A DNA stretch of 64,000 nucleotides from Psychrobacillus sp. INOP01 (lineage in GTDB: Bacteria > Bacillota > Bacilli > Bacillales_A > Planococcaceae), in contig NZ_CP073315.1 in NCBI RefSeq assembly GCF_018140925.1, positions 3,906,001 through 3,970,000 of the forward strand. Reading direction: 5' to 3'. Below, one piece after another: positions 1-64,000 of the stretch. Below the pieces are notes generated by a model, which saw nothing but the letters and a program-made list of their open reading frames with translations, was not told the origin of the DNA and made no database searches. The position numbers were made by a program, and so were the translations under genes. Numbering within the stretch: position 1 is the stretch's first letter; every line of letters starts with the position of its first letter.

Positions 1-268
1 AAATGAGATAGTTCCAATGATTAAAAACGGGTCTATTAAAGTACTAGTTTGGAATTTGAAAGATTTGCATTTTATGGATAGCTCGGGGATAGGACTAATT
101 CTAGGCAGAATGAGAGAGCTTGCTCCAATAGATGGACAAACAATTATTGTAAATCCATCCCCAACAATGCGCAAAATTTTTCAGTTTGCAGGTTTAAGCC
201 CTTATATTTATAGTGAATCCGAAATTGAAATAATGTCTAAGTTAGGGGGAATAGTTTATGGACAATGA
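1..268 (+). CDS. spoIIAA: Anti-sigma-F factor antagonist SpoIIAA (5' partial)
   Basis: The reading frame is open from the window edge, so the N-terminus (roughly 30 residues by comparison with the family) lies outside. The visible part is a STAS domain containing FMDSSGIGLILG, the conserved segment whose serine is phosphorylated by SpoIIAB in known homologues. Dephosphorylated SpoIIAA binds SpoIIAB and frees sigma-F in the forespore. The stop lies inside spoIIAB (11-bp overlap), typical of the translationally coupled spoIIA operon. Identification is firm because spoIIAB and sigF follow directly. Confidence 0.95.
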   Translation, partial: NEIVPMIKNGSIKVLVWNLKDLHFMDSSGIGLILGRMRELAPIDGQTIIVNPSPTMRKIFQFAGLSPYIYSESEIEIMSKLGGIVYGQ

Positions 269-704
269 GATCACATTATCTTTTATCGCTAAAAGTGAGA
301 ATGAGGCACTTGCTAGAATGGTTATGTCTAGTTTTATTGCAACGATTGACCCGACAATTGAAGAATTATCTGAATTTAAAACAGTCATATCTGAAGCTGT
401 AACGAATGCTATCGTTCATGGTTATGAGGAAGACGGCGTCGGGAAAATTGAACTGCATGCACAACGAGTAGATAGAGAAATTGTCGTTTCTATTGTAGAT
501 TATGGGCGTGGAATACGTGATGTAAATCAAGCACGTGAGCCACTATTTACGACAAAGCCTGAACAGGAACGTTCAGGAATGGGCTTTACAATTATGGAAA
601 GCTTTAGTGATGGTGTTGAGATTTACTCCATTCCTGATAGGGGGACGACTGTAACCATAACGAAGCAATTTGTACCAATTCAAGAATCTTGCAGGATCGT
701 CTAA
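258..704 (+). CDS. spoIIAB: Anti-sigma-F factor / serine kinase SpoIIAB
   Basis: A 148-residue GHKL-fold protein kinase that sequesters sigma-F and phosphorylates SpoIIAA. The N-box is at E46-AVTN-50, the G1 box DYGRG at 81-85, and the ATP-lid GMGF at 107-110, so all nucleotide-binding elements are present. Its length is normal for the family. It overlaps spoIIAA by 11 bp and its TAA shares one base with the sigF ATG. This coupling keeps antagonist, anti-sigma and sigma in fixed ratios. Confidence 0.97.
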   Translation: MDNEITLSFIAKSENEALARMVMSSFIATIDPTIEELSEFKTVISEAVTNAIVHGYEEDGVGKIELHAQRVDREIVVSIVDYGRGIRDVNQAREPLFTTKPEQERSGMGFTIMESFSDGVEIYSIPDRGTTVTITKQFVPIQESCRIV

Positions 705-1486
705 TGATAAATAAAAAACCGTCTACTTTACTGACTCAAGAAAAAATGAGAGAGCTCATAGCGCTATCACAGACTGGTGATAAACTAGCAAGGCAGCAAA
801 TGATTGAGGGTAATACTAGGCTTGTATGGTCTATTGTTCAACGATTTGCTTCTAGAGGAGCAGATCTGGAGGATTTGTTTCAAATCGGCTGTATTGGCTT
901 GATGAAATCGGTGGATAAGTTTGATTTGTCCTATGAAGTGAAGTTCTCGACGTATGCGGTTCCTATGATTATAGGGGAGATTCAGCGGTTTTTAAGAGAT
1001 GACGGAATGGTGAAAATCAGTCGTTCGATCCGGGAGTTAAATTTTAAAATTCGCCATGCTACCGATGACTTTTTAAAAACGTTCGAGCGTCAACCTACTA
1101 TTTTGGAGCTTGCGCATATTTTAGAGGTGTCTCGAGAAGAAATAGTGATGGCTACAGACGCTCTACGCGATCCAGCGTCATTACAGGAGCAGCTTTATGA
1201 AAATGATAGCGGTGATGCTCTTACGTTAATGGATCAAATGAAGGATGAGCGTTCCGAGAAGCCCTTTGAGCATATTCCGTTACGTGAGCTAGTGGAAAAG
1301 CTAGAAAAACGAGAGCAAATGATTATTTATTTACGTTATTATCTTGATTGTACACAAAGTGATATTGCAGAACGATTAGGAATATCTCAAGTACAAGTTT
1401 CGAGACTAGAGAAGAAAATTTTAACCCAATTAAAAACCTGGCTAGTACCAGTAGGTCATACGAATACAAATGCAAAAGATAGGTGA
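704..1486 (+). CDS. sigF: RNA polymerase sigma-F factor
   Basis: A 260-residue forespore-specific sigma factor. Region 2 carries DLFQIGCIGLMKSVDKFD and FSTYAVPMIIGEIQRF, nearly identical to B. subtilis SigF; region 4 carries the helix-turn-helix QSDIAERLGISQVQVSRLEK. The frame is open upstream to a TTG at 689, but ATG 704 lies about 8 nt after GCAGGA and overlaps the spoIIAB stop codon, so it is preferred. It is the third gene of the spoIIA operon. The C-terminus is a little longer than in B. subtilis. Confidence 0.96.
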   Translation: MINKKPSTLLTQEKMRELIALSQTGDKLARQQMIEGNTRLVWSIVQRFASRGADLEDLFQIGCIGLMKSVDKFDLSYEVKFSTYAVPMIIGEIQRFLRDDGMVKISRSIRELNFKIRHATDDFLKTFERQPTILELAHILEVSREEIVMATDALRDPASLQEQLYENDSGDALTLMDQMKDERSEKPFEHIPLRELVEKLEKREQMIIYLRYYLDCTQSDIAERLGISQVQVSRLEKKILTQLKTWLVPVGHTNTNAKDR

Positions 1487-2931
1487 TTGAAACGAAACCT
1501 TTGTTTAATAGTAAGGATGAAGCTGAATTATATTTAAAAGAAAAGTTCGGAGTAAATGAGTCCTATGATGTGGGAATATTACATACCCATTTATATGAAT
1601 TTCCAGTATTACTCGTCTATATTAATGGACTTATTGATGGCTTAGTAATAACTCAATTATTGACGAACACCCAATTGAAAATAGCTGATAAAACAATAAG
1701 CGAAAACGAAATTATTGAGCATTATTTTCCGTATTATTCTATTACTCAATATGATTCCAAGGAAAAATGGTTAGCTGCACTTCTGAGTGGACAAGTAACC
1801 TTCATATTAACTAATGGTTCTGTGTACACAATAGATGTTCGTTCTTATCCTGGAAGAACACCTGAAGAACCAGATAATGAAAAGGTTGTAAGGGGTTCAA
1901 GAGATGGATTTACAGAAAATATTGTTCAAAACACAGCTCTGATTAGAAGAAGGATTCGGGATACCAATTTGCGCTTTGAGTTACATCAAATTACGGAGCT
2001 AGGTCAAACTGATATTGCAATATCTTATATTAAAGATATTGCCAATGAAGATTATCTTACTCAAATTCGTGATCGAATAAAGCAAATAAAGCATGATGGA
2101 ATTACGATGACAGACAAAGCGTTGGAAGAATGGCTTTTTAAACAAGGGTTCCATCCTTTGCCTTTTGTACGATTTACAGAGAGACCAGATATAGCTGCAG
2201 CACATTTGCTAGAAGGGCATATAATTATAGTAGTAGATACATCACCATCTGTAGTTATAGTTCCTACTACCCTTTTTCACCACTTGCAACATGCAGAGGA
2301 ATACAGGCAGGCACCAGCAATTGGAACGATTGTAAGGTGGATTCGATTTTTAGGTGTTATTCTAAGTCTATTTCTTTTACCATTTTGGTATTTACTATCG
2401 GTACACCCCGAGTTTTTACCAAAGGCACTTGATTTTATTGGTCCGAAAGAAACGACAGAAATACCGCTATTGTTACAGATTTTGTTTGCAGATATTGGGA
2501 TAGAATTTCTAAGACTCGCTGCTATCCATACACCGACACCGTTATCTACGGCAATGGGGATTATAGCTGCACTAGTCATTGGACAAATGGCTGTTGATGT
2601 AGGGATATTTGTTCCCGAGGTTATTTTATATACCGCCATAACAGCGATATTCACTTTTTCTATCCCTTCATATGAGCTAAGTATTACAACTAAAATTTTC
2701 AGGACTATTATCCTGCTTAGTACTGCGTTATTTGGACCAAGTGGATTTTTTGTAGCATCTTTAGCTCTGCTTTGGTATGTAGGTTCTGTAAAACCATTAA
2801 ATGTCCCTTATTTATGGCCACTTCAACCTTTCTTTCCAAAAGCATTTTTGCGTTTGATCATACGGTATCCAATGCCCACTGATGCTAAGAGACCATTTAT
2901 AACAAGATCGCCTGATCGTAAACGTTCCTAA
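1483..2931 (+). CDS. spoVAF: Stage V sporulation protein AF (GerA-type germination protein family)
   Basis: A 482-residue member of the GerA / SpoVAF family: a soluble N-terminal half (about 1-275) followed by several membrane segments (about 277-300, 350-410 and 425-450). It is placed between sigF and lysA, exactly where the spoVA operon ends in B. subtilis, which separates it from germinant-receptor A subunits. The GTG start overlaps the sigF stop by 4 bp and has only a weak ribosome site, so it may depend on coupling. In known systems SpoVAF sits in the spore inner membrane and supports germination. The remaining spoVA genes are not here. Confidence 0.85.
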   Translation: MIETKPLFNSKDEAELYLKEKFGVNESYDVGILHTHLYEFPVLLVYINGLIDGLVITQLLTNTQLKIADKTISENEIIEHYFPYYSITQYDSKEKWLAALLSGQVTFILTNGSVYTIDVRSYPGRTPEEPDNEKVVRGSRDGFTENIVQNTALIRRRIRDTNLRFELHQITELGQTDIAISYIKDIANEDYLTQIRDRIKQIKHDGITMTDKALEEWLFKQGFHPLPFVRFTERPDIAAAHLLEGHIIIVVDTSPSVVIVPTTLFHHLQHAEEYRQAPAIGTIVRWIRFLGVILSLFLLPFWYLLSVHPEFLPKALDFIGPKETTEIPLLLQILFADIGIEFLRLAAIHTPTPLSTAMGIIAALVIGQMAVDVGIFVPEVILYTAITAIFTFSIPSYELSITTKIFRTIILLSTALFGPSGFFVASLALLWYVGSVKPLNVPYLWPLQPFFPKAFLRLIIRYPMPTDAKRPFITRSPDRKRS

Positions 2932-2999
2932 TGTGCATTGCCATTTCCTTATCTATTGTGATAAAGTTCTAATAGATATAGGGAAAAGAGGCGAACTAA

Positions 3000-4316
3000 A
3001 TGGTGCTGGTTTCAACTCATGCTGTAAACGAAAAAGGTCACTTAATGATTGGTGGAATAGATAGCTTAGAGCTTGCAAAAATATATGGAACACCATTGTT
3101 TGTGTACGATTTATCTTTAATTAGAGAAAGAGCAAATGCATTCATCCAGACATTCCAAGATCAACAGATATCTGCACAAGTTGCTTATGCAAGTAAAGCC
3201 TTTTCTAGTGTAGCAATGTACCAAGTGATGAAACAAGAAAACTTATCATTAGATGTTGTATCTGCTGGGGAATTATACACTGCGATTAAAGCGGGATATC
3301 CAGTAGAACGAATTCATTTTCATGGTAATAATAAAAGCAAAGAAGAATTATTATTAGCTCTTGAGCATAATATTGGTTGTATAGTTGTCGATAATTTTTA
3401 TGAAATAGAATTACTAAAGGTGCTTACTGCAAAAAACAAGCAAAAGGTTAATATTTTGTTAAGAGTGACACCTGGTGTCGAAGCTCATACACACGATTAT
3501 ATTACGACTGGCCAGCAAGATTCTAAATTTGGATTTGATCTGTTGAATGGACAAGCTGACCAAGCATTTCTTGATGTATATCAGGATGAATATATCCAGT
3601 TGCTTGGTTTGCATTGTCATATTGGCTCTCAAATATTTGAAACGATTGGTTTTAAGGTAGCGGCAGAGAAGCTAATTACTAAAATGATAGAGTGGCATAC
3701 AGATTATAACTACTTATGCAGCGTTTTAAATCTAGGCGGTGGCTTCGGTATAAAATACACAGATGCGGATGCTCCGCTTGAACCAGCTGTATATGTGAAA
3801 GAAATGATACAAATAGTAAAAGAGCTCGTGCATAATTCTTCTTTTAAAATGCCAGAAATTTGGATAGAACCGGGTAGGTCATTAGTTGGAGATGCAGGAA
3901 CTACGTTATATACGGTCGGATCTGAGAAAGTTGTCCCAGATGTTCGGAATTATTTAGCGGTTGATGGTGGTATGTCTGACAATATTAGACCTGCATTATA
4001 CGGAGCAGAATATGACGCAGTTATTGCAAACAAAATGGAAGCACAGCTAACAAATAACTATACAATTGCTGGTAAATGTTGTGAGTCTGGTGATAAATTA
4101 ATTGAAAACATTCAATTACCTGAAGCTGTAGCTGGAGATATTCTAGCAATATTCTGTACAGGTGCCTATGGTTACTCCATGGCTAGTAATTACAATCGTT
4201 TATCGAAACCAGCCGTAGTGTTTGTGGAAAATGGAAAGCATCAATTGGCTATAAGAAGAGAAACGTTGGAAGATATCATACATCTTGACCTTCCTTTAAC
4301 AATGGAGAAGGAGTGA
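3000..4316 (+). CDS. lysA: Diaminopimelate decarboxylase
   Basis: A 438-residue fold-III PLP enzyme converting meso-diaminopimelate to L-lysine. The PLP lysine is K66 in VAYASKAFSS. Other family signatures are HCHIGSQ, the glycine-rich LNLGGGFG, EPGRSLVG, and the active-site segments CCESGD and GAYGYSMASNYN. The length is normal. It follows spoVAF by 68 bp as in B. subtilis; that gap is too short for a lysine riboswitch and none was seen. DapB, an earlier enzyme of the pathway, is encoded near 58400. Confidence 0.96.
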   Translation: MVLVSTHAVNEKGHLMIGGIDSLELAKIYGTPLFVYDLSLIRERANAFIQTFQDQQISAQVAYASKAFSSVAMYQVMKQENLSLDVVSAGELYTAIKAGYPVERIHFHGNNKSKEELLLALEHNIGCIVVDNFYEIELLKVLTAKNKQKVNILLRVTPGVEAHTHDYITTGQQDSKFGFDLLNGQADQAFLDVYQDEYIQLLGLHCHIGSQIFETIGFKVAAEKLITKMIEWHTDYNYLCSVLNLGGGFGIKYTDADAPLEPAVYVKEMIQIVKELVHNSSFKMPEIWIEPGRSLVGDAGTTLYTVGSEKVVPDVRNYLAVDGGMSDNIRPALYGAEYDAVIANKMEAQLTNNYTIAGKCCESGDKLIENIQLPEAVAGDILAIFCTGAYGYSMASNYNRLSKPAVVFVENGKHQLAIRRETLEDIIHLDLPLTMEKE

Positions 4317-4322
4317 AACAAG

Positions 4323-4424
4323 ATGAAAAAGACAAACGTAATACTATTTCTAATGATTTTTATCGTAGGAATTGTATGGGGTCTCATTTACTGGTTATTC
4401 ATAGCGCCAAATGCCAATTTGTAA
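4323..4424 (+). CDS. 33-residue hydrophobic membrane microprotein, unknown
   Basis: A short frame starting ATG AAA AAG, seven bases after the lysA stop. AAGGAG inside the last lysA codons lies about 9 nt upstream, so translation is probably coupled to lysA. The product has a KKT start, one hydrophobic span of about 22 residues (ILFLMIFIVGIVWGLIYWLF) and a short polar tail. I do not recognise a family. The strong ribosome site and clean membrane profile favour a real gene, but a frame this short can arise by chance. Confidence 0.55.
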   Translation: MKKTNVILFLMIFIVGIVWGLIYWLFIAPNANL

Positions 4425-4612
4425 AATCGATAAAATTAAGGTACGATAATACAGATATTTTAAGAAATTGGACTTAGTTAGATTTAGTGTTGATATGATG
4501 CGATTATAGAATTCTGTGAAACCAATTGAAGGTAGACAGTTAAATTAGAGTTGTATTCGTATGTATAGAAGATTGAATAAACTGGCCAAGAAATTAAAAG
4601 AGGGTTGTAATT

Positions 4613-4972
4613 ATGTTACTTCGTTATAAAAAAACGTTTGAAAAAATTTCAATGGGGCTACTATCCTTCATGCCTCATGAAAAAGATTTAAAAAAGTTAT
4701 TAGAAACAATTCATGAGTATGAGACAAATCCAGATTGGCATTTGTTTCTTTGGAAGAAAGAGGACGACTTAGTAGGATTAATAGGAGTACGAATGGAAGG
4801 TACTGAAGCAGTAATTCAACATATTTCTGTCAATCCGTCACACCGTGGGGAAGGACTCGGAGAAGAAATGTTACAAAAACTTCCAACCGTATTGCAAACA
4901 ACTTCTATAAAGCCATCTGAAGATGTGGAATCATTTTATACTAAGTGCCAAACAAAAAAGGAAGAGGAATGA
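4613..4972 (+). CDS. ribT: RibT-like GNAT family acetyltransferase
   Basis: A 119-residue GNAT-fold protein whose opening LLRYKKTFEKISMGLLSFMP and core HISVNPSHRGEGLGEEML (acetyl-CoA pyrophosphate loop, R/G-x-x-G-x-G/A type) match RibT of the B. subtilis riboflavin operon. Its substrate is not established. In B. subtilis ribT closes ribDEAHT; here no riboflavin synthesis gene precedes it, so it is an orphan. It faces ypuF tail to tail, the stops being 2 bp apart inside a shared hairpin. Confidence 0.85.
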   Translation: MLLRYKKTFEKISMGLLSFMPHEKDLKKLLETIHEYETNPDWHLFLWKKEDDLVGLIGVRMEGTEAVIQHISVNPSHRGEGLGEEMLQKLPTVLQTTSIKPSEDVESFYTKCQTKKEEE

Positions 4973-5001
4973 CTTATTTTTTTAAGTCACCTCTCCTTTT
5001 T
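4955..5001. terminator. Bidirectional intrinsic terminator between ribT and ypuF
   Basis: The arms are A-rich, then GGA-GAGG-TGACTTA, and TAAGTCA-CCTC-TCC followed by T7, around a T-rich loop. Both strands end in a T tract. The hairpin contains the stop codons of both convergent genes. Confidence 0.8.
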
Positions 5002-5492
5002 TTCTCTCTTTCTCGTTCCTCCAGTATTTCTGAACGATCTCGAAGCATATGTTTATGAATAAGAAAATGTAAGTCCTCATTCGTTTCTATATGAAGCTGA
5101 TTTACTTGCGATTGTAAAGATGGATTGGTTATCTCAATTGTAAAAGCTTGAAACTTTTGACTACTGGTCATTAATTGGATTGCGGAAGTCATATTTTCTA
5201 GTAACTTTTGGTAATTGAAGTTTTCAAAGAAAGGGGAGTCCTTAGTTACTTCCATTCTTATCATACTTGTTCTCATCGTTTTAATAGCTCCAGTTAAATT
5301 TCCGCGGCGCCAGTGATACATAGAAGTTGCTAACAAGATTAAAGCAGTTAACGCATGATTTTTTTGTCTTGGGGAAACTTCCTTCCAATAGTCTTCTAAT
5401 AACTCGTGACATTCAAAATAATCGAAGGTCTCATTGAATTGTTTTAGAAATGCCACAAAACTAGTATGAAATGTAGGGTGCAATACAATCAC
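4974..5492 (-). CDS. ypuF: DUF309 family protein (YpuF-like)
   Basis: A 172-residue helical protein. FDYFECHELLEDYWKE and YHWRRGNLTGA are the hallmark HE-x-x-E and RGN segments of the DUF309 family, whose function is unknown. The GTG start follows GAGGAAAG on the minus strand; a TTG two codons further in is an alternative. In B. subtilis the gene sits between ribT and scpA, as here, but this copy reads against both neighbours. It is divergent from scpA and convergent with ribT. Confidence 0.8.
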   Translation of the reverse strand: MIVLHPTFHTSFVAFLKQFNETFDYFECHELLEDYWKEVSPRQKNHALTALILLATSMYHWRRGNLTGAIKTMRTSMIRMEVTKDSPFFENFNYQKLLENMTSAIQLMTSSQKFQAFTIEITNPSLQSQVNQLHIETNEDLHFLIHKHMLRDRSEILEEREREKKRRGDLKK

Positions 5493-5537
5493 CTTTCCTC
5501 TATAATAATGATAAAAACCGATAATAGGTGGAGTTTT

Positions 5538-6317
5538 ATGTCTTATGAAGTAAAAACAGAAGCATTTGAAGGGCCTCTAGATTTATTATTACATTTAATA
5601 AATCGTTTGGAAATAGATATATACGATATAAAGATGGCAGAAATCACGGAGCAGTATATGGAGCATGTTCTAGCAATGCGTGTTCTAGAGCTCAATGAAG
5701 CAAGTGAATACTTAGTAATGGCGGCAACTTTACTATCCATTAAGAGTAAAATGCTATTGCCAATTCATCAAGACGATGACATTGACGATGATTTCGATAT
5801 GGATTTACAAGATCCAAGGGATGAACTTGTACTAAGATTAATAGAATATAAGAAGTATAAGGAAGCAGCAGAAAACTTGCATGAGATGGAGGAAACACGT
5901 TCACTCTATTATTCTAGACCGCCAACAGATTTAAGTGAATACCAAACTAGTAAACAATTAGAATTACTTGAATTAGACGCGAATGTATACGATATGCTCG
6001 GTGCTTTTCAAAAAATGCTACGAAGAAAACAAATAAACGCACCACTTAATACGCGAATAAGTAAGCAAGAAATATCGATTAAAGCCCAGATGAAAAATGT
6101 CATTGAGGTGTTAAAAAAAGGTGGAGGGAAATTATCGTTTTACGATTTATTCCCTACAAGAGATAAGATAACAATCGTAACTACTTTTTTATCTTTACTT
6201 GAATTGATGAAGCGACAGATTATACTAGTAGAGCAAAAAAGTAATTTTGAAGATTTGTTTGTGCAGTTGCGAAAGGAAGATATAGAAAGTGAATTCGAAG
6301 ATGAAATTGATGAGTAA
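5538..6317 (+). CDS. scpA: Segregation and condensation protein A (kleisin)
   Basis: A 259-residue kleisin subunit of the SMC-ScpAB condensin. The N-terminal SMC-head-binding motif EAFEGPLDLLLHLI and the C-terminal winged helix near FYDLFPTRDKITIVTTFLSL are both clear. The frame extends upstream to 5466, but ATG 5538 follows TAGGTGGAG and its MSYEVKTEAFEGPL opening matches the family. It overlaps scpB by about 29 bp, so the two are translationally coupled. Confidence 0.95.
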   Translation: MSYEVKTEAFEGPLDLLLHLINRLEIDIYDIKMAEITEQYMEHVLAMRVLELNEASEYLVMAATLLSIKSKMLLPIHQDDDIDDDFDMDLQDPRDELVLRLIEYKKYKEAAENLHEMEETRSLYYSRPPTDLSEYQTSKQLELLELDANVYDMLGAFQKMLRRKQINAPLNTRISKQEISIKAQMKNVIEVLKKGGGKLSFYDLFPTRDKITIVTTFLSLLELMKRQIILVEQKSNFEDLFVQLRKEDIESEFEDEIDE

Positions 6318-6876
6318 TATAGAAAGTCTATTATTTGTAAGTGGAGAGGATGGGCTAACTAAAAAACAATTAGCTTTTCTAACTAGTTCGACGGATGAGG
6401 AAATAGAAGTGATTCTACAGGAAATGCTGCAGGAATATAAAACAAATCACACTCGGGGAATAGAGATAAAACAATTAGCAGGAACCTATCAATTTGTAAC
6501 GAAACAAGAAAATATAGATAGCATTCAGAAATTAGTAGAAAATCCAACAACTCAATCATTGTCGCAAGCATCTCTTGAAGTTCTAGCAATTGTTGCCTAT
6601 AAGCAACCAATCACGAGAGTGGAAATTGAAGAAATTCGAGGTGTTAAGTCAGAGCGACCAATTCATACTCTTTCCGCTAAAGGTCTAGTACAAGAAGTAG
6701 GCCGTGCAGAAGGGACAGGTCGGGCTATTTTATATGGAACGACAAATGAATTTCTTCAATACTTTGGGTTAAAGGATATTAAAGCACTTCCACCACTCCC
6801 GGAAGATCTGTCTATTGATGAAATGGAAGACACAGATTTATTTATGACGAAGTTTCAAGAGACCTTTGAAGGATAG
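6289..6876 (+). CDS. scpB: Segregation and condensation protein B
   Basis: The ScpB partner of ScpA: about 195 residues with tandem winged helices. The SLSQASLEVLAIVAYKQPIT and RVEIEEIRGVKSE segments are diagnostic. The start is uncertain: GTG 6289 lies 9-10 nt after AAAGGAAG, while ATG 6301 and ATG 6310 give slightly shorter proteins with less suitable spacing. It overlaps scpA and follows the usual order. Confidence 0.94.
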   Translation: MNSKMKLMSNIESLLFVSGEDGLTKKQLAFLTSSTDEEIEVILQEMLQEYKTNHTRGIEIKQLAGTYQFVTKQENIDSIQKLVENPTTQSLSQASLEVLAIVAYKQPITRVEIEEIRGVKSERPIHTLSAKGLVQEVGRAEGTGRAILYGTTNEFLQYFGLKDIKALPPLPEDLSIDEMEDTDLFMTKFQETFEG

Positions 6877-6902
6877 AAATAATTGAATGAGGAGTATGAT
6901 TC

Positions 6903-7889
6903 ATTATAAAAAAAACGGTATTGTTTCTGTTGCTTTTTCTTTTATGGAATGTAAATGAGGCTGATGCTTCATCCTCTTATGCTGTTATTGATGCAAAAAC
7001 AGGGAGATTATTAGAAGGTAGTAATGCAAATGAAGAATTACCTATTGCGAGCCTAACTAAAGTCTGGACTGCTTTAACAGTCTTGGATAATGTTCCTCTC
7101 GATGATGAAATAACAATCTCAAATGCTGCTGCAACACAAGAAGGTTCATCCTTATACTTACAGGCAGGTGAGGTTTGGACTGTAGAATCCTTATTGTATG
7201 GATTGTTATTACAGTCGGGCAATGATGCAGCTTATGCACTTGCTGAGCATACAGGTGGATCAATAGAGGGCTTTACTAAATTGATGAATGAAAAAATACA
7301 GTATGCTGGGTTACAAAATTCGCATTTTACTAATCCGTCGGGGCTTCATCATGAGGAACACTACGCTTCAGCTATAGATATGGCAAATATGTTCCGCTTG
7401 GCGTTGCAGAACGAGTCATTTATCCAAATCGCATCAGCCAAATCTTATACTCCAAAAGAAAGATCCGTCAATTGGAGAAACAAGCATAAATTATTGCACT
7501 TTAACGAGTTTGCCATAGCCGGAAAAACAGGATATACAAAAGTAGCGGGAAGAACACTAGTGACTTATTTCGAAGATAAGGGAAAAGAAGTTATTGTGGT
7601 AACATTAAACCATTCCAATGATTGGAATACCCATTCTTCTCTAGCAGCAAACGTTTTTCAGACTTACGATAATGTGAAGGTTGTGGAAAAAGGAAAATAT
7701 CGCCTGTTAGATAAACAGGTTATTGAAGTGAACAAAGATTATTACCTTTTGCTTAACAAAGAAGAACGAGAAGCAACTAAAAACGTATTGATGATTCCTC
7801 GAAAATCATCGGAGAAAAAACCCTATCTTTGGAATGTTTCGATTAATAATGAGATAGCATTGAAATTTAATGTAAAGAAAATTAAATAG
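6903..7889 (+). CDS. dacB: D-alanyl-D-alanine carboxypeptidase (DacB/DacF-like), probable ATT start
   Basis: A serine peptidase S11 enzyme that trims peptidoglycan stem peptides outside the membrane. Numbering from 6903, the active-site SLTK is at 50-53, SGN at 105-107 and KTG at 208-210. The first recognised start in frame is TTG 6921, which lacks a ribosome site and the basic residues of a signal peptide. ATT 6903 lies 8 nt after TGAGGAG and yields a typical signal: two lysines, a VLFLLLFLLW core and an ADA cleavage site. B. subtilis has dacB (sporulation, followed by spmAB) at this position; here spmA and spmB are absent, so the symbol is by position. Confidence 0.85.
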   Translation: MIKKTVLFLLLFLLWNVNEADASSSYAVIDAKTGRLLEGSNANEELPIASLTKVWTALTVLDNVPLDDEITISNAAATQEGSSLYLQAGEVWTVESLLYGLLLQSGNDAAYALAEHTGGSIEGFTKLMNEKIQYAGLQNSHFTNPSGLHHEEHYASAIDMANMFRLALQNESFIQIASAKSYTPKERSVNWRNKHKLLHFNEFAIAGKTGYTKVAGRTLVTYFEDKGKEVIVVTLNHSNDWNTHSSLAANVFQTYDNVKVVEKGKYRLLDKQVIEVNKDYYLLLNKEEREATKNVLMIPRKSSEKKPYLWNVSINNEIALKFNVKKIK

Positions 7890-7898
7890 AATTGTGGG

Positions 7899-7936
7899 GA
7901 AGACAGTTATTATAAAAGACTGTCTTCTTTTAATTT
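7899..7936 (+). terminator. Intrinsic terminator after the carboxypeptidase
   Basis: GAAGACAGT (7899-7907) pairs with ACTGTCTTC (7919-7927) and is followed by TTTTAATTT. Confidence 0.8.
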
Positions 7937-7996
7937 GTCCCAAAGTATGACATAATTCTTTCATATGAATTGGATAGAATGGACGAGGTGAATGTG

Positions 7997-8731
7997 TTGG
8001 AAAGATTACAAAAAGTGCTCGCGCATGCAGGTGTGGCATCGAGAAGAAAAGCGGAAGAAATGATTACGCAAGGTAAAGTTAAAGTTAATGGTAAAGTAGT
8101 CACTGAACAAGGATTAAAAGTGTCTGACAATGATGTAGTAGAAGTTGAAGGAGTAAAATTAGAAAAGGAACAAAAAGTATACTATTTACTTTATAAACCA
8201 CGTGGAGTGATTTCAGCAGTTTCAGATGATAAAGGCAGAAAAACAGTAACGGATCTATTGCCTCATGTCAAAGAACGTTTATATCCTGTTGGAAGACTGG
8301 ATTATGAAACTTCAGGTGTTTTACTTCTTACTAACGATGGCGATTTTTCATATGCCCTTACGCATCCAAAATATAAAGTGGATAAAACCTATGTAGCACG
8401 TGTAAAGGGTGTCCCTTTAAAAGAGCAGTTGCGTCCACTGGAGCGTGGAATCGTTCTAGAAGATGGTAAAACAGCTCCTGCAAGAGTTAAGTTATTATCC
8501 TCTGAGCGTAAAGCGGACAAGTCGATTGTAGAGATCACCATACATGAGGGGAAAAACCGACAAGTACGTAGAATGTTCGATGCAATAGGTTTTCCAGTTC
8601 AAAAGCTAAAAAGAGAGCAATTCGGATTCTTAACGCTTCATGGCTTAAATGCTGGCGAGTGGAGAGAGCTGACTACTCATGAAGTAAAACAAATGAGAGT
8701 ATTAGCAGAGACGGGGAAAATAGGTAAATAA
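7997..8731 (+). CDS. rluB: 23S rRNA pseudouridine synthase RluB
   Basis: A 244-residue pseudouridine synthase of the RsuA/RluB family, expected to modify 23S rRNA near the peptidyl-transferase centre. An N-terminal S4 domain (AHAGVASRRKAEEMI) precedes the catalytic domain with GRLDYETSGVLLLTNDG, whose aspartate is the nucleophile, and GKNRQVRRMFDAIG. The frame is open to 7970, but TTG 7997 has GAGGTGA 5-8 nt upstream and gives the family start M-ERLQKV. It has the B. subtilis position before resA. Confidence 0.94.
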   Translation: MERLQKVLAHAGVASRRKAEEMITQGKVKVNGKVVTEQGLKVSDNDVVEVEGVKLEKEQKVYYLLYKPRGVISAVSDDKGRKTVTDLLPHVKERLYPVGRLDYETSGVLLLTNDGDFSYALTHPKYKVDKTYVARVKGVPLKEQLRPLERGIVLEDGKTAPARVKLLSSERKADKSIVEITIHEGKNRQVRRMFDAIGFPVQKLKREQFGFLTLHGLNAGEWRELTTHEVKQMRVLAETGKIGK

Positions 8732-8741
8732 AACCTACGTG

Positions 8742-8749
8742 TTCACAAA
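8742..8749 (-). promoter_or_regulatory. Possible ResD-type site upstream of resA
   Basis: On the minus strand the site reads TTTGTGAA, 8 of 9 bases of the ResD-binding consensus TTTGTGAAT that I recall from B. subtilis. It lies about 45 bp upstream of the resA -10 and touches the rluB terminator stem. A single short match is weak evidence. Confidence 0.3.
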
Positions 8750-8775
8750 GCCTTCATAAGTAAGGCTCTTTTAAA
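8749..8775 (+). terminator. Intrinsic terminator after rluB
   Basis: AGCCTT (8749-8754) pairs with AAGGCT (8762-8767), followed by CTTTTAAA. The stem is short, so read-through into the res operon is possible. Confidence 0.6.
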
Positions 8776-8794
8776 TTGTAAATTTTGTTATAAT
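8766..8794 (+). promoter_or_regulatory. Extended -10 promoter of the resABC operon
   Basis: A perfect TATAAT at 8789-8794 is preceded by TG one base away (8786-8787), an extended -10. The -35 hexamer at the matching distance is poor, as expected for an activator-assisted promoter. It leads into resA 37 bp downstream. Confidence 0.55.
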
Positions 8795-8830
8795 TATTCA
8801 TGATTATGCTTGGAAATGGAGGTTAGCAAA

Positions 8831-9367
8831 TTGGCACAATCTAAAAAACGACGATTTTATATGAGAACCGCTATATTAGCAGTACTCGTCGTAGCTATAG
8901 TTTTTACAGTTTACTCCAACCTAAATAAAGAGAAAAATGCTGTATTACAAGTAGGCGATAAAGCACCGGACTTTGTATTAGTAGATATGGATGGCACGGA
9001 AAGGCGTTTGTCTGATTATAAAGGACAAGGCGTATTTCTGAATTTTTGGGGTACATGGTGTAAGCCATGTGCAAAAGAGATGCCGGCAATGGACAACCAA
9101 TACGGAGAGTTTACTAATAAGGGTGTCCAAACACTGGCCATTAATATTGGAGAATCAGATCTTAAGGTAAATAGTTTTTCAAATCGATATGGTTTAACTT
9201 TTCCTATAGCAATTGATCGCAATAAAAGTGTAATGGAATCGTATAATATTGATCCGCTGCCAACTACTTTTTTGATCAACCCAGAAGGTAAGATTGAAAA
9301 AATTATTAAAGGCGAAATGACAGAAGAAGATATTGCGAATTTTATGGATCAAATTAAACCTTCATGA
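8831..9367 (+). CDS. resA: Thiol-disulfide oxidoreductase ResA
   Basis: A membrane-anchored thioredoxin-like protein that reduces apocytochrome c before haem attachment. It has 178 residues from TTG 8831, with one N-terminal membrane anchor (about 12-28) and the active site C77-KP-C80 in NFWGTWCKPCAKE. TTG 8831 is preferred over TTG 8810 because GGAGG lies 8 nt upstream and the length then matches the family. It is the first gene of resABCDE; resB begins 13 bp after its stop. Confidence 0.94.
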   Translation: MAQSKKRRFYMRTAILAVLVVAIVFTVYSNLNKEKNAVLQVGDKAPDFVLVDMDGTERRLSDYKGQGVFLNFWGTWCKPCAKEMPAMDNQYGEFTNKGVQTLAINIGESDLKVNSFSNRYGLTFPIAIDRNKSVMESYNIDPLPTTFLINPEGKIEKIIKGEMTEEDIANFMDQIKPS

Positions 9368-9380
9368 AGGAGTCTTAAAG

Positions 9381-11039
9381 ATGGACAAGATAGTTTGTGC
9401 ATGTGGCAATGTAAATCCAGCTGGTACAGAATTATGTGAGAGCTGTGGTCGTCCATTAAATGAAGAGACAAAAGGAAAAAAAATTGTAGATATGCGCTAT
9501 GAAGGATCTGCAAGACGGTCTCAAACGTATAATAAGACGATAATTGATAAAGTATGGAATTTCTTTTCCAGTGTAAAAGTAGGTATGTGGATAATCGTTG
9601 CCATCTTAGTGGCAGCTGCAATTGGAACTATACTTCCACAAGTATTTTATGTGCCTGCAACAAATGAAACGGATATTGCAGCATATTATGAGAGAATTTA
9701 TGGTTGGTTTGGAACATTGTATTATGAGCTTGGATTATCGGACTTATATAGCTCTTGGTGGTTTCAGGTATTAGTTGGTATGCTAGGTATTTCTTTAGTT
9801 ATCGCAAGTTTAGATAGAGTTATACCTCTTTATAAATCTCTGAAAAAACAAAAGACGAAAAGACATTTTAGTTTCTTAAAACGTCAACGAGTTTTTGGAA
9901 TTGGTAAAGCTGATGTTACAGAAGATTCTTTACTAAAAGCAGAAGAAAAACTTAAAGCACTTAAATACAATGTAAAACGTGAAGGTAATGCTATCTTAGC
10001 AGAACGAGGACGCTTTTCACGCTGGGGTCCTTATGTGAACCATTTAGGTCTCATTATATTCCTTTTTGGTGTAATGCTTCGTGCTCTTCCAGGTTTTTAT
10101 GTCGATGAAACTATGTGGTTACGTGAAGGAGAAACACTTTATGTGCCCGAAACAGACGGGTATTTCTTAGAAAGTAAGGAATTCATATATGAGACATACT
10201 CAAAAGAGGAGTCCAAAGAAGTTTATGGTGAGGCAATTGATCGAGTGGGTACTATTGCGAAGAACTATCAAACAGATGTTGCCTTGTATAAGGGTCCAGA
10301 AGATTCTGTAGCAGGACATACAGAGGACTTAACATTTGAAAAAGAAGTATCCATTCAAGTAAATAAGCCGATTAAATTTGATAACTTTTCAGTGTTCCAA
10401 ATGGACTTCCGATTGGATGAATTGGCAACAATGACATTCCAGTTACAAGATAAAGAAACACAACAATCATTTGGCGAATTTACAATTGATCTTGCAGATC
10501 CTCAGCCTATGTATGAATTGGACGAGGGTTATAAAGTCGAGATTATGGATTATTACGCAGATTTTACTGGCTTTGAAGAAGGGGTTCCACAATCTCAATC
10601 ACCACTTCCGAACAACCCTGCATTTTTAGTTAAAATGTATAGTCCAGAATTCCCTAAAGGGGAAACAAGTTTTGTCATGATTAAGGAAACGGTAGAACCA
10701 CTTGGGGAAAACCAACATAAAATTGCTTTCCAAAGTGTAGAGACTAGAGATGTGTCTGGATTAACAGTTCGTAAGGATTTAACACTTCCAATTCTCGCGC
10801 TAGGAGGTCTTATCTTCATGATTGGAGTAGCACAAGGCTCGTACTGGAATCATCGTCGAATCTGGATTCAATTATTAGAAGATGGACAGACTGTTGTTGC
10901 TGCGCATACAAACAAAAACTGGTTAAGTGTTAAGAGAGATTTGGACAAAGTTGTTGAAGCAGCTCATCTTCCTGAATATCTAGATCAACAGGATTTAGAA
11001 TCTTTAGAAGAAAAAGTGGATAAAGGCGAAGGGGTTTAA
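9381..11039 (+). CDS. resB: Cytochrome c biogenesis protein ResB
   Basis: A 552-residue membrane protein (Ccs1 family) that with ResC exports and ligates haem in system II cytochrome c maturation. It begins with a zinc-ribbon-like segment ([18 protein letters not shown]), followed by membrane segments near 75, 145 and 215, a large extracytoplasmic domain and a final span near 480. The start is ATG 9381 with AAGGAG upstream. The mature c-type haem protein QcrC is encoded at 54332. Confidence 0.95.
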
Positions 11040-11043
11040 TAAA

Positions 11044-12228
11044 ATGGATATGGCATCTTTAAGTAGTACCTTATTATTTGTAGCTTTCGTAGCGTACCTA
11101 GTTGCTACGTTTTTATTTGGAGGAGCAGTCAAATCTTCGACTGCTCAGTCCACACAATCATTTGATAGATGGGGTAAATTAGCAATTAGCGTTACCATCT
11201 TAGGATTTATAGCTAATCTTGGTTATTTTATCACTAGATGGATTGCTGCAGGACACGCTCCTGTAAGTAACCTATTTGAGTTTACTGCTGCATTTGGAAT
11301 GATGATTGTAGGAGCATTTATTCTTATTTACTTCATATATAAAGCACCTGCTCTTGGATTGTTTGCTTTACCTATTGCCGTACTAATCATTGCATATGCA
11401 AGTATGTTCCCGACAGAAATTACTCCTTTAATACCAGCATTAAAAAGCTACTGGCTGACTATTCACGTAATTACTGCAGCAATGGGTGAGGCAATTTTAG
11501 CGATCAGCGCTGTAGCAGGGTTTGTTTATTTATTGAAAAATATTGATCTGACGAAAAAATCCAAGGAACGTTTTTGGATTGAAGCAGTTATGTACGTTTT
11601 AGTGCTTGTTGTAGGGTTTGTTGTTTCTACTTTATCGTTTTCAATTATGAATTACAGTGCAGAATACAACTATATAAGTAAAGATGAAACACAACATACA
11701 ATTGAATACACAATGCCAGCTCTATTCGGTATGAATGAATCAGAAGCAATTACAGACGGTGCAATGGACCCCCTTGTGGAAATGCCTCCGTTAGTAAATG
11801 CCAAAAAACTGACTACAGTTGTTTGGTCTATCCTATTTGGTACAGTAATTTATGTGTTACTTCGTTTAATATTACGTAAACGTATTTCGGTTATATTACA
11901 ACCACTTACGAAAAAGTCTAATTCTCAATTGATGGATGAAATCGGGTATCGATCAGTATTAATCGGTTTTCCTGTGTTTACACTTGGAGCATTAGTATTT
12001 GCCATGATATGGGCGCATGAAGCTTGGTCACGTTTTTGGGGCTGGGATCCAAAAGAAGTATGGGCGCTTATCACGTTCTTATTCTACGCAGTGTTCTTAC
12101 ATCTTCGTTTATCAAAAGGCTGGGAAGGTAAGAAGTCGGCTTGGATTGCTTTAATTGGTTTTATCATAATTATGTTTAACTTAATCGCTGTAAATCTAAT
12201 TTTAGCGGGATTACATTCTTATGCATAA
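11044..12228 (+). CDS. resC: Cytochrome c biogenesis protein ResC (CcsA)
   Basis: A 394-residue polytopic haem handling protein. The tryptophan-rich WWD motif [20 protein letters not shown] lies near residue 325 and is flanked by conserved histidines, typical of CcsA/ResC. It follows resB with 4 bp between stop and start, so the two are coupled subunits of one haem lyase. Confidence 0.95.
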
Positions 12229-12259
12229 AAACAAATAGATTAGTCCAGTGCTCAATTAG

Positions 12260-12300
12260 AAAGCTCTTTACTCTTTAGTTAACAGGAGGAAGAGCTTTTC
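12260..12300 (+). terminator. Intrinsic terminator or attenuator after resC
   Basis: AAAGCTCTT (12260-12268) pairs with AAGAGCTTT (12290-12298), followed by TTCTTTC. It separates resABC from resDE, which would allow different expression levels. Confidence 0.6.
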
Positions 12301-12365
12301 TTTCATTTTGGGTACAGTAATTGTACAATATAAAGTAGATGTTGATAGAAAGGTTTGATAAAACT

Positions 12366-13082
12366 ATGTCTGACACAATTAAACTTTTAGTAGTTGAGGA
12401 TGAAGAACGTATTCGTCGTCTATTGAAAATGTATTTAGAACGAGAAGGCTATGAAGTAGAAGAAGCTGAAAATGGAGAAGTTGCATTACAGCTCGCATTA
12501 GAATTTGAGTATAATTGCATCCTTTTAGATATAATGATGCCCGAAAAAGATGGCATTGAAATGATGACGGAGCTACGCATGCATAAAGAAACACCAATCA
12601 TATTATTGACAGCTAAAGGTGAAGAGGCTAACCGCGTGGAAGGTTTTGAACTGGGAGCAGATGATTATATAGTCAAACCGTTCAGCCCAAGAGAGGTAGT
12701 GTTACGAGTAAAAGCTCTTTTGAAGCGTTCTACAGCTTTTGCACCTTCACAAGGAACGTCTATTTCTAAAGAAATAGTAGTGTTTCCGCATCTAACGATA
12801 GATCATGATGCGCATAGAGTTACTGCGGATGGTGTTGAAGTAGGTTTAACTCCTAAAGAATATGAATTACTTTATTTCTTAGCGAAAGCACCAGACAAAG
12901 TATTTGATCGCGAGCAATTATTAAAAGAAGTGTGGCATTATGATTTCTTCGGGGATTTAAGAACTGTTGACACTCATGTAAAACGGTTACGCGAAAAGTT
13001 AAACAGAGTTTCTGAAAAGTCTGCTAAAATGATTGTTACTGTGTGGGGTGTCGGATACAAATTTGAGGTAGTAAATGAATAG
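12366..13082 (+). CDS. resD: Response regulator ResD
   Basis: An OmpR/PhoB-family regulator of 238 residues. The phospho-acceptor is D55 in CILLDIMMP, the switch lysine is in DDYIVKPFSPREVVLRVKAL, and the C-terminal winged helix ends with TVWGVGYKFE. In B. subtilis ResD activates respiration genes under oxygen limitation. ATG 12366 is chosen over ATG 12339 because it has AGAAAGG about 12 nt upstream and the family length. It overlaps resE by 8 bp. Confidence 0.95.
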   Translation: MSDTIKLLVVEDEERIRRLLKMYLEREGYEVEEAENGEVALQLALEFEYNCILLDIMMPEKDGIEMMTELRMHKETPIILLTAKGEEANRVEGFELGADDYIVKPFSPREVVLRVKALLKRSTAFAPSQGTSISKEIVVFPHLTIDHDAHRVTADGVEVGLTPKEYELLYFLAKAPDKVFDREQLLKEVWHYDFFGDLRTVDTHVKRLREKLNRVSEKSAKMIVTVWGVGYKFEVVNE

Positions 13083-14853
13083 GATTTGGAATAGTGTTGT
13101 CGGGAAGCTATGGGGAACCATACTGCTTCTCGTCTTATTTGTGTTATTTATTGTAACCGTTTTACTACTTGAATTTCTTGGAGATTTCCACACAGAGCAG
13201 GCGGAGGAATCACTTCGTAAAGAGGCAATAACTATCGGTAAAATTGTTGAGCAGCATGATAATGTAGAAGATTCGTTTGAAATAATACAAGATATTTTAG
13301 GCACAGAAACTAACACTTTAATTGTTCGAAATTCAGAATCCATTTTTTTATCTGTCCATGAAGGGTTGAACAAAGAGGTAGTACAAAAAAAGATATTGGA
13401 TGATAAGCAATTGTCTAAAATATACACATCCGATGAGCCAATCGTGAAGAAAATGCTGATGCCTGCTATGAATAGTGAGGATCGGATGGAAGATTATATT
13501 ATTCTAGCTACACCACTTGAATCCAATAAAAATATTCATGGCGCTGTATTTATTTATCAAAGCTTAGAAGTTGTTAGTAAGACGACGAATAGTACGACGA
13601 AAATTGTTTTCTTATCAGGATTTATCGCATTACTACTAACTACAATGTTTACTTTTTTCTTAACTTCTCGTATTACTTTACCTCTAAGATCTATGAGGGA
13701 AGCTGCGATTCAATTAGCTAAAGGTAATTTTGAAACAAAAGTTCCTTATCTTCAGAAGGATGAAATTGGGGAACTAGGAATCGCATTTAACCAAATGGGC
13801 AAACAATTGAAGCACCATGTAGAAGTGATCAATCAAGAGAAGGAGCAATTAGCGAGTATACTAACATCTATGACAGATGCGGTTATTACATTTGATACTA
13901 AATTTGAAGTTCAAGTTAGTAATCCGCAGGCAGATTTATTATTCGATAAGTGGTATAAAAATGCAGAAACATTAGAAGATTCGAAGTTACCTGCAGAACT
14001 ACATCATCTTTTGGAATATGTCTTTGATGTACAAGAAGAGTTTGATGAAAAGCTAGAGATTAAAGGATCCTATTTTGCTGCATCTATTAGTCTGTTATTC
14101 ACAAGTGGTAATGCTGTGCGTGGTGCGGTAATTGTGCTTCGTGATATGACCGAACAGCATCGTTTAGATAAAATGAGATCAGATTTTATAGCCAACGTTT
14201 CGCATGAGCTCAGAACACCTATTTCGATGCTTCAAGGCTATTCAGAAGCAATAATAGATAATGTCATAACAACCGAAGACGATAAAAATGAAATGATCCG
14301 TATTATATATGATGAGTCTAAGCGAATGGGAAGACTAGTAACTGAATTGTTAGACTTGGCACGCCTAGAATCAGGTTATTTGAGTATTTATAAAGAGAAA
14401 GTTTCTGTTGTTCCGACATTTGAACGAATAACACAAAAATTTGATCAGGTTGCCAAAGAAAAAGATATTAGATTGAACTTTGAGCATAACTTAACAGAAG
14501 ACTTGTTGATGGAACTTGATGAGGACCGAATGGAACAAGTGCTAACTAATTTGATCGATAATGCTCTTAGGCATACGAAAGAGAATGGCTCTGTTACCGT
14601 CCAAATAAGTAAGACAGATGCTCAATTTGTTATAAAGGTAATTGACACTGGGTATGGGATTCCAAAAGAAGATCTTCCTTATGTCTTCGAACGTTTTTAT
14701 AAAGCTGATAAGGCTAGAACAAGAGGAAAAAGTGGCACTGGCTTAGGATTGGCTATCGCAAAAAATATTGTGGAAAGACATGATGGTGTCTTAACTGCAG
14801 AAAGCGAGATAGGGGTAGGTACATCCTTTATTATAAATTTACCAATAAAGTGA
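13075..14853 (+). CDS. resE: Sensor histidine kinase ResE
   Basis: A 592-residue membrane kinase with two transmembrane segments (about 10-30 and 180-202), HAMP, a PAS region (about 255-365), the HisKA box FIANVSHELRTPIS with H377, and the HATPase boxes NLIDNALRHT, DTGYGIP and GTGLGLAIAKNIV. It phosphorylates ResD. It starts inside resD (ATGAATAG overlap), so the pair is coupled. Confidence 0.95.
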   Translation: MNRIWNSVVGKLWGTILLLVLFVLFIVTVLLLEFLGDFHTEQAEESLRKEAITIGKIVEQHDNVEDSFEIIQDILGTETNTLIVRNSESIFLSVHEGLNKEVVQKKILDDKQLSKIYTSDEPIVKKMLMPAMNSEDRMEDYIILATPLESNKNIHGAVFIYQSLEVVSKTTNSTTKIVFLSGFIALLLTTMFTFFLTSRITLPLRSMREAAIQLAKGNFETKVPYLQKDEIGELGIAFNQMGKQLKHHVEVINQEKEQLASILTSMTDAVITFDTKFEVQVSNPQADLLFDKWYKNAETLEDSKLPAELHHLLEYVFDVQEEFDEKLEIKGSYFAASISLLFTSGNAVRGAVIVLRDMTEQHRLDKMRSDFIANVSHELRTPISMLQGYSEAIIDNVITTEDDKNEMIRIIYDESKRMGRLVTELLDLARLESGYLSIYKEKVSVVPTFERITQKFDQVAKEKDIRLNFEHNLTEDLLMELDEDRMEQVLTNLIDNALRHTKENGSVTVQISKTDAQFVIKVIDTGYGIPKEDLPYVFERFYKADKARTRGKSGTGLGLAIAKNIVERHDGVLTAESEIGVGTSFIINLPIK

Positions 14854-14858
14854 ACCTT

Positions 14859-14892
14859 CAATCAGTGTGGGATTCTTCATCTCCACTGATTG
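14859..14892 (+). terminator. Stem-loop after resE
   Basis: CAATCAGTG (14859-14867) pairs perfectly with CACTGATTG (14884-14892). The following sequence TAAATAAG has few T residues, so termination would be inefficient or the loop may protect the 3' end. Confidence 0.5.
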
Positions 14893-15100
14893 TAAATAAG
14901 ATTTAGGCTATAACGTAGCGTTATGCTGCAATGTCATCTTATTGTCCCGTAGCTCGCAGTTATCTCTCCCACTTAAACTTGGTTGCTAAGACCTAGCCTT
15001 GAAGTGTGTGTCCTAAAACGTACAGGACGTACTATTGCCGATGTTGCCATAGGACGTGGCGACTTGAATCGGCCTGCCCGTAAATAAGTGATAAAAGCCG
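14893..15100. other. Gene-free stretch before sigX
   Basis: No supportable gene. The segment is richer in G+C than its surroundings and contains the dispersed hairpin repeat at 15022-15075 plus a small stem GTCCT / AGGAC just upstream of it. The sigX promoter follows directly. Confidence 0.6.
15022..15075. repeat. Dispersed hairpin repeat, copy 1
   Basis: It contains nested inverted arms: GCCGAT with ATCGGC outside, and GTTGCCA with TGGCGAC inside. The core beginning GTTGCCA and ending GTGGCG-A-CTT agrees with copy 2 (18329-18376) at 19 of 23 positions. Both copies sit between genes. Confidence 0.6.
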
Positions 15101-15126
15101 TGTAACAAAAACGGACTTGAAACGAC
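15101..15126 (+). promoter_or_regulatory. ECF (SigX-type) promoter, probably autoregulatory
   Basis: TGTAAC at 15101-15106 and CGAC at 15123-15126 are separated by 16 nt, matching the -35 TGTAAC and -10 CGaC pattern of SigX-class sigma factors. It ends 24 bp before the sigX start codon. Confidence 0.7.
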
Positions 15127-15150
15127 TAATTGAAAGAACGGGGGGAGCCT

Positions 15151-15687
15151 ATGAATGACTCCGTTTTCCACCGCTTGTATGATACATATCATCAAGATGT
15201 TTTTCAGTTTCTCATATATTTGGTGAAAAATAGACAAACTGCGGAAGACTTGGTCCAAGAAGTATATGTACGAGTACTTAAAGCTTATAGTAGCTTCGAG
15301 GGAAAAAGTTCAGAAAAAACATGGTTATTTTCAATAGCAAAAAATATAGCAATTGACCATTTTAGAAAACAGGCCGTCAGAAAAAAGAGGTTATTCGACT
15401 CATTTGACTGGGAAACGATGCAACTTGCATCTTCAGATATGCTACCGGAAGATTTAGTACAACTTAATGATGAGATGAGAACATTATTAGTTGCATTGGA
15501 TGATTGTACTGGGGATCAGAAAATGGTAATTATCATGCGGTATTTCCAGGAGCTTTCGATTGCGGAAACGTCAGAAATTCTAAATTGGTCGGAAGGGAAA
15601 GTGAAGACAACGCAACATCGTGCAATAAAAGCACTTCGTGAGCGATTATCTGATAAGCAAAAGGAGGCAGATGTTCATCATGAGTGA
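15151..15687 (+). CDS. sigX: ECF RNA polymerase sigma factor SigX
   Basis: A 178-residue ECF sigma factor. Region 2 reads LYDTYHQDVFQFLIYLVK and AEDLVQEVYVRVLKAYSSFE, and region 4 has LNWSEGKVKTTQHRAIKALR, both close to B. subtilis SigX, which controls cell-surface charge and envelope genes. ATG 15151 follows GGGGGAG with good spacing. It overlaps rsiX by 8 bp and lies downstream of resE as in B. subtilis. Confidence 0.93.
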   Translation: MNDSVFHRLYDTYHQDVFQFLIYLVKNRQTAEDLVQEVYVRVLKAYSSFEGKSSEKTWLFSIAKNIAIDHFRKQAVRKKRLFDSFDWETMQLASSDMLPEDLVQLNDEMRTLLVALDDCTGDQKMVIIMRYFQELSIAETSEILNWSEGKVKTTQHRAIKALRERLSDKQKEADVHHE

Positions 15688-16927
15688 GAAAAAACCAGAA
15701 GATCGTGTATTAGATGAACTATTAAATAATATGCCTAAGTTTACAGATAAACGCTCGAAGGATGAAATATACCAACGGATAAAGTCGGAGATAGAAACTC
15801 AGGAGAAAACTGAAAATAGGAAGCGTATAGGAGTTTCAATGAATAAATGGATGCCTTATATCATTTCCGTAGCATCCGTATTAATATTAACAGTTCTCGT
15901 CTCCTCATATATAAATAATAATGAGAGTTCCACCAATGATAAGGCTGCAGAGTCATCAACGGCAAACGATAATATGAGAACGATGGAAATATATGAAGAA
16001 GCCACTGTTGGTGACGTAGAAGAGGAAAAGTCAAATGATATGTCGGTTATGTCTGGAAAAGTAGCGGCTCCGTTTGAAATAGTTCCGCTTGGTAGTCCAT
16101 ATACTTCAGTTTACGAGAATGATTTAAATGGCGGAACAGTTTTTCATTTTTCTCTGTTAGAAAATGCTCTTTCTGTACCAATCACGATTGTAATTCCTAA
16201 GGAACAAATAGAAAATAATTTTCCAAGCAAGACACCGAATAGCTTGGAGCTATATGAAAAATATGCGTTTGGGATTGATGAAACTTCCCTTGGATTCCAA
16301 GAATATCATCCTTACAAAGGCTACTTTTTGGTTGATGGTAAAATGTTAAAGCATTATTTACCAGTAGATCATGGTTACGATACTGCCCCTGGAGCAGCGG
16401 CACCATATCTCTCTTCTATCAATGAAATTTTTAGTGATTTTGATTCATTATTAAGAGTAAATGAAGACGGCTCACCGATTGAATGGGATCAGGTCGGGAC
16501 TTTAGATGAACCTGTGGTATTAACAGGTTCAGAGAAAAAGGTAAATTATTTTGCGTATAAGGCTTTTAACGAAGAGACTTATTTAACACCTAATTTTAAT
16601 AATACATTCACTACACTAACAGAAGCTTTGATAGGTATGAAAAATCCGGAAAATGATATTTATACTTCTGTTATACCGAATGATGTTACTTATACAGTAC
16701 AAGAGGATAAAGGTTTTGTAGTGCACTTCGATGAACCTTTAAACTTGGAATCATTTGATGCGGGTGAGGCATCTCGATTTATAGAAGCTTTTTCCTTAAC
16801 AGCTGCAAGCTTTAATCAATCCATTCAATTAGAGAATGTCGTACAAGAAAATTGGAATGGAATAGATATGACTAGCCCACTTCCAGTTCCAATTGGACCG
16901 AATGGTTTTACTATGCAAACCAAATAA
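15680..16927 (+). CDS. rsiX: Anti-sigma factor RsiX
   Basis: A 415-residue single-pass membrane protein: a cytoplasmic N-terminus (about 1-56) that would bind SigX, one transmembrane segment (about 57-78, WMPYIISVASVLILTVLVSS) and a large extracytoplasmic domain. Position after sigX, overlap with it, and topology support the call. ATG 15680 is preferred; ATG 15671 is only 3 nt from AAGGAGG. The outer domain is weakly conserved and I infer its function from the operon. Confidence 0.88.
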   Translation: MSEKKPEDRVLDELLNNMPKFTDKRSKDEIYQRIKSEIETQEKTENRKRIGVSMNKWMPYIISVASVLILTVLVSSYINNNESSTNDKAAESSTANDNMRTMEIYEEATVGDVEEEKSNDMSVMSGKVAAPFEIVPLGSPYTSVYENDLNGGTVFHFSLLENALSVPITIVIPKEQIENNFPSKTPNSLELYEKYAFGIDETSLGFQEYHPYKGYFLVDGKMLKHYLPVDHGYDTAPGAAAPYLSSINEIFSDFDSLLRVNEDGSPIEWDQVGTLDEPVVLTGSEKKVNYFAYKAFNEETYLTPNFNNTFTTLTEALIGMKNPENDIYTSVIPNDVTYTVQEDKGFVVHFDEPLNLESFDAGEASRFIEAFSLTAASFNQSIQLENVVQENWNGIDMTSPLPVPIGPNGFTMQTK

Positions 16928-16934
16928 ATTTCGT

Positions 16935-16978
16935 AAAATGCCATTGCTTATTAAATTAAGCATGGCATTTTTTGTTTT
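16935..16978 (+). terminator. Intrinsic terminator after rsiX
   Basis: AAAATGCCATtGCTTA pairs with TAAGCATGGCATTTT, followed by a T run. Confidence 0.85.
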
Positions 16979-16990
16979 GAAGTGCTTTTC

Positions 16991-17139
16991 AACCTAATAG
17001 AAATTGTGCAAATAGCCCATAAATAACCTACCGAGGAGTAAAAAAGAGTCGAAAGCCCGCCCATTCAGGTTCACATATAACCCACAAATAATGCGAAATA
17101 ACCAATATATTTGTTATTATAGCCCATGTAACTTCTATG
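16991..17139. repeat. Degenerate tandem array, ~21-bp period (array A)
   Basis: Six to seven units of 21-22 bp, anchored by ATAGCCCAT-like blocks: CCCA or CCA occurs at 17016, 17060, 17081, 17102 and 17123. The clearest pair is ATAGCCCATAAATAA (17012) and ATAACCCACAAATAA (17077). One unit (17033-17054) barely matches. It lies between the rsiX terminator and the ribU promoter. Confidence 0.5.
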
Positions 17140-17247
17140 AATCAGTGTAAATTAGTCGGAAAAGGTTATAAATTTTTCTGGATTATGGATTATTAATTGT
17201 TTTGAAACAAAACATATTAAGCTGTTTCCTAATTACAAACAGGTCTG

Positions 17248-17276
17248 TTGCATATATTGTTTTTATTTGATAAAAT
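17248..17276 (+). promoter_or_regulatory. Sigma-A promoter of the ribU riboswitch transcript
   Basis: TTGCAT (17248-17253), a 17-nt spacer and TAAAAT (17271-17276) with an extended TG one base before it. Transcription would begin near 17283, about 40 nt before the riboswitch. Confidence 0.7.
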
Positions 17277-17322
17277 GTTATTAATTCAAGATAATTCTTG
17301 AAGGACAATAAAATATTGATTC

Positions 17323-17447
17323 ATCTTCGGGGCAGGGTGCAATTCCCGACCGGCGGTATTAGAAATTTATTTCTTCAGCCCGCGAACCTTAACAGGTTGA
17401 TTTGGTTAAATTCCAAAGCCGACAGTATAGTCTGGATGGGAGAAGGT
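17323..17447 (+). ncRNA. FMN riboswitch (RFN element)
   Basis: All conserved blocks are present in order: ATCTTCGGGGCAGGGTG, AATTCCCGACCGGCGGT, AGCCCGCGA, GATTTGGT, ATTCC-AAAGCCGACAGT and ATAGTCTGGATGGGAGAAGG. FMN binding should repress the downstream riboflavin transporter. A weak terminator or sequestering hairpin follows at 17510-17534. Confidence 0.97.
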
Positions 17448-17509
17448 GAAGGTGCAGTCGTTTTTCGTATGCTTATACGGATACGCTTATTTAAGTGTAC
17501 CTTGTTTCT

Positions 17510-17544
17510 CCCTTGGACTTTATTAGTTCAAGGGATTCTTTAAG
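17510..17544 (+). terminator. Expression-platform hairpin of the FMN riboswitch
   Basis: CCCTTGGACT (17510-17519) pairs with AGTTCAAGGG (17525-17534) and is followed by ATTCTTTAAG. The T run is weak, so the control may be premature termination or an effect on the downstream ribosome site. Confidence 0.6.
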
Positions 17545-17604
17545 TATGCAAACGTGCTGAACCTTTCTTCTTGTGGAGTGAATCGCAAAAGGAGAGAGGA
17601 TTTT

Positions 17605-18198
17605 ATGTTAAAAGGCAAAACGCGGATGCTTATAGCAGTCGCAATGCTTAGTAGTATTTCTTTTGTTTTAATGCTACTTGCATTTCCATTACCGGTTTTA
17701 CCGGCTTATTTGAAGGTGGACTTTAGTGATATACCAGCTTTAATCGCTGCAATCACGATGGGTCCGGTAGCAGGAATTCTAGTTGCATTTTTAAAAAATG
17801 TGTTAGATTGGCTATTTGCAGGGAGTCCAACTGGTGTACCTGTGGGACATATGGCTAACTTTGTAACTAGTATATTGTTTTTAGCACCTGTGTATCTGAT
17901 TTACCGTAAAGTTACTACGTCAAAAGGGATTATGGTTGGTCTTGGAGCAGGTACAGTCTCTATGGCGATTGGAATGAGTGTATTAAATTATTATGTGTTC
18001 TTACCTATGTACACTTATTTCTTAAATTTCCCAATGGAAACAGGTTCTGCCTTGTTTAATACTATCATATTCGGTATATTACCTTTTAATTTGATTAAAG
18101 GTATATTAGTAACTATTGTGATGATTGTATTATTCAAACGAATGAAACCATTGCTTGATAAGGTAACTAATTCATATATGAAACCTAATACAAATTAA
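17605..18198 (+). CDS. ribU: Riboflavin ECF transporter S component RibU
   Basis: A 197-residue, six-segment membrane protein. The matches to RibU/YpaA include YLKVDFSDIPALIA, GPVAGILVAFLKNVLDWL and PVGHMANF, and the C-terminal GILPFNLIKG. It binds riboflavin and works with the shared EcfAA'T module, which is not in this window. ATG 17605 follows AAAGGAGAGAGG; the frame upstream is noncoding leader. Control is by the FMN riboswitch above. Confidence 0.95.
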   Translation: MLKGKTRMLIAVAMLSSISFVLMLLAFPLPVLPAYLKVDFSDIPALIAAITMGPVAGILVAFLKNVLDWLFAGSPTGVPVGHMANFVTSILFLAPVYLIYRKVTTSKGIMVGLGAGTVSMAIGMSVLNYYVFLPMYTYFLNFPMETGSALFNTIIFGILPFNLIKGILVTIVMIVLFKRMKPLLDKVTNSYMKPNTN

Positions 18199-18199
18199 C

Positions 18200-18237
18200 A
18201 AAAGGTTGTTTCTCCATTAGGAGGAACAACCTTTTTT
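18200..18237 (+). terminator. Intrinsic terminator after ribU
   Basis: AAAGGTTGTT-t-CTCC, loop ATTA, GGAG-g-AACAACCTTTTTT: a long stem with a T run. Confidence 0.9.
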
Positions 18238-18328
18238 AAGAGGAAAAAAATGAAGTGATTAAGAGAAAATGCTCCAATCAGAGTAATTTGGAGTGTAATA
18301 CTCTGATTTCCGTTCCACGCGTAGGCCA

Positions 18329-18376
18329 ACAGGATGTTGGTCACGAAGGCGTTGCCACACGAGGTGGCGTCTTAGC
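18329..18376. repeat. Dispersed hairpin repeat, copy 2
   Basis: It shares ACAGGA-GT and the GTTGCCA...GTGGCG-CTT core with copy 1 (15022-15075). Inner arms GCCA / TGGC flank CACGAGG. The rest of the 18238-18483 interval holds nothing else I can support. Confidence 0.6.
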
Positions 18377-18483
18377 CAGCGTTCCTTTGTCTCCATCTGA
18401 AATGGAAATCACTAGTACTATTCATTATTTAAACTATCATGAATTCAGTGGTTACAAGACATTATTATATACTTTCTTAATCT

Positions 18484-18524
18484 TTAAAAAATGGTGATCA
18501 TGACAAAGTCACAACCACCATTCA
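18484..18524 (-). terminator. Intrinsic terminator of the ferredoxin gene
   Basis: On the minus strand AATGGTG pairs with CACCATT around an inner GTGAC / GTCAT stem, and a T6 run follows. Confidence 0.8.
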
Positions 18525-18529
18525 ATATA

Positions 18530-18817
<288 letters not shown>

Positions 18818-18888
18818 CTATCGTATTCATTCTAAAGATGTTTTCCATACATTTCAACCAAAATACTTCAGAAAAGAGAGGTATTCCT

Positions 18889-19923
18889 ATGCATTTTCAT
18901 CAAATATTACTATTTATTATACATAAAATAACCGGTCAACGTTCTGAGAATGCTCCATATTATTTATTAAAAGGCAAAAAGTCAGGGCAAACTATTCAAG
19001 ATGTGACATATTTTCAACTTCATGCTTTTTTCTCTATCCTTCCACAATTATCGAAGGAAGATTATGATACAGCGATTAATGATTTGTTTAAAGAAGAGTT
19101 TATCCAGTTAAACGAATCACTTGTCTATATAACTAACAAAGGAGTAAAAGCATTACCTCAAGATAAAAAGCTTCGCTTAAACGGTTGGCAATATAGAGGT
19201 AAGGAACAAATCTTTTGGAAAAGAATCGACTTGGTTGTCCAAACGCTATCACAGTTTCAAGCAAATGAGAAAAAATTTGTACCAAATCAAAAGGATATTG
19301 CTAATCAGCATTTTGTTAAAGACTTTTTAATTCAGCATAATTTTCGTCACTCCAACTTAAAGAATGATATTAAGCAAGAAATATTTCATTTACTTGAAAA
19401 TTCTACTTTAGATGACATACACAGAACATTATTTGTTTATAGATTCAGCGGCTATAACAAAACTGGTTTGACATGGGAACAACTGGCTCGCTACTATCAA
19501 ATGACTGATTTGGATATCAAAATTACTTTTTTAGAATGCTTACATTGTATGTTAGACAATATTTCGATGGAGACAAGTCCTCGGTTATTCGATTTAGCTA
19601 AAGATATTCATATTGATTCACCTCTAACTGAATCTGCTTTTAGAACAAATAGCCTATTTGAGAAGGGATATTCTATTGAACAAATTGCTAGAATAAGAAA
19701 GTTGAAGATTAACACAATAGAGGATCATGTTATTGAAATAGTCTCAAACAATAAAAACTTCTCTATTTCACCTTTTATTTCTAGTGAGCAAGTAGAAGGA
19801 ATTCTTCATCTATCAAACGAGTTACATACAAAAAAACTTACATTAATAAAAGACAGATTACCAGAAGTTAGTTACTTTCAAGTGCGTTTAGCATTGACAA
19901 AGGGAGAACAAATTCATGAATAA
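18889..19923 (+). CDS. ypbB: RecQ-associated helix-turn-helix protein (YpbB-like)
   Basis: A 344-residue protein with a C-terminal helix-turn-helix (HTH_40) region near 265-300 (SLFEKGYSIEQIARIRKLK). Position directly before recQ, with an 8-bp overlap, matches B. subtilis ypbB. The exact role is unknown; the coupling suggests a helicase partner. ATG 18889 has AAGAGAGG upstream; the frame extends to 18838 without a ribosome site. Confidence 0.82.
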   Translation: MHFHQILLFIIHKITGQRSENAPYYLLKGKKSGQTIQDVTYFQLHAFFSILPQLSKEDYDTAINDLFKEEFIQLNESLVYITNKGVKALPQDKKLRLNGWQYRGKEQIFWKRIDLVVQTLSQFQANEKKFVPNQKDIANQHFVKDFLIQHNFRHSNLKNDIKQEIFHLLENSTLDDIHRTLFVYRFSGYNKTGLTWEQLARYYQMTDLDIKITFLECLHCMLDNISMETSPRLFDLAKDIHIDSPLTESAFRTNSLFEKGYSIEQIARIRKLKINTIEDHVIEIVSNNKNFSISPFISSEQVEGILHLSNELHTKKLTLIKDRLPEVSYFQVRLALTKGEQIHE

Positions 19924-21331
19924 ATTATATGAAATTCTTCAGAAAAAGTTCGGCCATGCAAACTTCCGAGAAGGTCAACAAGAAGTAATTGAGCAAATTA
20001 TAGATGGAAAAGATGTTGTCGCTATACTTCCTACTGGCATGGGAAAATCCCTTCTCTATCAGCTACCAGCTTACCTAATGGAAGGAACTGTGATTATAGT
20101 CTCGCCTCTTTTATCTCTTATGCAGGATCAAGTGGAGCAATTGAAAATACTAGGGGAAAAAAGAGTTATTGCCATCAATTCATTTTTACCATTTCAGGAA
20201 AGAGAATTGGCGATACGCCAGCTAGCTGATTATAAATTCATATTCACTTCACCAGAGATGCTGCAAAATGAACAATTTAACCAAGCGCTTAGAAATCTTT
20301 CCATCGCATATGTCGTGGCCGATGAAGCGCACTGTATTTCTCAGTGGGGATTTGATTTTCGACCTGATTATTTAAGAATATCCAATTGGTTACATTCACT
20401 AAAAACTGTGAACGTTCTTGCGTTAACAGCAACTGCGACAAAAGAAGTTGTGGGGGATATTAAAAAGACTTTACGGATGAAAAAACCATTTGAATACATT
20501 CATTCACTTGATCGACCTGCTATTGCATATGAAATGGTCGAGGTAGAAAATCATCTAGAAAAAATGAACTGGATTATAGGTAGAGTCACCACAACAGAAG
20601 GTCCAGGGATAATTTATACTCAATCACGTAAAAAGACGGAAGTTTATGCAGAGATGCTACGAGAACAAGGAATTTCTGTTGCCTATTACCATGCCAAAAT
20701 GGAGCAAAGTGACCGGATATTAATCCAGCAACAGTTCCAGCAAGGGCAATTAGATTGGATTTGTGCGACTAACGCCTTTGGAATGGGTATCCACAAAGAT
20801 AATATTAGACAAATTATTCATGATCATATTCCTACATCTGTAGCAGGTTATATGCAGGAGGTTGGTAGGGCTGCTAGAGATGGCAATCAAGCAATCGCCT
20901 CTCTTTTATATACTTCTACGGATGTTGACCAAACTTTTTACGTAGCTATGCAAGACTTTCCAGAGGAGCAAGACATTCATATTGCTTATCACTCTGAGTA
21001 TTCTGAAGTCGAACAGGCAGAGACTACAGCACGTATTCTAACTTATTGGAAAGAGCAATTAAATGAACAAGAAACTATTCAATTATTTAAGCAAATTAAA
21101 CAAAAAAAGTGGCAGGATATACAAAGTTTTTACTCGATGATACAAAACGATATTTGTTTACGTCAGCAGCTACTACATTTTTTTGACCAACCATTGATAG
21201 AAAAACCTTACTATTGTTGTTCCAAATGTAAGTTAGACGTTTCAAGCATCTTACGAAAAAGATCAGATGAAAAAAATGACCAAGACGAATTGAATTGGAA
21301 GGATAGACTAAATTCTCTCCTCCCATCTTAA
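19916..21331 (+). CDS. recQ: ATP-dependent DNA helicase RecQ
   Basis: A 471-residue superfamily-2 helicase. Motif I is GMGKS at 41-45, motif II DEAHC at 136-140, motif III ALTATAT, and motif VI QEVGRAARDG. Four cysteines near 420-440 (one in ICLRQQ, then CCSKC) form the RecQ zinc site. There is no clear HRDC domain after it, so this is the short form. It overlaps ypbB by 8 bp. It unwinds DNA in recombinational repair. Confidence 0.93.
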   Translation: MNKLYEILQKKFGHANFREGQQEVIEQIIDGKDVVAILPTGMGKSLLYQLPAYLMEGTVIIVSPLLSLMQDQVEQLKILGEKRVIAINSFLPFQERELAIRQLADYKFIFTSPEMLQNEQFNQALRNLSIAYVVADEAHCISQWGFDFRPDYLRISNWLHSLKTVNVLALTATATKEVVGDIKKTLRMKKPFEYIHSLDRPAIAYEMVEVENHLEKMNWIIGRVTTTEGPGIIYTQSRKKTEVYAEMLREQGISVAYYHAKMEQSDRILIQQQFQQGQLDWICATNAFGMGIHKDNIRQIIHDHIPTSVAGYMQEVGRAARDGNQAIASLLYTSTDVDQTFYVAMQDFPEEQDIHIAYHSEYSEVEQAETTARILTYWKEQLNEQETIQLFKQIKQKKWQDIQSFYSMIQNDICLRQQLLHFFDQPLIEKPYYCCSKCKLDVSSILRKRSDEKNDQDELNWKDRLNSLLPS

Positions 21332-21344
21332 TACTTTTGTTAAG

Positions 21345-21373
21345 TTTACTTTTTCTACAATATTCGTCATAAT
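21345..21373 (+). promoter_or_regulatory. Possible promoter of the LysM gene
   Basis: TTTACT (21345-21350), 17 nt, CATAAT (21368-21373). It is a fair sigma-A match in the gap between recQ and the next gene. Confidence 0.4.
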
Positions 21374-21411
21374 AGAAGTAGAAATGAAGGTAGAAATGGA
21401 GTTTGAATAAA

Positions 21412-22017
21412 ATGAACCAAGATGATTATCAAAAAAAAATCGACGAACATCGACAATCCATTGGACAAGATGACGATTCCAATGAAATGAGAAGAAGTAG
21501 AAGTTCAAATAAGAAACCAAAGAAAAAATCTAGAAACTTATTAATTCCTACTGTCTTTTGTATTTTTATATTAATACCAGTTAGTATCTTTATTTATGTG
21601 CAATTTTTCTATGAAGCTGATCCAGATAAAGCAGAAGTAGTAAAAAATGATACGATACATGTTGAAACACAGACAATTAATAATGGAACAGAAAAAGAGG
21701 ATACTCCTAAAGAAGAAGCAGATGTCAAAGAAGAAGTAGAAACTCCAGTAGTAACTACTCCTAAAGAAACAGAGCAATCAGTTAAAGAACCAAAAGAGGA
21801 AGTTACTGAAGAGCCAAAGAAAGAACCAACTCCAGTAGAGAAAACAGAGCCTACCGATGTGGCCGGTTCTAAAACGCATATAGTAAAGGAAAATGAAACA
21901 CTATATCGTATAGCCGTAAATTATTATAATGATCCATCAGCAGTCGAAAAAATAAAGTCTGCAAATGGTCTAACATCGAATGAAATTGCAGTTGGACAAA
22001 AGCTAGTGCTCCCTTAA
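21412..22017 (+). CDS. ypbE: LysM-domain membrane protein (YpbE-like)
   Basis: About 201 residues: a charged N-terminus, one membrane segment (about 43-66, LLIPTVFCIFILIPVSIFIYV), a long repetitive Lys/Glu/Pro/Thr linker (about 75-155) and a C-terminal LysM domain (about 157-201) with HIVKENETLYRIAVNYY. It likely anchors in the membrane and reaches into peptidoglycan. Position after recQ matches B. subtilis ypbE. ATG 21412 is chosen, with GGAG 10 nt upstream. Confidence 0.85.
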   Translation: MNQDDYQKKIDEHRQSIGQDDDSNEMRRSRSSNKKPKKKSRNLLIPTVFCIFILIPVSIFIYVQFFYEADPDKAEVVKNDTIHVETQTINNGTEKEDTPKEEADVKEEVETPVVTTPKETEQSVKEPKEEVTEEPKKEPTPVEKTEPTDVAGSKTHIVKENETLYRIAVNYYNDPSAVEKIKSANGLTSNEIAVGQKLVLP

Positions 22018-22091
22018 ACGTAAAGAAAGAAGGATATTTTTCACAAATGTTGAATATATAAAGTATATCCTAAGTTGGAAGAGGTGCTAAT

Positions 22092-22724
22092 ATGTTTGTA
22101 AAAAGTGTGATGATCCCAAAAGAAAAATGTATAACTGTTCAAGTGGATACGACGGTATCGTCGGCTCTCCGTAAATTAGAAGAAAAAGAAATGGATGCTT
22201 TACCGATTCTAGATAATGGAAAATATGTAGGTATGTTCAATAAGTACCTTTTGTATAAAGCTCATTTCTATAGCAGTCTTGATAATGACGCTTTCATGGA
22301 GCAAACAAAAGTAACAGATATTATGACGAACGAAGACATATTTGTTCGCTACGAGGAAGTTTTTGAAAATGCAATGATTAAGCTTCATGATTTTCCAGTC
22401 ATAGCTGTGGTTGAGGAAGGGAAATTTCTTGGATTGGTCACCCGTTATGACGCAGTTGAACAATTTAAAAGTGCATTTGGTATGAATAGTAAAGGAACAC
22501 GTATTACATTCACTTCTGTGGAATCGGAGGGGCGGATTCAAAAAATGACGGATGTGCTTCATAAATATCATGCCTCAGTCATTTCAATCGTTACTTTTGA
22601 TGAAACAGATAAACTATTTAGACGTATTGTATTAAAGATTGAAAACGATTCAAAGATAGATCGGATTTTAGCTGATCTAGAAAAGTCAGGGTTTCGTGTT
22701 TTACATATTGACAAAGAAGAGTAG
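22092..22724 (+). CDS. Tandem CBS-domain protein with C-terminal ACT-like region
   Basis: A 210-residue soluble protein. Two CBS motifs (about 1-60 with ALPILDNGKYVGM, and about 75-127 with FPVIAVVEEGKFLGLVTRYD) should form one adenine-nucleotide-binding Bateman module. The C-terminal 75 residues look like an ACT-type regulatory fold. There is no catalytic domain. Nothing equivalent lies between ypbE and ypbG in B. subtilis as I recall it. A ligand-sensing role is inferred only. Confidence 0.8.
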   Translation: MFVKSVMIPKEKCITVQVDTTVSSALRKLEEKEMDALPILDNGKYVGMFNKYLLYKAHFYSSLDNDAFMEQTKVTDIMTNEDIFVRYEEVFENAMIKLHDFPVIAVVEEGKFLGLVTRYDAVEQFKSAFGMNSKGTRITFTSVESEGRIQKMTDVLHKYHASVISIVTFDETDKLFRRIVLKIENDSKIDRILADLEKSGFRVLHIDKEE

Positions 22725-22750
22725 AATTATCAATATTAGACACGAATGTA

Positions 22751-22776
22751 GGACAGGGGAATTTCCCTGTCCTTTT
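22751..22776 (+). terminator. Intrinsic terminator after the CBS gene
   Basis: GGACAGGG, loop GAATTT, CCCTGTCC, then TTTTCC. Confidence 0.85.
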
Positions 22777-22799
22777 CCATGTTGTTTGGGGGGATATAC

Positions 22800-23567
22800 T
22801 TGATTGGATGGATAATTGGTATTGTATTGGTTATATTTTTTAGTATTTTTTTGTATATGTTATTTTTAGCTTTTCAAACAAATGTTCATACCCACTCTTT
22901 ATTAATTGACGAATGGACGAAGGACAGTCAATTTCATATTTTTTTCATATCTGATATCCATCGGAGAAAATTAAGTGAGAAACTTATTCAAAACCTCATC
23001 GGAAAAGTAGATATAGTAATAATTGGAGGAGATTTGACAGAAAGAGGCGTCCCGTTAAAACGGACTAATGAAAATATTAAGAATCTTGCCAAGTTAGGTA
23101 GTACCTGTTACGTGTTCGGTAACAATGATCGAGAAGTTGGGGAACAAAACTTACGGAGTATCTTAGATGCCCATGACGTTCATATATTGGAAAATAGCTC
23201 AGTTAAATTTGAAAAAAACAATTATTCTGTTCGTATAGTTGGGATTAATGATGGATTTGCGGGGAATGTAAAAATATATGAGGCGTACAAAGACGTTGAA
23301 GAATCGGATGTCATCATTTTTGCAACCCATGCTCCTGTGTATTTCAATAATGCCAAAAAGATAAGTAAGCCACATCTTCTTTTAGCTGGTCATCTTCATG
23401 GTGGGCAAATACGCTTTGGACCATTTGGGATTTATGAAAAGGGAAGCTATCGTGAAAAAGAAAATAGTGCAGAGCTCATTAGTAATGGGTATGGAACAAC
23501 AGCTGTTCCATTGAGACTTGGTGCAAAATCGGAATGTCATCTAGTAACGATTAGTGGAAGACATTAA
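22800..23567 (+). CDS. ypbG: Membrane-anchored metallophosphoesterase (YpbG-like)
   Basis: A calcineurin-like phosphoesterase of 255 residues from TTG 22800. It has an N-terminal membrane anchor (about 3-25) and metal motifs FISDIHRRK (D-x-H), GGDLTE, GNND, ATHAP and LAGHLHGGQ. The usual GNHD reads GNND here. TTG 22800 lies 6 nt after GGGGGG; ATG 22779 lacks a ribosome site and falls next to a terminator. The substrate is unknown. Confidence 0.85.
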   Translation: MIGWIIGIVLVIFFSIFLYMLFLAFQTNVHTHSLLIDEWTKDSQFHIFFISDIHRRKLSEKLIQNLIGKVDIVIIGGDLTERGVPLKRTNENIKNLAKLGSTCYVFGNNDREVGEQNLRSILDAHDVHILENSSVKFEKNNYSVRIVGINDGFAGNVKIYEAYKDVEESDVIIFATHAPVYFNNAKKISKPHLLLAGHLHGGQIRFGPFGIYEKGSYREKENSAELISNGYGTTAVPLRLGAKSECHLVTISGRH

Positions 23568-23593
23568 GTGAATAAAAGAAAGGAAGTTTTTTT

Positions 23594-24571
23594 GTGTATC
23601 AACAGGTAGATGTATTAATAGTTGGGGGAGGACCTTGTGGGTTAGCAACTGCTATTTCTACGCAAAATATTGGATTAAAAACCGTTGTAATCGAGAAAGG
23701 GAATGTGGTTGAGGCTATTTATAACTATCCCACACATCAGACTTTTTTTAGTACTAGTGAGAAATTATCAATTGGCGGAGTTCCATTTATAGTAGAGGAG
23801 AGAAAGCCAAAAAGAAACCAAGCGCTAGTCTACTATAGAGAAGTGGCAAAACTAAATAATATTGATGTCCATAAGTATGAACAGGTGCAAAAAGTAGAGA
23901 AACAAGAAAAAAATTTTAAGGTACACACTTCTAAGGAAACTTATGTGGCAACATATGTAGTCATTGCAACTGGTTATTATGATCACCCGAACTATATGAA
24001 CATTCCTGGTGAAGAATTAGCGAAGGTACATCATTATTTTAAAGAGGGGCATCCATACTTCGGTTTAGATGTTTTAGTGATAGGTGGGAAAAATTCGGCT
24101 ATCGATGCAGCTCTAGAACTAAACAAAGCTGGAGCTAATGTGACTGTAGTTTATCGTGGAAGCGAGTATTCGCCAAGTATAAAACCATGGGTCCTTCCTG
24201 AGTTTGATGGTCTCGTTAGAAATAATGAAGTACAAATGCATTTTAATACAGAAGTATTAAAAATTAGCGCATCTAATGTAATATTAAAAAATAGTCAAAC
24301 AGGAGAATTCCAAATACGAAATGATAATGTATTTGCAATGACTGGTTATCATCCAGATCATGCATTTTTAAAGCAAATGGGTATTCAAATCGATGAAGCT
24401 ACAGGAAGACCAGCTTTTAATTCAGAAACGATGGAAACGAATGTAGAAGGAATTTTCATTGCTGGTGTTATTGCTGCTGGTAATAACGCAAATGAAATTT
24501 TTATTGAAAATGGACGTTTCCACGGGGAGCAAATTGCAAAAGAGATAAAAAGAAAACAAGACGACAAGTAA
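23594..24571 (+). CDS. ypdA: Bacillithiol disulfide reductase YpdA
   Basis: A 325-residue FAD/NADPH thioredoxin-reductase-like protein. The FAD Rossmann motif is VGGGPCGLATA near 10-20, a second nucleotide motif is VIGGKNSAIDAALEL near 160, and it lacks the CxxC of true thioredoxin reductases. YpdA reduces oxidised bacillithiol; bshA, an early bacillithiol gene, is at 59621. GTG start with AAAGGAAG 8 nt upstream. Confidence 0.92.
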   Translation: MYQQVDVLIVGGGPCGLATAISTQNIGLKTVVIEKGNVVEAIYNYPTHQTFFSTSEKLSIGGVPFIVEERKPKRNQALVYYREVAKLNNIDVHKYEQVQKVEKQEKNFKVHTSKETYVATYVVIATGYYDHPNYMNIPGEELAKVHHYFKEGHPYFGLDVLVIGGKNSAIDAALELNKAGANVTVVYRGSEYSPSIKPWVLPEFDGLVRNNEVQMHFNTEVLKISASNVILKNSQTGEFQIRNDNVFAMTGYHPDHAFLKQMGIQIDEATGRPAFNSETMETNVEGIFIAGVIAAGNNANEIFIENGRFHGEQIAKEIKRKQDDK

Positions 24572-24624
24572 TGATTATTTAATCGTCAAAGATTTAAGTG
24601 GCGTTCCATAGTCCGAGTCTATAG

Positions 24625-24664
24625 AAAATCATCCCTAAATTTTTGAATTAGGGGTGATTTTTTT
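24625..24664 (+). terminator. Intrinsic terminator after ypdA
   Basis: AAAATCATCCCTAA pairs with TTAGGGGTGATTTT, followed by more T residues. Confidence 0.88.
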
Positions 24665-24856
24665 GTTTTATTTTAAACTAGGACGAAAGCCGAAATCGGG
24701 AAACTAAGCGATGAAAATGATGAAGACCCGATTGAAATTATCATTATCGTCGAAAGGAACAAATGGCTAAAAATAATACTTTTTCAGCGTCAAATGAATA
24801 CTTTTTAAGAAGTGGGAAACATTAACGGGAGTAGATGCAGAAATGGAGGGATTAGG

Positions 24857-24994
24857 ATGAAGAAAAAACATACTTTTGCGCTTGTGTCTGTTATTTTATC
24901 AACAGGGTTTTTATTCGGCTGTAACGGTGTCGATGAAGATGAGCCAGATCCGACCGAAGAACCTACTGAGCAAACAGAAGATAATAGTCAATAA
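24857..24994 (+). CDS. Small acidic lipoprotein, unknown
   Basis: A 45-residue protein with KKKH, a hydrophobic core and the lipobox LFGC (cysteine at 22), followed by a short tail dominated by Asp, Glu, Pro and Thr. GGAGGGATTAGG precedes ATG 24857, so translation is well supported; the frame upstream to 24812 is not. Mature length would be only about 24 residues. I do not recognise a family. It sits alone between two terminators. Confidence 0.7.
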   Translation: MKKKHTFALVSVILSTGFLFGCNGVDEDEPDPTEEPTEQTEDNSQ

Positions 24995-25027
24995 TATATT
25001 TTTTTATTAAAACAGGATTCATATAAG

Positions 25028-25056
25028 AACATCGTTCGATACTGAACGGTGTTTTT
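25028..25056 (+). terminator. Intrinsic terminator after the small lipoprotein
   Basis: AACATCGTTC pairs with GAACGGTGTT around GATACT, then TTTTG. Confidence 0.8.
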
Positions 25057-25140
25057 GTTTTATTTAAATAAATACGATTTGAGTTAGTAAAAGATAATTT
25101 ACTAAAAGGATGTTAGTCAAAAATGGATATATTTCCTGTT

Positions 25141-25266
25141 CGCAAGTAAATCCTCAGAGAGAGAAAGTACCCCACAAAGGAGAGTAAGTAACGCATTCGA
25201 TAGAGTTAATAAAATACTATTGAATTCAAGTAACTAGCATGGGAACGCAAGTAAATGGTCATTTGT
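25141..25266. repeat. Degenerate tandem array, exactly 21-bp period (array B)
   Basis: Six consecutive 21-bp units start at 25141, 25162, 25183, 25204, 25225 and 25246. AAGTA occupies unit positions 4-8 in five of six (25144, 25165, 25186, 25228, 25249); unit 4 has TAATA there. The first and last units share CGCAAGTAAAT. The rest of the 25057-25341 gap shows no gene. Confidence 0.65.
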
Positions 25267-25341
25267 AAAACGGTTATTATTAAAATGAGGAATTACTTAA
25301 TTATTTCTACAATTAACTTCACTTTATTACTACAATTGAAC

Positions 25342-25386
25342 AAGAGTAGCTTGCCGTAAACTCACTGAGTTACGAAAGCTACTCTT
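25342..25386 (-). terminator. Stem-loop after the asparaginase gene
   Basis: AAGAGTAGCTT (25342-25352) and AAGCTACTCTT (25376-25386) form an 11-bp stem, with an inner CGTAA..TTACG stem. The T run on the minus strand is short. Confidence 0.65.
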
Positions 25387-25408
25387 TAATAACCTACAAA
25401 ACTTACCT

Positions 25409-26374
25409 CTAAAAAATACACTCGATTGCTTGTTGTGGGTCGGGATGGTTCAATGCTATTAGTAAGGCAAGTCGTGCTTTTTGTCCATTTAAACCTTGGG
25501 CAAAAACCACTCCTGCATCCTTAAGACCTTTCCCTCCACCTTTATAACCATACACGTCTTGCGCAATTCCGTTAAAACATCTGGATACTAACACAATCGG
25601 AATTCCTTTATTTAATGTTTCTTCAATGACAGAAACAAGGCTTGGGGGTACATTTCCTTGACCTAAGCCCTCCAACACTATTCCATCATACCCTAAATCT
25701 ATCGAGGCTTTTAGCAAGTCTGGCTCCATTCCTGCATATACTTTAAACAATGTGACCTTTTTCTCGACGTGTTCGATTGGAAAAATGATACGATGATTGG
25801 GTGAATGATGAAAATGTACGACTGACTTAGATATAAAACCAATAGGTCCATATTGTGGACTCTGAAAAGTACTTACATTACTAGTGTGGGTCTTGGTCAC
25901 ATTTTCCGCAGTGTGTATTTCATCGTTTAATACAACTAATACACCTTTCATTTTTGCATGATCGGAAGAAGCCACTTGAATAGCAGACATCAAATTATAT
26001 AATCCATCTGCTCCGATCTCATTGGAAGAACGCATGGCACCTGTAAGGACAATTGGAATTTCCGTATCAACCGTGAGGTCCAAAAAGTATGCAGTTTCTT
26101 CCAAAGTATCTGTTCCGTGCGTAATGACAACTCCATCTATATCGTCAGTTAAAATATATTGGTCAATAAGCTGTTTCAACTGCAACATCTCGACAGGAGT
26201 AATATGGGGTGAAGGAAGATTAAATGCCTCGATTTCCACTATATTGGCTAATGATCTAAGTTTTTCTGCCTCAATTAATAGTGGATTTTGATCTGCTGGA
26301 ACAACAGCTCCGGTCTCTGCATGCACTTGCATGGATATCGTGCCACCTGTGTGGATTAGTAAAATAGTTTTCAT
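25409..26374 (-). CDS. ansA: L-asparaginase
   Basis: A 321-residue asparaginase/glutaminase-family enzyme hydrolysing asparagine to aspartate and ammonia. The first catalytic threonine is in HTGGTISM near residue 12 and the second motif is VVITHGTDTLEETAYFLDL near 88. No signal peptide is present, so it is cytoplasmic. ATG follows GGGAGG on the minus strand. It is divergent from prsW. In B. subtilis this slot does not hold an asparaginase. Confidence 0.92.
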   Translation of the reverse strand: MKTILLIHTGGTISMQVHAETGAVVPADQNPLLIEAEKLRSLANIVEIEAFNLPSPHITPVEMLQLKQLIDQYILTDDIDGVVITHGTDTLEETAYFLDLTVDTEIPIVLTGAMRSSNEIGADGLYNLMSAIQVASSDHAKMKGVLVVLNDEIHTAENVTKTHTSNVSTFQSPQYGPIGFISKSVVHFHHSPNHRIIFPIEHVEKKVTLFKVYAGMEPDLLKASIDLGYDGIVLEGLGQGNVPPSLVSVIEETLNKGIPIVLVSRCFNGIAQDVYGYKGGGKGLKDAGVVFAQGLNGQKARLALLIALNHPDPQQAIECIF

Positions 26375-26442
26375 TGTAAGTACCTCCCATATTTTGAGTA
26401 TTTAAGGTATAATAGTAATAATGAAATGGAAGGAGTAAGCTT

Positions 26443-27135
26443 ATGTTCATACTACTTTCCGTTGCAATAGCCCCTGCTTTAGCACTGTTAAGTTATTTTT
26501 ACTTGCGTAAAGAAATTTCTGCAGAACCCTCCAGATTATTGTTACATACATTTATATATGGCGCTATATTAACATTTCCGATATTGTTTATTCAACATGT
26601 TTTTCAAGAGGAACAGATTTTTTCTTCTTCATTTATACATCAAGCTATTGTAACGAGTGCACTAGAAGAGTTTTTTAAATGGCTAGTTCTTATTGTAGCT
26701 ATCTATAAGCATGTGGAGTTCGATGATCCCTACGATGGCATTTTATATGGTGCAAGCGTAGCGCTAGGTTTTGCGACTGTTGAAAATATATTGTATTTAT
26801 TGAATTTTGGTATGGAGGAAGCATTTATACGTGCAATTCTTCCTGTTTCCAGTCATGCACTATTTGGTGTTTTGATGGGGTATTATATCGGTAGAGCAAA
26901 ATTCACGACCATAACAAAATCACGTTATGAAATAGTTTATGCATTGATAGCACCACTTACCTTGCACACTATTTATAATAGTATTCTAGGTATTACAGGC
27001 TTGGAGCTTTTATTGATGGTACCATTTATGCTGTTTTTGTGGTTATTTAGTTTGTCCAAAGTAAAGAAAGCCCATGTTTTATCTCGTAGAAAAAGATATA
27101 AGAATCATGAATACTATGTAGAAGAAAAAGTCTAG
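26443..27135 (+). CDS. prsW: Intramembrane protease PrsW
   Basis: A 230-residue polytopic membrane protein of the PrsW family (site-1 protease for anti-sigma factors such as RsiW). The conserved acidic pair E75-E76 in ALEEFFKWLV, GFATVENILYL and SSHALFGVLMGYYIG are the family motifs. Position after ypdA matches ypdC/prsW of B. subtilis. ATG follows GGAAGGAG. A TATAAT lies at 26408-26413 without a good -35. Confidence 0.92.
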   Translation: MFILLSVAIAPALALLSYFYLRKEISAEPSRLLLHTFIYGAILTFPILFIQHVFQEEQIFSSSFIHQAIVTSALEEFFKWLVLIVAIYKHVEFDDPYDGILYGASVALGFATVENILYLLNFGMEEAFIRAILPVSSHALFGVLMGYYIGRAKFTTITKSRYEIVYALIAPLTLHTIYNSILGITGLELLLMVPFMLFLWLFSLSKVKKAHVLSRRKRYKNHEYYVEEKV

Positions 27136-27156
27136 CTAAGTGCTAGACTTTTTTTG
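27128..27156 (+). terminator. Intrinsic terminator overlapping the prsW stop
   Basis: AAGTCTAGC, loop TAAGT, GCTAGACTT, then a T run. The stop codon lies in the ascending arm. Confidence 0.88.
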
Positions 27157-27185
27157 TATATTTTGACACATTTTACTCCATGCTA
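27156..27185 (+). promoter_or_regulatory. Candidate forespore (sigma-G/F) promoter of sleB-ypeB
   Basis: GTATA (27156-27160), an 18-nt spacer and CATGCTA (27179-27185) fit the sigma-G pattern GHATR-N18-CATWHTA with one mismatch. SleB and YpeB are sigma-G products in B. subtilis. The implied leader is very short, about 15 nt. Confidence 0.5.
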
Positions 27186-27206
27186 AGTAAAAAGGAGAGA
27201 TGTCGT

Positions 27207-27995
27207 TTGAAACAAATAAAATACATCCTGATTAGTTTGCTATTTTGTACAATTAGTTTTTCTTTGATCCATGAGCAACCAACTACCCAGGCTTTCTCTG
27301 CTCAAGTATTAGAACGAGGTGCTTATGGAGACGACGTTATCGAACTCCAAGCAAGATTACAGTATATCGGATTTTATAAGAGTGAGATAGATGGTAAATT
27401 TGGTTATAGTACCTACTGGGCATTAAGAAATTTCCAGGAAAAATACGGACTTCCGATCGACGGTCTACTTGGAGAAGCTACCAAAAAAAAATTAGTGGGC
27501 GTTTCTGATTATAACAAAGAATTTGTTCACGAGCAGATAAATAAAGGAAATAGTTTTACGCATTATGGTGGGGTGGATTTAGATAAGCAAGTAAAAAACC
27601 AAAAAGCAGAGAGTACAAATATGCAACTACCCCCACAATATTCGGAAAAAGATTTAAAACTGATCGCTAATGCTGTATATGGTGAAGCACGAGGGGAGCC
27701 TTATGAAGGGCAGGTTGCTGTAGCGGCAGTAATTTTAAACCGGGTCGAACATGCTGACTTTCCAAATACGGTTTCGGAAGTAATTTTTCAGCCTTTAGCC
27801 TTTACAGCAGTTGCGGATGGACAAATATGGCTTGAACCAAATGAACGTGCAAAGGAAGCCGTGTTAGATGCACTTAATGGCTGGGATCCAACTGAAAATG
27901 CCATTTATTATTTCAATCCAGAAACTGCGACTAGTGAATGGATTTGGAGTCGACCACAAATTAAAAAAATTGGACAGCATATTTTCTGTTCATAA
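27207..27995 (+). CDS. sleB: Spore cortex-lytic enzyme SleB
   Basis: A 262-residue secreted germination enzyme: signal peptide (about 1-32), peptidoglycan-binding domain (about 36-97, ERGAYGDDVIELQARLQYIG) and a C-terminal lytic transglycosylase domain (about 150-262) with AVYGEARGEPYEGQVAVAAV. TTG 27207 is chosen because AAGGAGAG lies 9 nt upstream; ATG 27180 would add a charged stretch before the signal peptide and lacks a ribosome site. It pairs with ypeB, 9 bp downstream. Confidence 0.93.
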   Translation: MKQIKYILISLLFCTISFSLIHEQPTTQAFSAQVLERGAYGDDVIELQARLQYIGFYKSEIDGKFGYSTYWALRNFQEKYGLPIDGLLGEATKKKLVGVSDYNKEFVHEQINKGNSFTHYGGVDLDKQVKNQKAESTNMQLPPQYSEKDLKLIANAVYGEARGEPYEGQVAVAAVILNRVEHADFPNTVSEVIFQPLAFTAVADGQIWLEPNERAKEAVLDALNGWDPTENAIYYFNPETATSEWIWSRPQIKKIGQHIFCS

Positions 27996-28004
27996 GGAGA
28001 TAAA

Positions 28005-29288
28005 ATGAAAAAAACTATATGGGTAATCGTGTCTTCCGTTGCAGTAGTCTTCCTTATGTATCATTTCTCTGTTCAGTCTCAAAATAAACGACTAGAAAAT
28101 GCATTAGCAGTACAATACTCCAATCAATTGACCTCGGCATCTGAAAAACTGACTAAGTTAACTGAGTCCGTCGATCAAACAATGTTATTTACGGATAAGG
28201 AAGCTTTAGATCAGCCTTTAGAAGATGTATGGAGAATTTCCTCGGATATAAGAAATTCTATAAGTTCATTGCCAATAAGTAATGAAACATCTACAGTATG
28301 GATGAATTATTTAAACAGACTAGGCAATGGTGCTGCCCAGGTGAAAAATGGGAAGGTGCCAATTGAGGAATGGCAAAAGAACATGGTCAGTGCTAGAGAA
28401 AACTTGCAAGCACTTTCAGATCAGTGGGCATTTACGAACAAAGACGGAGGGAATAAAGATTATATCGTAACTGCTTTTGTTCAAAATAAATTAGATAAAA
28501 GTGGTGAGAAGAATTGGAAATCACTAGGTAATTCTGTAAAGGCATATACAGAAAGTGACTTCCCAATGACTGCAAGTGAAACGGATCAACAAAAGAAAAG
28601 AGATTTACAGCATATTCAGGACACCGAAATTACTTCAGATGAGGCTCAGGAACGGTTTGTTAAATTGTTTCCAGAGTTTAAGGATGCAAAAATTCATATA
28701 ACGGAAAGTTCCCAGGATGCTCCTTATCCATTTTACCATATTAAATTTCATGAAGGCATTCGAATAGGATACGCAGATTTAACCAAAAAGGGTGGACATA
28801 TACTGTCATTTTTAATGGAAAGACCCTTTGACAAGACGACTATAACAGTACAACAGATGAAAGATAAATCTGCTGAATATATGAAAACATTAGGATTTGA
28901 GGACACTGAGATGGTAGAATATCGTGAGAATTCAGTGGCTTGGCATTTATCATTTGCGAGATTAGACGAGAATAATGATGCATTGATTTATGCGGATGGC
29001 ATCCAATTGAAAATCGCGAAAGATAATGGTGAATTGCTCGGTTTAAATGCAATGGAATATATTCAGAAAGAAAAAACTGAGAAGCAAGAAATAGTGCCAT
29101 TAGATAAAACGGAACTATTTTCGAGTAACTTCTTAATTGAGGAAGAGCGCCTAGCATATGTAGAAAACAAGCAACTCCAACAACGTTTGGCCTATCAATT
29201 GTTAGCTAGGAATGATGCTATTGGCACGTACAAAATTTATATAGATACCGAAAACCACGAAATATTACATGCAGATAAACTTCCGTAG
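28005..29288 (+). CDS. ypeB: Spore germination protein YpeB
   Basis: A 427-residue partner needed for SleB localisation and stability in the spore inner membrane. It has an N-terminal membrane anchor (about 4-22) and three weakly similar repeats in the C-terminal half (YpeB/PepSY-like, e.g. about 200-275). ATG 28005 follows AAGGAGATAAA. Position after sleB makes the call secure even though sequence conservation is moderate. Confidence 0.92.
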   Translation: MKKTIWVIVSSVAVVFLMYHFSVQSQNKRLENALAVQYSNQLTSASEKLTKLTESVDQTMLFTDKEALDQPLEDVWRISSDIRNSISSLPISNETSTVWMNYLNRLGNGAAQVKNGKVPIEEWQKNMVSARENLQALSDQWAFTNKDGGNKDYIVTAFVQNKLDKSGEKNWKSLGNSVKAYTESDFPMTASETDQQKKRDLQHIQDTEITSDEAQERFVKLFPEFKDAKIHITESSQDAPYPFYHIKFHEGIRIGYADLTKKGGHILSFLMERPFDKTTITVQQMKDKSAEYMKTLGFEDTEMVEYRENSVAWHLSFARLDENNDALIYADGIQLKIAKDNGELLGLNAMEYIQKEKTEKQEIVPLDKTELFSSNFLIEEERLAYVENKQLQQRLAYQLLARNDAIGTYKIYIDTENHEILHADKLP

Positions 29289-29320
29289 AATTTTTTTCTG
29301 TAGAAAAATAATCACTTCAA

Positions 29321-29347
29321 TGTCATAATAGAAAGTATATTATGACA
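29321..29347. promoter_or_regulatory. Perfect inverted repeat upstream of motI
   Basis: TGTCATAAT (29321-29329) and ATTATGACA (29339-29347) form a perfect 9-bp dyad with a 9-bp gap, ending 16 bp before the motI start. There is no T run, so an operator is more likely than a terminator. CATAAT in the left arm could serve as a -10. Confidence 0.45.
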
Positions 29348-29363
29348 CTAAAGAGGGTTGCTT

Positions 29364-30011
29364 ATGAAAATCAAACTTGGTACACATTTAACGTTAGAGC
29401 CAACCTTTATTGATAAAACAGAAAAATATCGATGTAAAGTGGTCGATCTAGACGATCAATTTATTTATATCGATTATCCAATGGATACAATCTCCAATAG
29501 AACAGTTTTTTTAATGGACGGCATGCAGCTTAGAGCAACTTTTGTGGAAGATTCAAAGGCGGTTTATGCGTTTCAGACAGAGGTATTAGAAAAAAAATCA
29601 AAACAAATACCAATGGTTAAGCTTGCGCTTCCAGCAGAATCCGAATTTTTGCGTATACAACGTAGAGATTTTGTTCGCGTTAATACATCTATAGATATTT
29701 CTGTACAATTCGATGAGGAAAAATATCAATTCGTTACAGATGATATAAGTGCTGGAGGAACGGCGGTTATCTTAAACAAACCAGTAAACTTTAAAGATGG
29801 AGATGAAGTATCATTACTAATTCCCCTGTTGTTTAATAATGGTGATATTAAATATGTTACAACTCTAGCGCAAGTAATTAGGATTTGGGAAAAAGGATCC
29901 CTTACTATTGCTTCTCTGCATTTTACAGATACGGATGACCTAGATAAACAACAAATTGTACGGTTTTGTTTTGAACGTCAACTACTGATTCGAAAGAAAA
30001 CAATGAGTTAA
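29364..30011 (+). CDS. motI: c-di-GMP-binding flagellar brake protein (YcgR/MotI family)
   Basis: A 215-residue protein with a YcgR-type N-terminal domain (about 1-90) and a PilZ domain (about 97-210). The ligand motif is complete: RRDFVRV at 100-106 (R-x-x-x-R) and DISAGG at 127-132 (D-x-S-x-x-G). In B. subtilis MotI (YpfA) stops the flagellar stator when bound to c-di-GMP. ATG 29364 follows AAAGAGGG. The same position between ypeB and cmk supports orthology. Confidence 0.9.
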   Translation: MKIKLGTHLTLEPTFIDKTEKYRCKVVDLDDQFIYIDYPMDTISNRTVFLMDGMQLRATFVEDSKAVYAFQTEVLEKKSKQIPMVKLALPAESEFLRIQRRDFVRVNTSIDISVQFDEEKYQFVTDDISAGGTAVILNKPVNFKDGDEVSLLIPLLFNNGDIKYVTTLAQVIRIWEKGSLTIASLHFTDTDDLDKQQIVRFCFERQLLIRKKTMS

Positions 30012-30023
30012 ATGAAATGAGAA

Positions 30024-30062
30024 AAGAGGCTACACAAAAGTATAACTTTTGTGTAGCCTCTT
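30024..30062. terminator. Long perfect hairpin after motI
   Basis: An 18-bp perfect stem, AAGAGGCTACACAAAAGT and its complement, around the triloop ATA. The next bases AAAGTTT are not a clean T run, so terminator function is probable rather than certain. Confidence 0.65.
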
Positions 30063-30127
30063 AAAGTTTACTGCAGAACTATTTGGTAATTATTAAAAAT
30101 AAGTTTTCATTTAGGGCGCTTGCTTTT

Positions 30128-30156
30128 TTCTCATTATTACGGTTCTATGATAAAAT
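30128..30156 (+). promoter_or_regulatory. Promoter of cmk-plsC
   Basis: TTCTCA (30128-30133), 17 nt, TAAAAT (30151-30156) with an extended TG at 30148-30149. Confidence 0.6.
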
Positions 30157-30184
30157 GTAAAGGAATAGAGTGGAGGCAAATAGA

Positions 30185-30859
30185 TTGAAAAAGCAAATAC
30201 AAATAGCCATAGATGGCCCAGCAGCAGCAGGCAAAAGCACGATTGCTAAAAAGACCGCAGAGTTACTAGGGTATACATATGTAGACACAGGTGCTATGTA
30301 CCGTGCAATCACGTATAAAGCACTACAAGAGAACATAGATTTGCAAGAAGAAGATAAATTAACAAACTTATTAAAAGAGACTTCTATAGAGCTAAAACCT
30401 TCTCCAGCTGGTCAATTGGTATTTCTTGATAATGTGGCTGTCACTGAGGAAATTCGTTCAAAAGAGGTTACAGCTTCTGTTTCAGCGGTTGCTGCACATG
30501 CAACATTACGAGAAGAGATGGTTAAGAGACAGATGGAAATGGGCAAAAATGGGAGTATCGTAATGGATGGTAGAGATATTGGTACCCATGTTTTAAAGGA
30601 CGCTGAGCTGAAGATTTTTATGAGTGCCAGTGTGGAAGAAAGAGCAAATAGAAGGTATTTAGAAAACCAAAATAGAGGAATTGAAACAAACCTTGAAGAA
30701 CTTAAACAAGAGATTGCTCTTAGAGATAAGTTAGATAGTGAAAGAAAAGCTTCACCATTAATACAGGCAGATGATGCAATTTTTATAGATACGACATTTT
30801 TAACGGTTGATGAAGTATCGGAAAAAATTATGCATCTTGCAAAAGAAAGGATGTCTTAA
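30185..30859 (+). CDS. cmk: Cytidylate kinase
   Basis: A 224-residue CMP/dCMP kinase. The P-loop is GPAAAGKST at 11-19; [15 protein letters not shown] and [18 protein letters not shown] are conserved substrate segments, and [10 protein letters not shown] is the lid. TTG 30185 is preferred to GTG 30170 since GGAGG lies 8 nt upstream and [12 protein letters not shown] matches the family. plsC starts one base after its stop. Confidence 0.95.
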
Positions 30860-30860
30860 A

Positions 30861-31448
30861 TTGAATCTTTACTCCTTTGCAAAGACGGTTGTTTTTTCGG
30901 CGTTAAAACCAATTTATAGATTTGAAGTTATTGGGACGGAAAATTTTCCAAAAGATGGCGGAATTTTGTTATGCTCTAATCATATCAATGCATTGGATCC
31001 ACCAGTGGTTGGGATACTTGCTCCTAGGCCTGTGCATTTTATGGCAAAAGCAGAATTATTTAATGTCCCACTATTGAAAGGGATTTTACCTGGAGTGAAT
31101 GCTTTCCCAGTGAAAAGAGGACTGAGTGACCGTGATGCTCTTCGCACAGCTATTAAGCTTTTAAAAGAGGGAGAAGTGGTCGGATTATTCCCTGAAGGGA
31201 CAAGAAGTAAGGATGGTACGCTAGGAAAAGGATTTAGTGGAGCAGGATTCTTTGCATTACGTGGAGAAGCGAATGTTGTCCCATGCGCTATTATAGGTCC
31301 TTATAAACCTTTTAAAAAGTTAAAAGTAGTGTACGGCGAGCCGATTGATATTAAACCTTACCGTGAAAGAAAGGCTTCAGCAGATGAAGTGACAGATATT
31401 ATAATGGAGAATATTGCTAAATTACTAGAAGAGCATAAATCAAAATAA
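30861..31448 (+). CDS. plsC: 1-acyl-sn-glycerol-3-phosphate acyltransferase PlsC
   Basis: A 195-residue membrane-associated acyltransferase making phosphatidic acid. The catalytic H41-x4-D46 box is NHINALD, and the glycerol-phosphate site is FPEGTRS. TTG 30861 has AAAGGATG upstream and gives the family length. In B. subtilis plsC lies elsewhere, but cmk-plsC-S1 order is common in other Firmicutes. gpsA at 34133 supplies the glycerol-3-phosphate backbone. Confidence 0.93.
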   Translation: MNLYSFAKTVVFSALKPIYRFEVIGTENFPKDGGILLCSNHINALDPPVVGILAPRPVHFMAKAELFNVPLLKGILPGVNAFPVKRGLSDRDALRTAIKLLKEGEVVGLFPEGTRSKDGTLGKGFSGAGFFALRGEANVVPCAIIGPYKPFKKLKVVYGEPIDIKPYRERKASADEVTDIIMENIAKLLEEHKSK

Positions 31449-31450
31449 TT

Positions 31451-31483
31451 AGAATATTATTTTTTATAAAGTGCTTCCTTTTG
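31451..31483. repeat. Dispersed 33-bp AT-rich repeat, copy 1
   Basis: It begins AGAATATTATTTTTTATA and continues AAGTGCTTCCTTTTG; 29 of 33 positions agree with 35209-35240 (three substitutions and one gap). It follows plsC directly. Confidence 0.5.
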
Positions 31484-31509
31484 TAATTCTGTGCCAATTC
31501 GCATAAAAT
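31481..31509 (+). promoter_or_regulatory. Promoter of the S1-like protein gene
   Basis: TTGTAA (31481-31486), 17-nt spacer, TAAAAT (31504-31509). It starts inside the end of the preceding repeat. Confidence 0.65.
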
Positions 31510-31541
31510 AGAATAGAGACGCTGTGAAGGAGGAATATCAT

Positions 31542-32690
31542 ATGTCAGAAGAAATGAACTTAAACGACACGAATGAGTTTAAAGAGGGTGAACTAGTAAA
31601 AGCAACGGTTGCACAAGTAGATGAGAAATCTATAATCGTAACAATTGAAGGTGCACCTTTTGATGGAATAGTTCCAATAAGTGAACTATCTAGCTTGCAT
31701 ATTGAAAAAGCATCCGACTCCGTTTCCATCGGTGACGAATTGGAATTAATGATTACTAAAGTGGAAGAAGCTAACTTTGTCCTTTCTAAAAGAAAAGTGG
31801 ACGCGGAAAAGGCGTGGGATAAGTTAGAAAAGCAATTCCAATCTGGAGAAATAATTGAAACTGAAGTAAAAGAAGTGGTTAAAGGCGGACTAGTAGTAGA
31901 TTTAGGTGTCCGTGGTTTCATCCCTGCGTCATTAATAGAGGATCATTTTGTAGAATCCTTTGAAGACTATAAAGGAAAGGTAATAACCTTTAAAATAGTT
32001 GAACTCGAAAAAGATAAAAATAGACTGATTCTTTCTCACAAAGCAGTCGTAGAAGATGAAAAATCAGTTAGCAAGCACCAAACATTCGAAGCCATTAAAA
32101 GTGGAGACGTATTGACAGGCACAGTACAACGTCTAGCTTCGTTCGGTGCATTTGTCGATATTGGCGGAGTTGATGGACTTGTTCATATTTCACAAATTTC
32201 ATACGAGCACTTAGAAAATGTTGCGGACGTTTTAACTGAAGGTCAAGAAGTTAAAGTAAAAGTTTTATCTATCGATCGTGATGCTGAAAGAATTTCATTA
32301 TCTATTAAGGATACACTTCCTGGACCTTGGGCAGAGATTGAAGAAAAAGCTTCAAAAGGAACAGTACTTACTGGGAAAGTAAAACGCCTTGTTTCATACG
32401 GTGCGTTTGTAGAAGTATTCCCTGGAGTAGAAGGGCTTGTGCATATTTCTCAAATTGCACATAAGCATATTAGTAATCCACAAGAGGTTTTAAAAGAGGG
32501 CGAAGAAGTACAAGTTAAAGTAATAGAAGTTAATAGTGCTGAAAAACGTCTTTCTTTAAGCATCAAAGAATTAGTTGAAAATGAAGATCGATATAATATA
32601 GAAGATTATCAAATGCCTGAAGAATCACGAGGATTTTCTATAAGTGATGTACTGGGTGACAAACTGAAAGGCTTCACAAACAATAATTAA
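31542..32690 (+). CDS. ypfD: Ribosomal protein S1 homologue with four S1 domains
   Basis: A 382-residue RNA-binding protein with four S1 domains at about 15-85, 105-170, 190-258 and 275-345; the last two contain the classic [20 protein letters not shown] type block. It equals B. subtilis YpfD in length and place. Low-G+C Gram-positives have shortened S1 homologues whose ribosomal role is uncertain. ATG 31542 follows GAAGGAGG. Confidence 0.93.
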
Positions 32691-32708
32691 AACCATACCC
32701 TATCTTGA

Positions 32709-32740
32709 ACAGGTGACTTCAATAAAGTCGCCTGTTTTTG
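32709..32740 (+). terminator. Intrinsic terminator after the S1-like gene
   Basis: ACAGGTGACTT pairs with AAGTCGCCTGT around CAATA, followed by TTTTG. Confidence 0.88.
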
Positions 32741-32747
32741 TCTTTTT

Positions 32748-32762
32748 GTTGTATAATACAAC
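32748..32762. promoter_or_regulatory. Palindrome containing a -10-like hexamer before der
   Basis: GTTGTAT-A-ATACAAC is a perfect 15-bp palindrome, and its TATAAT (32752-32757) could be the der -10. No good -35 is present at the usual distance. Confidence 0.4.
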
Positions 32763-32791
32763 TTAGACGAAGTTGGAAGGATGAAAAAGCA

Positions 32792-34102
32792 ATGACAAAA
32801 CCAGTAGTAGCAATCGTTGGTAGGCCAAATGTCGGCAAATCGACTATATTTAATCGAATCGTAGGAGAGCGCGTATCCATAGTAGAGGATATTCCAGGGA
32901 TTACACGTGATCGTATATATAGTTCTGCCGATTGGTTGACACATGAATTCAATATTATCGACACAGGAGGTATTGAACTAAGCGACGAGCCGTTTTTAGA
33001 ACAAATTAAGCAACAAGCTGAAATAGCGATGGACGAAGCAGATGTTATCATTTTCTTGACGAATGGTCGAGAAGGAATTACAGCTGCAGACGAATATGTT
33101 GCTAAAATTTTATATAAAACAAAAAAACCAATCGTATTAGCTGTAAATAAAATCGATAATCCGGATATGCGTGACTTGCTTTATGATTTTTACGCTTTAG
33201 GATTAGGTGAACCTTTCCCAATCTCAGGCTCACATGGTCTTGGTTTAGGCGATTTGCTAGATGAAGTAGCAAAGAATTTCCCAGACGTAGAGGATATAGA
33301 ATATGGGGAAGAAGTTATTAAGTTTTCTCTAATCGGACGTCCAAATGTAGGGAAGTCTTCTTTGATCAATGCATTTTTAGGTCATGATCGTGTAATCGTA
33401 AGTGATATCGCCGGAACAACAAGAGATGCGATTGATACGGAATACTCGTTTGATGGTCAAGAATACGTAATGATTGATACAGCAGGTATGCGTAAAAAAG
33501 GGAAAGTATATGAAACGACAGAGAAATACAGTGTATTACGTGCTTTAAAGGCGATCGAACGTTCTGACGTTGTTTTAGTTGTTCTGAATGCTGAAGAAGG
33601 TATTCAAGAGCAAGACAAAAAAATTGCAGGCTACGCGCATGAGGCAGGTAAAGCAGTTATTATCGTCATGAACAAATGGGATGCAATTGAAAAAGACGAT
33701 AAAACGATGAATGTGATGACGAAGAAAATTAGAGATCATTTTCAATTTTTGGATTATGCACCGATTGTTTTCGTGTCTGCTAAAACAAAGCAACGTGTTC
33801 ATGCACTTCTACCGGTTATCAATCAAGTAAGTGAAAACCATGCAATGCGTGTTCAGTCTTCTGTATTGAATGAGGTAATTGAAGATTCTGTAGCAAGAAA
33901 TCCAGCTCCAACTGATAAAGGGAAGAGACTGCGTATTTACTATGCAACTCAAGTGGCTATTAAACCACCAACTTTCGTTGTGTTTGTTAATGAGCCAGAG
34001 ATGATGCATTTTTCTTACGAAAGATTTTTAGAAAATCGCATTAGAGAGTCCTTTGACTTTGAAGGTACTCCAATCCGGATTATCACACGGGCAAGAACTT
34101 AA
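32792..34102 (+). CDS. der: Ribosome-assembly GTPase Der (EngA)
   Basis: A 436-residue double GTPase needed for 50S subunit assembly. The first domain has [13 protein letters not shown] and NKID; the second has [17 protein letters not shown] and NKWD; a KH-like C-terminal domain ends the protein. ATG 32792 matches the family start [17 protein letters not shown]; the longer frame from 32738 overlaps promoter sequence. Confidence 0.97.
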
Positions 34103-34132
34103 TCCTATTAGTTTTAAAGGAGCGAAATAGCG

Positions 34133-35152
34133 ATGGAAAAAGTAACTGTACTGGGTGCAGGAAGCTGGGGAACAGCCTTAGCAATGGTTCTTGCAAACAA
34201 TGATCATGACTGTCTGCTATGGTCACACAGAGATGAACAAGCAACGGAAATAAATACAAAGCATACTAACAAAAAGTATTTGCCAGATACAATATTACCA
34301 GCTAATTTAAGAGCTACTAGTGACTTTCAAAAAGCAATCCAATACGCGAATGTAATTGTGATTGCGGTTCCAACTAAAGCGATTAGAGAAGTCTGCCAAA
34401 ATATGCTACCTTTCTTGGATGAAAAGAAGTTATTTGTGCATGTTTCTAAAGGTATTGAACCTGATTCTTTAAATAGAATATCAGAAATGATTGAGGATGA
34501 ACTATCAAGGGATGTCATGGAAGCAATAGTCGTGTTATCTGGTCCTAGTCATGCAGAAGAGGTTGTATTAAAGCACCCAACAACTATTACAGTTGCAAGT
34601 GAAAATATGATTGCTGCCGAAAAGATTCAAGATTTGTTTATGAACAAATATTTCCGGGTTTATACAAACGATGATGTCATTGGTGTAGAAATTGGAGCAG
34701 CGCTCAAAAATGTAATAGCTTTAGCAGCTGGAATTGTTGATGGGCTAGGATACGGAGATAATGCAAAAGCAGCACTAATCACAAGAGGACTTGCAGAAAT
34801 CTCTCGTCTTGGCATTAGTCTTGGTGCACAGCCTTACACTTTCTCTGGTTTAACGGGTATGGGTGACTTGATCGTAACATGTACAAGTGTGCATTCTAGG
34901 AATTGGCGTGCTGGTAATATGTTAGGTAAGGGAGCTACACTGGAAACAGTATTAGAAGAGATGGGCATGGTCGTAGAAGGTGTTCGAACGACAAAAGCTG
35001 CTTATCAGCTCGCTACTAAACAGCAAGTGGATATGCCGATTACGGAAGCACTGTACTCTGTCTTATTTGAACAGGTTAATCCAAAAGAGGCAGTAGACAT
35101 ACTCATGCACCGAACCAAAAAACACGAATTAGAAGATTATAAAACGTTCTAA
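34133..35152 (+). CDS. gpsA: Glycerol-3-phosphate dehydrogenase [NAD(P)+]
   Basis: A 339-residue enzyme making sn-glycerol-3-phosphate for phospholipids. The dinucleotide motif GAGSWG is at 8-13; the catalytic lysine lies in [31 protein letters not shown] (key residues only: ALKN and NAKAA). ATG 34133 follows AAAGGAGCGA, 30 bp after der. Confidence 0.96.
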
Positions 35153-35167
35153 ATTTGTCACAAATGG

Positions 35168-35196
35168 AAAGAGTTGTTGTTAAAAACAACTCTTTT
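35168..35196 (+). terminator. Intrinsic terminator after gpsA
   Basis: AAAGAGTTGTT, loop GTTAAA, AACAACTCTTTT. Confidence 0.88.
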
Positions 35197-35208
35197 AGCT
35201 GTTAATCT

Positions 35209-35240
35209 AGAATACTATTTTTTATAGAATGCTTCTTTTG
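35209..35240. repeat. Dispersed 33-bp AT-rich repeat, copy 2
   Basis: It begins AGAATACTATTTTTTATAGA and ends TTCTTTTG; see copy 1 at 31451-31483. Both copies begin a few bases after the end of a gene or its terminator. Confidence 0.5.
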
Positions 35241-35323
35241 AATGTTTGCTAGGATCTTTTTATTCAAAGACAAGTAATATGGGTATTTTAATGAGAGATG
35301 AAGAAAATAGATTTATTTTTATG

Positions 35324-35394
35324 CTAGTGGAAATAAGAAGAAATAGTAAGTATTTACCCAATAATGAAGGCTAGGTGCGACCGAAATTGTATCT
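35324..35394. repeat. Dispersed ~70-bp repeat, copy 1
   Basis: About two thirds of positions agree with 55287-55356. The best block is AAGAAATAGTAAGT plus flanking CTAGTGG. Read on the minus strand, both copies encode a D-x-IS...TYYFF-x-x-PL pattern (12 of 24 residues identical), suggesting decay from a common, possibly coding, element. Confidence 0.55.
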
Positions 35395-35515
35395 TCGGAC
35401 GCTTCTTTAACGCATAGGAAAGAATTACTTCTCTTCTTTTCAAAAGCTTCTCGAATCTGTTTCTTATAGTTAGAGGTGAGCGACAGACAAATAATTGCCA
35501 CAAGATTAGCGAAAA

Positions 35516-35550
35516 AATGGAGGGTCGTGACGGAGTCACGACCCTCCATT
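35516..35550 (-). terminator. Orphan minus-strand terminator hairpin
   Basis: A 16-bp perfect stem, AATGGAGGGTCGTGAC / GTCACGACCCTCCATT, with triloop GGA on the plus strand. Only the minus strand has the T6 run after the stem. No recognisable minus-strand gene lies upstream of it. The remaining 35241-35630 sequence shows no other supportable feature besides the nearby repeats. Confidence 0.6.
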
Positions 35551-35685
35551 CAAGGTTCTCGGTAATGATGTAGCTTAAGTTTTGCCATTGCCCTCGGGAA
35601 ACGATGCGAGTTAGATTTTTCTTTGGAGGGTGCTTGCGTTTTTTATATGTGTTATACTTTTTTATTGAAGAAAGGTGTGGGAGTT

Positions 35686-35892
35686 GTGTTATTAGTATCA
35701 TCAATGGATAAAATGTGGATATCGTTTGGATCTATGGGTTGTATGTTTTTAGCTATGGCATTTATGTTTTTTGTAAAGAATAAACTGAATAATAAATTCT
35801 TGAAGTTTATATTTGGTTTGATCGCATACATATTATTGTTTGTAGGTTTCATTACGATGATCTATATAATATCTAACCCAACTAAGGCTTAG
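35686..35892 (+). CDS. yphE: Small membrane protein, DUF2768 family (YphE-like)
   Basis: A 68-residue protein with two hydrophobic segments (about 9-31 and 39-64). KMWISFGSMGCMFLAM and its place between gpsA and the YphF-like lipoprotein match B. subtilis YphE (about 67 residues). GTG 35686 lies 8 nt after AAAGGTG; the open frame continues to 35623 without a better start. An extended -10, TG-T-TATACT, lies at 35650-35658. Function unknown. Confidence 0.78.
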   Translation: MLLVSSMDKMWISFGSMGCMFLAMAFMFFVKNKLNNKFLKFIFGLIAYILLFVGFITMIYIISNPTKA

Positions 35893-35905
35893 TAAGGAGA
35901 TTCCT

Positions 35906-36613
35906 ATGAAAAAGTTTAAACTTATTGCTGTAATTTTACTAATGATCTTCTTAGCCGGATGTGGTTATAAAAGCGGTTATGAACCTGAAAATTTATTGCC
36001 ATATGAGGATCAACTAGAGGCAGTTCAAAAAGCTGTTGATAGTTTTCAGGAAGATTCCAGTGGACTATTACCGATTAAAACGCGCGATATGGAAACTGAT
36101 CAATACATTAAATACCCAATTGACTTTAGCAAAATCATTCCATCCAAGCTTGGCGAGGCTCCTGCCAATTCATTTGAAGCAGGAGGTATTTATCAATACG
36201 TGCTAATGGATGTTGAAGAGAATCCTACGGTTAAATTAGTGGACCTACGTATCGCGGATACACTACGTGACATTAATTATCGAAAAGGTATAAATGGATT
36301 CGGTCCGATAGCTGAAACGATTGTAGAAGGTGTTTATAAGCTGGACTATAAAAAAATGGGTTATAATGGTGAATTATCTGTTCAAAGTCCATACTCTGAT
36401 ACTCAATTACCGATTGTAGTTACTGGTGATGGGGAGGTCTATGTAGATTACTCCATAGAATTAAATAGATTACTACAAGAAACAGAAGATAAAATAGAGC
36501 CTGGAGATGACATTCGTTATCTGTTAACAGATAATTTTGCAATTGTCCCAGCCTATTCCCTACCTTACACGGTAAACGAACAGAATGAGCCTATTTTTAT
36601 GTTGGAAAAATAA
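35906..36613 (+). CDS. yphF: Lipoprotein YphF-like
   Basis: A 235-residue lipoprotein with signal peptide and lipobox LAGC (cysteine near 19). The rest is a soluble extracytoplasmic domain without motifs I recognise. Position between yphE and spoIVA agrees with B. subtilis YphF. ATG 35906 follows AAGGAG and starts 13 bp after yphE, so the two form an operon. Confidence 0.82.
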   Translation: MKKFKLIAVILLMIFLAGCGYKSGYEPENLLPYEDQLEAVQKAVDSFQEDSSGLLPIKTRDMETDQYIKYPIDFSKIIPSKLGEAPANSFEAGGIYQYVLMDVEENPTVKLVDLRIADTLRDINYRKGINGFGPIAETIVEGVYKLDYKKMGYNGELSVQSPYSDTQLPIVVTGDGEVYVDYSIELNRLLQETEDKIEPGDDIRYLLTDNFAIVPAYSLPYTVNEQNEPIFMLEK

Positions 36614-36618
36614 AAAGG

Positions 36619-36652
36619 ACGTTTCGTGCGATATGCATGAAACGTTTTTTTT
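36619..36652 (+). terminator. Intrinsic terminator after yphF
   Basis: ACGTTTCGTGC pairs with GCATGAAACGT around GATAT, followed by T8. A CATATATT (sigma-E -10 pattern CATANNNT) follows at 36656-36663 before spoIVA, but no convincing -35 was found. Confidence 0.88.
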
Positions 36653-36688
36653 GTGCATATATTAAATTGCTAAGAAAGGAGAGTATCC

Positions 36689-38167
36689 ATGTCGAGTAAA
36701 CTGTATGAACAGATAGCAGAAAGAACGAATGGTGATGTGTATATTGGTGTAGTCGGCCCTGTCCGAGTAGGTAAGTCTACTTTTGTAAAACGAGTAATGG
36801 AGTTAGTAGTAATACCGAACATCCAGGAAGAGGCCGAACGTCTACGTGCACAAGATGAATTGCCTCAAAGTTCACCTGGTAATGTAATAATGACAGCAGA
36901 GCCTAAATTTGTGCCTGCACACGGGACAAATATTCATCTAGGAGAAGATCAGCTACGCTTACAGATCAGACTAGTAGATTGTGTGGGGTATATGATTGAC
37001 GGCATTAAAACACATTCGGGTGAAGAGGGTCAGAAGTTGGTGCATACCCCATGGCATAGCGAAGCAATACCTTTTGAAGAAGCAGCTAGAATCGGTACAG
37101 ACAAAGTAATTAGAGATCATTCAACTATTGGTATTGTTGTCACTACGGATGGAACAGTAAATAATATTCCACGTATAGCAGCTGAAAGTGCAGAACAACA
37201 AATCATCACACAATTAAAAGAGATTGGTAAGCCGTTTGTGATCGTTTTAAACAGTAAAAATCCAGGTCATTTAGAGACGATTCAATTAAGTGAAGAATTA
37301 CAGAGACAACATGAGGTTCCGGTAATTGCAACTGCCGTTGATCGTATGACTGCTGAGGAAATTCAATACATACTCCAACAAGCACTCTATGAATTTCCGA
37401 TCACGGATATCGAATTAGTCAAACCAGATTGGACAGATGTACTTGAACCGGATCATTTTGTCAATAATGCCATCACTTCTTCTTTACAAGAGTGGCTGCA
37501 GATAGTATCCAAAATGAAAGACGTGAAAGAATTAGCTTCTAGATTTAAGCAAGTTCCCTTTATCCAATCTGCAGAAGTGGTTGAGGCAAATCCAGGCAGA
37601 GGATCTGCATGTATACAAATCGGTTTAAAACCCGAAGTGTTTCAAGAAGTTTGTGATGAATGGTTAGAGGAGCCTATTGAGTCCAAAAAGGATTGGCTAC
37701 TATTTGTTAAAGAGGCTTCTACAGCTAAAAAGGCATATAATAAATTTTCAGAGGCATTAGAAGCAGCAAAAAAACACGGTTACGGTGTATCTTTGCCAAC
37801 TATTCAAGATTTTCAGCCTACTGCACCAGAAATTATAAAACAAAATAATTTCTATGGTGTAAGCTTAAAAGCAAAAGCCGCATCTCTTCACATTATTCGT
37901 GTGGATATGGAAGCGGAATTCGCGCCATTAATCGGGTCTGAATTTCATAGTCAACAATTATTAAAAGATTTAAAACATGGGTTTTTACATGACCGAGATG
38001 CTTTATGGCAAACACAGGTTTTTGGGACTTCACTAGTGGAAGTATTAAAAGAAAGTTTACGTTATAAAACAGAAAGTGTTTCTGACGTTGCGAAGAAAAG
38101 AATGCGAGAAACGATTGAACGAATGGTGAATGAAGGTGACCGAGGGATGGTCACATTTATATTGTGA
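36689..38167 (+). CDS. spoIVA: Stage IV sporulation protein A (spore coat basement ATPase)
   Basis: A 492-residue, highly conserved coat morphogenetic protein, the length of B. subtilis SpoIVA. The Walker A box GPVRVGKST is at 23-31. It polymerises on the forespore surface with ATP hydrolysis and is anchored by SpoVM through its C-terminus (ending NEGDRGMVTFIL). ATG 36689 follows AAAGGAGAG. Mother-cell (sigma-E) control is known for the family. Confidence 0.97.
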   Translation: MSSKLYEQIAERTNGDVYIGVVGPVRVGKSTFVKRVMELVVIPNIQEEAERLRAQDELPQSSPGNVIMTAEPKFVPAHGTNIHLGEDQLRLQIRLVDCVGYMIDGIKTHSGEEGQKLVHTPWHSEAIPFEEAARIGTDKVIRDHSTIGIVVTTDGTVNNIPRIAAESAEQQIITQLKEIGKPFVIVLNSKNPGHLETIQLSEELQRQHEVPVIATAVDRMTAEEIQYILQQALYEFPITDIELVKPDWTDVLEPDHFVNNAITSSLQEWLQIVSKMKDVKELASRFKQVPFIQSAEVVEANPGRGSACIQIGLKPEVFQEVCDEWLEEPIESKKDWLLFVKEASTAKKAYNKFSEALEAAKKHGYGVSLPTIQDFQPTAPEIIKQNNFYGVSLKAKAASLHIIRVDMEAEFAPLIGSEFHSQQLLKDLKHGFLHDRDALWQTQVFGTSLVEVLKESLRYKTESVSDVAKKRMRETIERMVNEGDRGMVTFIL

Positions 38168-38174
38168 ATCCAAT

Positions 38175-38208
38175 ACAGGACTTTTTGCGACTATGCAAAA
38201 AGTCCTGT
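38175..38208 (+). terminator. Hairpin after spoIVA
   Basis: ACAGGACTTTTTGC pairs with GCAAAAAGTCCTGT, a 14-bp perfect stem, followed by TATTG rather than a full T run. Confidence 0.7.
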
Positions 38209-38265
38209 TATTGTGCGAAAATGCCCTTTTTTTGAGGAAACTTAGCTAAAGTCGTGTAAATTGTG

Positions 38266-38294
38266 TTGCGAAGGTTTTTTGGTTGTGATACTCT
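38266..38294 (+). promoter_or_regulatory. Promoter of hup
   Basis: TTGCGA (38266-38271), 17 nt, TACTCT (38289-38294) with TG one base before. The hexamers are moderate and the spacing exact. Confidence 0.5.
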
Positions 38295-38339
38295 TTTTAC
38301 AGGATTGAAGCTATCTTCCTTTGAGAGGAGGTGAATGGT

Positions 38340-38612
38340 ATGAATAAAACAGAACTAGTTAACTCTGTTGCAGAAGCTACAGAACTTTCTAAAAAAGACG
38401 CTTCTAAAGCTGTTGAAGCTGTATTTGAATCAATTCAAACTGCTCTTGCAGATGGTGAAAAAGTTCAATTAATCGGTTTTGGAAACTTTGAAGTTCGTGA
38501 ACGTGCTGCACGTAAAGGACGTAACCCACAAACAGGTAAAGAAATCGACATCGCGGCTAGCAAAGTACCTGCGTTTAAACCAGGTAAAGCACTTAAAGAC
38601 GCAGTTAAATAA
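38340..38612 (+). CDS. hup: DNA-binding protein HU
   Basis: A 90-residue HU-family nucleoid protein: [20 protein letters not shown], then [20 protein letters not shown] with the DNA-intercalating arm RNPQTG, and a basic tail. AGGAGGTGA lies 6-8 nt before ATG 38340; the GTG at 38331 is inside that ribosome site. Position between spoIVA and folE (mtrA) equals B. subtilis hbs. Confidence 0.97.
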
Positions 38613-38629
38613 CTGATGTTGTAGTACAT

Positions 38630-38672
38630 AGAACGGTTATTGTGGAGCTTGCTTCACGGTAGCCGTTCTTTT
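38630..38672 (+). terminator. Intrinsic terminator after hup
   Basis: AGAACGGTT pairs with AGCCGTTCT (one G-T pair), inner GTG / CAC, then TTTTC. Confidence 0.78.
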
Positions 38673-38793
38673 CAATTAAGTTCTGTTATCAGATTGTTCG
38701 ATTGTTAAGCTAACCCATAAAAAGAAAATCAGAAATTGAGAAGGATAAAATATGCAAGTATGGGCTTATTATAAATTTATTTATTATAAGCAT

Positions 38794-38822
38794 TTCATAT
38801 GCTAAGATGCTATTGATATAAT
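38794..38822 (+). promoter_or_regulatory. Promoter of folE-mtrB
   Basis: TTCATA (38794-38799), 17 nt, TATAAT (38817-38822) with an extended TG at 38814-38815. Confidence 0.7.
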
Positions 38823-38846
38823 ACATAAGTTTTAGGGGGTCTACAG

Positions 38847-39416
38847 ATGACAAAAGTCGATCTGAACAAGATAGAAGAAGCTGTTAAAATGATCTTAGAG
38901 GCAGTCGGAGAAGATCCGAGTAGAGAGGGATTGTTAGACACTCCTAAAAGAGTGTCTAAAATGTACGCAGAAATGTTCGAAGGCTTACATCAGGATCCAA
39001 AGGAATATTTTAAAACTGTTTTTAACGAAGAGCATGAAGAGTTAGTTTTAGTAAAAGATATTCCATTTTACTCCATGTGTGAACATCATTTAGTTCCTTT
39101 TTACGGAAAAGCACATGTCGCATATATTCCTCGTAATGGGGTGGTCACTGGTTTAAGTAAACTTGCTAGAGCTGTAGAGACGACAGCAAGACGTCCTCAA
39201 CTTCAAGAAAGAATCACCTCAAGCGTGGCGGATGATATAATGCAAATGCTAAATCCGCACGGTGTATATGTAGTAGTGGAAGCGGAGCATATGTGTATGA
39301 CGATGCGAGGTATTAAAAAACCTGGTGCAAAAACAATTACTGCTGTTGCACGTGGAATTTTAGAAAAGGACGACGTGAAGCGCTCCGAAATACTTTCATT
39401 TATACAGATGAAGTAA
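38847..39416 (+). CDS. folE: GTP cyclohydrolase I
   Basis: A 189-residue enzyme opening folate synthesis (GTP to dihydroneopterin triphosphate). Zinc ligands C78 and H81 are in [10 protein letters not shown], with the second cysteine in EHMCMTMRG. In B. subtilis it is mtrA, co-transcribed with mtrB as here. ATG follows AGGGGG. Confidence 0.97.
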
Positions 39417-39483
39417 CACCTTTGGATGTCGGCTTTAGAATATGGTATGATGGAAAAAGACTGTGAACAAAGGAGACTATAAT

Positions 39484-39705
39484 ATGTCTAGTTCAGATTA
39501 TATTTTGATAAAAGCAGAGGAAGATGGAGTTCATGTAATTGGTCTTACAAGAGGAACAGATACAAAATTTCATCATTCTGAAAAACTGGATAATGGCGAA
39601 GTTATGATTGCCCAGTTTACCGAACATACGTCGGCCATGAAGATCAGAGGAAAAGCATCAATTCATTCTGCAAATGGTATTATACAATCCGAATCTAAAA
39701 AATAA
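39484..39705 (+). CDS. mtrB: Tryptophan RNA-binding attenuation protein TRAP
   Basis: A 73-residue subunit of the 11-mer ring that binds tryptophan and (G/U)AG repeats in trp leader RNA. The sequence [30 protein letters not shown] and the central FHHSEKL match TRAP closely, including residues of the RNA-binding KKR-type surface. ATG 39484 follows AAAGGAG; the frame upstream to 39463 is noncoding. No trp gene is in this window. Confidence 0.96.
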
Positions 39706-39762
39706 TTATTTAAAATAACCAGATAGACAGATAAAGCGCAGTTGGGAAATGGAGTAAAGTGT

Positions 39763-40524
39763 ATGAACGAAGCATTGATCAAACAACATATAAAGCAGTA
39801 TAAAGATGGTATTCTCAAACAAGTTCAGCAAAGTACTTTGTTAAAATATACCGGGGCTCCTGTCATTGATGAAGAGCGTTTGTTTTTTACACTTTTACCA
39901 CTATTTAATGGGGAAGAATGGGAAGAGTCTCAAAGCAACTCCGCCATTGCAGTTACGCTTATCTTTTCTGCCTTAGCTGCACACGACTTAGTAAAAGAAT
40001 TGAATGCAACAACCAAGGAACAGCAACTACAAGTATTAGCTGGGGATTATTATAGCGGGAAGTATTACCAGTTATTAGCTAGCGACAAACAATTAGACTT
40101 AATCCAACAATTGTCGGATGGTGTCGCGACTATATCTGAACAGAAAACTAAATTTTATGATCGACAATTATATAGCTTTGAAGAACTCATACAATCTATA
40201 CAACTGATTGAATCTAAATCTATCGAACAACTTTATGATTATTATTCATTTCATGAGTATGTATTCGTTATGAAAGAGTCCTTGCTACTCATTGCTTTAA
40301 AAAAAGAACTAGAAGCATATGAACAAGGCGGCCAACCGTTTTACATTAGTAAATCTAGTCAATTACAAGCTAATATTAATTTGCTACAGGTGGAGATAGA
40401 AAAAGTTGAGTCTCTACTCAAAGAAGAAATCACCAACTCAGAGCTATTACAAGACCAACTAAAAAATATAATGTTAAATAAATTAATGAAAAGCACCTTA
40501 GAAAAGCAGTTGAGAGAAGGTTAA
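39763..40524 (+). CDS. hepS: Heptaprenyl diphosphate synthase component I
   Basis: A 253-residue non-catalytic partner of HepT in making the menaquinone side chain. Sequence conservation in this family is low; the call rests on length, a helical character and position directly between mtrB and menG as in B. subtilis. ATG 39763 has GGAG 9 nt upstream; TTG 39742 upstream is unlikely. Confidence 0.85.
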   Translation: MNEALIKQHIKQYKDGILKQVQQSTLLKYTGAPVIDEERLFFTLLPLFNGEEWEESQSNSAIAVTLIFSALAAHDLVKELNATTKEQQLQVLAGDYYSGKYYQLLASDKQLDLIQQLSDGVATISEQKTKFYDRQLYSFEELIQSIQLIESKSIEQLYDYYSFHEYVFVMKESLLLIALKKELEAYEQGGQPFYISKSSQLQANINLLQVEIEKVESLLKEEITNSELLQDQLKNIMLNKLMKSTLEKQLREG

Positions 40525-40527
40525 ATC

Positions 40528-41232
40528 GTGGGGAAATCAAAAGAACAGCATGTGCATGAAGTTTTCGAAAAAATATCCGATAATTATGATTCGATGAATT
40601 CGGTTATTAGCTTTCAACAACATAAAGCATGGCGAAAAGATACGATGAAGGCTATGCAAGTAAAGTCTGGAAGCAAAGCATTGGACGTATGTTGTGGAAC
40701 AGCAGATTGGACAATCGCATTGGCTGAGGCAACTGGACCAACTGGTGACGTTAGAGGTTTAGATTTTAGTCAAAATATGTTAAATGTTGGGTTAGAAAAA
40801 GTAAAGCGAATTTCTCAAATTGAGTTAATTCAAGGAAATGCGATGGAATTGCCATTCGAAGATAATTCTTTTGATTATGTAACGATTGGTTTCGGTTTAC
40901 GCAATGTTCCGGACTATACACAAGTGTTAAGTGAAATGAATCGTGTTGCTAAACCAGGTGGAATGGTTGTTTGTTTAGAAACGTCACAACCTGATTCGAA
41001 ATTATTCAATGGGTTATTCCGATTCTATTTCCGTTATATCATGCCGATCTTTGGAAAACTTTTTGCGAAAAGCTATAAAGAATACTCATGGTTACAGGAG
41101 TCTGCTAAAGAGTTTCCAAATAGAGCCGAGTTAACTAAGCTATTTGAAAAAGTGGGCATGGTTAATGTGACAAGCAAACCATATAGTGGTGGAGCGGCAG
41201 CTAGACATATTGGGTATAAAAAAGATATTTAA
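40528..41232 (+). CDS. menG: Demethylmenaquinone methyltransferase
   Basis: A 234-residue class I SAM methyltransferase (UbiE/MenG) doing the last menaquinone step. The family signatures [28 protein letters not shown] (SAM motif I) and FGLRNVPDY are present. GTG start with GAAGG upstream, 3 bp after hepS. Between hepS and hepT, as in B. subtilis. Confidence 0.96.
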
Positions 41233-41250
41233 GTGAGTGAGGTTGTAACC

Positions 41251-42225
41251 GTGGATAAGATGAAGTTAAAGTTACTCTATTCCGATTTAAAATCGGATCT
41301 TGATATCATCGAAAAAGAATTAGCTATAGCGGTGAATTCATCCTCTCACTTATTGAATGAGGCGTCTCTTCATTTATTACGTGCTGGTGGTAAACGAATT
41401 AGACCAGTTTTCGTCTTGCTTGCAGCGAAATTTGGAAACTATTCAATAGACTCTATAAAAAATGTGGCTGTTTCTGTTGAACTCATTCATATGGCTTCTC
41501 TCGTCCATGATGATGTAATTGACGATGCGGAAACTAGACGGGGCAGAGAAACGGTGAAGGCACAGTGGAATAATCGGGTCGCGATGTATACAGGGGATTT
41601 TCTTTTTGCAAATGCAATTGAATACATAACAGATTTACAAAATACATATGCACATGAAGTGTTATCGCAAACAATGGTGGAACTTTGTATTGGTGAGATT
41701 ATCCAAATCGAGGATAAACACTATCTTGAACAAACGGTTCGAGACTATTTACGTCGGATTAAACGAAAAACAGCAATTTTAATATCTGCAAGCTGTGAAT
41801 TAGGTGCAATTGCTTCCGATGCAGACGAGAAAACAGTAGAGCATCTGAAACGGTTTGGATATTATGTCGGTATGTCATTTCAAATAATCGATGACATTCT
41901 GGACCTTACATCTACTGATGAGCAATTAGGCAAACCTGCTGGATCTGATCTTGCACAGGGAAATATTACTTTGCCGGTTCTATATGTAAAAAACGATCCA
42001 GTCATCGAACCTTTATTAAGAGAAATATTAGAAGGAACGATTAGTGACGCAAATAGACAGCTGCTGTTATTGAAAATTCGCGAATCAGACGGTATAAATC
42101 GTGCAAAACAAATAAGTAATATATACTTGCAAAAAGCGCTAAATGAAGTAAAGCAACTACCGGCAAACTCCGCAAAGAAATCGTTACAAAACATTGCTTT
42201 GTTTATGAGTAAAAGGAAATTCTAA
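41251..42225 (+). CDS. hepT: Heptaprenyl diphosphate synthase component II
   Basis: A 324-residue trans-isoprenyl diphosphate synthase. The first aspartate-rich motif DDVIDD is at 87-92 and the second, DDILD, near 216; GGKRIRP precedes the first. It condenses isopentenyl units into the C35 menaquinone tail with HepS. GTG 41251 (GTGAGG 8 nt upstream) is preferred to GTG 41233, which touches the menG stop. Confidence 0.95.
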   Translation: MDKMKLKLLYSDLKSDLDIIEKELAIAVNSSSHLLNEASLHLLRAGGKRIRPVFVLLAAKFGNYSIDSIKNVAVSVELIHMASLVHDDVIDDAETRRGRETVKAQWNNRVAMYTGDFLFANAIEYITDLQNTYAHEVLSQTMVELCIGEIIQIEDKHYLEQTVRDYLRRIKRKTAILISASCELGAIASDADEKTVEHLKRFGYYVGMSFQIIDDILDLTSTDEQLGKPAGSDLAQGNITLPVLYVKNDPVIEPLLREILEGTISDANRQLLLLKIRESDGINRAKQISNIYLQKALNEVKQLPANSAKKSLQNIALFMSKRKF

Positions 42226-42370
42226 ACAACACAAATTTAAGGTTATATAACCTCTAGGGCATAGAGCAAATAACCAGATATTAATTTAATTTGAAAATAA
42301 TGAATTATAATGATAATATTTGTAACGGTGGAGAATAAAGTCCATTATATATTTTTGAGGAGTGTTAACT

Positions 42371-42817
42371 ATGGAAAAGACATTTTTAATGGTAAAACCT
42401 GATGGCGTACAACGTAACTTAATCGGTGAAATCGTAGGTCGTTTTGAAGCAAAAGGATTCCAATTAGTTGGAGCAAAATTAATGCAAATTCCTACTGAAC
42501 TTGCTGAACAACATTACGGTGAGCATAAAGAGCGCCCATTCTTCGGTGAATTAGTAGAATTCATCACTTCTGGACCAGTTTTCGCAATGGTTTGGGAAGG
42601 TGAGAACGTTATCTCAACTGCTCGTTTAATGATGGGTGCTACAAACCCTAAAGAATCTGCACCTGGAACTATCCGTGGAGATTTCGCAGTAACTGTAGGG
42701 AAAAATATTATCCACGGTTCTGATGCTCCTGAAAGCGCGGAACGCGAAATCGGATTATTCTTCAAACAAGAAGAACTAGTATCTTACAAAAAAGATGCTA
42801 ACAACTGGATTAACTAA
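42371..42817 (+). CDS. ndk: Nucleoside diphosphate kinase
   Basis: A 148-residue NDP kinase. The phospho-histidine is H115 in [16 protein letters not shown]; the N-terminal [14 protein letters not shown] is typical. ATG 42371 has GAGGAG 9 nt upstream. Codon choice is more biased than in its neighbours, as expected for an abundant protein. Position between hepT and cheR matches B. subtilis. Confidence 0.97.
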
Positions 42818-42822
42818 TATCT

Positions 42823-42865
42823 AAAATGGTTGTTTATGACTTCGGTCATAAACAACCATTTTTTT
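42823..42865 (+). terminator. Strong intrinsic terminator after ndk
   Basis: An 18-bp stem, AAAATGGTTGTTTATGAC and complement, around the stable tetraloop TTCG, followed by a T run. Confidence 0.92.
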
Positions 42866-42882
42866 GTTTTGAAAAATGTTCA

Positions 42883-43087
42883 ATACGAGCGAGATTCGAG
42901 CTTATACGAGAGAGACTGGTTGGTATATGAGAGCCCCACGGTTATACGAGAGGCCTCTACATCTAAGCGAGCAAAATTCGGGCTCGTACGAGAGAGAATG
43001 ATGCTATACGAGAGCCCTATGGTTATAATAGAGATATCAACGCCTATACGAGCGAAAATGACAGCTATACGAGAGAGACGCTATCTC
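42883..43087. repeat. Tandem array of ten ~20.5-bp units with higher-order structure (array C)
   Basis: Units start at 42883, 42904, 42925, 42944, 42965, 42986, 43006, 43025, 43046 and 43067, lengths 19-21 bp, each opening with ATACGAG or a variant. Units fall into four types ordered c-d-a-b-c-d-a-b-c-d: the two 19-bp a-units read ATATGAGAGCCCCACGGTT and ATACGAGAGCCCTATGGTT. The a-to-a distance is 81 bp. It sits between the ndk terminator and a second terminator, before cheR. An 88-codon frame spans it but has no ribosome site. Confidence 0.8.
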
Positions 43088-43094
43088 AACAGTT

Positions 43095-43133
43095 AAAAAG
43101 ACGGACAAATGTTCACATTTATCTGTCTTTTTT
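43095..43133 (+). terminator. Intrinsic terminator downstream of array C
   Basis: AAAAAGACgGAcAAATG, loop TTCA, CATTTaTCtGTCTTTTTT. It closes the array interval although no gene lies between it and the ndk terminator. Confidence 0.8.
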
Positions 43134-43198
43134 GTATGTTCGAAATGCTACGTATAAGATATACTAAATATAGGTTTTCAGAAAGGAGCGAAGTCATT

Positions 43199-43969
43199 TT
43201 GCCGGACTATATAAAGTTTGTGAATTCCATTAAGAAAAAAACAGGTATCGATCTTGCGGCGTATAAAGAGGCGCAGATGCGACGTAGACTTACCTCTTTG
43301 TATGAAAAAAAGGGATATAAAAATTTTGTTGAATTTTATCAAGCACTCGACTCGAATAGAGATTTAATGAATGAATTTCTAGATAGAATGACGATTAATG
43401 TTTCGGAGTTTTATCGGAATGCGAAACGCTGGGATGTACTACAAACTAAAATATTTCCGAAATTATTAGAAACTAATAAACGTCTAAAAATTTGGAGTGC
43501 AGCATGCTCTACTGGAGAAGAACCTTATACAATTGCTATGGTTCTGTCCAATCATGTTCCTTTATCTCAAGTTGCTATACACGCAACGGATTTAGATGAA
43601 AATGCAATACAACGTGCGAAGGTTGGTGTTTATCCTGAACGGTCGCTAGCCGAGGTTCCAATGGTTATGAAGAATAAGTACTTTGAGAACCAAACGCCAT
43701 TTTATAAGATAAGTGATTCGGTTAAAAAGACAGTAACATTTAAAAAACATAATCTATTGAAAGATACATATGATAAAAACTTTGATTTGATTGTTTGTAG
43801 GAATGTCATGATTTACTTTACAGAAGAAGCAAAAGATCAAATTTATCAAAACTTTAGTGATTCGCTTCGGTCCGGAGGAATACTATTCGTCGGTAGTACG
43901 GAACAGATATTCAATCCAGGAAAATATGGATTTGAAACGGAAGATACCTTTTTTTATCGGAAAAAATAA
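43199..43969 (+). CDS. cheR: Chemotaxis methyltransferase CheR
   Basis: A 256-residue SAM-dependent glutamate methyltransferase for chemoreceptors. YKEAQMRRRLTSLYEKKGY and TINVSEFYRN mark the N-terminal domain, KIWSAACSTGEEPYTIAM the SAM site, and IVCRNVMIYF and LFVGSTEQIFNP the C-terminal half. TTG 43199 has AAAGGAGCGAAG upstream and gives the B. subtilis length; the longer frame from 43109 starts in a terminator. Confidence 0.95.
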   Translation: MPDYIKFVNSIKKKTGIDLAAYKEAQMRRRLTSLYEKKGYKNFVEFYQALDSNRDLMNEFLDRMTINVSEFYRNAKRWDVLQTKIFPKLLETNKRLKIWSAACSTGEEPYTIAMVLSNHVPLSQVAIHATDLDENAIQRAKVGVYPERSLAEVPMVMKNKYFENQTPFYKISDSVKKTVTFKKHNLLKDTYDKNFDLIVCRNVMIYFTEEAKDQIYQNFSDSLRSGGILFVGSTEQIFNPGKYGFETEDTFFYRKK

Positions 43970-43973
43970 GTGG

Positions 43974-44003
43974 AACTGTCCGGGAAATTTCGGACAGTTT
44001 TCT
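43974..44003 (+). terminator. Intrinsic terminator after cheR
   Basis: AACTGTCCG, loop GGAAATTT, CGGACAGTT, then TTC. The rest of the gap to the aroC promoter (44004-44220) holds no feature I can support. Confidence 0.82.
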
Positions 44004-44220
44004 TATAAGAAAAGATAAAGTACAGAAGTTGAGTAAAATCAATAATTTTAGGTATAGAACGAACAATCAATTATTAAGTCGAAATAATGAGGTGCAATCG
44101 ATCAATGAATAAAAAAATAACGATCAGCCCATTACTATAATCGGTTAAAGAGTTGGGAGCGCCTTTACGAAATCCTTCCAGTGCAAGTAGAATTTTTCGT
44201 AGGGACTTGTGTATTTCTTC

Positions 44221-44249
44221 TATACATTGTATTGAAATTTTGTTATAGT
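44221..44249 (+). promoter_or_regulatory. Promoter of the aromatic supra-operon
   Basis: TATACA (44221-44226), 17 nt, TATAGT (44244-44249) with TG one base before it (extended -10). Confidence 0.5.
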
Positions 44250-44289
44250 GATAAACAAATACTTTAGCGAGTTGAAGGGGGAAAGTGCT

Positions 44290-45471
44290 GTGAGATATTT
44301 AACTGCAGGTGAGTCACATGGGCCGCAACTAACAGCTATTATTGAGGGGTTACCAGCTCAATTAGAAATAACGAGTGAAATGATAAATAAAGAATTAAAA
44401 CGTCGTCAAGGTGGACATGGACGCGGAAGACGTATGCAAATTGAAAAAGATACAGTAGCAATTACTTCAGGTGTACGCCACGGGAAAACTTTAGGATCTC
44501 CAGTTTGCCTAGTTGTGAACAATGATGATTGGAAGCATTGGACGAATATTATGGGGATTGAGCCTCTTGGAGATGAAATAGATCCTGAGGATATTAAAAG
44601 ACAGATTACAAGACCACGTCCTGGACATGCCGATTTAGTAGGTGGCATGAAGTATGGTCATCGTGATTTACGTAATGTCCTAGAGCGGTCATCAGCACGT
44701 GAAACTACAGTAAGAGTTGCGGTAGGAGCAGTTGCGAAAGAATTGTTAAGTAAACTAGGTATATCCATTGTGGCTCATGTTACAAAAATTGGTGGGATTG
44801 AAGCGGATTTAAATCTAGCTAATGGTAAAACGGTAGAGGAAATTCGTGAGATTGTGGAGGCTGACCCGGTTTATTGCTTAGATTCGGAAGCGTCTACGAA
44901 AATGGTAGAGGCCATCGATAATGCGAAAAAAGCTGGAGATACGATTGGTGGAGTAGTAGAGGTAATTGTTTCTGGGATGCCAGCTGGAGTTGGGAGTTAT
45001 GTCCATTATGATCGTAAGTTAGACGGTAAACTAGCAATGGCGATGATGAGCATTAATGCATTTAAAGGTGTAGAAGTAGGATTAGGTTTTGAAATGGCTA
45101 ACCTTTTTGGAAGTCAAGTTCATGATCAGATATCTTGGAGTGAAGCAGAAGGCTATACACGCGATACAAACCGTCTAGGTGGTCTAGAAGGTGGTATGTC
45201 AACGGGAATGCCAATTGTAGTACGTGGAGTGATGAAACCAATTCCTACGCTTTACAAGCCACTCCAAAGTGTTGACATTGATACAAAGGAGCCGTTCAAG
45301 GCAAGTATTGAAAGATCAGATAGCTGTGCCGTGCCAGCAGCTTCTGTAGTTGCGGAAGCGGTTATTGCTTGGGAGATTGCACAAGCAGTACTAGAAACCT
45401 TCCATGGAGATAAAATAGATACATTACTTGCAGATATAGAGAGTCATAGAGCATATACAAAGGGGTTTTAA
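44290..45471 (+). CDS. aroC: Chorismate synthase
   Basis: A 393-residue FMN-dependent enzyme making chorismate (called aroF in B. subtilis). Signatures [52 protein letters not shown] and the C-terminal [16 protein letters not shown] are all present (each quoted in part). GTG 44290 follows GAAGGGGG and gives the family start [15 protein letters not shown] 44248 adds unrelated residues. Confidence 0.97.
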
Positions 45472-46565
45472 TGATGTCTATCCAAGTCAAAACGAAAGAC
45501 TCCGTTTACGAAGTTTATTTAGGAGAGAATATTTTACAATCCTTTTGTGAGAGACAAGCGGATGCATTATCGGGATATGATCAATTAGTGTTAATAACAG
45601 ATGAACATGTGTGGAGTTTACATGAGGAATATGTTCGTACTAATTTAACGCTACCAATTAAAATTTTTATTGTTCCCAACGGTGAAGCATGCAAAACGTT
45701 TGAATCTTATTTTCAAGTCCAATCATTTTTATTAGAAGAAAACTGCTCTAGAAATTCTGCACTACTTGCATTAGGTGGAGGAGCAGTCGGGGACTTGACT
45801 GGTTTTGTGGCAGCTACATTTATGCGAGGTATTCCTTTTTACCAAATTCCTACGACTATATTAGCGCACGATAGTGCCGTTGGAGGTAAAACTGCGATCA
45901 ATCATCCAAATGGAAAGAATATGATTGGGGCTTTCTATCAACCTATGGAAGTATTATATGATTTTCATTTTTTAAAAACGTTACCAGAAGTAGAAGTTCG
46001 CTCAGGTCTAGCCGAAGTGATCAAGCATGCTTTAATCAGTGATACTAACTGGATGGATGAATTTCTTGCTCTCCCTAACTTAAAGGCAATCGATAATAAA
46101 GAATTATTAATATGGCTAGAAAAAGGAATTCGAGTAAAAGCACGTATTGTCGAAATAGACGAAAAAGAACAGTCCTATCGCAAATTTTTAAACTTTGGTC
46201 ATACTTATGGTCATGCGATTGAGGCAACAGTAGGTTACGGGAAAATCACGCATGGCGAAGCAGTGATGATCGGTATAATACCTGCTCTCATGCTAAGCGA
46301 GCTTCATGGAAAAATTGACATGGGATATTCTAAAGCCGTTTATGATTTAGCTAATAGACTGGGTTATAATTTTGAACATGTGCTTCAGTGTCCATTTGAA
46401 AGTTTAGCAAAATTTATGCAAAAAGATAAAAAAACAATGAATGGTGAACTTCATTTTGCATTACTTCAAGAAATTGGAAATCCATTTGTGAAAATCATTT
46501 CGATGGATGAAGTTAAACAATGTGATGAACAGTTGCGACAATGGGTTAAGGAGGCTAACAAATGA
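45471..46565 (+). CDS. aroB: 3-dehydroquinate synthase
   Basis: A 364-residue NAD- and metal-dependent enzyme of the shikimate pathway. LALGGGAVGDLTGFVAATFM, QIPTTILAHDSAVGGKT, and the metal histidines in NFGHTYGHAIEA and HGEAV are present. It starts on the last base of the aroC stop (ATGATG, either ATG usable) and overlaps aroH by 4 bp. Confidence 0.96.
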   Translation: MMSIQVKTKDSVYEVYLGENILQSFCERQADALSGYDQLVLITDEHVWSLHEEYVRTNLTLPIKIFIVPNGEACKTFESYFQVQSFLLEENCSRNSALLALGGGAVGDLTGFVAATFMRGIPFYQIPTTILAHDSAVGGKTAINHPNGKNMIGAFYQPMEVLYDFHFLKTLPEVEVRSGLAEVIKHALISDTNWMDEFLALPNLKAIDNKELLIWLEKGIRVKARIVEIDEKEQSYRKFLNFGHTYGHAIEATVGYGKITHGEAVMIGIIPALMLSELHGKIDMGYSKAVYDLANRLGYNFEHVLQCPFESLAKFMQKDKKTMNGELHFALLQEIGNPFVKIISMDEVKQCDEQLRQWVKEANK

Positions 46566-46924
46566 TTAGAGGCGTAAGAGGAGCAACAACAGTAACGGCG
46601 GATTCAAATGAATTAGTACTTCAGGAAACTAGACGTCTTGTAGAAGAGATGGCAAAATCGAATGAAATCTTACCCGAGGACATCGCTTCCGTCATCATTT
46701 CAACTACGACCGATATTACTTCTGCATTTCCTGCTAGAGCTGTTCGAGGCATAGAAGGATGGACGTATGTTCCGGTGATGTGCACCCATGAAATGAGTGT
46801 ACCTGGGGCATTAGAAAAGTGTATTAGACTATTAATGCATGTAAATACGGAAAAAACACAGCAAGAGGTCGAGCATATCTATTTAAATAACGCTGTAGTA
46901 TTAAGACCAGATTTACTTAAATAA
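46562..46924 (+). CDS. aroH: Chorismate mutase, AroH type
   Basis: A 120-residue monofunctional chorismate mutase of the trimeric AroH fold. IRGVRGATTV, the AFPARAVR arginines and the C-terminal VVLRPDL match the family. It directs chorismate to prephenate, used by tyrA below. In B. subtilis trpEDCFBA follows at this point; here hisC follows after 22 bp. Confidence 0.95.
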   Translation: MIRGVRGATTVTADSNELVLQETRRLVEEMAKSNEILPEDIASVIISTTTDITSAFPARAVRGIEGWTYVPVMCTHEMSVPGALEKCIRLLMHVNTEKTQQEVEHIYLNNAVVLRPDLLK

Positions 46925-46946
46925 TTTGTAGAATTGAGGGGTTAAA

Positions 46947-48047
46947 ATGAAATTCAAAAAACAGATCAATGGGTTAAATGCATATCAACCTGGTAAAACT
47001 TCCGATGAAGTGAAGAAAATGTTTAACTTAGAAAAAGTGACAAAACTTGCATCCAATGAAAATCCATATGGTGCGTCACCAAAAGTAAAAGAATATTTCT
47101 CAAATGCGAATCTAGATTTTGCTATCTATCCTGATGGTTATGCGTCAAATTTAAGAACAGCTGTAGCGAATCATTTAAACATCTCTGAAAAACAATTATT
47201 ATTTGGTAATGGATCTGACGAGAATATCCTAATTGTATCAAGAGCTATTTTACGACCGGGTTTGAATACTATTATGGCAGATTTAACATTTGGTCAATAT
47301 AAGCATAATGCGATTGTTGAAGGAGCAGAAGTACGTGAAATCGCTCTTACCAAAAACGGAGAGCATGATTTAAACAATATGCTAGCAGCGATTGATGAAA
47401 ACACAGCGATCATTTGGGTATGTAATCCAAACAATCCAACAGGGACACTAACACCTAGTGATAAATTGAAAGATTTTATCGAAAAAGTGCCGGAGGATGT
47501 TTTAATCGTATTAGATGAAGCATACACAGAATACATATCAGACAAAAACTACAAAGATTCTCTTGGATTATTAGAGAACCATCCTAATGTATTAATAATG
47601 CGTACTTTCTCTAAAGCATATGGACTTGCAAGCTTCCGTGTTGGATATGCAATCGGGTCAGAAGCAGTAATAGCTCAACTGGAGCCTACGCGCGAGCCAT
47701 TTAATAATACTGTTATAAGTCAGCAGGTAGCGCTTCTAGGATTAGAAGATCAAGAATTTATAGAACAATGTAAAGAGAAAAATAACGCGGGGAAAGCTCA
47801 ATTCGTGGCATATTGCCAAGAAAGAAATCTAGATTATTTCCCCTCGCAAACTAATTTCATCTTAATGGAAGTGAAGGCTGATAGTGATTTAGTATTCCAA
47901 GGTTTGATGAAACGTGGATTTATCGTTCGAAGTGGGAATGCATTAGGAAAACCGGGATACCTACGCATAACAATTGGAACACAACAGCAAAATAGCGAGT
48001 TATTGGAAAAGCTAGATGAGGTTCTAAAAGAGGAAGGCGTCTTATAA
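46947..48047 (+). CDS. hisC: Histidinol-phosphate / aromatic aminotransferase
   Basis: A 366-residue class II PLP aminotransferase. The PLP lysine is in RTFSKAYGLASFRVGYAIG; NPNNPTGT and the DEAYTEY segment bind cofactor. In B. subtilis HisC serves both histidine and tyrosine/phenylalanine synthesis; position between aroH and tyrA implies the same dual use. ATG 46947 follows GAGGGG. Confidence 0.94.
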   Translation: MKFKKQINGLNAYQPGKTSDEVKKMFNLEKVTKLASNENPYGASPKVKEYFSNANLDFAIYPDGYASNLRTAVANHLNISEKQLLFGNGSDENILIVSRAILRPGLNTIMADLTFGQYKHNAIVEGAEVREIALTKNGEHDLNNMLAAIDENTAIIWVCNPNNPTGTLTPSDKLKDFIEKVPEDVLIVLDEAYTEYISDKNYKDSLGLLENHPNVLIMRTFSKAYGLASFRVGYAIGSEAVIAQLEPTREPFNNTVISQQVALLGLEDQEFIEQCKEKNNAGKAQFVAYCQERNLDYFPSQTNFILMEVKADSDLVFQGLMKRGFIVRSGNALGKPGYLRITIGTQQQNSELLEKLDEVLKEEGVL

Positions 48048-49147
48048 TGCAGCAAACAGTTTTCATAATAGGTCTCGGACTAATAGGTGGCTCCTTAGCG
48101 CTTGGTTTAAAACGCAATAAAGATGTGAGAATAATTGGATATGATGCAAATGGTCATACGCTACGAACAGCGAAACGAATTAGCGTCATTGATGAGATGG
48201 CTACGAATATCGAAGATGGAACTGAGTTTGCAGACGTAATTGTTTTTGCAACTCCAGTAAGTGAAACAATCCGCTTAATGAATGAATTACCGAAATGGCA
48301 GCTAAAGAACGAAGTAATTGTAACGGATACAGGAAGTACGAAAAAAGAAATTATGAAAACTGCCATTTCATTAAGAGAAAGGGGCATAACGTTTATAGGT
48401 GGTCACCCTATGGCAGGCTCCCACAAAAGTGGTGTGGAGGCAGCTAGACCAATCCTGTTTGAAAATGCCTATTATTTACTCACCCCTTTTGAAGATGAAT
48501 CCCATGAACGTATTCAAGTTCTGATAGATTTATTGCAGGTAACTAAAGCGAAGTTAGTACAAGTCGGAGCAGAGGAACATGATCATATGACCGCTGTAGT
48601 TAGTCATTTCCCCCATTTAGTCGCAGCTTCGCTTGTGCATCAATTATCTTTTGAAAACGAACAATATCCTTTTACGAAACAGCTTGCAGCCGGTGGATTT
48701 CGTGATCTAACAAGAATTGCTTCCGCCAACCCAATTGTTTGGAGAGATATAACGCTTCAAAATCGTAAGGAACTAACTACTCAATTGCAGGCATGGACGA
48801 ATGAAATGATAAAATTGCAAGACTTACTTTCATTTGCTGATTCTAGTGATATAGAAGCTTATTTTACTACTGCTAAAAGAATACGAGACGATCTTCCTAT
48901 AAATACACAGGGTGCAATGTTTAGCGTATTTGACCTGTATGTGGATGTACCTGATTATCCTGGTGTTATTTCTGAGATTACAAGGTATTTGGCAAAAGAC
49001 AATATTAGCATTACCAACTTACGAATCGTAGAAACTCGTGAAGATGTATTCGGAATTCTAGTCATCAGTTTTCAATCGACAGATGACCGTGCTAAAGCGG
49101 TAGACTGTATTGCTAATAATACAACATTTGAAACGTATATTTCTTGA
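48047..49147 (+). CDS. tyrA: Prephenate dehydrogenase with ACT domain
   Basis: A 366-residue enzyme converting prephenate to 4-hydroxyphenylpyruvate. NAD motif GLGLIGGSLALGL near 8-20, catalytic GGHPMAGSHKSGVEAA near 118, and a C-terminal ACT domain (about 295-366, VDVPDYPGVISEITRYLAKD) for tyrosine feedback. Start and hisC stop overlap by one base (TAATG). Confidence 0.95.
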   Translation: MQQTVFIIGLGLIGGSLALGLKRNKDVRIIGYDANGHTLRTAKRISVIDEMATNIEDGTEFADVIVFATPVSETIRLMNELPKWQLKNEVIVTDTGSTKKEIMKTAISLRERGITFIGGHPMAGSHKSGVEAARPILFENAYYLLTPFEDESHERIQVLIDLLQVTKAKLVQVGAEEHDHMTAVVSHFPHLVAASLVHQLSFENEQYPFTKQLAAGGFRDLTRIASANPIVWRDITLQNRKELTTQLQAWTNEMIKLQDLLSFADSSDIEAYFTTAKRIRDDLPINTQGAMFSVFDLYVDVPDYPGVISEITRYLAKDNISITNLRIVETREDVFGILVISFQSTDDRAKAVDCIANNTTFETYIS

Positions 49148-49159
49148 GGAGGGATGACC

Positions 49160-50452
49160 TTGATAACAAGTAAGATATTAGATTATGCACAACCTTCGTT
49201 AAAGGGTACCATTCGTATACCTGGAGATAAATCTGTCTCGCATCGTTCTATTATGTTCGGTGCTATAGCAGAAGGGACTACAACGGTCGAAGGTTTTTTA
49301 CAGAGTGATGATTGTTTAAGTACGATTGATTGCTTTCAAAAGCTTGGTGTAGAAATATCCATAGAAGGCGACAAAGTAAAGGTCAACAGCAAGGGAATCA
49401 TGAATTGGAAAGAACCTGATGAAATACTATATACGGGGAATTCGGGGACAACTACTCGTTTAATGCTCGGAATTTTAGCAGGATCATCAGTTTCATCGGT
49501 TTTAATAGGTGACGAATCTATCCAAAAACGTCCTATGAGGCGTGTTACAGATCCGTTAAAACAAATGGGTGCTAAGCTGATTGGGAGAGAAAACGGCCAG
49601 TTTACTCCTATTGGAGTAGAAGGAACTAAATTACAAGCTATTCGCTATACGATGCCTGTAGCAAGTGCACAGGTGAAGTCTGCCATATTACTGGCAGCTT
49701 TAAATGCGGATGGAGAAACCATAGTTGAAGAATTGGAAACCTCTAGAGATCACACAGAGAAAATGTTAAAACACTTCGGCGCAACCATTGCCGTAGATGA
49801 TAAAACAATACGCTTACAAGGTGGACAAAAACTAACTGGAACCCATGTGGTCGTACCGGGTGATATTTCATCTGCAGCATTCTTTTTAGCTGCTGGAGCG
49901 ATTGTTCCTAATAGCAAGCTAACCTTAACAAATGTGGGTTTAAATCCAACAAGAACAGGTATTATGGACGTTCTGCAAGCAATGGGTGCTTCTTATACAG
50001 TTAATGACTCTTCGAACAGTAGTCATGAAGAAATGGGAACTATTGAAATCGAATCCTCTGCTTTAGTTGGCACGGAAATCGGAGGAGAACTGATCCCTCG
50101 ACTTATTGATGAAATACCTATTATTGCGTTACTAGCTACACAAGCTAATGGGAAAACTGTTATTAAAAATGCAGAAGAGCTAAAAGTAAAAGAAACGAAC
50201 CGAATTGATGCTGTAGTAAATGAATTAAAGAAGCTGGGAGCAGATATTACCGCCACTGATGATGGTATGATAATCGAAGGGCCGACGACACTTCATGGTG
50301 GAGATCTATTCACATACGGAGATCACCGTATTGGTATGATGGCTGCAGTGGCTTCTCTCATAACAACAAAACCTGTCACAATTGACAATGCTGGTTGTAT
50401 CGCTGTTTCTTATCCGACATTTTTTGAAGATATTTCGAGCGTGATAAAATAA
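49160..50452 (+). CDS. aroA: 3-phosphoshikimate 1-carboxyvinyltransferase (EPSP synthase)
   Basis: A 430-residue enzyme (aroE in B. subtilis) joining PEP to shikimate-3-phosphate. [51 protein letters not shown], and the late [14 protein letters not shown] and GDHRIGMM motifs are present. TTG 49160 is preferred because GAGGAGGG ends 6 nt upstream, whereas ATG 49154 abuts it. Last gene of the supra-operon. Confidence 0.95.
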
Positions 50453-50574
50453 AAATTCGATTAGTGAGAAAGCTCCATTCCTTATTGATTGTTAGTTGAA
50501 CACCCTCATAGGCTTTGAACTTTGATCAAGTATATCGGGTGCTTTACTACCGGTGATGTGTGAAAAAATAATTG

Positions 50575-50601
50575 CCCTCTTTTTAAAAGAGGGTTTTTTT
50601 C
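50575..50601 (+). terminator. Intrinsic terminator of the aromatic operon
   Basis: CCCTCTTTT pairs with AAAAGAGGG, followed by T7. It also serves as the boundary before ypiA. Confidence 0.85.
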
Positions 50602-50658
50602 TTGTTCAAAAACAAATGTTCTTGTAGGATAAAGGTATAATGAAAGAATGGTGATAAC

Positions 50659-51903
50659 ATGGATAACTTGACACCCTTTGTCCAGGCGATGGAAGAAGGA
50701 AACATAGAGAAACTCGGAACAATGATCGATAATTTTTTATTGAATGGCGATCCAGATGAGCAATACCAGCTTGCAGATTTGCTTACACAATTTGGTTTTT
50801 TACAGGAAGCTATTACAGTCTTAGAACATCTTCATTTTTTATTTCCGGAGGAAAATCAGTTGAAGATTGATCAAGCACAGCTTTATCTGGAAATGGATAA
50901 GGAAGATGAAGCTCTCGAAATGCTTACGACTATTGAAAAAACTAGCGACGCTTATCCGCAAGCACTTCTCACTTTAGCTGACTATTATCAAATGATTGGG
51001 TTATATGAGGTTGCGGAACAAAAAATAAATGAAGCCATCACGTTATTACCAAAAGAACCATTGCTTATGTATGCTAAAGGAGAATTATTGTTTGAAACCG
51101 GCAGATACTTAGAAGCAGCACGTGTAATGGAGGATTTACTTCCCTCTCAGGAGTTAATACAAGCAGTAGATTTATCGCTTAAATTAGCAGAAATCTATAG
51201 TGCTGGAGCAGCTTATGAAGAGGCAATTCCATACTATACAGAAGCACTGAAAAAAGAAGTTGCACCAGACATACTATTTCATGCAGCTTATGCGTCGTTC
51301 CAAGTACAACATTTTGAAACTGCTGCAAAACAGTTAGAGGATCTACTTCAAATTGATCCCGACTACTTCTCTGGCTATATGCTACTTGCTGAGACATATG
51401 CTAGCTTAGAGAAAAATGAGGATGCTTTAAAAGCAATTACAGATGGAATTACTCGTGATGAATATGAAAAAGAATATTATTTATTTGCAGGTAAAATTTC
51501 CTTGAAATTGGGTAAAGTGAAAGAAGCAGAAACTTTTTTAAGAGAAGCAATTGCTCTTGACCCAGAATATATGGATGCTATTTACATTTTATCTTCCTTA
51601 TTTTCAACAGAAGAGAAGGATGAGGAGTTAGTAGAACTCTATGAAACGTTGAAGAAAGAGCAGTTTGAATGGTCTGCAATGTTCCCGTTTTTAGCAGCTG
51701 CTTATGAAAGATTAGAATCATATGAAAAAGCATACGAATTTTATCAGCTTGCATATACTGAACATAAAGAGGATGTTCCTTTTTTAGAGAGATATGTTTA
51801 TTTCCTTTTAGAGGAAGGAAAAAGGACAGAGGCAAAAGAGATTGTGCTGATTTTGCAAAAACTTCAACCGGAAAATAGTGAATGGTTTGAAATGTTTGAA
51901 TAA
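50659..51903 (+). CDS. ypiA: TPR-repeat protein YpiA-like
   Basis: A 414-residue soluble protein composed of tandem tetratricopeptide repeats (about ten, from residue 35 on), e.g. ALLTLADYYQMIGLYEVAEQ and YLEMDKEDEALEML. It has no catalytic motif and is presumably a protein-binding scaffold. Position after aroA matches B. subtilis ypiA. ATG 50659 has only a weak ribosome site (ATGGTGATAAC). Confidence 0.88.
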   Translation: MDNLTPFVQAMEEGNIEKLGTMIDNFLLNGDPDEQYQLADLLTQFGFLQEAITVLEHLHFLFPEENQLKIDQAQLYLEMDKEDEALEMLTTIEKTSDAYPQALLTLADYYQMIGLYEVAEQKINEAITLLPKEPLLMYAKGELLFETGRYLEAARVMEDLLPSQELIQAVDLSLKLAEIYSAGAAYEEAIPYYTEALKKEVAPDILFHAAYASFQVQHFETAAKQLEDLLQIDPDYFSGYMLLAETYASLEKNEDALKAITDGITRDEYEKEYYLFAGKISLKLGKVKEAETFLREAIALDPEYMDAIYILSSLFSTEEKDEELVELYETLKKEQFEWSAMFPFLAAAYERLESYEKAYEFYQLAYTEHKEDVPFLERYVYFLLEEGKRTEAKEIVLILQKLQPENSEWFEMFE

Positions 51904-51923
51904 ATAAGGGAAGGAGAGGTTAC

Positions 51924-52475
51924 GTGACTGCTTCTGTTTCAGTTGGTGAGAAAAAAGAATTTGTTCGGTGGTTTTTAAAAAAGTATCAGATGAAAAGAAG
52001 AGAGTGCGTGTGGATCTTGAATTACTTGATAAGCCATGAAACATTGTTAAATAACGTACACTTTGTGGAGGAGGCGCATTATTGTCCTCGAGCGATGATC
52101 ATGTCGGTTACGACGTCTTCAGGTATCCCGTTTCGCTTTTACAAGGGAAGTATTATGACTGCTGATGCTGAAAAGTCCTTCCATGATTTGCGATTACACC
52201 CAGAAGAGGATATGTATATCCAATTGAACTTTCAAATGATGCCACCTAGTCCAGAATATTTGGCAGTTTTAGAAGAGAATCCATATATGCCAAAATATTT
52301 GCAGATTAGTGAAAAGGATAAATTGATAGCAGAGGATATAGTTAGTGAAAGCTTGTATTCATTTCAAGTGGAACAACTAAAAAAGCAGATTGATCAAGCA
52401 ATTGATGAAAATAACAAAGAAAAGTTTATGGAACTTTCTTCGTTATGGAAGCAAATACAACATAAAGAGGTTTAG
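51924..52475 (+). CDS. ypiB: UPF0302 protein YpiB-like
   Basis: A 183-residue protein of the UPF0302 family. SVSVGEKKEFVRWFLKKYQM and RRECVWILNYL open it, followed by a conserved core with FYKGSIMTADAEKSFHDLR; a helical IDEAL-type tail (DQAIDENNKEKFMELS) closes it. GTG 51924 follows AAGGGAAGGAGAGG. B. subtilis order ypiA-ypiB-ypiF is kept. Function is not well defined. Confidence 0.88.
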   Translation: MTASVSVGEKKEFVRWFLKKYQMKRRECVWILNYLISHETLLNNVHFVEEAHYCPRAMIMSVTTSSGIPFRFYKGSIMTADAEKSFHDLRLHPEEDMYIQLNFQMMPPSPEYLAVLEENPYMPKYLQISEKDKLIAEDIVSESLYSFQVEQLKKQIDQAIDENNKEKFMELSSLWKQIQHKEV

Positions 52476-52487
52476 GAGAGGTTACAA

Positions 52488-52934
52488 ATGCATTGGAACG
52501 GAAAAGATAGTAAAGTATTTCAAGCACAAAAAGAATTTATAGACACAGCAGTAATCCCACTTATACAGATTGATGGTTCTGATGAAGGATTCCAATTTGC
52601 TGCATCTGCAGCTGACTTCACGTTGTCATTAGCAAACGTAATTGAAAATCAATTCAAAGGAAGGATTGTTTTATTTCCTTCCTTCTCCTATACAAGAAGT
52701 CAGGACAAGCAGTCGGTATTTGAATCGTGGCAAGAAGAGCTAAACAAAGCCTCTTTCAAACACATCTTTTACGTTACTTCTGATAGAGAGTGGAGTACAA
52801 TGGGAGAAGAACAAAATATTATTTGGATTCCGTCTGTTCCACTGGATTCCATGGACCAAAAAATGAGAAACTCAGTACTAGAAGATCAATTACGACAACT
52901 TATTCCGATTTTTGCGAAAAAATGGGCGAATTAG
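52488..52934 (+). CDS. ypiF: YpiF-like protein, DUF2487 family
   Basis: A 148-residue protein beginning MHWNGKDSKVFQAQKEFIDT, characteristic of DUF2487, which precedes the qcr operon in Bacillales. It has no membrane segment or catalytic motif I recognise. ATG 52488 has AGGAGAGG upstream and starts 12 bp after ypiB. Confidence 0.85.
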   Translation: MHWNGKDSKVFQAQKEFIDTAVIPLIQIDGSDEGFQFAASAADFTLSLANVIENQFKGRIVLFPSFSYTRSQDKQSVFESWQEELNKASFKHIFYVTSDREWSTMGEEQNIIWIPSVPLDSMDQKMRNSVLEDQLRQLIPIFAKKWAN

Positions 52935-52945
52935 TGACAATTTGC

Positions 52946-52974
52946 TTCATGATTTGTCTATAAAGTTCATGATT
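52946..52974 (+). promoter_or_regulatory. Direct repeats upstream of the qcr promoter
   Basis: TTCATGATT occurs at 52946-52954 and again at 52966-52974, exactly 20 bp (about two helical turns) apart. The second ends 15 bp before the -35. The arrangement suits a dimeric activator; the protein is unknown. Confidence 0.45.
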
Positions 52975-52989
52975 CGAGGAAATCGAATA

Positions 52990-53018
52990 TTGACCTTCCT
53001 TTTTTATTGATATATCAT
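52990..53018 (+). promoter_or_regulatory. Sigma-A promoter of qcrABC
   Basis: TTGACC (52990-52995), 17-nt spacer, TATCAT (53013-53018): 5 of 6 in each hexamer. Confidence 0.75.
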
Positions 53019-53091
53019 GTATATGTCCTAGTATTATTATTCAAGCAAGTATGTCCATTGGACTGACCTTTAAGTAAGAGGGGGGAAAAGG

Positions 53092-53595
53092 ATGAGTAAC
53101 AATAAAGTATCAAGACGTCAATTTTTAAGTTACACCTTAACTGGTGTTGGCGGATTTATGGCAGCTGGAATGCTAATGCCAATGGTACGATTTGCAGTTG
53201 ATCCTGTATTGCAGAAAAAAGAAGGCGGAGATTTCGTATTAACGGAGAAGAAAATTGCCGATATAACGGAAGTTCCAGAACGTGTTGACTTCACTTTTGA
53301 ACAAGTGGACGCATGGTACAAGTCTGATATTACCAATGCTGCTTGGGTATACAAAGAAGGCGATGAAATTATCGCACTTTCTCCAGTATGTAAGCATCTA
53401 GGTTGTACAGTAAACTGGGAAGCTGACCCAGCTCACAAAAATCAATTCTTCTGTCCATGTCACGCGGGTCGTTACGAGAAAAACGGTAAAAATGTTCCAA
53501 AAACACCACCTCTAGGTCCGTTGGATCAATATGAAGTTCGTGAAAATGACGGGTTCTTAGAAATTGGGAAAGCTATTCCTAACACATTAGTTTAA
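53092..53595 (+). CDS. qcrA: Menaquinol-cytochrome c reductase Rieske subunit
   Basis: A 167-residue iron-sulfur subunit. SRRQFL near residue 7 resembles a twin-arginine signal and is followed by a membrane anchor (about 14-31). The Rieske ligands are C100, H102 with the disulfide cysteine C105 (CKHLGC), and C121, C123, H124 (CPCH). GTG/ATG ambiguity is absent: ATG 53092 follows GAGGGGGG. Confidence 0.96.
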   Translation: MSNNKVSRRQFLSYTLTGVGGFMAAGMLMPMVRFAVDPVLQKKEGGDFVLTEKKIADITEVPERVDFTFEQVDAWYKSDITNAAWVYKEGDEIIALSPVCKHLGCTVNWEADPAHKNQFFCPCHAGRYEKNGKNVPKTPPLGPLDQYEVRENDGFLEIGKAIPNTLV

Positions 53596-53615
53596 AGTAA
53601 GGGGGTACGACATCA

Positions 53616-54290
53616 GTGCTTAATAAAATCTATGATTGGGTGGATGAACGTCTAGATATTACTCCTATATGGCGTGATATTGCAGACCATGAAGTACCAG
53701 AACACGTAAACCCTGCACATCATTTCTCAGCATTTGTATACTGTTTCGGAGGATTAACGTTCTTCATCACAGTAATTCAAATACTTTCAGGTATGTTCTT
53801 AACTATGTATTATGTACCTGATATTGAAAATGCATGGGAATCTGTATACTATCTTCAAAATGAAGTAGCATTCGGTGAAATCGTGCGTGGGATGCATCAC
53901 TGGGGAGCATCGCTTGTAATTGTTATGATGTTCTTACATACATTACGTGTATTCTTTACTGGTTCTTATAAAAAACCTCGTGAACTAAACTGGATGGTCG
54001 GAGTATTAATCTTCGCTGTTATGTTAGGTTTAGGATTTACAGGTTACCTACTTCCTTGGGACATGAAAGCATTGTTCGCAACAAAAGTAGGTATTGAAAT
54101 TGCAGCATCAGTTCCATTTATAGGTGGAATGATTAAAACACTTTTAGCTGGTGATGAAACTATCATCGGTGCACAAACATTAACAAGATTCTTTGCGATT
54201 CATGTGTTCTTCTTGCCAGCTGCTTTATTTGGATTACTTGCAGCTCACTTTATCATGATTCGTCGTCAAGGTATTTCTGGACCACTTTAA
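53616..54290 (+). CDS. qcrB: Menaquinol-cytochrome c reductase cytochrome b subunit
   Basis: A 224-residue cytochrome b6-type membrane protein with four main segments. Haem histidines are in RGMHHWGASLVIVMMFLHTLR near 91-105 and FFAIHVFFLPA near 198. A covalent-haem cysteine position seen in b6-type proteins is plausible at C43. GTG 53616 has AGGGGG upstream. It is followed 41 bp later by qcrC. Confidence 0.95.
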   Translation: MLNKIYDWVDERLDITPIWRDIADHEVPEHVNPAHHFSAFVYCFGGLTFFITVIQILSGMFLTMYYVPDIENAWESVYYLQNEVAFGEIVRGMHHWGASLVIVMMFLHTLRVFFTGSYKKPRELNWMVGVLIFAVMLGLGFTGYLLPWDMKALFATKVGIEIAASVPFIGGMIKTLLAGDETIIGAQTLTRFFAIHVFFLPAALFGLLAAHFIMIRRQGISGPL

Positions 54291-54331
54291 TGGGTAAAGG
54301 GAACAGATTATTGTTATAAGGAGGGGACACT

Positions 54332-55111
54332 ATGCATCGCGGAAAAGGCATGAAATTCGTTGGAGACTCACGTGTGCCAGATCTTTCTAACCGTAAGAAA
54401 AACACTCCAAAGGACTATTCTGAGTATCCAGGCAAAACAGAAGCTTTCTGGCCTGACTTTTTACTAAAAGAATGGTTAGTCGGTGCGGTTTTCTTAGTTG
54501 GTTATTTAGTATTAACTGTTGCACATCCATCGCCACTTGAACGCCCAGCTGATCCAGCTGACACAGGTTATATTCCAGTACCAGACTGGTATTTCTTGTT
54601 TTTATACCAATTATTAAAATATGAATTTGCTTCAGGACCATACAATGTTATTGGAGCAATTGTTATGCCAGGATTGGCTTTCGGAGCGCTATTATTAGTA
54701 CCGTTTTTAGATACAAGTAAAGAAAGAAGTCCATGGAAACGTCCATTACCGACAGGATTCATGCTTCTTGCTCTTGCTTCAATTATTTTCTTAACTTGGG
54801 AATCTGTTGTAAACCATGACTGGGAAGCTGCAAAAGCTTATGGTGAGATTAAAGAAGAAGTTTCAGTTGAATTTGATGAAACTTCAGAAGGCTATCAGCT
54901 TTACCAAGCTTCATCATGTATTAATTGTCACGGTAACTCCTTCGAGGGTGGTGTAGGTCTACCATTAGTAGGCTTAGACATGACTGCTGAGGAAATCGTT
55001 GAAATCGCTCATGATGGTAGAGGCGGTATGCCAGGTGGAACTTACACAGGTACTGAAGAAGAGTTACAAAAACTCGCTGAGTTTATCACAACACTTCAAC
55101 CAGCAGAATAA
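54332..55111 (+). CDS. qcrC: Menaquinol-cytochrome c reductase cytochrome b/c subunit
   Basis: A 259-residue fusion: subunit-IV-like membrane part (about 45-160, with PDWYFLFLYQLLK) and a C-terminal cytochrome c domain with C196-IN-C199-H200 and the methionine ligand in GGMPGG. The haem is attached by the ResBC system encoded at 9381-12228. ATG 54332 follows AAGGAGGGG. Confidence 0.96.
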   Translation: MHRGKGMKFVGDSRVPDLSNRKKNTPKDYSEYPGKTEAFWPDFLLKEWLVGAVFLVGYLVLTVAHPSPLERPADPADTGYIPVPDWYFLFLYQLLKYEFASGPYNVIGAIVMPGLAFGALLLVPFLDTSKERSPWKRPLPTGFMLLALASIIFLTWESVVNHDWEAAKAYGEIKEEVSVEFDETSEGYQLYQASSCINCHGNSFEGGVGLPLVGLDMTAEEIVEIAHDGRGGMPGGTYTGTEEELQKLAEFITTLQPAE

Positions 55112-55123
55112 TATTACCAAGTG

Positions 55124-55157
55124 AAGAGAGTCAGGAAACTGGCTCTCTTTTTTTTTC
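55124..55157 (+). terminator. Intrinsic terminator after qcrC
   Basis: AAGAGAGTCAG pairs with CTGGCTCTCTT around GAAA, followed by a T run. Confidence 0.85.
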
Positions 55158-55286
55158 GAAGTATAAGAAAAGTGGGTTCATGGATTTTTGAAAATGAATA
55201 ATACTGGCTGATTGCATAGAAAGAGGGCACGTTCCGAGGAGTGGGCAATGAACCATCGGCATCTTTTGTGATGGTTGATTTTGATT

Positions 55287-55356
55287 CTAGTGGTATTTTA
55301 AAGAAATAGTAAGTGTCTCCCCGGTAAAGAAGAAGAGAATCATCCGAGATTGCATC
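55287..55356. repeat. Dispersed ~70-bp repeat, copy 2
   Basis: See copy 1 (35324-35394). It begins CTAGTGGTATTTTAAAGAAA. A 104-codon minus-strand frame covers 55114-55428 but lacks a convincing ribosome site. The 55158-55461 gap holds no other supportable feature. Confidence 0.55.
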
Positions 55357-55461
55357 AAACTTTCCCAAGCCTACTGAAAACGCTAAAAACAGGTTTTGAA
55401 CTAAAAGGACTGTGCATTTTTCTTGCATGGTTTTTCATAAATTAAAAAGGAGTCCAAATAA

Positions 55462-56058
55462 ATGAAAGAATTGCTACTGTATATAAAAATGGTTCTCTTT
55501 AATAAAACATTTATGTGGCTGTTATTCTTAGTGAACCTAGTTGGTACCATCTATGGTTACTATTGGTATAAAGGGCAGTTATCCCAAACAGAGTCAAAGT
55601 TTCTCCTATTCGTACCTGACAGTCCTACAGCAAGTTTGTTTTTCACAATTGCTTTATTTGCATGGCTGTTAAAGAAAAATTGGAAGCTAATCGAAGCTCT
55701 AGCATTAATCACGCTTGTGAAATATGGATTATGGGCAGTAGTGATGAATGTTTGGACATACGTGGAAAATGATTATCTCGGTTGGATGGGGTGGATGCTT
55801 GTAGCATCGCATTTTGCAATGGCGATCCAAGCTATATTATACATTCCTTATTATCGCTTTACATGGATACATATTTTTATAGCTGCTGTTTGGACATTAC
55901 ATAATGATGTGATAGATTATGTGTTTGATCAAATGCCAACATATAGAAGTTTGTACAAATATGCCGATCAGATCGGTTATTTTACATTTTGGCTATCCAT
56001 TGCTTGTATTTTCTTAGCTGTGCTCATTTATCAAAAAAGGTCAAAGCTTATTAGTTGA
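55462..56058 (+). CDS. ypjA: Membrane protein, DUF1405 family (YpjA-like)
   Basis: A 198-residue membrane protein with about six hydrophobic segments. NLVGTIYGYYWYKGQL and FVPDSPTASLFFTIALFAWL are the DUF1405 hallmarks. Its place right after qcrC matches B. subtilis ypjA. ATG 55462 follows AAAGGAG. Function is unknown. Confidence 0.88.
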   Translation: MKELLLYIKMVLFNKTFMWLLFLVNLVGTIYGYYWYKGQLSQTESKFLLFVPDSPTASLFFTIALFAWLLKKNWKLIEALALITLVKYGLWAVVMNVWTYVENDYLGWMGWMLVASHFAMAIQAILYIPYYRFTWIHIFIAAVWTLHNDVIDYVFDQMPTYRSLYKYADQIGYFTFWLSIACIFLAVLIYQKRSKLIS

Positions 56059-56116
56059 ATGTCTATATTATTCCTATTAAAATAAGTAGTATAGAATAGA
56101 GAGGGGGAAAAGAAAC

Positions 56117-56797
56117 TTGGTTTCTTATCTCGTGTACTTTGCGATAATTCTTTTATTGCCTTTGTATGCACAAATGAAAGTTAAAAGAACATATAAAAAG
56201 TATTCAAAAGTTCGTTCTACTTCTGGAATGACAGGTGCTCAAGTCGCAAGAACAATATTAGATGCAAATGGTTTATCGGATGTTCAAGTTGTTGAGAGCA
56301 GAGGGTTTTTAAGTGATCACTACAATCCAATGACAAAAATAGTGGCATTGTCCTCTCACAATTTTCATGAAGCTTCTGTTGCAGGATCTGCGATTGCAGC
56401 ACATGAGGTTGGTCATGCTATTCAACACAAAGAATCATATTCGTTTTTAAGTTTACGTCACAAACTAGTTCCAGTTGCTAATATTTCTTCTAATGCTTCA
56501 TGGATATTCATCATGATAGGAATGCTTGCTAGCTTCTCTAATTTACTCTTAATAGGGATTGTGCTGTTAGCTGCTGGAGTTGTATTCCAAATCGTTACGC
56601 TACCTGTGGAATTTAACGCTTCTAGTCGAGCGATGGACCAAATGGTGTCTCACGGTATTATTCGCAATGAAGAAGAACCTCATGCGAAAAAAGTGTTAAG
56701 TGCAGCCGCATTAACCTATGTTGCCGCTGCAGCAGTAGCTGTTTTAGAGTTATTACGCTTAGTGTTAGTCTATACTGGAATGACTCGGAACGATTAA
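56117..56797 (+). CDS. Membrane zinc metallopeptidase (YugP family)
   Basis: A 226-residue Zn-peptidase-2 family protein. The zinc motif H96-E97-x-x-H100 is in IAAHEVGHAIQ, and a third ligand is expected in the LPVEFNASSRA segment. Membrane segments lie at about 2-20, 118-140, 145-165 and 198-220. TTG 56117 follows GAGGGGGA. In B. subtilis this slot holds ypjB instead; yugP lies elsewhere. Substrate unknown. Confidence 0.88.
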   Translation: MVSYLVYFAIILLLPLYAQMKVKRTYKKYSKVRSTSGMTGAQVARTILDANGLSDVQVVESRGFLSDHYNPMTKIVALSSHNFHEASVAGSAIAAHEVGHAIQHKESYSFLSLRHKLVPVANISSNASWIFIMIGMLASFSNLLLIGIVLLAAGVVFQIVTLPVEFNASSRAMDQMVSHGIIRNEEEPHAKKVLSAAALTYVAAAAVAVLELLRLVLVYTGMTRND

Positions 56798-56811
56798 GAA
56801 AAGTTCAAAGG

Positions 56812-56850
56812 ATGAAGGGTGATGACAATAGTCATAGCTCTTCATTTTTT
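56812..56850 (+). terminator. Intrinsic terminator after the zinc peptidase gene
   Basis: ATGAAG / CTTCAT outer and ATGAC / GTCAT inner stems, then T6. The following 56851-57040 sequence shows no gene or repeat I can support. Confidence 0.75.
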
Positions 56851-57040
56851 ATTGACTGTTTTCTGAATAGGATTGTTTAGTTATCCCAACAATATGGTAT
56901 ATGTTGAAGGAATTTTTCTTGATCGCAATGAAACACAGCGACTTCATCGGGAACAGCGAAAAAGTCTAGACTTCACAGAGAGCTTACAAAGGAAGAAGGC
57001 TAAATTTCTCGATAATATATGTCGTTTATATAAATAACAA

Positions 57041-57079
57041 TATAAAAAGGATCGCCCAAGTAAATAACTTGAACAATCC
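57041..57079 (-). terminator. Intrinsic terminator of the YitT-family gene
   Basis: On the minus strand GGATtGttCAAGT pairs with ACTTGggCgATCC, followed by T5. Confidence 0.78.
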
Positions 57080-57102
57080 ATATTTAATTGCATCTATGCA
57101 AG

Positions 57103-57972
57103 CTATTCAATCGGTTTTTTCTCATCATCTAGTGTAAAGCCTTCACCCATCACATCGTGAACTTCGGTTATTGAAACAAAAGCGTGCGGATCGATAGAAG
57201 TTATAACATTTTTTAACGATGTAATTTGGTTTTTAGCAACTACACAATAAAGAACATCTCTATCATTTTTTGTGAAATGACCACGGCCGTTAAAAATTGT
57301 GACTCCACGAGATAATTTATCTGTAATTAGATCTGCAATTTCACTTTGCTTGTCGGATATGATAAATGCACCTCTAGCAGAATAAGCACCTTCTTGTACA
57401 AAATCGATGACCCTTGCTCCAACATATACCGCTACTAGAGTATACATCATAGAACGCTCATTTAAGAAAGTTGCCCATGATAATAAAATTACAAATGCAT
57501 CGAAGATAAACATAGTTTTACCCATGCTCCAACCCTTGTATTTAAATACAAGACGGGCAATAATGTCAACCCCTCCGGTTGTACCTCCATATTTGAAAAT
57601 AATTCCTAAACCTAAACCTACGAAAACCCCTGCAAATAGCGAAACTAGAAAAAGATCATCCTCTAAACCTAGTTGAAATTCATAAATATCAAATACTTTT
57701 AAAAATACGGATACTGAAATGGTACCGATTAATGTATAGGCAAACATTTTCCTACCGAGCAGCTTCCACCCTATAATGAACATAGGTATATTTAATAAAA
57801 GGTTCATCAAGGCTACATCCCAGTTGAATGCAAAATATAAAACGAGGGTAATACCAGAAAATCCACCTTCTCCAAGCTCATTTTGCATATTAAAATGAAC
57901 AAAGCCAAAACTATAAATGGCTGCTCCAAAAATAATCATCATAATATTTTTAAATTTAAGTCCAAGTCCCAT
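57103..57972 (-). CDS. ypjC: YitT family membrane protein (YpjC-like)
   Basis: A 289-residue protein with five or six membrane segments in the N-terminal two thirds (GGFSGITLVLYF, GLGIIFKYGGTTGGVDIIAR are family hallmarks) and a cytoplasmic DUF2179 domain (about 210-280). ATG follows GCGAGGTGG on the minus strand. It is divergent from ypjD, as a separate unit with its own terminator. Function is not known. Confidence 0.88.
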   Translation of the reverse strand: MGLGLKFKNIMMIIFGAAIYSFGFVHFNMQNELGEGGFSGITLVLYFAFNWDVALMNLLLNIPMFIIGWKLLGRKMFAYTLIGTISVSVFLKVFDIYEFQLGLEDDLFLVSLFAGVFVGLGLGIIFKYGGTTGGVDIIARLVFKYKGWSMGKTMFIFDAFVILLSWATFLNERSMMYTLVAVYVGARVIDFVQEGAYSARGAFIISDKQSEIADLITDKLSRGVTIFNGRGHFTKNDRDVLYCVVAKNQITSLKNVITSIDPHAFVSITEVHDVMGEGFTLDDEKKPIE

Positions 57973-58078
57973 TGTTCCACCTCGCTTATTAGTTCATACT
58001 TAAGTTATTATCGATTATTTTGATGTTTTTGACAACTAGTGGATAAATTTATTACGATATAAAAGGAGAGATAATATT

Positions 58079-58411
58079 ATGACAGAGAAAAAAAGTTTAT
58101 TTGAACTACAACAAAAAGTAGATACATACATAAATCAATATAGAGAAGGTTATTTTCCACCTCTGGAGCTATTAGCAAGACTCACAGAAGAATTGGGAGA
58201 GCTTTCTAGAGAGATTCAACATAAGTATGGTACAAAGAAGAAAAAAGATACAGAAGTAGAAAAAGAGATAGCCGATGAAATGGGAGATTTCTTTTTTGTA
58301 CTATTGTGTCTGGCAAACGCGGAAGGGATAGATCTGCAGCAGTCACTAGAGCAAGTTTTAAACAAATATAATACAAGAGACAAAGATAGATGGACGGTCA
58401 AGGAGGACTAA
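58079..58411 (+). CDS. ypjD: MazG-type nucleotide pyrophosphohydrolase (YpjD-like)
   Basis: A 110-residue all-alpha NTP pyrophosphohydrolase. The metal motif ELGELSREI (E-x-x-E) and EIADEMGDFFFVLLCLAN (E-x-x-D) are intact. It likely removes aberrant nucleotides. ATG 58079 follows AAAAGGAGAG; dapB starts 3 bp after its stop, as in B. subtilis. Confidence 0.92.
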   Translation: MTEKKSLFELQQKVDTYINQYREGYFPPLELLARLTEELGELSREIQHKYGTKKKKDTEVEKEIADEMGDFFFVLLCLANAEGIDLQQSLEQVLNKYNTRDKDRWTVKED

Positions 58412-58413
58412 TA

Positions 58414-59190
58414 ATGGTTATTAAAGTAGCAGTAGCAGGCCCAAGAGGTAAAATGGGTAAAGAAGCTGTAGCAACAGTACTTAAAAATAAGGATTTTTTG
58501 TTAGTAGCGGTTTTGGATTCTAAGAAAGATATGGAGTGCCTTGGGGATAACATTCCCATCTTCACTTCATTAAATTTATTAATTGAACAAACAGAACCTG
58601 ATGTACTAGTTGATTTGACGGTACCTTCAGCAGTTTTTGAACATGCGATGACTGCTCTTGAGTATGGTGTAAGACCAGTTATTGGTACAACAGGCTTTAC
58701 TGATTTACAATTAGATACATTACGGAACAAAGTAGAAGATAGACAGGTAGGATGTATAATAGCTCCTAATTTTTCTATTGGTGCAGTTCTTATGATGAAG
58801 TTTGCACAAACAGCAGCAAAATATTTACCAAATGTAGAGATTATCGAGATGCATCACGATCAAAAGGTAGATGCACCATCAGGAACAGCTATTAAGACAG
58901 CTCAAATGATTCAGCAAACACGTACGTCGATGGAACAAGGTAATCCTATGGAGGAGGAGACTATTCAAGGGGCAAGAGGAGCAAATATGGATGGGATGCA
59001 TATACATAGTGTCCGTTTACCTGGTTTAGTTGCACATCAACAGGTACTGCTTGGAGGAGAAGGACAATTGCTTACACTGCGTCATGATTCGTTTGACCGA
59101 GCATCCTTTATGTCTGGAATTGTATTGTCCATCGAGGAAGTCATGAAACGAAATGTACTGATTTATGGTTTAGAAGATATTATTTTATAG
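58414..59190 (+). CDS. dapB: 4-hydroxy-tetrahydrodipicolinate reductase
   Basis: A 258-residue NAD(P)H enzyme of the diaminopimelate/lysine and dipicolinate route. The nucleotide motif is VAGPRGKMGKE near 7; the catalytic region is IIEMHHDQKVDAPSGTA with the H-H and K-x-D-A-P-S-G-T. ATG 58414 follows AAGGAGG. Its pathway end enzyme lysA lies at 3000. Confidence 0.96.
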   Translation: MVIKVAVAGPRGKMGKEAVATVLKNKDFLLVAVLDSKKDMECLGDNIPIFTSLNLLIEQTEPDVLVDLTVPSAVFEHAMTALEYGVRPVIGTTGFTDLQLDTLRNKVEDRQVGCIIAPNFSIGAVLMMKFAQTAAKYLPNVEIIEMHHDQKVDAPSGTAIKTAQMIQQTRTSMEQGNPMEEETIQGARGANMDGMHIHSVRLPGLVAHQQVLLGGEGQLLTLRHDSFDRASFMSGIVLSIEEVMKRNVLIYGLEDIIL

Positions 59191-59200
59191 GAGGTAAAAA

Positions 59201-59608
59201 ATGAGAATAGCATTAGTAGCGCATGATCAGAAAAAAGAAGATTTAATACAGTTCGTAACTGCCTTCAAAGCAATATTAGAGGAGCACGACTTATTTGCTA
59301 CTGGAACAACCGGAACTAGAATCATCGATGAAGTTGGCTTAAATGTATTTAGATATAAATCAGGACCACTAGGTGGTGACCAACAAATAGGATCAGCAAT
59401 TGCAAATAACGAAATGGATATGGTCATATTTTTCCGAGATCCACTTACTGCTCAACCTCACGAGCCAGATGTAACTGCACTCATTCGACTTTGTGATGTA
59501 TATCAGATTCCGCTTGCAACTAATATGGGAACAGCAGAAATTCTGCTAAAAGGTATTGAAGAAGGTTTTTTAGATTGGCGTTTATTGGAAGAGAGACGTT
59601 CACGTTAA
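59201..59608 (+). CDS. mgsA: Methylglyoxal synthase
   Basis: A 135-residue enzyme converting dihydroxyacetone phosphate to methylglyoxal. [23 protein letters not shown] and [11 protein letters not shown] carry the phosphate-binding and catalytic residues (GDQQ aspartate). ATG 59201 follows GGAGG. In B. subtilis bshB1 follows; here bshA starts 12 bp later. Confidence 0.95.
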
Positions 59609-59620
59609 GGAAGTGATTAA

Positions 59621-60751
59621 ATGCGTAAATTGAAAATAGGTATTACTTGCTATCCAACAGTTGGTGGATCAGGGGTAATAGCGACAGAATTAGGAAAGAT
59701 GCTTTCAGCAAAAGGGCATGAAATACATTTCATCACATCAGGAATCCCTTTCCGATTAAATAAAATATATCCAACCATAACATTTCACCAAGTAGAAGTG
59801 AATAGTTACTCGGTTTTTCAATATGCACCATATGACATTGCACTAGCCAATAAAATGGCAGAAGTGATTGTAGACCAGCAATTAGATGTGTTACATGTCC
59901 ATTATGCTATTCCTCATGCAGTTTGTGCTATTCTGGCTAAAGATATGGCAAATTCAGATATAGGCATTGTTACAACGTTACATGGAACAGATATAACAGT
60001 ATTAGGCTATGATTCATCACTTAAAGGTGCAATTAAATATGGAATAGAAAAATCGAACGTAGTTACTGCGGTATCTAATTCCCTTGCCTTAGAAACAATG
60101 GACTTAATAGCACCGAATAGAGATATTGAGACGATATATAATTTTATTGATGAACGAGAATACACTAAAAAAGATCCAGGTAATCTAAAAGAATTATTAG
60201 GCATAAAACCGCATGAAAAAGTAGTTATTCATGTTTCTAACTTTAGAAAAGTGAAGCATGTACCTGATATAGTGGAAAGCTTTAAACTTATTCACCAGCA
60301 CGTTCCTACTAAACTGCTATTGGTAGGGGATGGTCCTGAAAAACATCCAATTATGGAGTCAATTAAAGGCACCTCAATCGAAAATGATGTGTTGTTTTTA
60401 GGAAAACAGGAAAGTCTATCAGAGCTATATGCAATTGCGGATCTTATGCTATTACTTTCTGAAAAAGAGTCATTTGGTTTAGTTCTACTTGAAGCTATGG
60501 CCTGTGGAGTACCTTGTATTGGAACGAATGTTGGTGGAATTCCTGAGGTTATTACAAATGGAGAAAATGGATATATCGTTGAATTAGGGGATTGTGAGAA
60601 GGTAGCAGAATATGGTGTGAAAATTTTACAAAACCCGACTTTACATAAACAAATAGTAGATCGATCGCTTGCGATTATTCAGGATCGATTTAGTTCAAAA
60701 AGTATTGTGGAGCAATATGAAGCGATGTATGAAAGAGTGGCGAAAAAATAG
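59621..60751 (+). CDS. bshA: N-acetyl-alpha-D-glucosaminyl L-malate synthase
   Basis: A 376-residue GT-B glycosyltransferase (GT4) for the first bacillithiol step, joining GlcNAc to malate. [28 protein letters not shown] and the donor-site [20 protein letters not shown] with the GT4 glutamates mark it. ypdA (23594) reduces the disulfide of the same thiol. ATG follows GGAAGTG. Confidence 0.95.
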
Positions 60752-60755
60752 CGTT

Positions 60756-61937
60756 ATGAAAAATCGGTGGCCAGCAGCGTATAAAGTAATTGATGAACTG
60801 GAACAAGCAGGTTTTGAGGCATTTGTAGTGGGAGGGGCTGTCCGAGACTTTATACGTAACGCTCCTGTAAATGATGTGGATATTACCACAAATGCAACGC
60901 CAGACGAAGTCAAAAAAATATTTACCCATACGATTGATGTTGGTATTGAACATGGTACTGTATTAGTTGTATCAGACGAGCCTATCGAAGTAACTACGTA
61001 TCGGTCAGAATCTACATACTCAGACTTTCGAAGACCAGATGGGGTTATGTTTGTCCGTACTTTAAAAGAGGATCTGCAGAGAAGAGACTTTACTATAAAT
61101 GCGATGGCTTTAACAAAAGAAGACGGACTGGTCGATTATTTTGGAGGAAGACAAGCCATAGAGGATGGAATAATTCAAGCTGTTGGAAATCCTCAGTTAA
61201 GATTTTCAGAGGATGCCCTACGAATGTTAAGAGCGGTTCGATTCTCTGCACAGTTAAATTTCTCCCTTGAGTCACATACTTTTGAAGCAATTCAGTCGTT
61301 GCATGAACTTATAAAGCATATTTCCATTGAACGAGTGAAAGTTGAACTAGAGAAAGTATGGCTAAGTGATTTTCCATTCAAAGGGATGCAACTTTTTGTA
61401 GATAGTGGTCTATCAAGTATGTTCCCTGGAGACTGGGTAAGGATTCTAGAAAGTTGGGAAGACTTCTCTAGTTTTAATGTTAAAGCAAATGGATGGGCAT
61501 TCCTTGCTCTCCTGCAGTCAAAAGAGAATACTAATCAACTATTAAGCTATTATAAATGCTCAAATGATGAAAAAAGACATGTGAAAAATGTGTTTCAAGC
61601 AGTTCAGAGTTTAGTAAAAGGTGCTTGGACAACCGATGAATTATTCCATTTTAATGAGGAAGTTTTAACGGTTTCCTACCATTATGGAAAATCCATTCTT
61701 TCTAATGAAATAACTCATCCACTTGAGGAATTTTTACTACGAAAGCGAACTATTCCAATCGCCTCCAAAAAAGAGATTGTTGTCAATGGAAATGATATTA
61801 TGCAATGGGCAAACAAAAAAAGAGGTCCATGGATAAAAGAAGCATTAGATAGATTAACTGGCATGATAGTAAATAGCCAAATAAAGAATGACAGACAAGA
61901 AATAAAGGAATGGTTTTCTCATGAATATCTCCATTAA
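60756..61937 (+). CDS. cca: CCA-adding tRNA nucleotidyltransferase
   Basis: A 393-residue class II enzyme. VVGGAVRDFI (G-G-x-V-R-D), DVDITTNATPDEV (metal aspartates), RRDFTINAMAL, DYFGGRQAIE and LRMLRAVRFSAQ are in the expected order. The start is uncertain: ATG 60756 matches the family N-terminus but lacks a good ribosome site; ATG 60729 or 60717 inside bshA are alternatives. It overlaps birA by 17 bp. Confidence 0.93.
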   Translation: MKNRWPAAYKVIDELEQAGFEAFVVGGAVRDFIRNAPVNDVDITTNATPDEVKKIFTHTIDVGIEHGTVLVVSDEPIEVTTYRSESTYSDFRRPDGVMFVRTLKEDLQRRDFTINAMALTKEDGLVDYFGGRQAIEDGIIQAVGNPQLRFSEDALRMLRAVRFSAQLNFSLESHTFEAIQSLHELIKHISIERVKVELEKVWLSDFPFKGMQLFVDSGLSSMFPGDWVRILESWEDFSSFNVKANGWAFLALLQSKENTNQLLSYYKCSNDEKRHVKNVFQAVQSLVKGAWTTDELFHFNEEVLTVSYHYGKSILSNEITHPLEEFLLRKRTIPIASKKEIVVNGNDIMQWANKKRGPWIKEALDRLTGMIVNSQIKNDRQEIKEWFSHEYLH

Positions 61938-62910
61938 AGAAAAAATTCTATCTCAGCTGATAAATGCAAAAGGGGAACCTGTCTCTGGTCAGAAGCTCGC
62001 AGATGAATTGCATATTTCGCGCACGATGATCTGGAAGCATCTGAAAAGTATCGAAGAGGATGGCTATGTAATTGAAGCCATCAAAAAGAAAGGATATGTG
62101 TTACAGTCTATTCCTGATTTAGTTACTCCAGAGCAAATCATACCTAATCTGATTACGAAGCAATTAGGCAGAAATATGGATTATTATACAACTTGCGAAT
62201 CCACACAAATTATTGCGGCTGATAAAGCACGCCTTGGGGCCCCTCATGGAACTGTTATAATTTCAGAGGAACAAACTGCGGGAAGAGGAAGACTAGAACG
62301 AAGCTGGAACTCTACCGCAAACAAAGGTATATGGATGAGTGTCATTATTCGACCAGCAATTAGTCCGCAATATGCTGCTCAATTCACACTTGTTTCTGCT
62401 GTAGCTATTACGCAAGCTATACAAGAGGTGACAAATCTTACTCCTGAGATTAAATGGCCTAATGATATTCTTATAAACGGAAAAAAAGTGACGGGTATTC
62501 TGACCGAGTTACAGGCTGATATGGATATAGTCCATTCAATTATTATAGGAATTGGTGTCAATGTAAATCAAGAACTGAGCGCATTTGACGAATCCATTCA
62601 AACGATTGCTACATCATTGAAAATGGAAAACGGTGAAGAAGTCGATCGTTCATTATTAGTAGCTAAAATACTTTTCTATCTTGAAAAGTATGGGGATTTG
62701 TATGTAGAAAAAGGCTTTCAACCCATTAAAATTCTTTGGGAAAGTCATAATTGTACGATTGGTAAACGTATACGTGCAACTACGTTGAGAGAAACCCTTG
62801 AAGGTGTTGCTTTAGGTATAACGAATGATGGTATTTTAGAACTTAAACTAGATAGTGGTGAAATTCGTGGTGTCTATTCTGCAGACATTCATTTATTAGG
62901 AAAAAATTAA
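61921..62910 (+). CDS. birA: Biotin operon repressor / biotin-protein ligase BirA
   Basis: A 329-residue bifunctional protein. The N-terminal winged helix (about 8-65, SGQKLADELHISRTMIWKHL) marks the regulatory class II type; the ligase core has EEQTAGRGRLERSWNS (G-R-G-R loop) and KWPNDILING, with a C-terminal SH3-like domain. It biotinylates carboxylases and can repress biotin genes. It starts inside cca. Confidence 0.95.
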   Translation: MNISIKEKILSQLINAKGEPVSGQKLADELHISRTMIWKHLKSIEEDGYVIEAIKKKGYVLQSIPDLVTPEQIIPNLITKQLGRNMDYYTTCESTQIIAADKARLGAPHGTVIISEEQTAGRGRLERSWNSTANKGIWMSVIIRPAISPQYAAQFTLVSAVAITQAIQEVTNLTPEIKWPNDILINGKKVTGILTELQADMDIVHSIIIGIGVNVNQELSAFDESIQTIATSLKMENGEEVDRSLLVAKILFYLEKYGDLYVEKGFQPIKILWESHNCTIGKRIRATTLRETLEGVALGITNDGILELKLDSGEIRGVYSADIHLLGKN

Positions 62911-63131
62911 TTTGGACGGATTTCAATTTTTTTGTTATTCTGTATGTGTTGGGCAGTATCTTTTTGAACTGCACCATATGAAGTAGTTTGTTTAACTAAA
63001 TAGTCTGCCTTGATCTACATGACAGGGACGGAGAAAACCTATGAACATAAATTTTCTGCCCTTCTGTCCAAATTGGAATAGAAGGGTTTTTATATGGTTT
63101 TCTCTTCACTAACAAATGGAGGGATAATAGT
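62911..63131 (+). promoter_or_regulatory. Structured leader upstream of panB
   Basis: Three hairpins occur in order: GGGCAGT / ACTGC (about 62951-62975), GAGAAAAcCTATG / CATAAaTTTTCT (about 63031-63057), and the terminator-like CCCTTCT / AGAAGGG with T5 (63059-63092). The third could end birA transcription or attenuate panB. No known riboswitch signature was recognised. Confidence 0.45.
63059..63092 (+). terminator. Intrinsic terminator between birA and panB
   Basis: CCCTTCT (63059-63065) pairs with AGAAGGG (63080-63086), followed by TTTTTATAT. The stem is short with a 14-nt loop. Confidence 0.65.
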
Positions 63132-63989
63132 ATGAAAACGACGAGTAACTTTATTAGTATGAAAAAAAACAATGAGAAAATTACGATGATGACAGCATAT
63201 GATTTTCCAACTGCAAAATTTGCGGAAGAAGCAGAGATGGATATGATACTTGTTGGAGATTCGCTAGGAATGGTAGTGCTTGGCTATGATTCTACTGTAT
63301 TAGTTACGATGGATGATATGATCCATCATGGAAAAGCGGTTAGACGCGGTGCCAAGAATACTTTTCTTGTGGTAGATATGCCTTTTGGGACGTTTCACGG
63401 TTCCTTAGATCAAGCGCTTACGAATGCCGTCCAACTAATGCAACAAACAGGTGCACAGGCAGTGAAACTAGAAGGCGCAGATGATGTACTGCCAGTCATC
63501 GAAAAATTGACGTTTGCTGGTATTCCTGTTGTCGCTCATCTTGGTTTATTGCCTCAATCTGCAGGCGTACTGGGTGGATATAAAGTACAGGGTAAAACTG
63601 CAGCAGCAGCAGAAAAGCTAATAGAGGATGCGAAATTATGTGAGCAAGCTGGGGCTTGTGCGGTCGTTTTAGAATGTATTCCACACCAGCTGACAGAAAC
63701 AATTTCTAAGTCTCTTACAATTCCAACTATTGGTATTGGAGCAGGTGCACAAGCTGACGGTCAAGTGTTAGTTTTCCATGATATGGTGAAATACGGAACA
63801 CATCATATTCCGAAATTTGTGAAGGAATTTGCAAATGTCGGTGAACCAATTTTAGAAGGAATCAAGCAATATGTAGGTGAAGTGAAGAATGGAACTTTCC
63901 CTACTGTAGAGCATTCTTTCACGATGAAGGAAGAACAACTTTCCGCATTATATGGAGGCAATCATGCAAACAATACAAACGATAAATGA
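63132..63989 (+). CDS. panB: 3-methyl-2-oxobutanoate hydroxymethyltransferase
   Basis: A 285-residue enzyme of pantothenate synthesis (ketopantoate from ketoisovalerate). [40 protein letters not shown] (in part), [12 protein letters not shown] and [19 protein letters not shown] are present with metal aspartates. ATG 63132 follows GGAGGGA. It overlaps the next frame by 26 bp. Confidence 0.96.
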
Positions 63990-64000
63990 GCTAAAGCAAA
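63964..64000 (+). CDS. panC: Pantothenate synthetase PanC (3' partial, window end)
   Basis: Only twelve codons are visible: ATG 63964 with GGAGGCAATC directly upstream, reading [12 protein letters not shown]. The opening resembles PanC starts (M-x-x-I-x-x-I-x-x-L), and panC follows panB in Bacillales. The call is by position and start only. It begins 26 bp before the panB stop. Confidence 0.75.

Follow-up and report, generated by a model that had tools for sequence, protein, structure and literature searches.

The window analysed here, a stretch of 64,000 nucleotides, carries at 42882–43086 (+) ten head-to-tail units of 19–21 bp, sited between ndk and a cheR-like gene. The genome holding this array (G000 below) is a single contig of 4,301,978 bases (4.30 Mb). 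Each unit starts with a core near TATACGAGAG, followed by 9–11 free bases (the free half). Read by eye, the units are 21, 21, 19, 21, 21, 20, 19, 21, 21 and 21 bp long in order; the chain finder, unlike this reading, divides units 4 and 5 as 19 + 23 bp. The unit types follow the order c-d-a-b-c-d-a-b-c-d, the a units being those of 19 bp. The locus comprises the following features.

42374–42817 (+): ndk, nucleoside diphosphate kinase, upstream neighbour (name from the preliminary description)
42823–42862 (+): intrinsic-terminator-like stem after ndk, immediately 5′ of the array (terminator scan)
42882–42902 (+): unit 1, type c, 21 bp, core AATACGAGCG (sequence, chain finder)
42903–42923 (+): unit 2, type d, 21 bp (sequence, chain finder)
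42924–42942 (+): unit 3, type a, short, 19 bp, ending in CCCCACGGT (sequence, chain finder)
42943–42963 (+): unit 4, type b, 21 bp (by eye)
42964–42984 (+): unit 5, type c, 21 bp, degenerate core TAAGCGAGCA (by eye)
42985–43004 (+): unit 6, type d, 20 bp (sequence, chain finder)
43005–43023 (+): unit 7, type a, short, 19 bp, ending in CCCTATGGT (sequence, chain finder)
43024–43044 (+): unit 8, type b, 21 bp (sequence, chain finder)
43045–43065 (+): unit 9, type c, 21 bp (sequence, chain finder)
43066–43086 (+): unit 10, type d, 21 bp (sequence, chain finder)
43095–43133 (no strand assigned): second stem-loop with a T run, in the interval between the array and cheR (by eye; no call in the terminator scan)
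43199–43969 (+): cheR-like gene, downstream neighbour (name from the preliminary description)

The preliminary description of this DNA had read the interval as ten units of 19–21 bp in a repeating c-d-a-b order with both a-type units of 19 bp, and the reading holds, the a units ending in GGT ahead of the T of the next unit. Its statement that no gene or known element explains the array also stands: a search of 42200–43300 against Rfam 15 gave 14 weak matches and none at the gathering score (those touching the array cover its first units only), and the open frame of 88 aa that passes through the array is not kept in the family. Tandem Repeats Finder, at a minimum score of 30, reported nothing at 42882–43086, whereas the near-identical units of a bacterial minisatellite are picked up by standard finders.

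The periodicity of the array is significant against shuffled sequence, on which the preliminary description had been prepared to fall: the longest chain of a single 6-mer (one mismatch permitted, steps of 18–23 bp) has eight members, compared with at most five in 300 dinucleotide shuffles. At lag 4, which had been named beforehand, the free halves have a similarity of 0.52, compared with 0.20–0.37 at the remaining lags from 1 to 6; the lag-4 value is matched by 8 of 5000 random unit orders. When any lag may count, 62 of 2000 orders (lags 1–6) or 53 of 1000 (lags 2–8) do as well, so the block order of the window copy is borderline when taken alone. The orthologous array of a sister species (G138), with 25 units in 82-bp blocks that 0 of 1000 shuffled orders equal, settles the matter, and the proposed duplication of a four-unit block of about 81 bp is supported by this orthologue together with the lag-4 test. 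In the window copy the duplication is old, since self-identity at an offset of 81 bp has fallen to 62/124 (30/124 at 80 bp and 45/124 at 82 bp). The mean step is 20.44 bp; of three helical pitches, 10.25 bp per turn gives the highest phase resultant of the units (0.91), ahead of 10.0 (0.77) and 10.5 (0.43). Units spaced by two turns had been expected to face one side of the helix, which fails at 10.5 bp per turn; what remains of the phased anchor is a core and mean spacing held across loci and species, whereas the spacing is about 20.5 bp rather than 2 × 10.5 bp and is not that of every genus.

In all 19 genomes of the genus Psychrobacillus, ndk adjoins cheR, with one Ndk match each and a gap of 115–1301 bp. 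Three species hold an array in this gap, of 10 (G000), 25 (G138) and 11 units (G125). Some of their unit types are recognisable across the three orthologues (the short unit CCCCACGGT, CCCCAAGGT and CCCCATAGT), and unit 3 of the window array (type a) has its counterpart in sister species at loci L122 and L124. A decayed chain of five weak units is found in the gap of G130, whose Ndk is identical, and the gap contains no three-unit chain in 15 of the 19 genomes. Strains with normal neighbours, no trace of units in the gap and no such arrays elsewhere had been named as fatal to the idea of a real array; the 15 genomes have the empty gap and the normal neighbours, yet arrays occur elsewhere, so this combination is not found in full.

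Other repeats were noticed in gaps without CGAG units, namely a 21-bp array with core TTCCAAC in G140 (L123, 2008–2071) and, by eye, GTTGCTTTCA-like units of about 21 bp at L137. Many of the 19 gaps contain, on inspection by eye, a sequence like the stem-loop at 43095–43133. Also by eye, the ndk-type array seems to have a dispersed copy at locus L155 (G138:C4, a 70-kb contig), where both the unit types and the 3′ stem are similar.

Distribution of the arrays

A search for such units across the genome and its relatives, suggested at the outset, recovered ten more arrays in G000 and others in some further Psychrobacillus, Sporosarcina and Bacillaceae. Exact adjacent unit pairs (TATACGAGMG, 8–14 bases, TATACGAG) occur 12 times in G000 compared with 0 for the reversed control pattern, and single cores (TATACGAGMG) 44 times compared with 16. 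Besides the window array, the chain finder lists arrays of 14, 4, 7, 8, 3, 4, 16, 15, 9 and 12 units. Among 261 genomes of the GTDB family, exact pairs are present in 12 (7 of the 19 genomes of the window's genus and 5 of one other genus), and the reversed control matched in one genome; the order-level search covered those same 261 genomes and yielded no more. Named matches are Psychrobacillus, Sporosarcina, Bacillus niameyensis, Bacillus sp. OK048, Siminovitchia fordii, Neobacillus niacini and Lederbergia panacisoli, and the longest arrays among matching genomes have 43 units. Matches in Lokiarchaeota and Porphyromonas records lack a four-unit chain and were attributed to chance, about three chance matches being estimated by hand.

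Two single pattern matches lie in viral contigs. A blastn search with one 29-unit array returned no match in 72,556 plasmid and 50,697 phage records, a search that diverged units could escape; a plasmid or phage origin was rejected on this result. The arrays of G000 are clustered along the chromosome, with five neighbour gaps below 60 kb compared with 1.4 expected (P 0.004), for a limit picked after the places of the arrays were known. In two genomes, G132 and G134, more pairs match the reversed control (GNGAGC at array spacing) than the forward pattern (20 to 7 and 30 to 6), perhaps because of another array core.

A detector that does not use the core made 93 detections of 20–21-bp arrays in 608 kb of fetched DNA (partly overlapping stretches) and none in Markov shuffles. 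Ten of these detections were not flagged as CGAG arrays; among the ten are one reversed CGAG array and two simple repeats. A core of TTACTTGC and 21-bp units characterise the main second family (loci L199–L215, L142, L150 and L157). Its exact pairs number 40 in G000, 42 in G125, 78 in G138, 216 in G130 and 3 in G131, compared with 1 for the reversed control, and none were found in 14 other genomes. Exactly six units make up 30 of the 52 distinct elements with at least four units, these 30 being spread over 19 loci, and a tail like GCGAAACGGATAATTTTTCCA follows in 18 of the 30 (strict pattern). The complement of the TTACTTGC unit contains YGARMGCAAGTAA, which overlaps the CGAGMG of the first family. 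Genome G130 is rich in TTACTTGC and has CGAG-type pairs at background (5, with 13 for the control), so sister species favour different cores within one architecture. At L201 of that genome (G130:C8:378500-384600), 226-bp tandem blocks contain a six-unit TTACTTGC element and a few reversed, degenerate CGAG units. A TTACTTGC pair lies within 500 bp of 3 of 37 CGAG loci. The complement GCAAGTAA is on the leading strand at 17 of 21 TTACTTGC places in G000:C1 (P 0.007), an observation confounded by gene orientation. A further 20–21-bp array, with core AGTCCGC, is located near a CGAG array in Sporosarcina (L175, 2207–2289).

Unit order, spacing and core divergence

Block structure was assessed in G000, G138 and G125, whose arrays of eight or more units number 28. 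Free-half similarity at the best lag is 0.47–0.87, compared with a mean of 0.24–0.50 at other lags. A higher-order period is present in 21 of the 28, which were beaten by fewer than 50 of 1000 shuffled orders (17 of them by fewer than 10); the other seven, the window's included (53/1000, any lag), have no block order beyond shuffles at 50/1000. Each locus has its own free halves, and orthologous arrays share unit types and differ in number and sequence.

Most units in these chains are 21 bp long (427), followed by 19 bp (90), 20 bp (16), 18 bp (14) and other lengths (9). At 17 loci where blocks are clear, the block period is 61–62 bp for three units, 82–83 bp for four, 102 bp for five (105 bp at L060), 122–124 bp for six and 143 bp for seven. 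At 16 of the 17, it is at most 1 bp off 20.5 times the unit number (3–7 units), the exception being L060. This tightness was equalled by 0 of 20,000 random draws of unit lengths, which do not model descent from one common block with a single short unit; such shared descent could produce part of it. The set comprises 17 of 18 locus groups, one with block similarity below 0.6 having been dropped, and the loci are partly dependent (L155 seems to be the ndk array copied elsewhere, and L060 and L143 share a flank). The mean spacings of the arrays also cluster, with a standard deviation of 0.155 compared with 0.252 in draws (6/2000).

In Sporosarcina, the mean spacing is 20.36 bp (142 steps of 20 and 98 of 21 in 21 arrays with at least six units). 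Some of these arrays alternate strictly between 21 and 20, and the order of spacings is mildly more regular than under permutation (30/1000); in one array of 38 units, 34 of 37 steps are 20 bp. Bacillaceae arrays average 20.0 bp per unit and TTACTTGC arrays 20.9 bp. A universal 20.5-bp rule was rejected, as it breaks down beyond Psychrobacillus and for some of the Sporosarcina arrays. Within the window's genus, the cores line up best at a pitch of 10.25 bp per turn; this is no constant, because other genera and the second family are spaced at 20.0–20.9 bp per unit.

Neutral arrays should accumulate differences equally in the two halves of a duplicated unit. The observed divergence is unequal. 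At the block lag, cores differ at 151 of 2220 positions (6.8%) and free halves at 287 of 2356 (12.2%); between orthologous arrays, the figures are 237/1700 (13.9%) and 575/1826 (31.5%). Core divergence is the lower of the two in all 19 ortholog pairs, which come from 10 locus groups. This holds even though units were paired between orthologues by their free halves; they were called at no fewer than 5 of 10 core matches, a lenient threshold chosen so that intact cores were not favoured. Six of 25 ortholog pairs were dropped for a shared flank or fragmentary chains (pairs whose first-listed locus is L060, L144, L152, L155 or L158). The AG at core positions 7–8 differs in at most 1.3% (calling threshold 7/10). 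Core and free half diverge by 76/912 (8.3%) and 116/629 (18.4%) in Sporosarcina, and in Bacillaceae the constraint on the core is weak, at 48/462 (10.4%) and 49/378 (13.0%). Short-tract gene conversion among units could mimic such constraint. The free halves are 52% GC (50% in the window array), compared with 34% in the intergenic DNA of the window and 28% at its third codon positions.

Placement and candidate explanations

Relative to the unit, the flanking genes are ++ at 20, -- at 21, +- at 18 and -+ at 3 of 62 places, counts that yield no orientation rule. These places are flanked on either side by an ORF of 100 aa or more (5 of 67 rows were dropped for lack of one) and comprise 38 of 40 rows from G000, G138 and G125, 15 of 16 from Sporosarcina, 5 of 5 from other Psychrobacillus and 4 of 6 from Bacillaceae, several rows being a single locus in two species. 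Outside Bacillaceae, 1 of 58 arrays lies between divergent genes, and in Bacillaceae 2 of 4; as background, 6 of 17 gaps are divergent in fetched DNA and 1 of 16 across the window. Avoidance of divergent gene pairs is therefore likely rather than proven, because these small background samples disagree. A rule of a co-oriented upstream gene, seen in G000 alone, vanished once more genomes were added, three-unit chains of poor core match being left out of part of that comparison. A replication-strand rule was likewise dropped, with CGAG arrays on the leading strand at 9 of 11 places in G000 (origin from dnaA, terminus as the opposite point) and only 10 of 17 in G138 (main contig only, counted by hand). 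By eye, the flanking genes of ten G000 loci, the window's included, share no common theme.

The arrays are best explained as a dispersed, concertedly evolving family whose cores would be cooperative sites for a DNA-binding protein, with both the protein and its purpose putative; we give this reading a probability of roughly 0.45. The arrays would grow via block duplication and be homogenised within species. A putative sequence-specific protein would bind the cores and pack along the array, with one protomer or dimer per two turns, and the packed protein may form a nucleoprotein filament or superhelix. Such a filament could serve local DNA architecture, insulation between genes or segregation-like tethering. 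It would act on DNA and not on mRNA, because gene orientation is free and divergent pairs are rare hosts. A pitch of 10.25 bp per turn would suit superhelically wrapped DNA, as in the plasmid partition complexes treated in excerpts of PMC5016525 and PMC9426499. A broader version, possible though on the unlikely side, would make these repeats the bacterial equivalent of satellite DNA, with several array families with different cores and a shared 20–21-bp architecture (one often a six-unit module), bound by dedicated, fast-evolving proteins as a phased intergenic filament; the core would turn over between sister species, and arrays would decay where the protein is lost.

The main rival is a neutral or selfish satellite homogenised by conversion, that is, a minisatellite that spreads by recombination, grows by slippage and unequal crossing-over at safe sites after genes, and has no function, its cores staying alike where units pair or convert. 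Its chances are considerable, though they fall short of even. Patchy presence (12 of 261 genomes, with no three-unit chain in 15 of 19 ndk–cheR gaps) and the strong variation in unit number between orthologues (10, 25 and 11 at ndk–cheR) speak for it, and it accommodates the ndk-type copy with a like 3′ stem elsewhere in a sister species (L155, by eye). The scarcity of arrays between divergent genes (3 of 62) fits as well, being shared with REP elements in the extracts of PMC3733652. It is strained by the unequal divergence of core and free half, both at the block lag and between species, by block periods tighter than random draws, by free halves far richer in GC than the other non-coding DNA of the window, and by the six-unit count of 30 of 52 second-family elements at 19 loci.

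An RNA element, in which the GAGAG motifs of a transcript would serve as sites for an RNA-binding protein or as a sponge for a regulator, is improbable. Arrays do often lie after the 3′ ends of genes, and an A/C-rich sense-strand 3′ flank of about 50 nt follows the last core at 11 of 28 loci (upstream 1 of 28; controls 0 of 60), part of which may be the poly-A side of convergent terminators; this flank was rejected as a shared array end on the same grounds. Folding gave no mean excess over shuffles on either strand of the 28 arrays (z of +0.26 and +0.72, each array trimmed to 330 nt, 30 shuffles). Single arrays range from −3.6 to +5.4, and a few, such as L060 (−3.3 and −3.6), fold better than their shuffles. 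Where both flanking genes point the same way, the unit shares their direction at 20 places and opposes it at 21, the ndk array sits beyond the terminator stem of ndk, and no Rfam match reaches the gathering score, all of which count against a transcribed element.

Similarly improbable is a reading of the arrays as iterons or partition centromeres of plasmids (direct repeats of the parC type with a ribbon-helix-helix protein) that persist on the chromosome as relics or decoys. According to excerpts of PMC9426499, ParR of pSK41 binds 20-bp repeats and ParR-parC is a solenoid, so that unit size and head-to-tail order agree with the parC repeats of this plasmid. Against such relics are the many loci per chromosome and the 29-unit array that found no plasmid or phage match by blastn, even if diverged units could escape; beside ten G000 loci (the window's included), no par or rep gene was noticed by eye. 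A decayed or real repeat protein has a negligible chance: a 21-bp unit would equal seven codons (a 7-residue repeat) and one frame through the window array is open, but the frame is not kept: of 123 short units, 90 measure 19 bp and shift it, and the block period is a multiple of 3 at only 4 of 17 loci.

Comparison with known repeats

No description of such arrays was found in the titles and abstract openings of the matches listed from the openly licensed PubMed Central literature. Bacterial minisatellites and small dispersed tandem repeats of about 20 bp, as covered in excerpts of PMC2884548, resemble the arrays in their short tandem units, variable copy number and dispersal. Repeats counted as minisatellites in those excerpts are at least 90% identical, whereas the present units are half free, have higher-order block periods and hold their core and spacing. 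Head-to-tail copies with a change in copy number, which define a minisatellite, are nevertheless seen between the three species. REP/BIME elements with RAYT, on the extracts of PMC3733652, are similarly intergenic, mostly in tandem or convergent gaps, and many per genome. Unlike them, the arrays are head-to-tail, with a non-palindromic unit and no mean folding excess. Plasmid centromere iterons (pSK41 parC and pSM19035 parS; excerpts of PMC5016525 and PMC9426499) are likewise direct repeats, of close to 20 bp in the case of pSK41, and lend themselves to a cooperative DNA-wrapping protein. The arrays do consist of direct repeats of 10–22 bp at regular spacing, as iterons and parC do, and differ in being chromosomal, in their many loci, in the lack of noticed par genes and in their locus-specific free halves.

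A CRISPR array has unique spacers between identical repeats of at least 23 bp. The conserved part here is 10 bp, and in 21 of 28 arrays the free halves are not unique but repeat at the block lag.

In the higher-order repeats of eukaryotic alpha-satellite DNA, several monomer types stand in a fixed order, with block duplication, within-species homogenisation and a short conserved protein box. The arrays described here likewise have unit types in a fixed order with a block period (the window copy at 53/1000 for any lag), and share block duplication, probable homogenisation and the contrast of a conserved core with free sequence. They differ in being bacterial, with 20-bp monomers and total lengths of 0.1–0.9 kb, and in having a putative rather than a known protein. 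Being compact, and gained or lost between sister species, they would allow simple genetics to be brought to bear on the need for a protein as opposed to self-spread. Higher-order repeats, concerted evolution and a constrained core are together a hallmark of the satellite DNA of animals and plants, which the CGAG arrays resemble more than they do ordinary bacterial repeats.
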